From IMG/VR virus record IMGVR_UViG_3300037635_000208, positions 1 to 36,373 of that record: a stretch of DNA of 36,373 nucleotides. One strand, written 5' to 3'. This document shows positions 1 through 36,373 of the stretch, one piece after another. This DNA comes from a virus. Within the stretch, counting starts at the first letter, position 1; each line of letters opens with the position of its first letter. The position numbers were made by a program, and so were the translations under genes. The notes under the pieces were generated by a model. The model had not been told where the DNA came from, made no database searches, and saw only the letters and a program-made list of their open reading frames with translations.

Positions 1-145
1 GTGGCTTGTCACCAATGATGTGAACATAGTTACCGTGAATATCGGGTAACCCAAAGGTAGGTTCGAGGAACCGTAAACAAAATTCTTTCTGCGCTTGTGA
101 AGCCTCAGGCCTCATGTAACGCAGCATCTCTATCAAACTATACAT
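1..145 (-). CDS. Probable phage peptidase (M28/M20-like), N-terminal part only
   Basis: This gene is cut by the left edge, leaving 48 codons. ATG at 145-143 follows a good ribosome binding site (AGGAGAACTAG before the ATG) and overlaps the stop of the upstream gene by 8 nt, so the two are probably translationally coupled. The visible protein begins MYSLIEMLRYMRPEASQ and later reads FLEPTFGLPDIHGNYVHIIG. A start with a helix, then 'D-x-HGNY-x-x-x-IG', is what I recall at the beginning of phage zinc aminopeptidase-like proteins (M28/M20 type), where HxDTVH metal ligands follow. Those ligands lie outside the window, so the function is inferred from memory of the N-terminus alone. It would be the last gene seen here of the leftward operon. 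Confidence 0.45.
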   Translation of the reverse strand, partial: MYSLIEMLRYMRPEASQAQKEFCLRFLEPTFGLPDIHGNYVHIIGDKP

Positions 146-1715
146 CTAGTTCTCCTTGTACATTTTTCCATGTGTTATCTTCTTGCTTTTCCCAGACGCC
201 ATGATGATCATCTAGCTCAGACTTAGCTACATCACTACCATCGTCAAGCGTACACATCACGGTACGGGGATACCACTCGTCATCCCAATCAGATAGGAAG
301 TAATCGTCCATACCGTTGGGTGATACCCAGAGGTCCTCACACTCGATGTAGGTCACGTCATCTGCATCCCAGTACTCGTCATCATCATCACAGTATATAA
401 AGGTGTCACAGTTTTCTGCATAGTCACGAGATATCCTGAAGTTATTATGAAAACCATTCCTATTGACTCTATAAACTACAACAGAATCATCCTCGTGGAC
501 ATCCTCTCCTGCATACTCACAGAAGAAGTGGACGTTGTAGTAGCAACACTCACAGTAATGATCATCAGTAGTCTCTGAGTAGAAGTACTCATCCTCACCT
601 AGACCATCACCACAGCTAGTACAGGTGGTGTGGTGACCGTTGAGTACACCACCATAGTCAGTGGCATTGATCTCACCACCATGTGTAACCACTAACCATG
701 AGCCAGTGTCATCAAGTGCCTGAGGTACTAGGTCAAGGTAGGGTGCAATAAAACCACCACTATCATGCTCGACTCTGCATAGCTTGGCACCTGAGAAGTC
801 AGGGTCTCTGACCTCTACGTTACGTAGTAACAGATGGTCATACACAAAGTCAATAGCTTGCTCTGATACACCGTAGATAGGTGAAGCCTGTGGCTTGTCA
901 GGGTGCTTGAGATACACGTTAGTACGAGCAGCAATGCGACCATGAGCATCAGTAGCATACACAACCTCGAAGTCACCAGACGCATAGGCTTCTGCAGGAT
1001 GCATAGGCAGATGGTCAAACTCGTAGCGCATACAGCTGTGAGCTAGATGCTTACGAAACCAAGTGGTGTCAATGTTCTCATTGTGAGACTGCTCGTGCGA
1101 GTATGCACGTTTGAATGACTCAGCATCCCTACCTTGGTGCAAGGTGAGATCACGGTCAGCAAACTCCTTGAGGAATGCATCAGTCATCATGATGATCTGC
1201 TTGTGATCGAACTCAGGGAACATGAAGCTGAATGCACGGCCAGGTTTCATAGCTATCTGCCTGTCGTTGTGCATGTCCTTGAGTGACTGATAGATAGACA
1301 CCTTGCCCTCTGCAATCTGAGAGCGCATAGGCTGCATTGAGAGTAGCCGAAAGCGAGACTTGAAGGTATCGCTGTCAGCTGTAGTGTTGAGTAGCCACGT
1401 AAGCACCCAATCGAACAGTGGCCTATCTTTGCGGTCAAACACACTGACATCTGTGTAGTCACCCCATGCACGTAGAACGGGGTCAGTCTCGTCAGCATCT
1501 TCGACATAGACACGCTTGACCACAAAGCCATTGGCATGTAGCTCAGGCTCGATGTAGTACGTAGCACCACTGTTGAGTGTGACATTGCCACCAATGAAGT
1601 AGCCACCCTGAGTGGTCTTACTATTGACCACATCATAAGGCTTGCCGATAGTAACTTCATCGACAAACATAAGCGGGATAAGTTCTTGACGAACTGGGAT
1701 CACTTGATATTGCAT
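138..1715 (-). CDS. Large acidic Cys-rich early protein, function unknown
   Basis: 525 residues from ATG 1715, chosen because GGAGGTAAC stands directly before it; a longer frame starting at 1739 lacks such a site. The first ~350 residues look like an ordinary globular domain with no motif I recognise. Around residues 360-400 there is a Cys cluster (CTSC, then CECC, then FC), as in zinc ribbons or treble clefs. The last third is extremely acidic (runs of D and E, e.g. CDDDDEYWDADD) with more scattered Cys, Trp and Tyr. Such a tail could bind zinc or mimic DNA, but that is inference. It sits 1 nt after the preceding gene and overlaps the probable peptidase gene by 8 nt, so it belongs to the same leftward operon. 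I do not recognise the family; the frame is certain, the role is not. Confidence 0.85.
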   Translation of the reverse strand: MQYQVIPVRQELIPLMFVDEVTIGKPYDVVNSKTTQGGYFIGGNVTLNSGATYYIEPELHANGFVVKRVYVEDADETDPVLRAWGDYTDVSVFDRKDRPLFDWVLTWLLNTTADSDTFKSRFRLLSMQPMRSQIAEGKVSIYQSLKDMHNDRQIAMKPGRAFSFMFPEFDHKQIIMMTDAFLKEFADRDLTLHQGRDAESFKRAYSHEQSHNENIDTTWFRKHLAHSCMRYEFDHLPMHPAEAYASGDFEVVYATDAHGRIAARTNVYLKHPDKPQASPIYGVSEQAIDFVYDHLLLRNVEVRDPDFSGAKLCRVEHDSGGFIAPYLDLVPQALDDTGSWLVVTHGGEINATDYGGVLNGHHTTCTSCGDGLGEDEYFYSETTDDHYCECCYYNVHFFCEYAGEDVHEDDSVVVYRVNRNGFHNNFRISRDYAENCDTFIYCDDDDEYWDADDVTYIECEDLWVSPNGMDDYFLSDWDDEWYPRTVMCTLDDGSDVAKSELDDHHGVWEKQEDNTWKNVQGELDV

Positions 1716-1716
1716 G

Positions 1717-2205
1717 TTACCTCCATTCAGGTTCTTCACCCCATTTCCAAGTCAGGGTAATGTTACGTTCTTTCCACCTGTCATTCATGTACAAGCGGTA
1801 TGCCTTGTGAACATCCTCAACATGAGAGTAGTCCACACCACGCTCTTGATTACGAGCACAGTTTACAAACTCTGTCAACCCTTCACGAGGAAACTCACCA
1901 CTGTCTGCATATTGCTGGAATAACGGTATCAGATTAGCAGACTTATGACTGCCACTCTTTTGGGTATAAAGCCAACTCATGTGGCTAAGTAACCATTTGA
2001 AGTTATCACGAGAAGCCCTTGCCCATTTTGTACAAGGGTGATTCATGTATGCAAGTCTATACACTGCCAAGTCTGTATCTGGACTTAGCCAACGCACTGC
2101 GGTAGATAACATTTGTGCAGACTCAAGAATCATCTTGTTCTTACGAATGTCATCCAACCACAGTGCAGACTGCATAGGACACTTGTCCAGTGCAAATATG
2201 TTCAT
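1717..2205 (-). CDS. Conserved phage protein (MNIF...D...KMILESAQMLSTA type)
   Basis: 162 residues. The ATG overlaps the stop of the upstream gene by 4 nt (ATGA), typical of coupled translation. The N-terminus MNIFALD, then D19-x-x-x-x-KMILESAQMLSTA, then NHPCTKWARASRDNFKWL and a C-terminal HKAYRLYM region match a family I recall from many tailed phages, especially marine ones (MNIF-x-LD...DKHVVKMI-ESAQML). Conserved Asp, Lys, His and Trp positions suggest an enzyme, but I know of no established activity and do not assign one. Here the usual DKHVVK is DIRKNK, so a normally conserved His is absent. It is part of the leftward early operon. Confidence 0.85.
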   Translation of the reverse strand: MNIFALDKCPMQSALWLDDIRKNKMILESAQMLSTAVRWLSPDTDLAVYRLAYMNHPCTKWARASRDNFKWLLSHMSWLYTQKSGSHKSANLIPLFQQYADSGEFPREGLTEFVNCARNQERGVDYSHVEDVHKAYRLYMNDRWKERNITLTWKWGEEPEWR

Positions 2206-2579
2206 GCTTGTACGATACCTACCTTATGCTCAGTTACAGTTACTTGGGTAAACTTATCACCCACCTTAAGGTTACGCTGAACCTTAGCAAACTCTACTTT
2301 ACCGTAGAACTTACCATTCATAATGTAGCCACCACGTCTAACGATGAAGTTCACCTTGGACTTGGTAGGCTTAGGCTGTTGCACCCTGTCGGGGTTAGGG
2401 TTACGACCAGCAGATTTGGGCAGGAAGCCTAGCTTTCTGTACCAAAGAGAGATGGTATGTTGCACAGTACCATTTTCAGGCAGTTCAAAGTGTGCGGCAG
2501 TTTCTCTCCAAGTATGGTTAGAATAAAACTCACATACAGCACGCTTAAACTCAGTAGTAAACTTTACACGATTGTCCAT
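2202..2579 (-). CDS. Small helix-turn-helix DNA-binding protein
   Basis: 125 residues from ATG 2579, preceded by AAAAGGAGAAGAATC, a strong ribosome binding site; a longer frame from 2627 has none. Residues 5-50 (FTTEFKRAVCEFYSNHTWRE, then TAAHFELPENGTVQHTISLWYRKLG) read as a transposase/IS3-type helix-turn-helix, with the pattern of 'grow, walk through, choose by match'. The middle is basic and Pro-rich (residues 52-70), and the C-terminal part is a small beta-like domain (YIMNGKFYGKVEFAKV). It has no catalytic transposase domain, so it is more likely a phage regulator than a mobile element. It lies directly downstream of a hairpin-rich non-coding stretch in the leftward operon and is coupled to the next gene by an ATGA overlap. 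Confidence 0.75.
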   Translation of the reverse strand: MDNRVKFTTEFKRAVCEFYSNHTWRETAAHFELPENGTVQHTISLWYRKLGFLPKSAGRNPNPDRVQQPKPTKSKVNFIVRRGGYIMNGKFYGKVEFAKVQRNLKVGDKFTQVTVTEHKVGIVQA

Positions 2580-2607
2580 GATTCTTCTCCTTTTCATGGG
2601 GGTCATA

Positions 2608-2760
2608 GTGCTGAAACAGCACCACAAAACATAACACGAAGTTATGCTTTCTGGTAGTGTCTAAACTCCCACCGCATGGAAAGGACAAACACACGGTGGG
2701 AGGATCAGAGCCAGTGCACCCACTATACTAGCTCTGCTCTTAGGGGAGACCAACCCCCTA
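2608..2760 (-). promoter_or_regulatory. Cluster of five consecutive hairpins in the leftward operon
   Basis: This non-coding stretch between two leftward genes contains five non-overlapping inverted repeats in a row: TAGGGG/CCCCTA (2741-2760, enclosing the stop codon of the upstream gene), CAGAGC/GCTCTG (2706-2736), CTCCCACCG/CGGTGGGAG (2666-2702, a 9-bp stem), CATAAC/GTTATG (2630-2646) and GTGCTG/CAGCAC with a 3-nt loop (2608-2622). None is followed by a clear T-run, so simple termination is not shown. They could protect or process the mRNA, or control the downstream helix-turn-helix gene whose ATG is 29 nt away. Pairing is read directly; function is inferred. Confidence 0.6.
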
Positions 2761-2889
2761 TTCGCAAATAGTCACGTTAGTAATACCTCTACTACGTAGG
2801 TATTTAAGCATCTGGTCAACCTTACGCTCAGGCATAGTGCACAAGAACATATCATTCACAAACACTCGTACTGTCATAGCTGTATTCAT
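2758..2889 (-). CDS. Small conserved-looking phage protein, 43 aa
   Basis: 43 residues; the sequence begins MNTAMTVRVFVNDMFLCTMP and ends in a basic helix-like stretch and NVTICE. ATG 2889 is preceded by GTGAAAG, a weak ribosome binding site; ATG at residue 5 is an alternative. It overlaps the end of the upstream 80-aa gene by 38 nt in another frame. The composition (amphipathic helix KVDQMLKYLRSRG between short beta-like strands) and its position argue that it is real. Its stop codon lies in the first of the downstream hairpins. Function unknown. Confidence 0.55.
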   Translation of the reverse strand: MNTAMTVRVFVNDMFLCTMPERKVDQMLKYLRSRGITNVTICE

Positions 2890-3094
2890 CTTTCACCATA
2901 CTTTCTACTTGATCCTCCACCAAACGTATCTCACCACTTGGGAGATGAAGCTCTAGCTCCATTTCAGTGTGACCAAAGTTTTCAGAGTCACGCTTGATAA
3001 GCCGAGCCACTACGTCACTCAGGGACTCACCAGTTTCGTCAAGCATAACTGCACCATTTTCAGTTTCGTACCAACCCGTCACTATTACAGACAC
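2852..3094 (-). CDS. Small acidic early protein, 80 aa
   Basis: 80 residues. The start is GTG at 3094, supported by GAGGTATGAT just upstream; an ATGATG two bases away in another frame hits a stop after four codons. The protein starts VSVIVTGWYETENG and is strongly acidic, with regular beta-like segments (MELELHLPSGEIRLVE). It lies 1 nt downstream of the 66-aa gene and overlaps the 43-aa gene, so it sits tightly packed in the leftward operon. No family recognised. Confidence 0.7.
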   Translation of the reverse strand: MSVIVTGWYETENGAVMLDETGESLSDVVARLIKRDSENFGHTEMELELHLPSGEIRLVEDQVESMVKDEYSYDSTSVCE

Positions 3095-3095
3095 A

Positions 3096-3296
3096 TCATA
3101 CCTCTATCCATTTAAGATCAAACACGCTAGGGAAAAAGTTATTTACCCTGCCTGTAGATGCAGGATGTCGTGGAGGTTCTGCACTTGTGATCACAGATGC
3201 ATTGCCACGAAAGTCAACAATCCTATCACCACCATAGACAGGCTCACGGTTTTCATCCACAAGCTGCCACTTCATACCATTTAATACTTCAATCAT
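3096..3296 (-). CDS. Conserved small phage protein (FRG...PPRHPASTGRV type)
   Basis: 66 residues from ATG 3296, with GGAGTGTGAT upstream; a longer frame from 3323 would run through the coding region of the preceding small peptide. The middle and end (VYGGDRIVDFRG, then PPRHPASTGRV, then FFPSVFDLKWIEV) match a small protein I remember from many tailed phages of Gram-negative bacteria: 'G-D-x-V-x-x-FRG ... PPHKPSSTGRV ... FYPSVFDLKW'. Its function is not known to me. It is followed after 1 nt by the 80-aa gene. Confidence 0.8.
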   Translation of the reverse strand: MIEVLNGMKWQLVDENREPVYGGDRIVDFRGNASVITSAEPPRHPASTGRVNNFFPSVFDLKWIEV

Positions 3297-3297
3297 A

Positions 3298-3387
3298 TCA
3301 CACTCCAAAGTTAGTGATTGCAAAGATAAACAGGCCAGCCACGATTAGCCAGCCTGTCATTACGAAGATCCAACCCATTAGCCGCAT
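3298..3387 (-). CDS. 29-aa single-span membrane peptide
   Basis: A short frame from ATG 3387, whose A is the last base of the stop codon of the 163-aa gene (TGATG), so re-initiation is likely. It encodes MRLMGWIFVMTGWLIVAGLF followed by IFAITNFGV: one almost wholly hydrophobic span with an Arg near the N-terminus. Its stop lies 1 nt before the ATG of the 66-aa gene, so it fills the gap between two genes exactly. No homolog is recognised. It may act on the host membrane early in infection, but that is speculation. Confidence 0.55.
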   Translation of the reverse strand: MRLMGWIFVMTGWLIVAGLFIFAITNFGV

Positions 3388-3878
3388 CACGCAATTAACG
3401 CTTTGAGTGATTTGATAAGATCAGACGGTACGTCATCACTATCTTGCAAACCATCCTGACGGCGCTTCTCAGCACGAGCGATCACTGATGCAATCATGTC
3501 AGGAAGGTTTAATGGTTTATAATCGGCTTCTTTCTTGAACTCCCAAAAAGGAGTTTGAATTGCAGACTGTGCGTCATCAAAACTGATCTTAGTGCGCTTG
3601 GCATGATAGGCAAAGCACTTGTCATCAGTATTCCAGACGAACGTAGCATAAGTCTCCACCCACGCTTTGAAAGCATTAGCACGAGACATGGCTGGGATAG
3701 CCGCAAGCAAAGCGTTCATTTGACGCACTGCTGCTGACACATCACTGCTGTCATGCCATCGACGAATGATAGCACAAGCGGCAGTGTGGATATCCTGTTG
3801 CACAGACTTACCACGTTTGTCGATTGATGAAATTAAAGCGTCAATTTGTTCGTCAGTTTTCACGTATTTATTAGCCAT
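3387..3878 (-). CDS. Conserved marine-phage protein of unknown function, first gene of leftward operon
   Basis: 163 residues. The chosen start is ATG 3878 (MANKYVKTDE), preceded by ATGGAGGTTCCA, a strong ribosome binding site; a frame starting at 3905 is less likely. The protein is mostly helical: SSIDKRGKSVQQDIHTAACA, then VRQMNALLAAIPAMSRANAF, then KAWVETYATFVW and TPFWEFKKE. I recall proteins with this layout ('I-DKRGK-D-HVA...NALP-G-R-NAL-W...FWEF') from marine and other podophages, all annotated as hypothetical. As the first gene after the divergence region it is probably transcribed very early. Confidence 0.8.
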   Translation of the reverse strand: MANKYVKTDEQIDALISSIDKRGKSVQQDIHTAACAIIRRWHDSSDVSAAVRQMNALLAAIPAMSRANAFKAWVETYATFVWNTDDKCFAYHAKRTKISFDDAQSAIQTPFWEFKKEADYKPLNLPDMIASVIARAEKRRQDGLQDSDDVPSDLIKSLKALIA

Positions 3879-3902
3879 TGGAACCTCCATGATGTAGCAT
3901 AA

Positions 3903-4315
3903 CACTATGCACCCACCATAGGTGCACAGTGCAAGCTACACCAAAGGCCAGACATCCCACAGAACGAAAGGCCTAAGGGTTCACTTGTCACGCAATGGGT
4001 GCATGTCTCAGCAGGTGTGTAGCACGCACACTTATCCCATTGCACATATAGTGCTATCCCGTAGGGGTGGTCATTGCTCAGATCGACAGGTACAAAGGTA
4101 GCACTATCAAATAGCGCACACCTATAGCATACAAACTCACTGAGCTATCGCACCCCACTTGCTTACTGTCCACCCTGCATAGCATAACCATGCAGGCCTT
4201 ACGGCACTGTCTTATTGGGCTACCTTCTATCCACCAATAAGCAAGGGGCACCCGCAGAGCGGGCTATGGTCACAGTCAAGGGGCAGGTCAGCGCCTTTAG
4301 GTCTGTGATAACCTG
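3903..4315 (-). promoter_or_regulatory. Hairpin-packed leader of the leftward operon, possible structured RNA
   Basis: About 410 bases with no gene. Reading along it I find successive, mostly non-overlapping inverted repeats: CACT-a-TGCACC/GGTGCA-c-AGTG (3903-3931), AGGCC/GGCCT (3945-3974), GCAATGGG/CCCATTGC (3992-4043) with a nested stem at 4015-4031, ATAGTGCTA/TAGCACTAT (4048-4107), CCTGCAT/ATGCAGG (4174-4196), CTTATTGG/CCAATAAG (4211-4241), CCCGC/GCGGG with a 3-nt loop (4251-4263) and CAGGT/ACCTG (4284-4315). It lies just upstream of the first leftward gene, so it would be the 5' part of that transcript if the promoter lies to its right. A structured RNA, processing sites or a replication element are all possible. 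Confidence 0.55.
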
Positions 4316-4397
4316 AAACCAGATAAGCACTTACCCAAAAGATAATCAACAACTAATTTGGACAGGGTGTTAAGATATTGAAAACATTACGTTTTAT

Positions 4398-4426
4398 TTT
4401 ATACATTCTATTTGGTGAATATGTAA
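4398..4426 (-). promoter_or_regulatory. Candidate leftward promoter
   Basis: Read on the minus strand this is TTACAT - 17 bases - TATAAA. The -10 box is good and the -35 box poor. It would transcribe leftward through the hairpin-rich leader into the gene starting at 3878. It lies just to the left of the dyad repeats at 4458-4874, so those would lie upstream and could control it. Only the hexamers support this; other leftward promoters may exist in the AT-rich stretch. Confidence 0.3.
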
Positions 4427-4457
4427 TCAGACCGAATCAGTCCAAAAGGGTGATTCG

Positions 4458-4874
4458 CTATCCGAAGGGGTAGGGTCTTTTTCTAATATAATGAGTGGAA
4501 CAGATAGGGTACAAACGTTCTGTTTTTGTTCTGGTTGACTGGGAGAGCTACCCCAAAGAATACGACAGTAATACTTACCTATACTAATGGGTAGTCGTAG
4601 TTATCCTTTGGGCTATAAAAACTATACGGTAGTAGAGATAGTGCGGTCAGAGGTATAAATCAGAGCTATCCTTTGGGGTAGGTTTGGTTATCCTTTGGGG
4701 TGCATAACCTACTCTTTCTGAGTTTGTGATCACAAATCCCAGTGTAATCGCTACCCGTTTGGGTATAGTGAATACTCTATTGTATAAAATATCTAGTTAT
4801 TACAGATAGTTAGCCTACTCAGAGTGATAGTTTGTGCTATACGAAGGGATAGGTGGTGCTATACCTATGGGGGC
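4458..4874. repeat. Family of 16-bp dyads (CTAtCC-N4-GGGTAG) with paired 22-bp spacing
   Basis: Nine copies of an imperfect dyad with 6-base arms and a 4-base centre: starts at 4458 (CTATCC-GAAG-GGGTAG), 4548, 4579 (CTATAC-TAAT-GGGTAG), 4601, 4666 (CTATCC-TTTG-GGGTAG), 4688, 4751 (CTACCC-GTTT-GGGTAT), 4837 (CTATAC-GAAG-GGATAG) and 4859. A looser copy lies at 4054-4070. Three pairs are exactly 22 bp apart (4579/4601, 4666/4688, 4837/4859), about two helical turns, as expected for cooperative protein binding. They lie in the divergence region, so they are candidate operators or origin iterons. They could also fold as RNA hairpins with 4-nt loops. Confidence 0.75.
4723..4737. promoter_or_regulatory. 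Perfect 14-bp palindrome TTTGTGATCACAAA
   Basis: TTTGTGATCACAAA (4723-4737 region) is a perfect palindrome lying between two copies of the 16-bp dyad. A partly similar sequence (CTTGTGATCACAGA) occurs inside the leftward gene region near 3184-3197. It resembles halves of a CRP/FNR-type site but lacks the usual gap between the half sites. It may be a separate operator; the evidence is only symmetry and position. Confidence 0.3.
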
Positions 4875-5196
4875 ATGGGCCATACGGGGGGTACCTGTAC
4901 GTATATACACCCAATGACAGCGGGGGCTATTTTTTAAGGTGTTAACCACAATGTAAATACATTAAATTTTCTTTAATATTTTCTTAAACCTCTTTAATTT
5001 CTTTTAATAGTAGTAACACTATGTTACATACTGTAACATTACGTGATCAAAATGTTAATCCTTCGTACAAGCCCCAGGAATAGCCTTAACTACTCTCATA
5101 GCCTAACCCCTATCAAACCTCTTTAACCCCACTCAGAGAGCTTCTCAGAGCCTCTCAGCACGTATTCTACCCCAAGGCGGGGGCGTAAAGTAATAA
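4875..5196. other. AT-rich non-coding stretch with a GTAACA/TGTTAC motif cluster
   Basis: No gene is seen here. The left part is strongly AT-rich with poly-T and poly-A runs (about 4920-5010). GTAACA (5013), TGTTAC (5022) and GTAACA (5033) alternate in orientation, the last two forming ATGTTAC-N5-GTAACAT (5021-5039), a further operator-like dyad. A short CCCC-AAGGC-GGGG inverted repeat lies at 5170-5182. The combination of an AT-rich tract, dyads and divergent transcription would fit a replication origin, but nothing here proves it. Confidence 0.4.
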
Positions 5197-5416
5197 CTTA
5201 AGGTAATTCTCAAGATTCTTAAATAATTATTAAAATAGGTCTTGACAAATACCTTAAGATATACTATAATATATACCTAAAGGTATACCTTAAGTACTAA
5301 TACTAACATTATAGTTATACCTTTAGTACTTTAAGTACACCTTAAGTACTATTATTACTTCTATAATATAAATATTATTAAACCTTAAGGTATGACCTTA
5401 AGTATACCTTAAGGTA
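5197..5416. repeat. Array of ACCTTAAGGT-type palindromes around the late promoter
   Basis: CTTAAG occurs seven times in about 220 bp (5197, 5253, 5289, 5341, 5384, 5397, 5408), usually within a longer palindrome such as TACCTTAAGGTA (5405-5416, perfect over 12 bp) or ACCTTAAGGT (5383-5390 region). Degenerate copies fill the spaces: ATACCTAAAGGTAT (5273-5286), ACCTTTAGT (5319-5328) and GTACTTTAAGTAC (5326-5338). One copy lies between the -35 and -10 boxes of the promoter at 5242-5270, where a bound protein would block RNA polymerase. The others cover the first ~150 bases of the transcript. This is what a repressor or activator operator array looks like; the protein is unknown. Confidence 0.75.
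5242..5270 (+). promoter_or_regulatory. Strong rightward sigma70 promoter (TTGACA-17-TATAAT)
   Basis: TTGACA at 5242-5247, a 17-base spacer and TATAAT at 5265-5270: both hexamers and the spacing match the consensus exactly. Transcription would begin near 5277 and read through a ~220-nt leader into the lysis and virion genes. A CTTAAG palindrome (5253-5258) lies within the spacer and more copies lie downstream, so the promoter is very probably regulated. Confidence 0.85.
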
Positions 5417-5463
5417 GATTCTTGGATGTTGAAGTTTTTTCTGTCGTCCCACTTAAAGAATCC

Positions 5464-5491
5464 TTGACTTTCTAAAAGTAAGCTGTATAAC
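5464..5491 (+). promoter_or_regulatory. Rightward promoter giving a leaderless transcript
   Basis: TTGACT at 5464-5469, a 16-base spacer and TATAAC at 5486-5491. The ATG of the next gene is at 5497, where transcription from this promoter should start, and there is no Shine-Dalgarno sequence before that ATG. The arrangement resembles leaderless phage transcripts such as lambda cI from PRM. The hexamers are clear; the start site is inferred. Confidence 0.6.
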
Positions 5492-5496
5492 TAGCC

Positions 5497-5748
5497 ATGT
5501 CCAAACCAAAAATGTATATCAGCGATGACGTACTGGGTGAATTTTATAAAGCCCTCGCTGATGAAGACGAAGGAAGACTACGTAGGGTCCACATTCCAAG
5601 ATCCGATGTCTTCTACGTAAGAAAAAAGATATTTGAAGACACTGGCATTAAGTATTCCCTAGACAGAGTTGAAAGAGCTATGTACCTAGAGGGGCATCTT
5701 AAGGCTTCAGACGTGTTTGAACCTAGTAGAAAAAGGGATTGGGAATGA
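5497..5748 (+). CDS. Small charged protein, first rightward gene, probably leaderless
   Basis: 83 residues starting at ATG 5497. There is no ribosome binding site; instead a -10 box ends 5 bases upstream, so the mRNA probably begins at or next to the ATG. The protein is highly charged: MYISDDVLGEFYKALADEDE, a basic patch (RLRRVHIPRSDVFYVRKKIF), then a helix-like SLDRVERAMYLEGHL. The part DVFYVRKKIFEDTGIKYSLD could be a small winged or helix-turn-helix fold, which with the leaderless start would fit a regulator. I recall similar short proteins near the start of marine-phage late regions but no known function. Its stop overlaps the next ATG (ATGA). Confidence 0.75.
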   Translation: MSKPKMYISDDVLGEFYKALADEDEGRLRRVHIPRSDVFYVRKKIFEDTGIKYSLDRVERAMYLEGHLKASDVFEPSRKRDWE

Positions 5749-5948
5749 CTGTAGCAATGGAACGTATCTTAGCTTGGAAGATTATGCCAAGGCTAATGAT
5801 GTTAGTAATGACTGTTATGTATATCCGTTGCATCGAGTGGGCATTAACTCAACCAGACCTTAGTACTCAACAAAGTGCTCTTATTAGTGTGGTTACTGGT
5901 GCTATGACTGGTGCTTTTGCTGTATGGTTGGGGAATGAGAAGACATGA
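5745..5948 (+). CDS. Two-TM holin-like membrane protein
   Basis: 67 residues from ATG 5745, which overlaps the upstream stop as ATGA; a TTG at 5739 is less likely. There are two hydrophobic spans, about residues 12-33 (IMPRLMMLVMTVMYIRCIEW) and 44-62 (SALISVVTGAMTGAFAVWLG), with a short loop (TQPDLSTQQ) and a charged C-terminus. Size, topology and position directly before a 3TM holin and an endolysin fit a class II-type holin or a holin partner/antiholin. I recall near-identical patterns (MERVLAWK...RLMMLVMTVM) from marine phages. Which of the two membrane proteins forms the lethal hole cannot be told from sequence. Confidence 0.75.
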   Translation: MTVAMERILAWKIMPRLMMLVMTVMYIRCIEWALTQPDLSTQQSALISVVTGAMTGAFAVWLGNEKT

Positions 5949-6331
5949 TACAGGCTCTTATAGGACCAATAACCAGTTTAGCAGGGACATGGCTTAATGG
6001 AAAAGTTGAAACAAAGGCTGCGGAGACTAAAGCAAAGGTTGCCAAAGCTGAAGCTGAAGCACAGATTATGCTCTCTAGGGCAACTAGTGAAGCAGACTGG
6101 GAAAAGATTATGGCTCAGGGTAGCCAGAATAGTTGGAAAGACGAATGGCTAACTATTTTATTTTCAATACCGTTAATACTAGTATTTGTTGGTGACTGGG
6201 GTAGAGAAATAGTATCTAATGGCTTTGTGGCGCTGGAGTCTATGCCTGAGTGGTACCAGTACACACTTGGAGTTATTGTAGCCGCAAGTTTTGGTGTAAG
6301 ATCCGCTACTAGATTTTTTGGGAAAAAGTAA
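5945..6331 (+). CDS. 3TM holin of the gene transfer agent (GTA) type
   Basis: 128 residues; the ATG overlaps the previous stop by 4 nt. An N-terminal hydrophobic stretch is followed by an Ala/Lys/Glu-rich helix (residues ~18-48, VETKAAETKAKVAKAEAEAQ), then SWKDEWLTILFSIPLILVF and a last hydrophobic segment in PEWYQYTLGVIVAASFGVRS. The 'WKDEW-T-LFSIPL' and 'WYQYTLGV-VAASFGVR' blocks are typical of the 3TM holin family first described from alphaproteobacterial gene transfer agents. It would permeabilise the inner membrane for the endolysin encoded next, whose ATG shares one base with its stop. Confidence 0.85.
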   Translation: MIQALIGPITSLAGTWLNGKVETKAAETKAKVAKAEAEAQIMLSRATSEADWEKIMAQGSQNSWKDEWLTILFSIPLILVFVGDWGREIVSNGFVALESMPEWYQYTLGVIVAASFGVRSATRFFGKK

Positions 6332-6840
6332 TGAAAAAGAATTTTGATAAATGTCTATCAATGCTACTGCATCATGAGGGGGGCTTTGTGAATCACCCTC
6401 AAGATCCAGGCGGCATGACTAACCTTGGGGTTACTAAAAAGGTTTATGAAGCTTGGGTAGGGCATGAAGTAACTGAAAGTACCATGAAAGATCTTACCTT
6501 TGTGGATGTAGCCCCTATCTATAAAAAGAATTATTGGGACAAAGTTAGAGGTGATGATTTGCCTAGTGGTGTTGACTGGTGCGCCTTTGACTGGGGAGTA
6601 AACAGTGGTACTGGCCGTCCAGCTAAAGCTATCCAACGGGCTGTTGGAGCTACGCCAGATGGTGCTATTGGTCCTATGACACTTCAAGCTGTTTTTAATC
6701 ACGAGCCTCAAAGTGTTATTGAAAGTGTTTATCAACAACGTCAAAAGTTCTATGAGTCTTTACGCACCTTTGAGCATTTCGGTCGTGGGTGGACTCGGCG
6801 TAATAAGGAAACCTTAGATCAAGCTCTTAAAATGATTTGA
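6331..6840 (+). CDS. Endolysin, GH108 N-acetylmuramidase with PG-binding domain
   Basis: 169 residues, the usual size for the family. HHEGGFVNHPQDPGGMTNLG (residues 14-33) is the signature of glycoside hydrolase family 108, with Glu16 of EGG as the expected catalytic acid. YWDKVRGDDLPSGVDWCAFD and the following GVNSG-GRPAKAIQRAVG...DGAIGPMT form the C-terminal half with the peptidoglycan-binding-3-type module. It cleaves the glycan strand of peptidoglycan at the end of infection. No signal peptide or SAR span is seen, so release should depend on the adjacent holins. A 91-nt gap follows. Confidence 0.93.
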   Translation: MKKNFDKCLSMLLHHEGGFVNHPQDPGGMTNLGVTKKVYEAWVGHEVTESTMKDLTFVDVAPIYKKNYWDKVRGDDLPSGVDWCAFDWGVNSGTGRPAKAIQRAVGATPDGAIGPMTLQAVFNHEPQSVIESVYQQRQKFYESLRTFEHFGRGWTRRNKETLDQALKMI

Positions 6841-6931
6841 CGATACACAGTATTTAAATAATAATACTTATTATAATAGTAGGGGTAAAAAGTGAATCGT
6901 CCATGTTCCCCCTGCAGTTAAGGATAAAAAG

Positions 6932-7228
6932 ATGTCAGTACCTGAGCGAGTCAAGTCTACTATGCAGAGGCTAAACCTTAAAGGGGTTAATAAGCCTAAG
7001 CGTACTCCTGATCACCCTAGTAAGTCCCATGTCGTCATGGCTTCAGAAGGCGGTAAATATAAACTTATTAGATTTGGAGAACAAGGCGCTTCTACTGCAG
7101 GTAAGCCTAAAGCTGGCGAGTCTGACAAAATGAAAAAGAAAAGGGCAAGCTTCAAGGCTCGTCATTCTAAGAATATTAAAAAAGGTAAAATGTCTGCTGC
7201 TTATTGGGCGGATAAAGTCAAATGGTAA
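6932..7228 (+). CDS. Conserved Lys-rich small phage protein (FGEQGAST type)
   Basis: 98 residues, very basic. Recognisable blocks are KPKRTPDHPSKSHVV, KYKLIRFGEQGASTAGKP and RASFKARHSKNIKKGKMSAA followed by YWADKVKW at the C-terminus. This combination is common among cyanophages and marine metagenomic phages in a family of unknown function. It could bind nucleic acid or be packaged in the virion. It starts after a 91-nt gap containing a TATAAT (6872-6877) with no convincing -35 box. Confidence 0.85.
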   Translation: MSVPERVKSTMQRLNLKGVNKPKRTPDHPSKSHVVMASEGGKYKLIRFGEQGASTAGKPKAGESDKMKKKRASFKARHSKNIKKGKMSAAYWADKVKW

Positions 7229-7239
7229 AGGAAACCAAA

Positions 7240-7599
7240 ATGAAAACTCTAGCAATTATCCTAGCTCTGACAGCTACTACAGCAACAGCTGCAGACTTTC
7301 CATTGTTAGGACAAACAGTATCTATAGGTGCTGAGTCTGATACTAACTACACTACTGGTGTAGAGGATTGGGAGTGGGAACTTACACCATACGCTGGTGT
7401 TAATTTAATGGGAGTAGGCCTTACTCTAGAAACAGATATTGATATGCTTAAGCTGAACGAAGATGAGATCTTTACTGGCGTAGATGTAGAGTTAAATTAC
7501 TCTGTTCCCCATACTAATGTGAATTTATACACTGAGGTTTCATCTGACAAAGACTTTGACTTTGGTGATGTTACTATCGGTGCTACAGTTAAGTTTTAG
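7240..7599 (+). CDS. Exported beta-barrel-like small protein
   Basis: 119 residues from ATG 7240, with AAAGGAAACC as ribosome binding site; an ATG at 7222 in the same frame overlaps the previous gene and would spoil the signal peptide. The N-terminus MKTLAIILALTATTATA-ADF is a good Sec signal peptide with an Ala-rich cleavage site. The mature part has alternating-residue beta strands (WEWELTPYAGVNLMGVGLTL, VELNYSV, VNLYTEV) and ends DVTIGATVKF. A C-terminal Phe after an alternating strand is the usual outer-membrane insertion signal of Gram-negative porin-like proteins. It may therefore alter the infected cell surface, for instance to exclude other phages. That role is inference. Confidence 0.7.
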   Translation: MKTLAIILALTATTATAADFPLLGQTVSIGAESDTNYTTGVEDWEWELTPYAGVNLMGVGLTLETDIDMLKLNEDEIFTGVDVELNYSVPHTNVNLYTEVSSDKDFDFGDVTIGATVKF

Positions 7600-7601
7600 T
7601 T

Positions 7602-7796
7602 ATGTGGCTTGCGGTTCTGTTAGGTTGTACAAATCCTTCAGCAACAAGCTGTGATGTACTAGTACGCACAGGTGGTTTAATTCCTACAGAGCAAGCATGT
7701 AGAGAAGAAGTATCCCGTATGTCTAAAATACTAGCTGAAAATGGTATGTATGTAAGGGCACAGTGTTATAAGATTGGCAAAGGTGAAAGTGCTTAA
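7602..7796 (+). CDS. Small Cys-containing protein, possibly exported
   Basis: 64 residues. It begins MWLAVLLGCTNPSATSCDVL, a short hydrophobic start that could be a signal segment or an inner-membrane anchor, followed by a charged helix (EQACREEVSRMSKILAENG) and YVRAQCYKI. Four Cys residues (9, 17, 33, 55) suggest disulphides if it is periplasmic. It starts 2 nt after the exported protein and ends in a TAATG overlap with the next gene. I recall similar MWLA-x-LGC proteins in marine phages; no function is known to me. Confidence 0.65.
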   Translation: MWLAVLLGCTNPSATSCDVLVRTGGLIPTEQACREEVSRMSKILAENGMYVRAQCYKIGKGESA

Positions 7797-8035
7797 TGAC
7801 CCTTATTTCTCACTTCCCTTTACCTAACTTTCCTTTTCAAACTCATGAGAATATTATTTTTGAGAGTGCAGACAAGGATCGTTCTTATAAAGCTAATGTA
7901 GAAGAGCCTAACAAGGTTACTCCTGATACACCAGTAGAAGATCTAAAGTTGGTTAATCAGATGTATGCCTATAACCCTAATCCAAACAAACTACGAACTC
8001 CTGATGGTCAAATCGTAGATTTTATTATAGCTTAA
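7796..8035 (+). CDS. Small phage protein, 79 aa, unknown
   Basis: The ATG shares its A with the previous stop (TAATG). The protein is Pro- and Asn-rich (PLPNFPFQTHENIIFE, YAYNPNPNKLRTPDGQIVDF) with an acidic middle. No motif is recognised. Coupled translation and a tight fit between neighbours make the frame credible. Confidence 0.65.
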   Translation: MTLISHFPLPNFPFQTHENIIFESADKDRSYKANVEEPNKVTPDTPVEDLKLVNQMYAYNPNPNKLRTPDGQIVDFIIA

Positions 8036-8045
8036 AGGAAAAGAT

Positions 8046-8219
8046 ATGAAAAAGAAAATGAATCCAGGAATGGCAGCATTAAAGAAAGAAGCACCTGAAG
8101 TAGCAGCAAAGATGGGTTATAAGTATGGTGGCATGGCTAAAAAGAAGATGGGTTATGCCAAGGGTGGTATGGCTAATTGCGGTGCCTCTATGAAACCTAA
8201 TAGGAAAGCGAAAAGCTAA
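8046..8219 (+). CDS. 57-aa Lys/Gly/Met-rich phage protein
   Basis: A short frame from ATG 8046 with AAAGGAAAAGAT before it. The protein is MKKKMNPGMAALKKEAPEVA followed by two GGMA blocks (KYGGMAKKKMGY, AKGGMANCG) and a basic tail. I recall such 'MNPGM-AL-K-APEVA-KMGY--GGMAKK' proteins in many marine phages. The repeated K-K-M-GY-x-x-GGMA unit is a small internal duplication. The stop overlaps the next ATG by one base. Confidence 0.7.
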   Translation: MKKKMNPGMAALKKEAPEVAAKMGYKYGGMAKKKMGYAKGGMANCGASMKPNRKAKS

Positions 8220-8986
8220 TGGCAGCTCCAGTAATATTAGTTTTAGGCAATATGGCTGTACAAGCTGGATCAGCTTTAATACGCAAGCAATTAATGAAGC
8301 TTGGGTTTAGGGTTGCTAAAGATTACAAGAAGTTTTCTAACGTGACTAAGGTTACTAAGGACAATGCTGCTAACGTTCTTAATAAAGCTGAAAAACTTTC
8401 TGACAGACTTAAACCTTCTGGGAGAGTAAAACCAAAGAAACAAGAACTTGTTATGCCTACAAAGCCTAAACCAAAGGCAGATAGTAAAACTGTAGGTTCA
8501 CAATTTGATAAGAGTCAAAAGCTTAGTGACTTTGGTACAGTTGGGCCTAGAGTACCTAAATCATCACGACTACGCAATGTGGCCGCTGGAGCAGGTGCAG
8601 CATCAGTAGCACCTACAGCAGTAGGTGATAAAGCCCCTAAGCAACCTAAAGTTAAATCTGGTCCAAGGGACAGTAGACCTGTGGGGATTATAGAGGAACC
8701 TATCTCTAGACAATCCAGAACCACTAAACCTTCTACTCCTGCATTAGAAGCTGGATTTACTAACGTAGATAAAGCTCCTCCTAAGACTACTCTTGAAAAA
8801 GTAGTTAAACCTAAAGCAAGACCAGCTACAGTTAAAAAAGAACTGTCAGCTTTTGGTAAAGCATTTAAGAAAGCTCGTGCATCTAAAAGATATTCTTTTA
8901 CTTTTAATGATAAAGAATATACTACTCGTTATAAAGAAGAAACTGTAGCAGAGCATAAGAAAAAATTTCAGAAAAAGAAAAAGTAA
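8219..8986 (+). CDS. Basic, Pro/Lys-rich protein with conserved C-terminal motif
   Basis: 255 residues. A hydrophobic N-terminal segment (APVILVLGNMAVQAGSALIR) is followed by a long low-complexity stretch rich in K, P, S and R, probably disordered. The C-terminus reads AFGKAFKKARASKRYSFTFN then DKEYTTRYKEE and a poly-Lys end. 'F-KAF--AR--K--FTFNGK-YTT--KEE' is a C-terminal motif I remember from many phage small structural proteins. It may bind DNA or be packaged, and the role is unproven. It is followed directly by the next ATG. Confidence 0.7.
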   Translation: MAAPVILVLGNMAVQAGSALIRKQLMKLGFRVAKDYKKFSNVTKVTKDNAANVLNKAEKLSDRLKPSGRVKPKKQELVMPTKPKPKADSKTVGSQFDKSQKLSDFGTVGPRVPKSSRLRNVAAGAGAASVAPTAVGDKAPKQPKVKSGPRDSRPVGIIEEPISRQSRTTKPSTPALEAGFTNVDKAPPKTTLEKVVKPKARPATVKKELSAFGKAFKKARASKRYSFTFNDKEYTTRYKEETVAEHKKKFQKKKK

Positions 8987-9355
8987 ATGCCAGATCTAAG
9001 TAAGTCAAAGTTTCATACACAAGGGTACACTATTGCATCTACTTCGGCAGATGCTAGTGCTACCGCTGTGTATACTTGTCCTGCTAACTTCAGTGCCATT
9101 ACTAGGTATTTGCATATAAGTAATAGCTCTAATTCTACTAAGAAGGTGTTTGTACAATTCTATCATGCTGAAGATAATGAGTATCATTACATAGCTAATG
9201 GACTTAGTATGGCAGGACACTCTGTAACTAACTTAGTTAATGGTGGATACTTTAATCTACACTCAGGTGATAAAATTTTAGTATACGGTGAGACTACTAA
9301 TACTATGGAAGTTCTTGTTTCAGTAGAAGAGTATTTTGATCCGAATCGCAGTTAA
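8987..9355 (+). CDS. Small beta-sandwich-like, probably virion protein
   Basis: 122 residues, Thr/Ser-rich, with regular beta strands: TAVYTCPANFSAITRYLHIS, KKVFVQFYHAEDNEYHYIAN, then HSGDKILVYGETTNTMEVLV. I recall this pattern ('Y--PANFTAI---LHISN---S-KKV-VQFYH...SGDKI-VY') from marine phage virion or neck-associated proteins, but no defined role. There is an 86-nt gap after it that carries a promoter. Confidence 0.7.
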   Translation: MPDLSKSKFHTQGYTIASTSADASATAVYTCPANFSAITRYLHISNSSNSTKKVFVQFYHAEDNEYHYIANGLSMAGHSVTNLVNGGYFNLHSGDKILVYGETTNTMEVLVSVEEYFDPNRS

Positions 9356-9367
9356 TGCATAACGGGG

Positions 9368-9396
9368 TTGCAATCTTATCTATAGTATGATATAAC
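9368..9396 (+). promoter_or_regulatory. Promoter of the DUF1127 gene
   Basis: TTGCAA (9368-9373), a 17-base spacer and TATAAC (9391-9396), with TG one base before the -10 box (an extended -10). It lies in one of the few intergenic gaps of the rightward strand, so the genes from 9442 on can be transcribed independently. Transcription should start near 9403. Confidence 0.65.
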
Positions 9397-9409
9397 TATT
9401 TATGTAAAA

Positions 9410-9437
9410 CTACTCCCGCACAAGTTAAAAGGAGTAG
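9410..9437 (+). promoter_or_regulatory. Hairpin masking the DUF1127 ribosome binding site
   Basis: CTACTCC (9410-9416) pairs with GGAGTAG (9431-9437), a perfect 7-bp stem with a 14-nt loop. The right arm contains GGAG, the Shine-Dalgarno sequence of the ATG at 9442. The RNA from the promoter at 9368 would begin just before the hairpin, so nearly the whole leader is this element. It could make translation depend on temperature, a protein or unfolding by RNA. Confidence 0.6.
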
Positions 9438-9441
9438 TGCT

Positions 9442-9582
9442 ATGTTTAGAAAAGTATTAAAAGCGATTCAAGAGAATCAACAACGACGAGCAGACTATTG
9501 GATTCTCATGAACTTGAGTGACAAAGAGCTGCATGACATGGGGATCAGTAGAGGTGAAATCAGGCAAAAAGTCTACGGTTAA
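9442..9582 (+). CDS. DUF1127 (YjiS-like) protein
   Basis: 46 residues: MFRKVLKAIQENQQRRADYW, then ILMNLSDKELHDMGISRGEI and RQKVYG. 'L-x-x-LSDxELxDxGISRxEI' is the hallmark of the DUF1127 family, small proteins abundant in Alphaproteobacteria. In Rhodobacter sphaeroides one member (CcaF1) is an RNA-binding protein affecting RNA turnover, and in Agrobacterium members influence phosphate and carbon metabolism. A phage copy may therefore tune host RNA or nutrient responses; that is inference. It has its own promoter and a hairpin over its ribosome binding site. Its end overlaps the start region of the next gene. Confidence 0.85.
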   Translation: MFRKVLKAIQENQQRRADYWILMNLSDKELHDMGISRGEIRQKVYG

Positions 9583-9736
9583 TGCAGCGGGTAATTATAC
9601 TAAGCCTGGTATGCGTAAGCGCCTTGTTGCTTCCGTTAAAGCTGGAGGGAAAGGTGGTAAGCCAGGACAATGGTCCGCCAGGAAAGCCCAGATGGTTGCA
9701 AAGCAATACAAAGCTAAAGGTGGAGGATATAAGTAG
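9554..9736 (+). CDS. Conserved small basic phage protein (KGGKPGQWSARKAQ type)
   Basis: 60 residues if started at GTG 9554 (VKSGKKSTVNAAGNYTKPGM), which matches where I recall homologs begin; ATG 9533 in the same frame is the alternative. The core RKRLVASVKAGGKGGKPGQW and SARKAQMVAKQYKAKGGGYK is a widespread short phage/bacterial family of unknown function. It is Lys/Gly-rich and may bind nucleic acid. It overlaps the DUF1127 gene in another frame and shares its final G with the next GTG. Confidence 0.8.
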   Translation: MKSGKKSTVNAAGNYTKPGMRKRLVASVKAGGKGGKPGQWSARKAQMVAKQYKAKGGGYK

Positions 9737-9888
9737 TGAAAGTAGATGCACCTAAAGGTTATCATTGGATGAAGCAAAAAGATGGTAGCTTAAAACTAAT
9801 GAAACATAAAGATAAATTTGTGCCTCATAAGGGTGCATCTCTTACTGCTAATTTTCCTGTACAAAAGAAACACGATGCCAAAAAGTAA
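9736..9888 (+). CDS. 50-aa conserved marine phage protein (GYHWMK type)
   Basis: The start is GTG 9736, overlapping the previous TAG by one base, with TGGAGGAT as a strong ribosome binding site. The sequence VKVDAPKGYHWMKQKDGSLK, LMKHKDKFVPHKGASL, TANFPVQKKHDAKK is of a type I recall from marine phages (GYHWMK...KLM--...F-PHKGAS---F-V-K). Function unknown. Its end overlaps the start of the next gene by 14 nt. Confidence 0.75.
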   Translation: MKVDAPKGYHWMKQKDGSLKLMKHKDKFVPHKGASLTANFPVQKKHDAKK

Positions 9889-10135
9889 AAGTCAAAAAAG
9901 TCTGACAGCTTGGACTAAGCAGAAGTGGAGAACCAAGAGTGGTAAACCATCGACGCAAGGTCCAAAAGCTACAGGCGAAAGGTATTTACCTGAGAAGGCT
10001 ATTAAGTCTCTTAGTTCTTCTGAGTATGCCGCTACAACACGAGCAAAGCGAAAAGGCACTGCTAAGGGTAAGCAGTTTGTGGCTCAACCTAAGAAAGTTA
10101 GAGCCAAAGTAAAACCACATAGGAAGATTAAATGA
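9875..10135 (+). CDS. Conserved basic phage protein (KWRTKSGKPS...GERYLPEKAI type)
   Basis: 86 residues from ATG 9875; the in-frame upstream extension to 9818 lies inside the previous gene. Blocks LTAWTKQKWRTKSGKPS, TGERYLPEKAIKSLSSSEYA and ATTRAKRKGTAKGKQFVAQP are highly characteristic and occur widely in phages and some bacteria as a family of unknown function. It is extremely basic. It overlaps the start of the terminase small subunit candidate by 4 nt (ATGA). Confidence 0.85.
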   Translation: MPKSKSQKSLTAWTKQKWRTKSGKPSTQGPKATGERYLPEKAIKSLSSSEYAATTRAKRKGTAKGKQFVAQPKKVRAKVKPHRKIK

Positions 10136-10500
10136 GTCGTAATCTAACAGAAAAGCAACAGAAATTTCTTGATGCCTTGTTTGAAGAAGCTCAAGGTAAT
10201 CCAGCAAAAGCAATGAAGATTGCTGGTTATGCTACAGGAGTTGCATCCAGTACTGTAATGAATGTATTACAGGATGAAATTGCTGACCTAACCAAAAAGT
10301 TTATTGCTACCCGTGGACCACAAGCAGCTTGGTCTATGATGCAAGTTATGCAAAATCCTACTGATTTAGGTAATAAAGAAAAGATGTCAGCTGCTAAAGA
10401 CTTTTTAGATAGAGCTGGCTTTGTCAAGACAGATAAAGTCGAAGTTAAAACAGATAGTCCTTTATTTATATTACCGCCAAAAGATAATGAAAACACATAA
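10132..10500 (+). CDS. Terminase small subunit (probable)
   Basis: 122 residues. The N-terminus LTEKQQKFLDALFEEAQGNP followed by AKAMKIAGYATGV has the helix-turn-helix pattern of phage small terminases, which recognise the packaging site and recruit the large subunit. The middle (GPQAAWSMMQVMQNPTDLGN, KEKMSAAKDFLDRAG) is helical, matching the oligomerisation region. The short length, the location two genes before the large subunit, and the C-terminal 'SPLFILPPK' fit. The stop lies 14 nt into the next gene. Confidence 0.75.
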   Translation: MSRNLTEKQQKFLDALFEEAQGNPAKAMKIAGYATGVASSTVMNVLQDEIADLTKKFIATRGPQAAWSMMQVMQNPTDLGNKEKMSAAKDFLDRAGFVKTDKVEVKTDSPLFILPPKDNENT

Positions 10501-10918
10501 AACTTGGCAATTACCTAAACCTGAAAAAACTGATGACGGTTTTGAATGGGTTCCTGTAGTTAGAGTTGGTAGAGTTATACCCTTTGGCTATGAACAAGAT
10601 CCAGATGATGAAGATATTCTTCTTCCTATAGAAGATGAATTAGAATTACTTGAACAAGCTAAGAAATATCTAAAACAATATAGTCTGCGTGAAGTAGCAG
10701 CTTGGTTAAGCGAAGTATCTGGAAGATCTATCTCTCACGTAGGCTTGCAAAAGAGGATTCAACTTGAGCAAAAGCGTAAGAGAGAAGCTGCAACGTACCA
10801 CTATTATGCCGAAAGGTACAAAGAAGCCGCAGAAAAAGCGAAAAAGCTCGAAGAGCAACGTATTGGTGCAAGACTCTCCAGAGACGGTACCAGCTACAGT
10901 GAAGCCAGAGCCGATTGA
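10487..10918 (+). CDS. Helix-turn-helix and coiled-coil protein upstream of TerL
   Basis: 143 residues from ATG 10487 (MKTHKTWQLPKPEK); an upstream in-frame start at 10421 would overlap the small terminase more. After an acidic N-terminal half (QDPDDEDILLPIEDELELLE) comes YSLREVAAWLSEVSGRSISH then VGLQKRI, a helix-turn-helix, followed by a long charged helix (KRKREAATYHYYAERYKEAA). It may be a second DNA-binding packaging factor. Its last 113 nt overlap the start of the large terminase in a different frame. Confidence 0.75.
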   Translation: MKTHKTWQLPKPEKTDDGFEWVPVVRVGRVIPFGYEQDPDDEDILLPIEDELELLEQAKKYLKQYSLREVAAWLSEVSGRSISHVGLQKRIQLEQKRKREAATYHYYAERYKEAAEKAKKLEEQRIGARLSRDGTSYSEARAD

Positions 10919-12326
10919 TGTTGAGCAAGCTCAAAAAGAAATTATTTTTAAACCTAACTCTGGCCCACAAACAGAGTTTCTTTCTTCAACTGAGCAAGAA
11001 GTTTTATACGGAGGTTCAGCTGGTGGGGGTAAGAGCTACGCTATGGTGGCCGATCCTGTCAGATACCTTAATAATCCTAATGCTAGGATGCTTCTTGTTC
11101 GTAGGAGCACTGAGGAATTAAGAGAACTTATTTCTGTTTCAAAACAATTATACCCCAAAGCAATCCCTGGTATAAAGTTTATGGAAAGAGATAAGACTTG
11201 GGTAGCTCCGAGTGGCGCTACACTCTGGATGTCTTACCTTGATCGTGATGACGATGTTATGCGCTATCAGGGTCAGGCATTTAACTGGATCGGTTTTGAC
11301 GAATTAACGCAATGGCCTACACCTTATCCTTGGAACTATATGAGGTCACGTCTTCGTACAACCAAAGCCAGTGGACTACCCTTATATATGAGGGCCACTA
11401 GTAACCCTGGCGGTCCTGGGCATCAATGGGTTAAGAAGACTTTTATTAACCCTTCGTCACATAACAAGGCTTTTTGGGCAACGGATACAGATAGTGGTGA
11501 AGTTATATGCTGGCCGAAAGGTCATAGTCGAGAAGGTGAGCCACTGTTTAAACGTAGGTTTATACCTGCTACCTTATTCGATAATCCTTATTTAGCAGAT
11601 GATGGTATGTATGAGGCTAATCTTCTGTCGTTACCTGAGCATCAACGTAGGCAACTGCTAGAAGGTGATTGGGATATTAATGAAGGTGCTGCCTTTCCAG
11701 AGTTTAATCGTAGGATTCATGTTGTAGATCCTTATGATATACCCTCTAACTGGACAAGGTTTAGAGCTGCAGATTATGGTTATGGTTCTTACAGTGGTGT
11801 TCTTTGGTTTGCTGTAACCCCTGCAGAACAACTTGTAATTTATAGGGAAATGTATGTAAGTAAGGTTATAGCCACAGATTTAGCTGATATGATTTTAGAG
11901 GTTGAATCAGGAGAGAAAATGCGCTATGGTGTTTTGGATTCTAGTTTATGGCATAATCGTGGTGATACTGGGCCATCATTGGCTGAACAGATGATTATGA
12001 AAGGTTGTCGTTGGAGGCCTGCAGATAGATCTAAAGGCTCTCGTGTATCTGGTAAAAACGAAATACACAGACGGTTACAAGTAGATGAGTTTACCGAGGA
12101 GTCTAGGTTAGTTATTTTTAATAACTGTACTAATCTTATTTCTCAATTACCAGCAATACCTCTGGATAAAAACAATCCAGAAGATGTAGATACTAATTCA
12201 GAAGATCACCTGTATGACGCTTTGCGTTATGGTGTAATGACAAGACCAAGAAGTAATGTTTTTGACTTTGATCCAGCCTCTCAGCATACAGGGTTTCAAG
12301 TCAGTGATCCAACCTTTGGCTACTAA
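10806..12326 (+). CDS. terL: Terminase large subunit (ATPase and nuclease)
   Basis: 506 residues from ATG 10806. Walker A is GGSAGGGKSY (about residues 70-79); Walker B lies in FNWIGFDELTQW (about 158-169), with D-E as the catalytic pair; coupling motif residues follow in MRATSNPGG. The C-terminal nuclease has AADYGYG (about 321), GVLDSSLW (about 375) and DHLYDALRYG (about 467), supplying the acidic metal ligands. It packages DNA into the prohead and cuts the concatemer. The start is odd: 113 nt overlap the previous gene and no clear ribosome binding site precedes it; the conserved domain starts only near residue 50, after a Lys-rich segment (MPKGTKKPQKKRKSSKSN). Confidence 0.95.
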   Translation: MPKGTKKPQKKRKSSKSNVLVQDSPETVPATVKPEPIDVEQAQKEIIFKPNSGPQTEFLSSTEQEVLYGGSAGGGKSYAMVADPVRYLNNPNARMLLVRRSTEELRELISVSKQLYPKAIPGIKFMERDKTWVAPSGATLWMSYLDRDDDVMRYQGQAFNWIGFDELTQWPTPYPWNYMRSRLRTTKASGLPLYMRATSNPGGPGHQWVKKTFINPSSHNKAFWATDTDSGEVICWPKGHSREGEPLFKRRFIPATLFDNPYLADDGMYEANLLSLPEHQRRQLLEGDWDINEGAAFPEFNRRIHVVDPYDIPSNWTRFRAADYGYGSYSGVLWFAVTPAEQLVIYREMYVSKVIATDLADMILEVESGEKMRYGVLDSSLWHNRGDTGPSLAEQMIMKGCRWRPADRSKGSRVSGKNEIHRRLQVDEFTEESRLVIFNNCTNLISQLPAIPLDKNNPEDVDTNSEDHLYDALRYGVMTRPRSNVFDFDPASQHTGFQVSDPTFGY

Positions 12327-12335
12327 GGAAGTAAT

Positions 12336-14447
12336 ATGGAAGAAGATTTTGAAGAAGAAATGATGATGGATGCTGAAGAGTCTTCAGGTATTGAGGATAT
12401 AAATGAAGGCGACTATCATGATCCTAAAGCTGGTAAAATAGTAAGCTATGTACAAGAAAGATTCTCTCGTGCAGAGACTGCTCGTGAAACAGAAGAAAAT
12501 CGTTGGATTCAAGCTTATCGCAATTACCGAGGTATTTATAGCCCTGAAGTTCAATTTACTTCTACAGAAAAATCTCGTATATTTGTTAAGGTAACTAAAA
12601 CTAAAGTATTAGCTGCCTATGGTCAGATTGTAGAAGTTTTATTTGGTGCTAACCGTTTTCCTATTAGTATTAACCCCACAGTATTGCCAGAAGGTGTAGA
12701 AGATTCAGTACACTTTGAGGCTAATCCAGATATGGAAAAGGCTCAACAACAACGAGTTATGCCTGAGTTAGAACCAGGAGAAACTCAACGTTCTCTTAAA
12801 CAACGTTTGGGAGCACTTAAAGATTACCTATCTCCAGTAGAAGATAAATTAAGAGAAGGCCCAGCAAAAACTCCAAGTCAAGTTGAGTTTCACCCTGCAA
12901 TGATTGCAGCTAAGAAAATGGAAAAGAAAATCCATGATCAACTAGAAGAATCAAATGCTCGTAAGCAATTACGTACTGCAGCGTTTGAGACTGCTTTATT
13001 TGGTACTGGAGTGATGAAGGGTCCATTTGCTGTAGATAAAGAATACCCTAGTTGGACTGAAGAGGGTGAATACACACCTACTTATAAAACTACCCCTCAA
13101 ACTTCTTCAGTTTCTATTTGGAATTTTTACCCTGATCCAGATGCTCAGAATATGGAAGAGGCTGAGTATGTAGTGGAACGACATAAGATGTCTCGCTCTC
13201 AATTACGTGCCCTAAGGAACAGACCTTTCTTTAGAGCTAACGCTATTGAGATGGCTGTTTCAATGGGAGAAAACTACACTAAGGAATGGTGGGAACAAGC
13301 TATGGAAGATGACGCTCAGGAATCTCGTTCCGAGCGTTTTGAAGTATTAGAGTTCTGGGGTTATGTAGATACTGATCTATTAAAAGAACAAGATATTGAC
13401 ATCCCTGATGAGATGAAAGACCTAACTCAATTAAGTGTAAACGTCTGGGTTTGTAATGGTCAAGTGTTACGTCTTGTAATGAACCCCTTTACTCCTTCAT
13501 ACTTACCATACTATGCTGTACCATATGAAGTAAACCCTTATAGCTTGTTTGGTGTAGGTATTGCTGAAAATATGGATGATACTCAAACATTAATGAATGG
13601 CTTTATGAGAATGGCTGTTGACAATGCTGCTTTATCTGGTAATATGTTGATTGAAGTTGATGAGACTAACCTGACCCCAGGTCAAGATCTTTCAGTGTAT
13701 CCAGGAAAAGTATTTAGACGTCAGGGCGGTGCTCCAGGTCAAGCTATTTTTGGTACTAAGTTTCCTAACGTATCTAATGAAAACATGCAGATGTTTGATA
13801 AAGCAAGAGTATTAGCAGATGAGTCAACTGGATTTCCATCTTTCGCACATGGTCAAACAGGGGTGTCTGGTGTTGGTCGTACTGCTTCTGGTATTAGTAT
13901 GCTTATGTCTGCTGCCAACGGCTCTATCCGTAACGTAGTTAAAAATGTAGATGATTACTTACTTGGACCATTAGGTAAAGCTTTCTTTCACTTTAATATG
14001 CAGTTTGATTATGATGCAGAAATTAAAGGTGACTTAGAAGTAAAAGCTCAGGGTACAGAAAGTTTAATGGCTAATGAAGTACGTAGCCAACGACTGATGC
14101 AATTCTTAGGGGTTGTACAAAACCCTGTCTTAGCACCATTTGCTAAAATGGATTATGTTATTCGTGAAATTGCTAAGTCTATGGATCTTGATCCTGATAA
14201 GGTTGTCAACTCTAAATCTGATGCTCTATTGCAAGCAGAGATTCTTAAACAATTTCAAGCAGAAAATCCACCGCCACCTCAACCCCAAGGTGCTCCTCAG
14301 CCCCAACAGCCTGGCCAGAGACCACCAGCAGGTGCACAGGCGCAGGATACTAGTGGAGCAGGGGGTGGCACTATAGGAACTGGTACAGCGCCTCAGCCAG
14401 GAGAGCAGGGTTTCTCAGGTAATACTGGCCAACAAACAGTGCAATGA
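12336..14447 (+). CDS. Portal protein
   Basis: 703 residues, in the size range of podovirus portals. It begins with an acidic leader (EEDFEEEMMMDAEES), then a helical region (FSRAETARETEENRWIQAYR) with the common 'W...Y..Y.G.Y' portal feature, and NFYPDPDAQNMEEAEYVVER, a typical wing-region phrase. GISMLMSAANGSIRNVVKNV in the C-terminal part resembles the crown/stem helix of dodecameric portals. The last ~60 residues are Pro/Gln/Gly-rich and probably disordered. It follows terL by 9 nt with GGAAG as ribosome binding site, as in most tailed phages. It forms the ring through which DNA enters and leaves. Confidence 0.9.
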   Translation: MEEDFEEEMMMDAEESSGIEDINEGDYHDPKAGKIVSYVQERFSRAETARETEENRWIQAYRNYRGIYSPEVQFTSTEKSRIFVKVTKTKVLAAYGQIVEVLFGANRFPISINPTVLPEGVEDSVHFEANPDMEKAQQQRVMPELEPGETQRSLKQRLGALKDYLSPVEDKLREGPAKTPSQVEFHPAMIAAKKMEKKIHDQLEESNARKQLRTAAFETALFGTGVMKGPFAVDKEYPSWTEEGEYTPTYKTTPQTSSVSIWNFYPDPDAQNMEEAEYVVERHKMSRSQLRALRNRPFFRANAIEMAVSMGENYTKEWWEQAMEDDAQESRSERFEVLEFWGYVDTDLLKEQDIDIPDEMKDLTQLSVNVWVCNGQVLRLVMNPFTPSYLPYYAVPYEVNPYSLFGVGIAENMDDTQTLMNGFMRMAVDNAALSGNMLIEVDETNLTPGQDLSVYPGKVFRRQGGAPGQAIFGTKFPNVSNENMQMFDKARVLADESTGFPSFAHGQTGVSGVGRTASGISMLMSAANGSIRNVVKNVDDYLLGPLGKAFFHFNMQFDYDAEIKGDLEVKAQGTESLMANEVRSQRLMQFLGVVQNPVLAPFAKMDYVIREIAKSMDLDPDKVVNSKSDALLQAEILKQFQAENPPPPQPQGAPQPQQPGQRPPAGAQAQDTSGAGGGTIGTGTAPQPGEQGFSGNTGQQTVQ

Positions 14448-14650
14448 AACTAGTCGTGAATAATACATTAAAACCTTTTGTAAATAACCCAGAGTTATAC
14501 AGTCCGTTTATCGAAGAGATTGCTGAACGGATCGCCTTTACCCACGTATCCTTGGAACAGTCTAGAGAGATTGATGAGATCTACAGACTACAAGGTGAGA
14601 TACGTGCACTAAGATCACTATTACGTTTGAGGGACAAAATTAATGGATAA
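14444..14650 (+). CDS. Small helical protein, 68 aa
   Basis: ATG 14444 overlaps the portal stop by 4 nt (ATGA), and its own stop overlaps the following ATG by 8 nt. The sequence reads MKLVVNNTLKPFVNNPELYS, FIEEIAERIAFTHVSLEQSR, then EIDEIYRLQGEIRALRSLLR, an apparent coiled coil. It may be a small assembly or virion protein; no family recognised. Confidence 0.7.
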   Translation: MKLVVNNTLKPFVNNPELYSPFIEEIAERIAFTHVSLEQSREIDEIYRLQGEIRALRSLLRLRDKING

Positions 14651-16829
14651 GAAACAAATGGAAATGGCCTTTATGCAGGAAGGTGGTTTAAAAGATGACG
14701 GTATGAATCAAGATCCAGTATCAGGTAATGAAGTACCTAATGGTTCTATGGCTAAAGAAGTACGGGATGATATCCCTGCTCAACTGTCTGAAGGTGAATA
14801 TGTTGTACCCGCTGATGTTGTTCGTTTCTATGGAGTAAAACATTTTGAAGACCTTCGTAATAAAGCTAAGGGTGGTTTAAATCAAATGGAAAAGGATGGC
14901 CGTATTGGTGGAGAACCTGTACCTGATGGTGGTCCTACCCAGCTTCCATTTAAAGATCAAGACTTACAAGTAAAACAACCACAACCAAAACAAGCTACAC
15001 CAGCTAAACCTCAAATGTCTGGTGCTTCTATGAATACTATTAAACCTCGTATAGGCATGTCTAAGGGTGGTTATATAGGTACTTCTATGGAAGCTATACG
15101 TATGCGTAACGGTGGCGAAGTGAGGGGCTTTGCTCCTGGTGGTTTAGCAATGTCAGGAGAAACCCCTAGAGGTGCTAGTGAAGCATTTTCTGGATCTCCT
15201 AACCTATTTAGGGGTTATGGAGGAGCAAGATCTGGTGGTGGACTTGAAGTTCGTACTTATGTAAATGCAACAGGTGCAATACTACTTATTCCATTTTTAG
15301 GTGGACGTCCACTTGTAACAATCCCTGAAGGATTTTTCCTACAAGGTAGTCCTGAAGCAACAGAAGCAGCTCAGGGAGAGCAGCAAGTAACTCAAGATGC
15401 TGATGGTACCGTAGATGATGGTGACGACGATGGTCCAGATACACCTGAAGTTACTGTACAAAAAGTTACTGCCCCAGAAGATTTAGATCAAAGTGATAGT
15501 TTCTTTGGAGTAAACCAAGACTTCTTTGGTATGACTCCCGAAGAGCTTGGTAATTATGGTGAAGACTTTGGTGAAACTTCAGAGATGCTTAGGTATGGTG
15601 GTATTGCTGCCTTAGCTGTACCTGCACTTGCACCAGTAGCAATGATTGCTGGAGCAGCAAGTCAAGTAACTAGAGCTAACGATGTTGCTAACTTACGTGC
15701 TGCTGCACAGATTGCAGAAATGCGTGGCTATACGGACCAAGCTAAGACTTTAAATTCTCGTGCAAACCAAATGGTTAAAAACGGTGGATTTCTTTTAAAA
15801 GCTATGGATAAAGTTGGTGGAATAAACGGTGATAACATTGCTGATAAAGTTATGACTTCTTATACTACTATTTTTGATTATGGTAAAGAAGGAGATCCTG
15901 AAGGTTTAACTAGAGACATGTTTGCAACAACTAACGATTTTGTAAATGTATTGAAAACCAATGCTAGTAAAGGTTACAAGTGGGTAGATGAAGGTGTAGA
16001 TCCACTTACAGATGATGTTAAAGGTTATTATGCAATAGACGAAGATGCTGAAGAGGTAGAGATACCTACAGCAGATGGTGGCACTGTTAGCGTATCTGTA
16101 GCTTCCCTACCTACTACTGATGATAAAGATCCAAAAGGTGTTACTTTTGCAGGCACCACTGACAGTGGAGTTAATGTCTTTGAAGTTACTGCGGGTAGCA
16201 ACATAGTTAGACCTAAAGCTAGACCTACAGATATTGGTTCTGATAGCACTACTACTACCACTACTACAACAGCTGGCAACAAAGATACTAACATTGCATC
16301 CTCAGGACGTAGCGAGTCTGATATTCAAAAAGATATTAATGATGCTTTGTCAGCTTCAGGTGGTGAATGGACCTCTGAATTAAATGACCTTGTATCTGAA
16401 CGTGATAGTGCTCGTGCAGGCGAAGGTACTACTACTACTACTGTTACATCTGGTAATGACGATAAAGGTAACGATACTGGTGCTGCAACTAGCGGCGGTT
16501 GTTGTTTTATTATGCTAGAAGCCCGTTATGGTAATGGTACTATGGATAAAGTAGTACGTAAGTATCGTGATGAATATATGACAGATCGTAATCGTCGTGG
16601 ATACTATCGGACAGCTGAAGTGTTAGTACCACTAATGCGTAAGTCAAAAACATTTAAATGGATTATTACAAAAACTTTTGCTGATCCTCTCGTGTCTTAT
16701 GGTAAATATTACTATGGACAAAATAAACTTGGTGTGGTATTCTCTCCCGTGAAAAACTTTTGGATGAAGGTTTTTGACACAGTGGGTGGAGACACCAAGT
16801 TTATTCGGGAGAATGGAGAAGTTGTCTAA
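14643..16829 (+). CDS. Marine-phage structural protein with CFI-like C-terminal domain
   Basis: 728 residues. The N-terminus has a block I know from many marine phages: VRDDIPAQLSEGEYVVPADV, VRFYGVKHFEDLRNKAKGGL, then EKDGRIGG. The middle is Gly/Asp/Thr-rich with hydrophobic stretches (about residues 315-345, GIAALAVPALAPVAMIAGAA), poly-Thr runs near 537-545 and 597-602. The last ~110 residues form a compact Cys/Tyr/Arg-rich domain: GGCCFIMLEARYGNGTMDKV, VRKYRDEYMTDRNRRGYYRT. It resembles 'CFI-box' C-terminal domains. Location between portal and scaffold suggests a virion or ejection protein. The end overlaps a methyltransferase gene. Confidence 0.75.
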   Translation: MDKKQMEMAFMQEGGLKDDGMNQDPVSGNEVPNGSMAKEVRDDIPAQLSEGEYVVPADVVRFYGVKHFEDLRNKAKGGLNQMEKDGRIGGEPVPDGGPTQLPFKDQDLQVKQPQPKQATPAKPQMSGASMNTIKPRIGMSKGGYIGTSMEAIRMRNGGEVRGFAPGGLAMSGETPRGASEAFSGSPNLFRGYGGARSGGGLEVRTYVNATGAILLIPFLGGRPLVTIPEGFFLQGSPEATEAAQGEQQVTQDADGTVDDGDDDGPDTPEVTVQKVTAPEDLDQSDSFFGVNQDFFGMTPEELGNYGEDFGETSEMLRYGGIAALAVPALAPVAMIAGAASQVTRANDVANLRAAAQIAEMRGYTDQAKTLNSRANQMVKNGGFLLKAMDKVGGINGDNIADKVMTSYTTIFDYGKEGDPEGLTRDMFATTNDFVNVLKTNASKGYKWVDEGVDPLTDDVKGYYAIDEDAEEVEIPTADGGTVSVSVASLPTTDDKDPKGVTFAGTTDSGVNVFEVTAGSNIVRPKARPTDIGSDSTTTTTTTTAGNKDTNIASSGRSESDIQKDINDALSASGGEWTSELNDLVSERDSARAGEGTTTTTVTSGNDDKGNDTGAATSGGCCFIMLEARYGNGTMDKVVRKYRDEYMTDRNRRGYYRTAEVLVPLMRKSKTFKWIITKTFADPLVSYGKYYYGQNKLGVVFSPVKNFWMKVFDTVGGDTKFIRENGEVV

Positions 16830-17508
16830 AGAACCCTATGACAACCCTAATCTAGTAGAGGTATACGAAGAAAGATACATCCATCACCTAAACCAAAAAA
16901 CTGATGTTAATTTTGAAATAGCAGTTATAGAAAAGGTGATGGATTATTACAACCACGAATCTTGGTGTGATGTTGCCTGTGGTACTGGTTATCATTTGCG
17001 AAAAGCTTCTGGTAGCTTTAAAAGGTTAGGTGTTGATAAATCTAAGTTGATGATGGATCAACATAAAGAAGATACAGAGTATGACGTAGATTATTCTGTT
17101 GCAAACATACTGAGTTGGAGAACCAAAAAGAAGTTTGACTTAGTAACAAACTTTTGGTTCGGTTATTCACATCAACCATCTTTAGAAAAGGTACTGGATT
17201 TTTTTCAAAAAATGATAGGCCTTACTGCAAAGCATGGATCTATAATACTGTCTTACCACAATAACTGGAAGTTGTTTGATAAGATACCCATGAGTACCCC
17301 AGAGCCTATGGGTGGTCAATTTAGTTTTGATGCATTGCAATGGTCTTATGTAGAACCAAGTACAGGTGATAAATATCATTGTATATCTCCTCACAAAAAC
17401 CTTATTATAGGGCTTTTTGGATCACAGTTTAAACATTATAAGGTAGTAGACTATCCTACGTTTGCTGGAAAAGAATTGTTAGTATTAGAAGGTAAACTAT
17501 GGAACTAG
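16813..17508 (+). CDS. Class I SAM-dependent methyltransferase
   Basis: 231 residues from ATG 16813, with CGGGAG upstream; a TTG at 16774 in frame is less likely. Motif I is WCDVACGTGYHLRKA (about residues 51-65), the Gly-rich SAM-binding loop after a beta strand; motif II acidic residue lies in RLGVDKSKLM, and KKFDLVTNFWFGYSHQ has the position of motif IV. There is no DNA-methylase DPPY-like motif, so it is unlikely to be a standard DNA adenine or cytosine methylase; a protein, small-molecule or lipid target is open. It overlaps its neighbours on both sides, in the middle of virion genes. Confidence 0.85.
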   Translation: MEKLSKEPYDNPNLVEVYEERYIHHLNQKTDVNFEIAVIEKVMDYYNHESWCDVACGTGYHLRKASGSFKRLGVDKSKLMMDQHKEDTEYDVDYSVANILSWRTKKKFDLVTNFWFGYSHQPSLEKVLDFFQKMIGLTAKHGSIILSYHNNWKLFDKIPMSTPEPMGGQFSFDALQWSYVEPSTGDKYHCISPHKNLIIGLFGSQFKHYKVVDYPTFAGKELLVLEGKLWN

Positions 17509-17702
17509 ACGAATATAAAAATACTATAGCAAAACGTCATGGTGATCTTTCTGAAGAAGAAAAAGAAACTGTAAGGCGTATGATAGGTACACCAGTAGGA
17601 AATGTTCTAACAAAACTTGTTGGACCAGAATTAGGTAAAGCAATTACAGTAGGACAACCAACAACAACTAGTCCAAAACGTAGTGGTTTAGGATCAAGAT
17701 AA
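17499..17702 (+). CDS. Small conserved phage protein, 67 aa
   Basis: The ATG overlaps the methyltransferase stop by 10 nt. The protein MELDEYKNTIAKRHGDLSEE-x-KETVRRMIGTPVGNVLTKLV, then GPELGKAITV, ends in a Thr/Ser-rich basic tail. 'GTP-G-VL-KL-GPEL' is a phrase I recall from marine phage small proteins of unknown role. It is followed by a 48-nt gap with a hairpin. Confidence 0.75.
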   Translation: MELDEYKNTIAKRHGDLSEEEKETVRRMIGTPVGNVLTKLVGPELGKAITVGQPTTTSPKRSGLGSR

Positions 17703-17708
17703 TAATAA

Positions 17709-17730
17709 GGCTACCCAGCTACGGCTGGCC
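17709..17730 (+). promoter_or_regulatory. Hairpin with TACG tetraloop before the scaffold gene
   Basis: CCAGC (17715-17719) - TACG - GCTGG (17724-17728), with GG/CC flanks at 17709-17710 and 17729-17730. C(UACG)G is one of the very stable UNCG tetraloops. No T-run follows, so it is more likely an mRNA stabiliser or processing boundary than a terminator. The scaffold gene has a good AAGGAGAAATGAT ribosome site just after it. Confidence 0.5.
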
Positions 17731-17750
17731 CCAACATAAGGAGAAATGAT

Positions 17751-18644
17751 ATGCCTGAACTAGAAACAGTAGAAAAACCAAAAGTTGCAGGGTTTGTAGA
17801 ACGAGGCTCTAACTACGAACGTAGACGCCAGCGAATGGATCAAGAAGAAGAGGAGATTCAAAAGCTTGAAGCTGCCCAAAAAGGTAATACAGAAGAACAA
17901 CCAAAAGAAGAAGCTTCCCAAGAAAAAGAGGCCGATACAGAAGCTAAAGAAGAAACGTTATCTGCAGAAGAAAAATCTTTTAAAAAACGATATGGTGATT
18001 TAAGACGTCATATGTCTGATAAAGAAAAAGAGTGGCAGGAAAAACTAGACTCTTTAGAACAACGACTTACTAAGTCTAATGTGGTACCACCTAAATCAGA
18101 TGAAGATATAGAAGCTTGGTCTAGAAAACATCCTGATGTAGCTGGCATAGTAGAAACCATTGCAGCTAAAAAAGCTAAAGAAATGTTTTCTAATGCTGAA
18201 CAACGTCTGCAAAAGATGGATGAACAAGCAGAAGAAATGGCTCGTAATAAAGCAGAGGATTCTATACGTGAAGCACACTCTGACTTTGATAAATTACGAG
18301 ACTCAGATGACTTCCATGATTGGGCAGATAGGCAACCTAAGTGGGTTAAAGATGCTCTTTATGAAAACATGGATGACCCTGAATCAGTTATTCGTGTTAT
18401 TGATTTATATAAAATAGATAATAACATGACTAAGAGTGACTATGCAGCAAAACGTAAAGCTGCAGCGTCCAATGTAGGTAAAGGCTCTAAGACACAGATT
18501 GATGCAAATGACTCAGCTAATACTATTCGAGAGTCAGATGTTGCAAAGATGTCAACAAAAGAGTTTGAAAAGAACGAGGAAGCTATAACTAAAGCAATGC
18601 GTTCTGGTAAGTTTATCTACGATATTTCGGGTTCAGCCCGATAA
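17751..18644 (+). CDS. Capsid scaffolding protein (probable)
   Basis: 297 residues, highly charged and nearly all helical. Long Glu/Lys-rich coiled-coil segments (YERRRQRMDQEEEEIQKLEA, KEKEWQEKLDSLEQRLTKSN) and a C-terminus rich in Lys (residues ~235-297) are typical of podovirus scaffolds, which act inside the prohead and bind the coat protein. It lies directly before the coat gene, the usual place. ATG 17751 follows AAGGAG. Confidence 0.85.
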   Translation: MPELETVEKPKVAGFVERGSNYERRRQRMDQEEEEIQKLEAAQKGNTEEQPKEEASQEKEADTEAKEETLSAEEKSFKKRYGDLRRHMSDKEKEWQEKLDSLEQRLTKSNVVPPKSDEDIEAWSRKHPDVAGIVETIAAKKAKEMFSNAEQRLQKMDEQAEEMARNKAEDSIREAHSDFDKLRDSDDFHDWADRQPKWVKDALYENMDDPESVIRVIDLYKIDNNMTKSDYAAKRKAAASNVGKGSKTQIDANDSANTIRESDVAKMSTKEFEKNEEAITKAMRSGKFIYDISGSAR

Positions 18645-18650
18645 TAAGTG

Positions 18651-18678
18651 TTGACAAACACTATTTATATCATATAAC
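18651..18678 (+). promoter_or_regulatory. Promoter of the coat protein gene
   Basis: TTGACA (18651-18656), a 16-base spacer and TATAAC (18673-18678). It starts 6 bases after the scaffold stop and would drive the coat and following gene independently, which fits their need for high expression. The -10 box has the same TATAAC as the promoters at 5464 and 9368. Confidence 0.75.
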
Positions 18679-18888
18679 TAGGGACATAACATTAGAGCCT
18701 CCGTTAGGACTACCTCTAAGTATACCCTATTTCCAAAAGTCTAAACTGCAAAGAACGACCTGTTTAAGTATAGGCCCGTATATCTAATGGTTGGCCGACT
18801 GTTAGTCTTTACGCACCCTAGAAAACTGACAGCCTCTTACGAGTGTTTAGCTTTGTGATTCGAAGCCAAATATTAGGAGGATTTTATC
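18679..18888 (+). other. Long non-coding leader of the coat mRNA
   Basis: About 200 nt lie between the promoter and the coat ATG, with no frame of any length. It contains a 7-bp inverted repeat with one G-U pair (CTGTTAG 18799-18805 / CTGACAG 18826-18832). The strong ribosome binding site TTAGGAGGATTTTATC is at the end. No tRNA fold was found. Such leaders may stabilise the mRNA or control translation. Confidence 0.5.
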
Positions 18889-19962
18889 ATGGCTTTTACA
18901 ACAGCGGGAGGATACGGTAACTTACCTAACGGTAATTTTAGTTCCGTAATTTACTCCAAAAAAGTACAGCTTGCTTTCCGTAAAGCAACTGTATGCGGTG
19001 ACATCACCAACTCAGATTATTTTGGCGAGATTGCCGCACAAGGCGATACCGTTAAGATTATCAAAGAACCTGAGATTTCCGTAAGCAGCTATGCTCGTGG
19101 TACTAACATCTCAGCCCAGGATCTTGACGATGAAGATTTTTCTCTGGTCGTAGATAAAGCGAACTATTTTGCTTTTAAAATCGACGACATCGAGGAGGCT
19201 CATAGTCACGTCAATTTCATGGATATGGCAACCAACCGTGCAGCTTACCGTTTGGCTGACCAGCATGACCAAGAAGTTCTTGGCTACCTTGCTGGCTACA
19301 AACAGTCAGCTTTGCATAGTGCAGCCGATGCCGTAAACGATCAAGTAAACGGTACAAAAGCAGTAACTACTGCTGGTTCAGATGAATTGCTTTCAAGCAT
19401 GAAACTGAAAAAAGGTGACTTTGGTAACATCACAACAGCTTCTGCAGGTGATCATTCGATTCCAGTAGCAGCACGTTTGCCAGGTGCCACAGCTCTGCCA
19501 ACAGCATACGCTTCACCAGCAATGGTTGTAGCTCGTATGGCTCGTTTGCTTGATCAACAGCAGGTTGATAAGCAAGGTCGTTGGCTGGTGGTTGATCCAG
19601 TATTTATGGAAGTACTTCGTGACGAGGATTCACGCCTCTTCAATGCAGACTTCGGTGAAGCTGGTGGACTACGCAATGGATTGGTCTTGAATAACTTCCA
19701 CGGTTTCCGTGTATACACTTCAAGCAACTTACCTTCAGTTGGTACAGGTTCAGCTACTACAGGTAGTGCAAACCAAAACACTAACTATGGTGCCCTTGTT
19801 GCTGGTCATGATTCTGCTGTCGCAACTGCGGAGCAAATCAACAAAACCGAAACTTATCGTGATCCTGACAGCTTCGCTGACATCGTTCGTGGTATGCATC
19901 TTTACGGTCGCAAGATCCTTCGTCCAGAAGCTCTTGTTACTGCAAAGTATAACTTGGCGTAA
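18889..19962 (+). CDS. Major capsid protein (HK97-fold)
   Basis: 357 residues. The N-terminal part FSSVIYSKKVQLAFRKATVC, GDITNSDYFGEIAAQGDTVK, IIKEPEISVSSYARGTNIS and DKANYFAFKIDDIEEAHSHV is the typical start of P22/VpV262-like coat proteins (N-arm, then P-domain). GRWLVVDPVFMEVLRDEDSR and FHGFRVYTSSNLPSVGTGSA are in the A-domain region, and 'LRPEALVTAKYNLA' is the end. Scaffold upstream, own promoter, strong ribosome site and GC-richer codons than its neighbours (many C-ending) all fit the most abundant virion protein. Confidence 0.93.
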   Translation: MAFTTAGGYGNLPNGNFSSVIYSKKVQLAFRKATVCGDITNSDYFGEIAAQGDTVKIIKEPEISVSSYARGTNISAQDLDDEDFSLVVDKANYFAFKIDDIEEAHSHVNFMDMATNRAAYRLADQHDQEVLGYLAGYKQSALHSAADAVNDQVNGTKAVTTAGSDELLSSMKLKKGDFGNITTASAGDHSIPVAARLPGATALPTAYASPAMVVARMARLLDQQQVDKQGRWLVVDPVFMEVLRDEDSRLFNADFGEAGGLRNGLVLNNFHGFRVYTSSNLPSVGTGSATTGSANQNTNYGALVAGHDSAVATAEQINKTETYRDPDSFADIVRGMHLYGRKILRPEALVTAKYNLA

Positions 19963-19976
19963 AGGGGAAATAAACA

Positions 19977-20390
19977 ATGGCTTTACAATCTCCAGTTCGT
20001 ATTGAGACTGCCGTGATTGCTCACGGTGATCTTACAACTAGCTCAACTCACGAAATCGGTGTAGTTCCAAACAATTGTGTGGTTCTTGCCGCTGGCGCTG
20101 AGTGTACTGCTGCAGCTACTATTGGTGGCGCTAATGCAGTAAGTTTTGGTGTAACAGGTGGTGACGTTGACATGCTTGGTACTGCTGATATTAATGGTGC
20201 TAAAACTTTAGCTGCCACTACTACCACAGTAAACGGCATTACAAATGTCACAACTGCTGACACGACCATTACTGCATTGCTTGCAGGTTCAAATGCTCCA
20301 TCAGCAGGTTCTTTCCAGTTTTTTGTAGTATATGCCCCAATGGGCGCTACTAAAGCTGCTGCGGAAGTAGACCGTGATACGCTTGCATAA
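19977..20390 (+). CDS. Probable capsid decoration / head protein
   Basis: 137 residues of Ala/Thr/Gly-rich beta sequence (VVPNNCVVLAAGAECTAAAT, GVTGGDVDMLGTADINGAK, TNVTTADTTITALLAGSNAP). It lies 14 nt after the coat gene, with AAAGGGGAAATAAACA as ribosome binding site, and is followed by a terminator-like hairpin, so it shares the coat mRNA. Size, composition and location suit a head decoration protein or a trimeric head fibre. No specific family is claimed. Confidence 0.7.
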   Translation: MALQSPVRIETAVIAHGDLTTSSTHEIGVVPNNCVVLAAGAECTAAATIGGANAVSFGVTGGDVDMLGTADINGAKTLAATTTTVNGITNVTTADTTITALLAGSNAPSAGSFQFFVVYAPMGATKAAAEVDRDTLA

Positions 20391-20403
20391 GTGAACTAAC
20401 CTT

Positions 20404-20429
20404 AGGGGCTGCTTTCGAGTGGCCCCTTT
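20404..20429 (+). terminator. Terminator-like hairpin after the capsid genes
   Basis: AGGGGC (20404-20409) pairs with GCCCCT (20422-20427), extended inward by two G-U pairs and CU/AG to a TTCG tetraloop, making a 10-bp stem. It is followed by only TTTA, a short T-run, so termination may be partial. It closes the coat transcription unit started at 18651. Confidence 0.75.
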
Positions 20430-20450
20430 AGGCTATCTAAAGGAAACAAA

Positions 20451-21179
20451 ATGGCATATGATTTTCTAGGTCTGGTAAATGATGTAAACAGACGTTTAAA
20501 TGAGGTTGAACTAACCAGTTCTAACTTCTCATCTGCCACAGGTTTTTACTCTCAAATTAAAGATTCAGTTAATTCTTCTATTAGGTATATAAATCAAAGC
20601 GAATTTAAGTGGCCTTTTAACCACAATACTCAAGAAGATACATTAACTCCTGGAACAGTTCGTTATGCCTTTCAAGCTAATGCCAAGTCCGTAGACATGG
20701 ATAGCTTTAGAATTAAAAGAGATGATACTCTTGGTAACGAAACTGAAAAATTAAAAATTATCTCTTATGAAGAGTACTTAGAAAAGTACAGTGACTATGA
20801 GTATAATACCTCTAATACAGGTATACGTACCATCCCAAGCTCTGTATTTCGTGCACCTAATCAGTATTACGGTGTTCTATCTCCCCCAGATAAAGCTTAT
20901 ACTTTAGTATATGAATACTATGCCCTACCTACAGACTTAAGTGCTAATGGAGATTCTCCTTCTATACCAGTACAGTTTAGGCATATCATTGTAGATGGTG
21001 CTATGTATTATGCTTACTTGTTTAGAGGTAATACTCAGGATGCTACCTTAATGCAATCTAAATTAGATGATGGTATTAAAAATATGCGTAATATCTATAT
21101 CAACAGATATGACTATTTACGTTCAACAGTAATTGAAAGAAGCAATAGTCTTACTTCTACATTCAGCCGAGTATCTTAA
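20451..21179 (+). CDS. Head-tail connector / tail adaptor (podovirus type)
   Basis: 242 residues. The N-terminus FLGLVNDVNRRLNEVELTSS followed by SSIRYINQSEFKWPFNH is helical; the middle is beta-rich (RIKRDDTLGNETEKLKIISY); and the C-terminal helices contain PVQFRHIIVDGAMYYAYLFR and KNMRNIYINRYDYL. Size and layout fit the adaptor that binds below the portal (T7 gp11/P22 gp4-like role). It begins the tail module with AAAGGAAACAAA before the ATG. Confidence 0.7.
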   Translation: MAYDFLGLVNDVNRRLNEVELTSSNFSSATGFYSQIKDSVNSSIRYINQSEFKWPFNHNTQEDTLTPGTVRYAFQANAKSVDMDSFRIKRDDTLGNETEKLKIISYEEYLEKYSDYEYNTSNTGIRTIPSSVFRAPNQYYGVLSPPDKAYTLVYEYYALPTDLSANGDSPSIPVQFRHIIVDGAMYYAYLFRGNTQDATLMQSKLDDGIKNMRNIYINRYDYLRSTVIERSNSLTSTFSRVS

Positions 21180-21181
21180 TT

Positions 21182-23155
21182 ATGCCCACACAATGGCAAA
21201 CGTTCCCTATTGAATTTCAGGGTGGGCTGGTTACAAATATCAGTCCATTGCAGCAGGGTATCAATGCCCCAGGATCTGCAAGACGTTTAATTAATTTTGA
21301 GCCATCTATCCAAGGTGGCTATCGTCGTATAGAGGGTTTTACTAAATACGATAGTAGCACTATTCCCCCTTACGGTACACCTTTAATTCAAGGCGGTTCT
21401 CAAACAGGGTCTACTTTAAATATAGCTAATATTTTTATAGCCCCACAAGATGGTGACACCTTTACAATAGCAGGTATCTCAGGTACTTATACCATTGCAA
21501 CCTCAGGTGTTTCATACAGTTCAGCAAATAAAACTGCTACACTAACTTTAACATCTTCTTTAGCAAGCTCGCCATCAGATCAAGCCGCCATAACTTTTAC
21601 TAATACAGAAGATCTAATAGAAGGTCTTATTTATTTTAACAGTAAAGCTGTTGCTTACCGTAATGCTGATTTATTTGAGTCTTCTGGATCTGGTTGGACT
21701 AAGATAAACGTACCTAGTTATGGCACAGTTCTTGTAAATGGTGGTAGTCAAACTGGCACAAGTTTAACTGTAGATGGGCTTACTGGCACTCCACAATCAG
21801 GTGATACATTTACTGTTGCTGGAATACAAAAAGTCTACACAGTGGTTTCAGATGCTTCTGTATCCTCTGGTGGAGCTACTCTGACAATTAGCCCAGCGCT
21901 TGCTTCAAGTCCAGCTAATGATGTTGCTGTTACTTTTTTAACTAGTAATAGAGGATCAGGTAAAAAACATCGTTTTGCTCGTTACGGGTTTACTGGCACT
22001 CAAAACATTATGATAGTGGATGGCGCTAATAATCCAGCTAAGTATGACGGTTCTACTTTCACTGTACTAGACAATGCACCTTCAGATGTATTAGCAGCAT
22101 CTCATGTAGCAGAATTTAAAAACCATATTTTCTTTGCTAAGAATAAAAATCTAGTATTTACTGCACCTTATACAGATAATGACTTTACAGCTAATTCAGG
22201 TTCTGGTACAATAAATCTTACCCAAGATATTACTGGTATCATTACTTTCCGTGAACAGTTAATTATCTTTAGTAAAACTCAGATACACAGGTTGGTTGGT
22301 ACTACAATAGCTGACTTTCAACTTCAACCCATATCTCTAGACATTGGTTGTGTACAAGACGACAGTATACAAGAAGTTGGTGGTGATATTGTATTCATAG
22401 GCCCAGACGGTATTCGTATGCTTAGTGCTACAGATCGTATTGGAGACTTTGGATTAGCTGTTGCATCTCGTCCTATACAGGATGAAACTATTACTTTCTT
22501 AAGTTCTAACACAAACTTTCATAGCTGTGTAGTTAGAGAAAAGAATCAGTACCGTATATTTGGATATGCTGCTTCTGTAGGTACCGCAGGTGCTCGTGGG
22601 ATACTAGGAACTCAATTTGCCGATCAGACTTCTCAAGGTATGGCATGGGCAGAAACTAGAGGTATAAAAGCTTACGTAGTAGACTCAGTGTATACTGAAA
22701 CTGGAGAAGTTACTTTATTTGCTCGTGAAGATGGGCTAGTATATAGAATGGAATCTGGTAACAGTTTTGATGGCTCTAACATTGTTGCCTCTTTTAGTAC
22801 TCCATTCTTTTCTATTAACGATCCAAGAGTAAGAAAAACTATTTATAGACTATCAACCTACATTGATCCTACAGGTTCTATTGATGGGTTGGCAACATTA
22901 AAGTTTGATTTTGATGAACCTAATTTAGTACAACCCCCATCAATAACTCTATCAAACACACAGGCAACAGTATCTTTTTATGGTGTATCTACGTATGGGA
23001 CAGGTGTATTTGGTGGTAAACTCGTGTCAGTATTTAAAAGTCAAACAGTAGGTTCAGGGTTTACCGTTTCAATACAGTATGAATTTGACAGTGATGATCC
23101 ACCTTTTTCACTAGACGCAGCAACATTAGAATTTGCAGCACATGACAGGCAATAA
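21182..23155 (+). CDS. Tail hub / stabilisation protein with two inserted beta domains
   Basis: 657 residues. The start TFPIEFQGGLVTNISPLQQG, NFEPSIQGGYRRIEGFTKYD is the usual N-terminus of podovirus tail nozzle/hub proteins (P22 gp10/T7 gp12-like), and later repeats such as FARYGFTGTQNIMIVDGANN and SHVAEFKNHIFFAKNKNLVF suggest a beta-propeller. Two homologous beta modules are inserted: residues ~64-139 (GTPLIQGGSQTGSTLNIANI) and ~181-252 (GTVLVNGGSQTGTSLTVDGL), each with 'DTFT-AGI---YT'. They look like a tandem duplication displaced by a ~40-residue segment. Confidence 0.8.
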   Translation: MPTQWQTFPIEFQGGLVTNISPLQQGINAPGSARRLINFEPSIQGGYRRIEGFTKYDSSTIPPYGTPLIQGGSQTGSTLNIANIFIAPQDGDTFTIAGISGTYTIATSGVSYSSANKTATLTLTSSLASSPSDQAAITFTNTEDLIEGLIYFNSKAVAYRNADLFESSGSGWTKINVPSYGTVLVNGGSQTGTSLTVDGLTGTPQSGDTFTVAGIQKVYTVVSDASVSSGGATLTISPALASSPANDVAVTFLTSNRGSGKKHRFARYGFTGTQNIMIVDGANNPAKYDGSTFTVLDNAPSDVLAASHVAEFKNHIFFAKNKNLVFTAPYTDNDFTANSGSGTINLTQDITGIITFREQLIIFSKTQIHRLVGTTIADFQLQPISLDIGCVQDDSIQEVGGDIVFIGPDGIRMLSATDRIGDFGLAVASRPIQDETITFLSSNTNFHSCVVREKNQYRIFGYAASVGTAGARGILGTQFADQTSQGMAWAETRGIKAYVVDSVYTETGEVTLFAREDGLVYRMESGNSFDGSNIVASFSTPFFSINDPRVRKTIYRLSTYIDPTGSIDGLATLKFDFDEPNLVQPPSITLSNTQATVSFYGVSTYGTGVFGGKLVSVFKSQTVGSGFTVSIQYEFDSDDPPFSLDAATLEFAAHDRQ

Positions 23156-23166
23156 AGGAAAGTAAC

Positions 23167-26100
23167 ATGGGAACAGGTTACACACGTAACGATACAGCAA
23201 ACAACATTGCTGATGGTAACGTCATAAACGCATCAGATCTTGATGGTGAATTTGACGCCCTGCAATCATCATTTGATGCCTCTAGTGGTCACACTCATGA
23301 TGGGACTACTGGAGAGGGTGCACCTATTGAAGTTGTAGGACCATCTCAAGATGTTGTAATTACTGCTGCGGCCATGCGGCCCAAGACAGATGATACTGTA
23401 GACCTTGGTACTAGTTCTCTTAAATTCAAAGATGGTTACTTTGCTGGCAATCTTTCAGTAGATGGTAATATTACTCTTGGTGGTAATATTACATTAGGTG
23501 ATGCAGATACAGATGGCATTACGTTAAACTCTGAGATTGCTTCTCATGTAATCCCTGATGCCGATGACACATATGACTTAGGTGAATCTGGTAAAGAGTG
23601 GCGTAATCTTTATATTGACGGTACAGCTAACATTGACTCTTTAGTAGCTGATACTGCAGATATTGACGGTGGTACACTTGATGGTGTAGTCATCGGAGGT
23701 TCTAGTGCTGCAGCAGCAAGTGTTACTACATTAGCTGCTTCTAGTAATGCTACAGTTGGTGGCACCTTAGGTGTAACTGGCGCTGCTACTTTGTCGTCTA
23801 CACTCGCTGTTACTAGCAATGCTACTGTAGGAGGTACTTTCGGTGTAACAGGGGCTGCTACCCTATCTAGCACAGCAGCAATTACAGGAAATACTACAGT
23901 AGGTGGTACACTGGGTGTAACTGGTGTTACTACTCTATCAGATAATGCCACTGTAGGTGGCACTCTAGGAGTTACAGGTAATACAACACTTACTGCAGAT
24001 TTGACAGTAAATGGTAATACGACTCTTGGAAATGCAAATACAGATACAGTGACAATTACTGCAGATGTTGCATCAAACATTATTCCCTCAGCAGACAGCA
24101 CTCATGACTTAGGTGATAGCTCCAATTACTGGGCTAACGCTTATATTGATGTTATTACTACTACAGGCAATGTGACTATTGGCGGTGACTTAACTGTAAC
24201 TGGTAGTTTATCAGCAGGCGATACTAATATTACTGACGTTGGTAACATTGCCCTGGACAGCATTAGTGCTGATAATAATACTATTGCAATTAATCTAACA
24301 GATAATCAATCTTCTGCGCTAGATATTACTGAATCTTCAAACTCTTATCTTAAATTTGTTACTACAAACTCTGGCGAAAAGATTACCCTTGGTAAAAAAC
24401 TAGAAGCTGGTTCTGTAGAAATTGAAGGTAGTAACTTTGATATTAATGGCGGAAATATTGATGGTACAATTATTGGTGCAAGTACTGCGGCAGCGGCTAC
24501 TGTAACAGACCTATCTGCATCTGGCACTATAAACTTTACTGGGGGTACTGTAAGTAATCTTGGTACGGTGACTACGGCAGATATTAATGGTGGTACTTTA
24601 GATGGGGTTATTATTGGTGGAGCATCAGCTGCTGCAGCTACAGTAACAAACCTTACTGCATCAGGAACAGTAAACTTTTCAGGTGCTACTGTATCAGATC
24701 TTGGTACTATTACAACTGCTGATATAGATGGTGGTACTATTGATGGCATTACTTTAGGTACAAACTCTGCAGTAACAGAAGCTCAGATTGACAGTATTAA
24801 TCTTAATGCCCATACTATCTCTATTGATGATGCTTCTGGTACCGACCAAGCAGGTACACAACTTATTTTAAAAACAGGTGCTGGTACTGGTTCTGGAGCT
24901 GGTGGTAGCTTTCTATTACAAGTAGCTGATGGAACTACTACAGGTTCAAGTGTTAATGCTCATGCTACAGCCCTCACTATAGCTGATGATAAAACTGCAA
25001 CCTTTGCTGGTAACGTAGATATTAGTGGAACTCTAGATGTAACTGGTGCTACAGGTATTGATGGTGACTTTGATATTAATACTAATAAGTTCACTGTCGC
25101 ATCTTCTTCGGGTAATACAACAGTAGCTGGAACGCTAGGTGTAACTGGTACAACGACTCTTGGTACAGCTAATATTACAACAGGTACTATCACAACTGCT
25201 GACATTAACGGTGGTAACATTGATGGTACAATTATTGGTGCATCTTCTGCAGCAGCAATTACAGGTACAACTATTACAGGTACTAGCTTTGTAACCTCTG
25301 GTGATATGGCCTTTGGCGACAACGACAAAGCCATCTTCGGTGCTGGGTCTGACCTCAGCATATATCATGACACCAGCGCAAGTTACATTAAGGAAGTCGG
25401 CACAGGGCCGTTAAATATACAAATGGAAGCCACAAGTGGCTCTATTACTTCAGGAGCTGCGCTGTTAAACTTTTTAGCAAAGACTGGCCCTTCTTTACAT
25501 ACAGCGGCAAACCTTTCAATCCACCAACCTGGCAGTGGGGAAGGTATTGGTGATTTTCGCTTTAGTGTTGGCGATGGGGCTGGCGTATTAACAGAAATCG
25601 CACGAATTAACAGCACAGGTGTAGACATCACTGGGACTTTGACCAGCGATGGGCTGACTGTGGATACAGATGCTTATAGACGATTGCTACTTACATACCC
25701 TGACGCATTTACCTCAAAGCTACAAGTAGGCTTTTCTAACTTTTATGTGCAAGGTTCAGCAACAAATGACAGGCTGACAATAACAAACAATTCTAGTGGT
25801 CAGACTCATTTTGAGAACCAAAGCAAAACGTCTATGGTTATTGATAACTCAGGCGACATCAGCTTCTACGAGGACACAGGCACCACTGCAAAGTTCTTCT
25901 GGGATGCGAGTGCGGAAAGCTTGACATTAACTAATACTGCTTATGGCGGCACCCCAAATACAGACAGCCAATTAATAATTAGTGACAATGGTAATAATTA
26001 CATCACTATTGGTTCTGGAACATCTAGCGAAGGCGGTATTTTATTTGCTGATAGTGCTGATAATGATGTGGGTGTTATTAGTTATAATCACTCTGATAAC

Positions 26101-26487
26101 GCACTAAAATTCCGCACAAATGGTGTAAGTAATCGTATGGTTATAGACAGCAGCGGTAGAGTAAAGCTCCATGAAGATTTAGTCCAAGATGAAGTAAAAG
26201 CTACCACTACGGCTACTACACAAGTATCCATTGATACATTCCCTCACGCTTCTTATGACGGTGCCAAGGTTGTTATTACTGCTGCTACATCTGCTGACAC
26301 CTACGTCACAGAGCTTCTTATCGCTACTAATGGTACAACGGCTGTAGCTACTGAATATGGGCAAATAGGTACAGGTAGTGCTTTAGCAACTTATGACGTA
26401 GACATTTCTGGTGCAAATGTTAGAATACTAGCAACACCTGCTTCAACTACAAGTACGACTTTTAGAGTCGCAATGACATTAACGTAA
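23167..26487 (+). CDS. Long tail fibre protein with many beta repeats
   Basis: 1,106 residues. The N-terminus (GYTRNDTANNIADGNVINAS, DLDGEFDALQSSFDASSGHT) is the virion-attachment type I recall in marine phage fibres. Residues ~100-715 are a beta-repeat shaft: GGTLGVTG-type units four times around residues 195-275 and ADINGGTLDGVIIGGASAAA-type units several times between ~165 and 700. Near residue 717 (GDMAFGDNDKAIFGAGSDLS) both codon use and repeat type change abruptly. From there to the end lies a different tip with NDKAIFGAGSDL-IYHD, common in marine fibres, and a final Thr/Ala beta domain. No peptidase triad of a self-cleaving chaperone is seen. Confidence 0.85.
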   Translation: MGTGYTRNDTANNIADGNVINASDLDGEFDALQSSFDASSGHTHDGTTGEGAPIEVVGPSQDVVITAAAMRPKTDDTVDLGTSSLKFKDGYFAGNLSVDGNITLGGNITLGDADTDGITLNSEIASHVIPDADDTYDLGESGKEWRNLYIDGTANIDSLVADTADIDGGTLDGVVIGGSSAAAASVTTLAASSNATVGGTLGVTGAATLSSTLAVTSNATVGGTFGVTGAATLSSTAAITGNTTVGGTLGVTGVTTLSDNATVGGTLGVTGNTTLTADLTVNGNTTLGNANTDTVTITADVASNIIPSADSTHDLGDSSNYWANAYIDVITTTGNVTIGGDLTVTGSLSAGDTNITDVGNIALDSISADNNTIAINLTDNQSSALDITESSNSYLKFVTTNSGEKITLGKKLEAGSVEIEGSNFDINGGNIDGTIIGASTAAAATVTDLSASGTINFTGGTVSNLGTVTTADINGGTLDGVIIGGASAAAATVTNLTASGTVNFSGATVSDLGTITTADIDGGTIDGITLGTNSAVTEAQIDSINLNAHTISIDDASGTDQAGTQLILKTGAGTGSGAGGSFLLQVADGTTTGSSVNAHATALTIADDKTATFAGNVDISGTLDVTGATGIDGDFDINTNKFTVASSSGNTTVAGTLGVTGTTTLGTANITTGTITTADINGGNIDGTIIGASSAAAITGTTITGTSFVTSGDMAFGDNDKAIFGAGSDLSIYHDTSASYIKEVGTGPLNIQMEATSGSITSGAALLNFLAKTGPSLHTAANLSIHQPGSGEGIGDFRFSVGDGAGVLTEIARINSTGVDITGTLTSDGLTVDTDAYRRLLLTYPDAFTSKLQVGFSNFYVQGSATNDRLTITNNSSGQTHFENQSKTSMVIDNSGDISFYEDTGTTAKFFWDASAESLTLTNTAYGGTPNTDSQLIISDNGNNYITIGSGTSSEGGILFADSADNDVGVISYNHSDNALKFRTNGVSNRMVIDSSGRVKLHEDLVQDEVKATTTATTQVSIDTFPHASYDGAKVVITAATSADTYVTELLIATNGTTAVATEYGQIGTGSALATYDVDISGANVRILATPASTTSTTFRVAMTLT
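23650..25270 (+). repeat. Internal repeats of the tail-fibre gene
   Basis: At DNA level two repeat types recur. One encodes V-GGT-x-GVTG and occurs at about 23751, 23823, 23901 and 23952, with another copy at 25129. The other encodes AD-I-NGGT-x-DG-x-IIG-(A/S)S-AAAA-T and occurs near 23655, 24445, 24580, 24715 and 25200. Wobble positions differ between copies, so they are old protein-level repeats rather than a recent slippage product. Confidence 0.6.
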
Positions 26488-26508
26488 GCCAAAGGGGAGA
26501 GTGAACTA

Positions 26509-28746
26509 ATGGCTAATAACAAAGCATTTAAGGTTAAGAACGGCCTAGAACTGGAAGCCTATAGTAAGGCAATCAGCGACACAGCCGTAGATGTCTTCGT
26601 GTACGACACCCGCAAGGACAGCGATGGCGGAAGTTGGCGTAAGCGCACACAGCATACTAGCTGGTACAATGAGGCACTGAACACTAGCACCCGTGGTAGC
26701 CGTAAGGAGTTCCCTGCGGTTGCTGTGATTGTTTGTCGTACAAATACCCTTACGATCTATGATGGTGATGACCCTGATCTGCCTATGTGGATGGTGTTTA
26801 ATACTTCTAGTTCAGCCCCCGCTGATTATGCAGTTGTTAGAAGTGGCGGTGTAGGGGCTGATATAAGCAGTGCAAGTGCCTTAAATGGTATTATTGCTTT
26901 GCCCGTAAGTTACAACGGTTTATTTTATCAGAACTTTGTGACTGATGACTGTTATAGAGTAAATACATCAGCGACAATACAAGGTGGAAACATTGCAGCA
27001 AGAAACGGGGGTATGAGTTTTAGCAACACCGTTGGTTCTTCTGGTATTGTACACGCCACAGTCAACGATGTAGCCATGACCGTGCTACCCAACGCCCCTA
27101 TTGATGCAGCTACGGGCTTACCTGTGCCTACGATTGCAGTGGCGACTAATGGTGGTGTCAGTGTTATCAAGGATGATGGGACTGTTGTTAGTGATAATAA
27201 CATTGATGGCATTACCCCTTATGTTGGTAGTGTAGCTTTCTGGAATAATGAAACACTTGCGGTGCAATATGGATACGCCAGCACTGACGATTTTACTCGC
27301 ATCCGCACATTTAGCTATCCAGCAATGACTGAACAATACCAATATCGTGCAAGTCAAGATTATTCTGGATTTATGGGGGCTGCGACTAACTGGACTGAAA
27401 GCCTGACAAATAAAGCTGCAATCGGATCAGAGTATGGATTAATTGCACTACACCGTGCAGATGATCCCTCAGAGGTTACGGCTGCTAACCAAATGGTGGC
27501 CCAAGTAGCCTCATCCTACAACACAGGTTGGATGAACGGCGACATCAAACTCGCCACCTTGAGCGACACGGATGATACTGACGTTACTGGCGCAGAGTTG
27601 GTGACGAATGGTACGTTTGATACGGATACGAGTAATTGGACTGCGGGTGACGGTGCTACTGTTACTCATCAGTCTGGTAGAATGAGAGTAGATGGTAATG
27701 TAGGAACTGCGAACCAAGCGATAACTACTGTTGTGGGTAAATCTTATACCGTATCTGCTGACCTATTCTTAGGTACTTCAGCAAGCTGTGCTATTTATGT
27801 CAGCACTACAACTTCTTCAGCGCAATCATTTGCCTCATTTTCTTCCCCCGCCAACAGCGTTACTTTTACTGCCACTTCTACTACAACTTATATTATTGCT
27901 AGGGTTAATGCGGCTTCTAACACTTACATAGAAGTAGACAACGTCTCAGTACGCCTAGCCGAAGAAGACCGCAGCGTGAACGGCAACGGTCTACAAGTGT
28001 TCGGCACTGTGACCAAAGACCCTGTGGCTACTGGTGCGGATTTGGTGGCGTATAGTGGGTTTAGTACGAGCAACTACCTAATGCAGCCGTATAACAGTGA
28101 CTTGGACTTTGGGACGGGTGACTTTTCTATAATCTCTTGGATCAAATCTAGTGCATATACGGACACCTACAGCACCGTTATTGATAAGGCTCAATATGGA
28201 ACAAATACAGGGCGGATTGAGTTCCTGTTTAATGGTTCTTTGTTGCGAATTTCTGTTGGCACCACATACGTCACTACATCGAGTAATGTAGGTATTGCAA
28301 ATAAATGGCAGTGTGTTGCCGCCGTTCGGCGAAATGGAACGATCTACTTGTATGCAGATGGTGAATTAGTGGGGACAGGTAGTGCCAGTGGTAATGTGTC
28401 CAATACGTCATCCAACGTGTATGTCGGGGTAAATTATGCAAACGGAAATGGTGGCCAAACCAAAGAACTAGCCCTCCTGCGCATCTCAGCCACAGCCCCA
28501 TCCCCAGAGCAGATCAAGAAAATCTACGAGGACGAGAAGGTGCTATTCCAAGAGAATGCACAGGCTACGCTATACGGCTCGTCTGATGCGGTAACAGCTT
28601 TGGCCTACGACGATAGCACTAATATGCTTCATGTCGGTACAAGCGCAGGACGTTCAGTCTTCCAAGGATTACGACGAGTAGACAACACAACAACCGCTGT
28701 CGGTGCTGCAATCAGTGCATCTAACGGCCTAGTGGCTGACGAATAA
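26509..28746 (+). CDS. Second tail-fibre protein with CBM- and LamG-like domains
   Basis: 745 residues. N-terminus: NKAFKVKNGLELEAYSKAIS, then VDVFVYDTRKDSDGGSWRKR, TQHTSWYNE, a conserved start I recall from marine phages. A beta-propeller-like middle follows. Residues ~360-485 (GAELVTNGTFDTDTSNWTAG) resemble a carbohydrate-binding CBM4/9-like jelly roll. Residues ~510-660 (SNYLMQPYNSDLDFGTGDFS, IISWIKS, RNGTIYLYADGELVGTGSAS) are a LamG/concanavalin-like lectin domain. A receptor-binding role is therefore likely. Base composition is more GC-rich than that of the virion core genes. Confidence 0.85.
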   Translation: MANNKAFKVKNGLELEAYSKAISDTAVDVFVYDTRKDSDGGSWRKRTQHTSWYNEALNTSTRGSRKEFPAVAVIVCRTNTLTIYDGDDPDLPMWMVFNTSSSAPADYAVVRSGGVGADISSASALNGIIALPVSYNGLFYQNFVTDDCYRVNTSATIQGGNIAARNGGMSFSNTVGSSGIVHATVNDVAMTVLPNAPIDAATGLPVPTIAVATNGGVSVIKDDGTVVSDNNIDGITPYVGSVAFWNNETLAVQYGYASTDDFTRIRTFSYPAMTEQYQYRASQDYSGFMGAATNWTESLTNKAAIGSEYGLIALHRADDPSEVTAANQMVAQVASSYNTGWMNGDIKLATLSDTDDTDVTGAELVTNGTFDTDTSNWTAGDGATVTHQSGRMRVDGNVGTANQAITTVVGKSYTVSADLFLGTSASCAIYVSTTTSSAQSFASFSSPANSVTFTATSTTTYIIARVNAASNTYIEVDNVSVRLAEEDRSVNGNGLQVFGTVTKDPVATGADLVAYSGFSTSNYLMQPYNSDLDFGTGDFSIISWIKSSAYTDTYSTVIDKAQYGTNTGRIEFLFNGSLLRISVGTTYVTTSSNVGIANKWQCVAAVRRNGTIYLYADGELVGTGSASGNVSNTSSNVYVGVNYANGNGGQTKELALLRISATAPSPEQIKKIYEDEKVLFQENAQATLYGSSDAVTALAYDDSTNMLHVGTSAGRSVFQGLRRVDNTTTAVGAAISASNGLVADE

Positions 28747-28756
28747 GGAGTGACAG

Positions 28757-29710
28757 ATGACAGTCAACGTATCTAAGCCAGCCATTAACGTAAGAGAAAA
28801 GCTGGCAGAACTAGACAAACCCACAGGTATAGCTGGCGAGGCTATGCTTCGTGCTGAGACACCACAGGAACAGTTTAACCTGATTGGTGCAGGGCGTAGG
28901 AACTGGATCATTAACGGTGATTTTCAGGTTAGTCAGCGTGGAGATTACACATCTGCCACTTCTCTAACTACAGCAGCTACTTATTATGTGGATAGATGGG
29001 CTGCTTTGCTTTTCAGTGGAGCCGCTGGGACAATTCAGAAGATAAAAAACCAAACTCTTCCTAATGGTGTAGTTACCGATAGTCTAAAGTTATTGATAAC
29101 AACATCGGCAGCAAATCCTTATGCGCTCTGGCAGTGGGTTGAAGATTGGAACGTGTTTAGAGGACAAGAGACTACGATCAGTTTTTGGTATAAATCTAAC
29201 GCCGATCAAAGTTTTAATTACTACACTGTAGCAGCCCAGACACACGTTAGCCTTCCTAACACAAATGGGCAATGGGTGTACTTTAATCACACTAGAAAAC
29301 ATGAATCTAATACGACAGGAATGCGTATTGAATTCTTCCCTATAGGGGTAACACCGCCCAATAATACTTACTTAGAACTTGCCCAAGTCCAACTAGAAGT
29401 AGGCAAAGTCGCCACGCCTTTTGAACACCGATCCTATGGGGAAGAACTGGCGTTGTGTCAGCGGTATTATATAAACTTGAATACAGGCAACTATTATGGG
29501 CTTTTACCAACGTCTGGTGACAGTTACCGACATTGGGTGCAAGTTCTTCCCGTTGCTATGAGGGCCAGCCCCTCTGTTACAGGTGTGGGTGGAAACGGTG
29601 TCATATCTAATAGTGCAGGAACAAACACAACACTCAATATCAACTCAAATCTAGGGAATAGTACATCTTCCATGTATTTTACCTCATTCAAATTAGATGC
29701 GGAGTTATAA
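28757..29710 (+). CDS. Tail-fibre / receptor-binding protein, distal
   Basis: 317 residues. The start MTVNVSKPAINVREKLAELD then TGIAGEAMLRAETPQEQFNL is a conserved attachment segment. The body has NWIINGDFQVSQRGDYTSAT, then DRWAALLFSGA, and AQVQLEVGKVATPFEHRSYG, EELALCQRYY, the usual pattern of carbohydrate-binding-like phage fibres ('NGDF-VSQRG...DRW...QVQLE-G--ATPFE-RS-GEELALCQRYY'). The C-terminal ~90 residues are the variable tip. It lies 10 nt after the second fibre gene with AAGGAGTGACAG as ribosome binding site. Confidence 0.85.
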   Translation: MTVNVSKPAINVREKLAELDKPTGIAGEAMLRAETPQEQFNLIGAGRRNWIINGDFQVSQRGDYTSATSLTTAATYYVDRWAALLFSGAAGTIQKIKNQTLPNGVVTDSLKLLITTSAANPYALWQWVEDWNVFRGQETTISFWYKSNADQSFNYYTVAAQTHVSLPNTNGQWVYFNHTRKHESNTTGMRIEFFPIGVTPPNNTYLELAQVQLEVGKVATPFEHRSYGEELALCQRYYINLNTGNYYGLLPTSGDSYRHWVQVLPVAMRASPSVTGVGGNGVISNSAGTNTTLNINSNLGNSTSSMYFTSFKLDAEL

Positions 29711-29712
29711 TC

Positions 29713-30252
29713 ATGTTTAACATTATCACAGACGAACTAGACAGCAGCCAAACACTGTTCTGCCAAACCCACAACCACTACATCCCACTAGACCCTGCAA
29801 ACCGCCACTATCAGGAAGTGCTAGACACAATCATTGAACAAGGCGCAGACTGCTTTGACGGTGATATTCCAGAAGACCTACAGGCAGCGGCAGACGCTAA
29901 ACTGTTTGCTAAACAACTGGCAGACTACCGTGTAGCAGTGGCCCGACTAGCACAATACATCGTTGCAGATGGGCGTGAAGAAGTACGGGAAATGCAGCCT
30001 ACTGGTGAACAGGTGTTCAACGAAGAAACAATGGAAATGGAAGATGTGATGCATGAGGTTATCACAGTCACAGCGATTGAGCCTGTCGAGGCTACAGTCA
30101 CACGGTGGGTTTATCCTGACGATCCTATGAGTGAGGCAGAGCCTACTGAGGAAACGATTGAGAACCCACTGATTACTACTGATGTAGCTGAACGTGCAGA
30201 AGCACAGGCTACTGTAGATGCAACACCACAACCAGTTAAGGATGCAGCATAA
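29713..30252 (+). CDS. Probable tail-fibre assembly chaperone
   Basis: 179 residues, acidic. The beginning FNIITDELDSSQTLFCQTHN then HYIPLDPANRHYQEVLDTII matches short phage fibre-associated proteins ('IP-DP-N--YQ--L-W...G'), and the middle YRVAVARLAQYIVADGREEV is helical as in fibre chaperones. The C-terminal half is Glu/Thr/Pro-rich with a run of 'EATVTRWVYPDDPMSEAEPT'. It directly follows the fibre tip, as chaperones usually do, and has the same GC-rich codon use. The stop overlaps the next ATG region by one base. Confidence 0.65.
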   Translation: MFNIITDELDSSQTLFCQTHNHYIPLDPANRHYQEVLDTIIEQGADCFDGDIPEDLQAAADAKLFAKQLADYRVAVARLAQYIVADGREEVREMQPTGEQVFNEETMEMEDVMHEVITVTAIEPVEATVTRWVYPDDPMSEAEPTEETIENPLITTDVAERAEAQATVDATPQPVKDAA

Positions 30253-30557
30253 TGGCGATTACATATACTTGGACTATACCTACACTAGAACGTAACACAT
30301 CAGATGGTGGCGTCTATATTGCTCACTGGCGTTGCACAGGCGTTGATGACGATGGCAACTCAGCAACCTCATATGGCACTTGTAGTTTAACCTACGATGC
30401 CTCTGCTGAAGGTTTTATACCCTATGACGATATTACTGCAGATCAAGCACAGGCTTGGGTCTGGGGTCATGTATCACAAACTGATACTGAAGCTGCTATT
30501 GCTTCTAAGATTGATGCGATAGCTAATCCTACCACTGCTGCGGGAGTACCGTGGTAG
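30252..30557 (+). CDS. Small phage protein, 101 aa (AITYTWTIPTLERN type)
   Basis: It starts MAITYTWTIPTLERNTSDGG, followed by VYIAHWRCTGVDDDGNSATS, and has FIPYDDITADQAQAWVWGHV. I recall 'YTW-IP-LE----DGGV---HWR--' proteins in many marine phages next to fibres, of unknown function. It has the codon use of the core genes again, so the GC-rich module ends here. Confidence 0.75.
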   Translation: MAITYTWTIPTLERNTSDGGVYIAHWRCTGVDDDGNSATSYGTCSLTYDASAEGFIPYDDITADQAQAWVWGHVSQTDTEAAIASKIDAIANPTTAAGVPW

Positions 30558-30582
30558 TTTAACCTAAACAAGGAGAATCAAA

Positions 30583-30792
30583 ATGGTAGAGAAAAAAACA
30601 CAAACCATTACGATTAATGAAAAAGAATACACCGAAGATCAACTTACAGATCAGCAAAAAGTTATGATTAATCATGTGACTGATTTAGATCGTAAGATCC
30701 GTTCTGCACAATTTAACCTAGATCAGTTAAACGTAGGACGTGAAGCATTTGTAAATATGCTTACTAACTCCGTAGAGTCAGAGGAAGAATAG
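30583..30792 (+). CDS. Small coiled-coil protein, 69 aa
   Basis: MVEKKTQTITINEKEYTEDQ, then LTDQQKVMINHVTDLDRKIR and SAQFNLDQLNVGREAFVNML. The 'I-INGKEY---DL-------I--V-DLD-KI' layout fits a phage small-protein family known in marine phages (possibly DUF6447; recalled, not checked). AAGGAGAATCAAA is its ribosome binding site. Function unknown. Confidence 0.75.
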   Translation: MVEKKTQTITINEKEYTEDQLTDQQKVMINHVTDLDRKIRSAQFNLDQLNVGREAFVNMLTNSVESEEE

Positions 30793-30795
30793 TTC

Positions 30796-31059
30796 ATGAA
30801 TGACGATAGTTGGCACCTTAGCAAGTCTGTACCTGTAACTTTAATCTTTGGATTACTTGTTCAAGGTGCTGCTATTGTATGGACAGTAAGTATGATGATG
30901 TCTGATATAGAAGAAAACTCAGAAGAGATCATCGCATTAGAACAACGTATGGGCAGGTTAGAGGATGCTGTACATAGTCAAGCAGTATCACTTGCCCGTA
31001 TTGACGAAAATATAAAAGCAATAAGATCATCAGTAGAAAAGATGGCTAATAATGAATAA
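30796..31059 (+). CDS. Small membrane protein with coiled coil, possibly spanin-like
   Basis: 87 residues. One N-terminal membrane span (VPVTLIFGLLVQGAAIVWTV) is followed by a coiled-coil ectodomain-like helix (SDIEENSEEIIALEQRMGRL, EDAVHSQAVSLARIDENIKA). The type II topology and length resemble an inner-membrane spanin, but there is no overlapping lipoprotein partner and it lies far from the lysis genes. Alternatively it is a virion-associated membrane protein of the tail tip. I recall 'SWHLDK-VP-TLI---L-Q---I-W' proteins in marine phages. Confidence 0.7.
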   Translation: MNDDSWHLSKSVPVTLIFGLLVQGAAIVWTVSMMMSDIEENSEEIIALEQRMGRLEDAVHSQAVSLARIDENIKAIRSSVEKMANNE

Positions 31060-31073
31060 TAAGGTTTGCCATA

Positions 31074-31541
31074 ATGATCGAAGTGTTAGCTTTAGCAGGT
31101 ACAGTTACTAAAATAGCTGGGTCAATTAGTGCAGCTGTAAAGGCTGGACGTGATATATCTGACTTAATGCCACACTTTGGAAAGCTGGCTAAGTTAGAAG
31201 CTGACATTAGTTTAGCAGAGCAAGGTAGACATAAAGGTCCACTGGGTAGACTAACTTCATCTGAAGAAGAAGGCTTTGCCATAGCTCAAGCTAAGATGAA
31301 ACATAAAGAAGCGCAGAACGAATTACGTGAAGTGTGCAGACTCTATGGACCACCAGGGATGTGGGACTTAGTAGTTAAAGAGCAAGCTGCTGCTAGGGTG
31401 AGACAAAAAGAAGCAATAGAACAACAAGCTAAACAACGAGATCGTTTATTTTGGGGTTTATCTGTAGCTCTAGGTGTGGTAATATTTGTAATAGGTTTTG
31501 CAGCGATGGTCTTAGGTCTAAATGAAGTGGTAAATGGATAA
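31074..31541 (+). CDS. Marine-phage protein with C-terminal membrane span
   Basis: 155 residues. An amphipathic N-terminal helix (VLALAGTVTKIAGSISAAVK), a helical hairpin (KLAKLEADISLAEQGRHKGP, EEGFAIAQAKMKHKEAQNEL), VCRLYGPPGMWDLVVKEQAA, then a basic helix and a last hydrophobic span (LFWGLSVALGVVIFVIGFAA). The phrase 'LY-PPGMWD-LV--QAAAR' is one I recall from marine myo- and podophages. It may be a membrane-interacting ejection or lysis helper. It is immediately followed by the giant gene. Confidence 0.7.
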   Translation: MIEVLALAGTVTKIAGSISAAVKAGRDISDLMPHFGKLAKLEADISLAEQGRHKGPLGRLTSSEEEGFAIAQAKMKHKEAQNELREVCRLYGPPGMWDLVVKEQAAARVRQKEAIEQQAKQRDRLFWGLSVALGVVIFVIGFAAMVLGLNEVVNG

Positions 31542-31542
31542 G

Positions 31543-34500
31543 ATGGAATTTGCAGGGTTTACTCCCCAACAAAAATATACTCTATTAAAGAGTATGGATT
31601 ACAAAGGTTCTGCTCAATCCGATGAGATGGATGCATTTCTTGCTTCGTCTCCTAGAGCAGCATCTATGATGGGTGAATATACTAAGATTGCACAACAACG
31701 TGTGTCAGGTAAACCCTTATCTGGTATTGGTATGCAAGAGGGTGGCACAGTAATAAACCCTAAAAATAATATTACTGGCGGTACTAATCCTGACATAGAG
31801 GAAGAGTTAGATAATCCACCTGTTACCATTGATCCTGTCCCTGAAGATCTAGAGGCAGCAGATATTACAGGTGGCTATGACCCTACTATAGTCTCAGATG
31901 TTATACCTAAGGTAGAAGGTGAAGCTACTACTAAACCTGTCAGTCTAACTGACATAGTAGATTTTAATACTACTACAGATGTATCTAGTGGAATTACTAC
32001 AACTCCTGCAGATTCAAATACTGATCAGTTATTTGAAACAACGGGTACAAGCCTTTTAAATACTGAAGCTAGTTTATCTGAAGACCCCCTAAGTATAGAT
32101 ATGAGTAACCCTAGTGACTCTAATGTTACAGCATACTTACAAACAATTAATAAAGACTACCCAACGCCAGAGGATAGATACAACTGGGCACAAGGAAGAA
32201 TAGCTTCAAGGGATGTTAAAACTCCTGTAGAAGCTCAAACCCTTGCTTATATTATAGGTACTAGTCCTAGTTACACATCTACAACTGGCACTGGTATGGA
32301 TTGGGTTAAGTTTTCTGAAGATATTCTTAGTCATGTTGTAAATGCACCTGGATTTACAGAGTATGATCCTTTATATGATTTAAATAAAGATGGGGAGATT
32401 ACTGTTACAGATGCTGTTGGGGGTTCATTGCAATACGCAGTAGGTACTGAAGCCCCTCCAGAAGATTGGCAAGTTCCTCCAGGGTATCTTAAAAACTCTA
32501 CATCAGCAGTAAGTAACTCAGGCAATAACTCAACAACAAGTGGTACAAATACAATGGCAGCACAAACAAGCGGATACAAAGGAGTGGGTTCATCAACCAC
32601 AAAAGCTGGTGGAACCCCTTTAAATGAACTTCAAAGCTCACTAGCAACTAAAAGACAAGAGCTTGCTGCAATGTCTGCAGAGGATATGACTGGAGAAACT
32701 GGTCAAGCTTTAGCTGCAGAGATTCAAACTCTTGAAGATCGTATTGCAATAGCTCAACAAAACATTGCAGAGGGTGCACCTTCTGGTGCTGAGGTGGTAA
32801 CTGCTGGTATGGCTGACCCTATGAACCTTGTAACAACCCCTGATGTCGCCACAATTACTACAGACCCTAACCAGTTTATAGCTGCAGGTACTGGTAAAGT
32901 TACTGATACTACTGCTGCTGATACTACCACTGTTACTGATACCTCCCAAGCTGGTGCAGTTACAACTCCTGATGCTGCTACTTACACTGCTGATAAAGTA
33001 TCGGATGATGTCACTGCTGAGACTGCCAAACTTTCTGCAGCTCAATTAGAGAATCTTACTAAAACTATATCTGCACAAGATTATACTTTAGAGGAGTTAA
33101 ACTTCTTAGGATTTGATGCAGCTCAGATTGATCAGTATCAAAAAGTAAAAGATATTACTGATATACCTGATCTTACCGAAGAGCAAAAACTTAAAGCTGC
33201 AGTTTTAGCTGACATAGATCTTCCTGTAGCTGTAGCTAAAACTTTAACTTTTGATCCAATTAAATATAAAGCCGATGCTGCTAAGTTTACTGGTGATACC
33301 CCTAAAGCAACTGCAGCAACTGACTATGATTTAGGAACTATATCTGGTGTAACTGCAGAAGTAAAAGCTGCAGAGCTTGTTACTGCTGCTGGTGGAGATG
33401 CAGAGGCTGCTCAAGCTACCGCACAACAATCACTTAAAAAGATTCAAGCTGACTTTGCTACTGGTAAAGTTACTGCAGATCAACTTGCTGCTGCTCAAAC
33501 ACAATACGACAATATTATTACTTCTATTGTTAGTGGTTCTGTAACTGGTGATATGATTGTCAAGGCTGCTGGTGTAGGTCTTTCAGCAGAACAATCAGCA
33601 GATATTATTTCTAAGTATAATTCTAGTATTGATGCAGTAAAAGGTAAAGTATCCGATGGTGAAACCATTACTGCCCAAGATACCTACAACCTAGACCCCA
33701 CTAAAGTAGCTGAGATTACTAAAACTAAAGTTGTCGATCCTGCTACAACTACGGACTTTCCTCAAGGTTCAGCTGCTACCACTGAGTATGACTCAACTGT
33801 GTCAGGAGCTAGAGGTGAAGTAGGCTCTAATGAACTAGTAGCTGCAGAAGGTATTGGTATTAATAAAGAGCTAGTTGCACAGTCTGTCTATGGTGTAGCT
33901 AAGACTATGGAGCAAGTTAATGAGTCAGCAATAATGAAAGCTGCCACTGCTACTTTCTCCCAGTCTGCTCTTGCTGAAGCATCTGTAGGTGTACCAGAGG
34001 CTATGTCCACTGTTCAGGGACAGCTGTCCAGCTTAATGAATCAATTCAAAGATGGCACTCCAGCATGGGCTGCAGGTGCTATGAGAGCTGCTACAGCATT
34101 AATGAACTCTCGTGGACTTGGTGGTAGCTCAATGGCAGGTGCTGCTATTACACAAGCTGCATTAGAGTCTGCACTCCCTATTGCAGTTCAGGATGCTACC
34201 TTCTATCAAGAAATGCAGATGACTAACTTGTCGAATAGACAAGCAGTTAGCCTTGCTAATGCAGCTGCTGTACAAGGTATTGAGTTACAAAACCTTGATA
34301 ATATGCAAGCAGCAGCTCTTAAAAATAGTACTCAAGCTTTTGAACTTCAATCTCAAAACTTAAGTAACTTGCAAGAAACTGTACTTGCTAACTTAAATGT
34401 TAAAGCATCTATTCAAAATAAGTCTTTAGATATTAATACTCAAGCTGCTGTAGCTAATGCTGCTAGATTTGCTGAGTTAAATAATATTAACTTGAGCAAT

Positions 34501-36373
34501 GAACAGCAAGCATTACTGCAGGAATCTTCTGAGAATCTTCAAATAGAACTGTCTGAGTTGTCTAACGAACAACAGATGGCCCTCTCTATGTTGCAAACTA
34601 AAGCAGCATTAATGGGTCAGAACTTGTCGAATGAACAACAATCTGCAATGCTTGCATCTACTCAAGCATTTGAAGCTGCTAACTTTAATGCGAATGCACA
34701 GCAACAAGCCTTTATGCAGGATGCCTCGGCTCAAGCTGCCCTAGAGGGACGTGCTCTTGACATTCGTCAACAGACTTCTTTGTTTAATGCAGCTCGTATT
34801 GCTACAGTCAACGATATGAATTTGACTAATGAGCAGCAAGTATTACTGGCTGAGTCTGCAGAAAACTTACAGATTGAGTTACAAGACCTTTCCAACCGTC
34901 AGCAAACTTCCCTTGCTAACGCACAGTTACGTGCAGCTCTTCAAGGTAAGACCCTTGATAATGAACAGCAAGCTGCAATCTTAAATGCAGAGCAGTATGC
35001 AGAGTTAGAAAAGATTAATCTTAGTAATAAGCAACAAGCATTTATTCAAGATGCTGTAGCTAAAGCTTCTTTAGAAGGCAGGGCATTAGATAATCGTCAA
35101 CAGGCAGCACTCTTTAATGCAGCTCGTGCAGCTGATGTTGCTGACATGACTTTAAATAATGAGCAACAAGCTCTTATACTGCAGTCTAACCAAGAGTTTG
35201 ATCAAGAGATCACTAACCTGTCTAATAGACAACAAACATCTTTGGCTAATGCACAACTTCGTGCAGCTTTGCAAGGCAAAGTTCTTGACAATCAACAACA
35301 AGAAGCTATAATTAACGCAGAGCGTTATGCTGAAGTAAACAATATTACTGTTACTAATAAACAACAAGCTATTATTCAAGAGTATGTATCACGCACTACT
35401 ATGGAGGGTAAGACCCTTGATAATGAGCAGCAGGCTCGTATCTTTAATGTATCCAATCAGATACAAGAACGTGGCATTGAACTAAGTAATCAACAACAAG
35501 TTAATTTGTTTAACTCTACAAACAATTTAGAAGTTGATATGGCTAACTTGTCTAATAAACAGCAGACAGAGTTAGCTAATGCTCAGATTGAAGCAGCACT
35601 TCGTGGTCAAGAGCTATCTAATAAGCAACAAGCTAACGTTATTAATGCTGCACGTATTAGTGAAATTGCTAATATTAACTTTAATGCTGAACAACAAAGA
35701 GAGATTGAAAATGCTAGACTTGCAAGCAGTGTTGACCTTGCTAACTTGGATAGTAAAAGCGCTAAGATGCTTGCTGAAATGGCGCAACTTGCCTCTATGG
35801 ATATGGCAGCTCTTAACAACCGTCAGCAAGCTGAGGTTCAAAACGCTCAGAACTTCTTACAAATGGACTTGTCCAACTTAGACAACGAGCAGCAAACAGC
35901 TATCTTTAAATCTCAGCAAAACATCGCTGCACTATTCAATGATCAAGCTGCTGAAAATGCTAGGTTACAGTTTAATGCCGCATCTGAAAATCAGATCAAT
36001 CAGTTCTTTGCGGATCTTCAAGTCAATGTAAATAAATTTAATGCAGATCAAGCTAACGCTATTAAGCAGTTCAATGCTGGGGAGACCAACACTGTATCTA
36101 AATTTAACGCTCAACTGGAGTCTGTCCGTGATCAGTTCAATGCAAGTAATGCATTAGTTATTGAACAGGCTAATACCAAGTGGCGTCAGGATATTGCTAC
36201 AATGGATACAGCTGCACAGAATGAAGCTAATATGATGGCTGCTAAGATGGCTGCTGATATCACCTCAGCTGTGATGGATCAAATCTGGCAACGTGAACGA
36301 GATCTTATGTCGTTTGCATTTACTGCAATGGAAAGTATGGCAGATAGGAACCTTGATATACTACTTGCAGATA
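31543..36373 (+). CDS. Giant repeat protein, probably internal/ejection virion protein (partial)
   Basis: An open frame from ATG 31543 to the right edge, at least 1,610 codons, read codon by codon without a stop. Start: MEFAGFTPQQKYTLLKSMDY. Residues ~60-250 are acidic and Thr-rich; at 279-290 lies DLNKDGEITVTD, a textbook EF-hand loop. Residues ~350-835 are Ala/Thr/Asp-rich with coiled coil. A conserved segment follows: GTPAWAAGAMRAATALMNSR, GLGGSSMAGAAITQAALESA. From residue 896 run 26 gapless repeats of 22 residues with consensus L-(S/D)-N-x-QQ. After them the sequence is long helix (FNA-repeats). I recall related repeat proteins from marine phages. Length and position last in the tail module suggest an ejection protein. 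Confidence 0.85.
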   Translation, partial: MEFAGFTPQQKYTLLKSMDYKGSAQSDEMDAFLASSPRAASMMGEYTKIAQQRVSGKPLSGIGMQEGGTVINPKNNITGGTNPDIEEELDNPPVTIDPVPEDLEAADITGGYDPTIVSDVIPKVEGEATTKPVSLTDIVDFNTTTDVSSGITTTPADSNTDQLFETTGTSLLNTEASLSEDPLSIDMSNPSDSNVTAYLQTINKDYPTPEDRYNWAQGRIASRDVKTPVEAQTLAYIIGTSPSYTSTTGTGMDWVKFSEDILSHVVNAPGFTEYDPLYDLNKDGEITVTDAVGGSLQYAVGTEAPPEDWQVPPGYLKNSTSAVSNSGNNSTTSGTNTMAAQTSGYKGVGSSTTKAGGTPLNELQSSLATKRQELAAMSAEDMTGETGQALAAEIQTLEDRIAIAQQNIAEGAPSGAEVVTAGMADPMNLVTTPDVATITTDPNQFIAAGTGKVTDTTAADTTTVTDTSQAGAVTTPDAATYTADKVSDDVTAETAKLSAAQLENLTKTISAQDYTLEELNFLGFDAAQIDQYQKVKDITDIPDLTEEQKLKAAVLADIDLPVAVAKTLTFDPIKYKADAAKFTGDTPKATAATDYDLGTISGVTAEVKAAELVTAAGGDAEAAQATAQQSLKKIQADFATGKVTADQLAAAQTQYDNIITSIVSGSVTGDMIVKAAGVGLSAEQSADIISKYNSSIDAVKGKVSDGETITAQDTYNLDPTKVAEITKTKVVDPATTTDFPQGSAATTEYDSTVSGARGEVGSNELVAAEGIGINKELVAQSVYGVAKTMEQVNESAIMKAATATFSQSALAEASVGVPEAMSTVQGQLSSLMNQFKDGTPAWAAGAMRAATALMNSRGLGGSSMAGAAITQAALESALPIAVQDATFYQEMQMTNLSNRQAVSLANAAAVQGIELQNLDNMQAAALKNSTQAFELQSQNLSNLQETVLANLNVKASIQNKSLDINTQAAVANAARFAELNNINLSNEQQALLQESSENLQIELSELSNEQQMALSMLQTKAALMGQNLSNEQQSAMLASTQAFEAANFNANAQQQAFMQDASAQAALEGRALDIRQQTSLFNAARIATVNDMNLTNEQQVLLAESAENLQIELQDLSNRQQTSLANAQLRAALQGKTLDNEQQAAILNAEQYAELEKINLSNKQQAFIQDAVAKASLEGRALDNRQQAALFNAARAADVADMTLNNEQQALILQSNQEFDQEITNLSNRQQTSLANAQLRAALQGKVLDNQQQEAIINAERYAEVNNITVTNKQQAIIQEYVSRTTMEGKTLDNEQQARIFNVSNQIQERGIELSNQQQVNLFNSTNNLEVDMANLSNKQQTELANAQIEAALRGQELSNKQQANVINAARISEIANINFNAEQQREIENARLASSVDLANLDSKSAKMLAEMAQLASMDMAALNNRQQAEVQNAQNFLQMDLSNLDNEQQTAIFKSQQNIAALFNDQAAENARLQFNAASENQINQFFADLQVNVNKFNADQANAIKQFNAGETNTVSKFNAQLESVRDQFNASNALVIEQANTKWRQDIATMDTAAQNEANMMAAKMAADITSAVMDQIWQRERDLMSFAFTAMESMADRNLDILLAD
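34228..35943 (+). repeat. 26 tandem 22-residue repeats (66 bp each)
   Basis: Each unit starts L-S/D-N-x-QQ, for example LSNEQQALLQESSENLQIEL, LSNRQQTSLANAQLRAALQG and LDNEQQAAILNAEQYAELEK. All 26 are exactly 66 bp: the first starts at 34228 and the last at 35878. A higher-order pattern is visible: the units LSNRQQTSLANAQLRAALQG and LDN-QQ--I-NAE-YAE recur four repeats apart, so blocks of several units were duplicated. 22 is twice 11, as in hendecad coiled coils. Confidence 0.9.

Follow-up and report, generated by a model that had tools for sequence, protein, structure and literature searches.

A helically phased site array beside a universal core in the early/late intergenic region of HMO-2011-type phages

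Gene layout around the array

The window analysed here is a 36,373-bp IMG/VR virus record, a fragment of a genome whose genes match those of HMO-2011-type and related roseobacter podoviruses. The HMO-2011 type counts as one of the dominant groups of marine viruses (PMC9038755). There is one large intergenic region, at about 3,906–5,496, from which early genes run leftward and lysis, packaging and head genes run rightward, and the same early/late layout was found in the complete relatives CRP-9 and HMO-2011. A model that had read the sequence without database searches (the sequence-only reading) had placed a set of repeats between early genes to the left and divergent late genes to the right, and this location was confirmed. 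At the right end of the window, an ORF of at least 1613 aa (31534–36372) runs off the stretch.

Array sites and their helical phasing

We searched the window for CTATCCN4GGGTAG with up to two mismatches and obtained 14 matches compared with 1.7 ± 1.4 expected, and none of 100 shuffles reached 14. Twelve of these matches fall between 4054 and 4852 and only two copies are exact; because palindromic sites get reported on both strands, the number of distinct places is smaller than 14. A weight matrix built from 175 sites in relatives gave scores of at least 12.5 bits at seven sites (4458, 4548, 4579, 4601, 4666, 4751 and 4837) and only once elsewhere in the 36 kb. On the plus strand these are CTATCCGAAGGGGTAG at 4458–4473 (22.2 bits), CTACCCCAAAGAATAC at 4548–4563 (14.8 bits), CTATACTAATGGGTAG at 4579–4594 (18.0 bits) and CTATACGAAGGGATAG at 4837–4852 (22.4 bits), the last being nearest to the conserved core described below, and on the minus strand they are 4601–4616 (13.9 bits, 22 bp after 4579), 4666–4681 (21.3 bits) and 4751–4766 (17.2 bits). 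Two weak sites lie at 4622–4637 (plus strand, 12.1 bits, 21 bp after 4601) and 4688–4703 (minus strand, 11.0 bits, 22 bp after 4666). The array first noticed is real, but two of its nine dyads do not stand as described: 4688 is weak, 4859 scores only 6.2 bits, overlaps the start of the conserved core and is not a good site, and 4622 had been overlooked. A copy at 4054 that had been called looser is indeed weak (9.6 bits). A TTTGTGATCACAAA palindrome at 4723–4736 occupies the same alignment position in several relatives.

The consensus refined from the 175 sites is TAT[AC]C-NAAA-GGATAG, and its centre is A-rich, so that the four central bases, noted earlier as variable, are not free. Sites of at least 15 bits are confined to this intergenic region in eight other genomes of the same array type (type A), with a single exception, showing that the repeats are not scattered at random over the genome, and genomes with arrays of other types have few such sites or none. 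Concerning spacing, three pairs had been described as exactly 22 bp apart; 4579/4601 and 4666/4688 hold, and 4837/4859 is without a good second site in the window, several relatives having a site 21–22 bp downstream of the place matching 4837. Exactly 22 bp is not a rule, and relatives show instead a ladder of whole helical turns, with sites spaced by 17–24, 42, 63 and 84–88 bp. Across 12 arrays the best period was 10.6 bp, with a resultant of 0.50, whereas 500 null trials gave at most 0.27, and 58 of 84 adjacent spacings came to a multiple of 21.2 give or take 2 bp, where 15.8 would be expected, these statistics not being fully independent because related arrays share ancestry. These observations support an array of palindrome-like sites for a putative dimeric DNA-binding protein on one helix face; to this extent the earlier proposal of a dimeric protein binding side by side is upheld, and we infer that the binding could be cooperative.

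Repeats of this form might instead act as stem-loops in a transcript, and several sites in the window can pair, as read from their letters, if G-U wobble is allowed. Among 109 unique sites, however, no pair of arm positions covaries and the arms hold no compensatory changes, all six pairs are formed in only 6 sites, and positions 5 and 12 pair less often than after shuffling (0.44 compared with 0.54). Moreover, no RNA family scored above its threshold, the sole match being to a microRNA model far below threshold that we take as chance, and helical phasing would be meaningless for hairpins. RNA hairpins were therefore rejected for the lack of covariation and of any RNA family match, and we regard them as extremely improbable. 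Relatives keep the phasing and not the pairing, which is the opposite of what would speak against phased protein sites. At positions 5 and 12 the 109 sites anti-covary (CG 45, AG 37, CT 19 and AT only 3), suggesting that a dimer may tolerate one weak half-site and not two.

A universal core and an IHF-like element adjoin the array

Directly downstream of the array lies a single-copy core that the sequence-only reading had overlooked, at 4870–4949 on the plus strand, consisting of CATGGGCCA, a GC-rich spacer, GTACGTATATAC, CCCAATGACAG, a G run, a T run and GTTAACCAC. Two pattern scans of IMG/VR recovered it from diverse phages, 48 non-redundant regions were aligned, and the core profile matches the window at 4870–4946 (E = 1.8e-19). 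One copy is present in each HMO-2011-type and CRP-9-type genome examined, the match in HMO-2011 itself being marginal (E = 0.67) though correctly placed; in SIO1 and CRP-6, profile search found no core. The polymerase of CRP-9 is of cobavirus type and about 20% identical to the others or less. Since CRP-9 has the core together with this polymerase, and SIO1, itself a cobavirus, has none, the core tracks the late/packaging module of HMO-2011 type. The GC-rich spacer (4883–4896) varies in sequence and has discrete lengths of 9–10 or 14–15, and it often holds a short dyad, for example GGTACC or GGGTATACCC.

A conserved AT-rich element with an IHF-like site (ATACTCTATTGTATAAAATA...GTTAGC) is located at 4771–4815 on the plus strand, 99 bp upstream of the core. 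Among 14 genomes in which this element was detected, the distance is 97–101 bp in 11 and 106–111 bp in the other three, and the IHF consensus with at most one mismatch occurs at that place in 32% of 50 regions compared with 5% after shuffling, which suggests that IHF may bind there. In type B phages the element is not recognisable and array sites occupy its place. The last strong array site is 28–34 bp before the core in most type-A phages. AT content is 0.66–0.73 on both sides of the core compared with 0.46 within it, in a region much of which is AT-rich.

The same core is accompanied by other repeats in other phages. In CRP-9 (an isolate with a type B array, host FZCC0023), CRP-13 and metagenomic relatives these are TAGTTTAA-NN-TTAAACTA spaced by 22, 32 and 33 bp, and in further core-bearing phages 14-bp tandem repeats, and others, are found in the place of the array. 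Array type differs even between phages whose DNA polymerases are 87% identical. The array is the variable half of a larger unit with the universal core and the IHF-like element.

The core accompanies the packaging module of HMO-2011 type whatever the replication module, and it could be the start of packaging, that is, a terminase recognition or cutting site (pac or cos) at which the array and the bend aid terminase binding. In favour of this, G and C replace each other in its GC-rich segment while the length classes stay constant, and many contigs end in this intergenic region. These ends are nevertheless diffuse and share no single base, and contigs continue across the core, although contig ends are an indirect test; the terminase small subunit tracks phage lineage and not array type, its gene (terS) is about 5 kb away, and HMO-2011 is recorded as circular. 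We consequently hold packaging to be unlikely. Physical genome ends at the core were rejected, since contig ends are spread and none is sharp. An integration site was also considered and rejected, since CRP-9-type phages share the core and a search of them for the integrase gene cluster found none. A tyrosine recombinase of about 300 aa is encoded by the HMO-2011-type genomes examined that reach its region (in contig G012 at 22121–23029; L273:2221–3129). A prophage scan of 84,980 species genomes yielded no clear relative, the one match being a 44-kb contig in a metagenome-assembled genome, and with one relative only in so many genomes lysogeny is not supported.

Promoters and LexA-type boxes

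Two strong sigma70-like promoters on the plus strand are directed at the late genes: P1 (TTGACA-N17-TATAAT) at 5242–5270 and P2 (TTGACT-N16-TATAAC) at 5464–5491, the latter immediately ahead of the first late gene. A second repeat family, of ACCTTAAGGT palindromes, surrounds P1 and extends downstream of it (5196–5415) and is likely a separate operator set; relatives have analogous palindromes at the same place. Inside the array there is no sigma70-like promoter as strong as P1 or P2. No mention of promoters was found in the genome papers searched on the HMO-2011-type group. Five type-A relatives have a separate left cluster of sites, in which a conserved TTGACaGAGAACATtt on the early-gene strand is immediately followed by a site. 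This TTGACaGAGAACATtt is possibly an early promoter, which the left cluster may overlap; it has a poor -10 and was not seen in the window.

GTTC-N7-GTTC is the LexA box of alphaproteobacteria (literature including PMC4211646 on Caulobacter), and the window has one at 4517–4531 on the plus strand. The intergenic regions of 17 genomes hold 18 such boxes (0.625/kb) compared with 0.022/kb elsewhere, a 28-fold enrichment, and GTTC repeats with spacers of 4–6 and 8–11 occur 0–2 times, showing that only spacer 7 is enriched. In pattern and enrichment, 4517–4531 thus has the character of a host-type LexA operator and may be bound by host LexA. Boxes of this kind are present in CRP-9, where both copies are intergenic, in G012, G041 and others, and L233, L236 and L242 have four to six each.

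These elements bear on the possibility that a phage regulator uses the array as a multi-operator and, aided by the IHF-like bend, governs transcription of the divergent early and late genes. Its position between the divergent genes, the left cluster after TTGACaGAGAACATtt with its possible early promoter in five type-A phages, and the LexA-type boxes enriched in the same region are in agreement with such control. Rapid change of site type is, moreover, typical of regulators. However, there is no strong promoter that the main array overlaps; from the core start it is about 370–590 bp downstream to P1 and P2, the first of which has its own palindromes; the -10 of the putative early promoter is poor, and no such promoter was seen in the window; and a universal single-copy core would be needless for a regulator array. 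We regard transcription control as a doubtful explanation of the unit, somewhat less likely than the origin proposed below.

Candidate binders of the array

An early gene on the minus strand at 2202–2579 encodes a helix-turn-helix (HTH) domain, and its product is a possible array binder. In each of the three test genomes, the copy of this gene resembled those of distant type-A phages more than those of near non-A ones, which is suggestive. A regression covering 34 gene clusters placed it only fourth, with an uncorrected p of 0.007 that is not significant after correction, and the number of domains in the protein varies among type-A phages, two-domain homologues being known. The first late gene (5497–5748, plus strand, 83 aa) has at least 465 relatives in IMG/VR, and the predicted fold of its product is all-helical, at moderate confidence, with no structural match. 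Both genes had been put forward as binders; the HTH gene stays a candidate, and the gene at 5497 drops out, following lineage and not array type. DNA polymerase, terminase and the gene at 5497 were all rejected as setters of array specificity, as each tracks lineage and not the array; for the terminase small subunit this similarity comparison covers few genomes and is an indirect test. For the early gene at 3387 such a role is not supported, since phages with other arrays have copies 71–72% identical to it and one type-A phage has a copy of 55%.

A tentative reading as an iteron-like origin

That the array is a phase-locked set of protein-binding sites acting together with the core is, in our judgement, very probable. 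Because the arrangement matches lambda and plasmid iterons, we tentatively read the array, the IHF-like bend and the core as an iteron-like replication origin, the likeliest of the readings although itself less likely than not. Sites at whole-turn spacing would place the bound dimers on one face of the DNA, a dimeric protein would fill the array, the IHF-like bend would fold the complex, and initiation would take place at the core and its AT-rich flanks. We infer here that the binder would be a phage protein, that it would bind cooperatively and that replication would be the outcome. The presence of one site clustered in multiple copies, and of these sites in helix phase, is shared with iteron origins: the iterons of lambda are inverted repeats bound by O dimers, and those of plasmids are helically phased and lie beside AT-rich DNA (PMC5043065). 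The main point against an origin is that the core travels with the HMO-2011-type late/packaging genes and not with replication genes. Moreover, array type does not follow DNA polymerase, and no initiator gene was identified. GC skew was rejected as a locator, as gene direction explains the skew and no separate origin signal is left.

More broadly, HMO-2011-type phages might share a modular initiation unit in which a universal core and bend are combined with interchangeable phased arrays and LexA boxes wire the unit to host DNA damage, a proposal that we consider improbable as a whole. If it were true, co-infecting phages would owe type specificity or immunity towards one another to array swapping between close relatives. 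The universal core, with its exchangeable arrays, provides a defined 80-bp target for finding the start of replication, packaging or late expression, and it is a natural experiment in which phages change the specificity of control sites and keep the machinery.

Comparison with known systems

Many of these phages have, in this region, the exact GTTC-N7-GTTC pattern of alphaproteobacterial LexA/SOS operators; the boxes are a different motif from the array sites, and only some relatives have them. In lambda cos, the R sites of cosB with an IHF site lie next to cosN, and cosB and IHF help terminase to bind. The present region resembles cos in having repeated sites and an IHF-like site adjoining a GC-rich conserved core, but it has many more sites, its terminase small subunit does not follow the array and there are no sharp contig ends. 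The lambda origin has few 19-bp iterons, located inside gene O, whereas up to about 18 sites are intergenic here and stand beside a universal core. Nevertheless both have closely spaced inverted-repeat sites, several in number and bound by one dimeric protein, which is putative here, and both have AT-rich DNA nearby, in a region that is here AT-rich over much of its length (PMC5043065). Finally, although the iteron origins of plasmids (P1, pSC101 and R6K gamma type) consist of direct repeats bound by monomers and neither a rep gene nor DnaA boxes were identified here, they share with the present region helix-phased sites, a site for a bending protein, which is here a putative one, and AT-rich DNA (PMC5043065).
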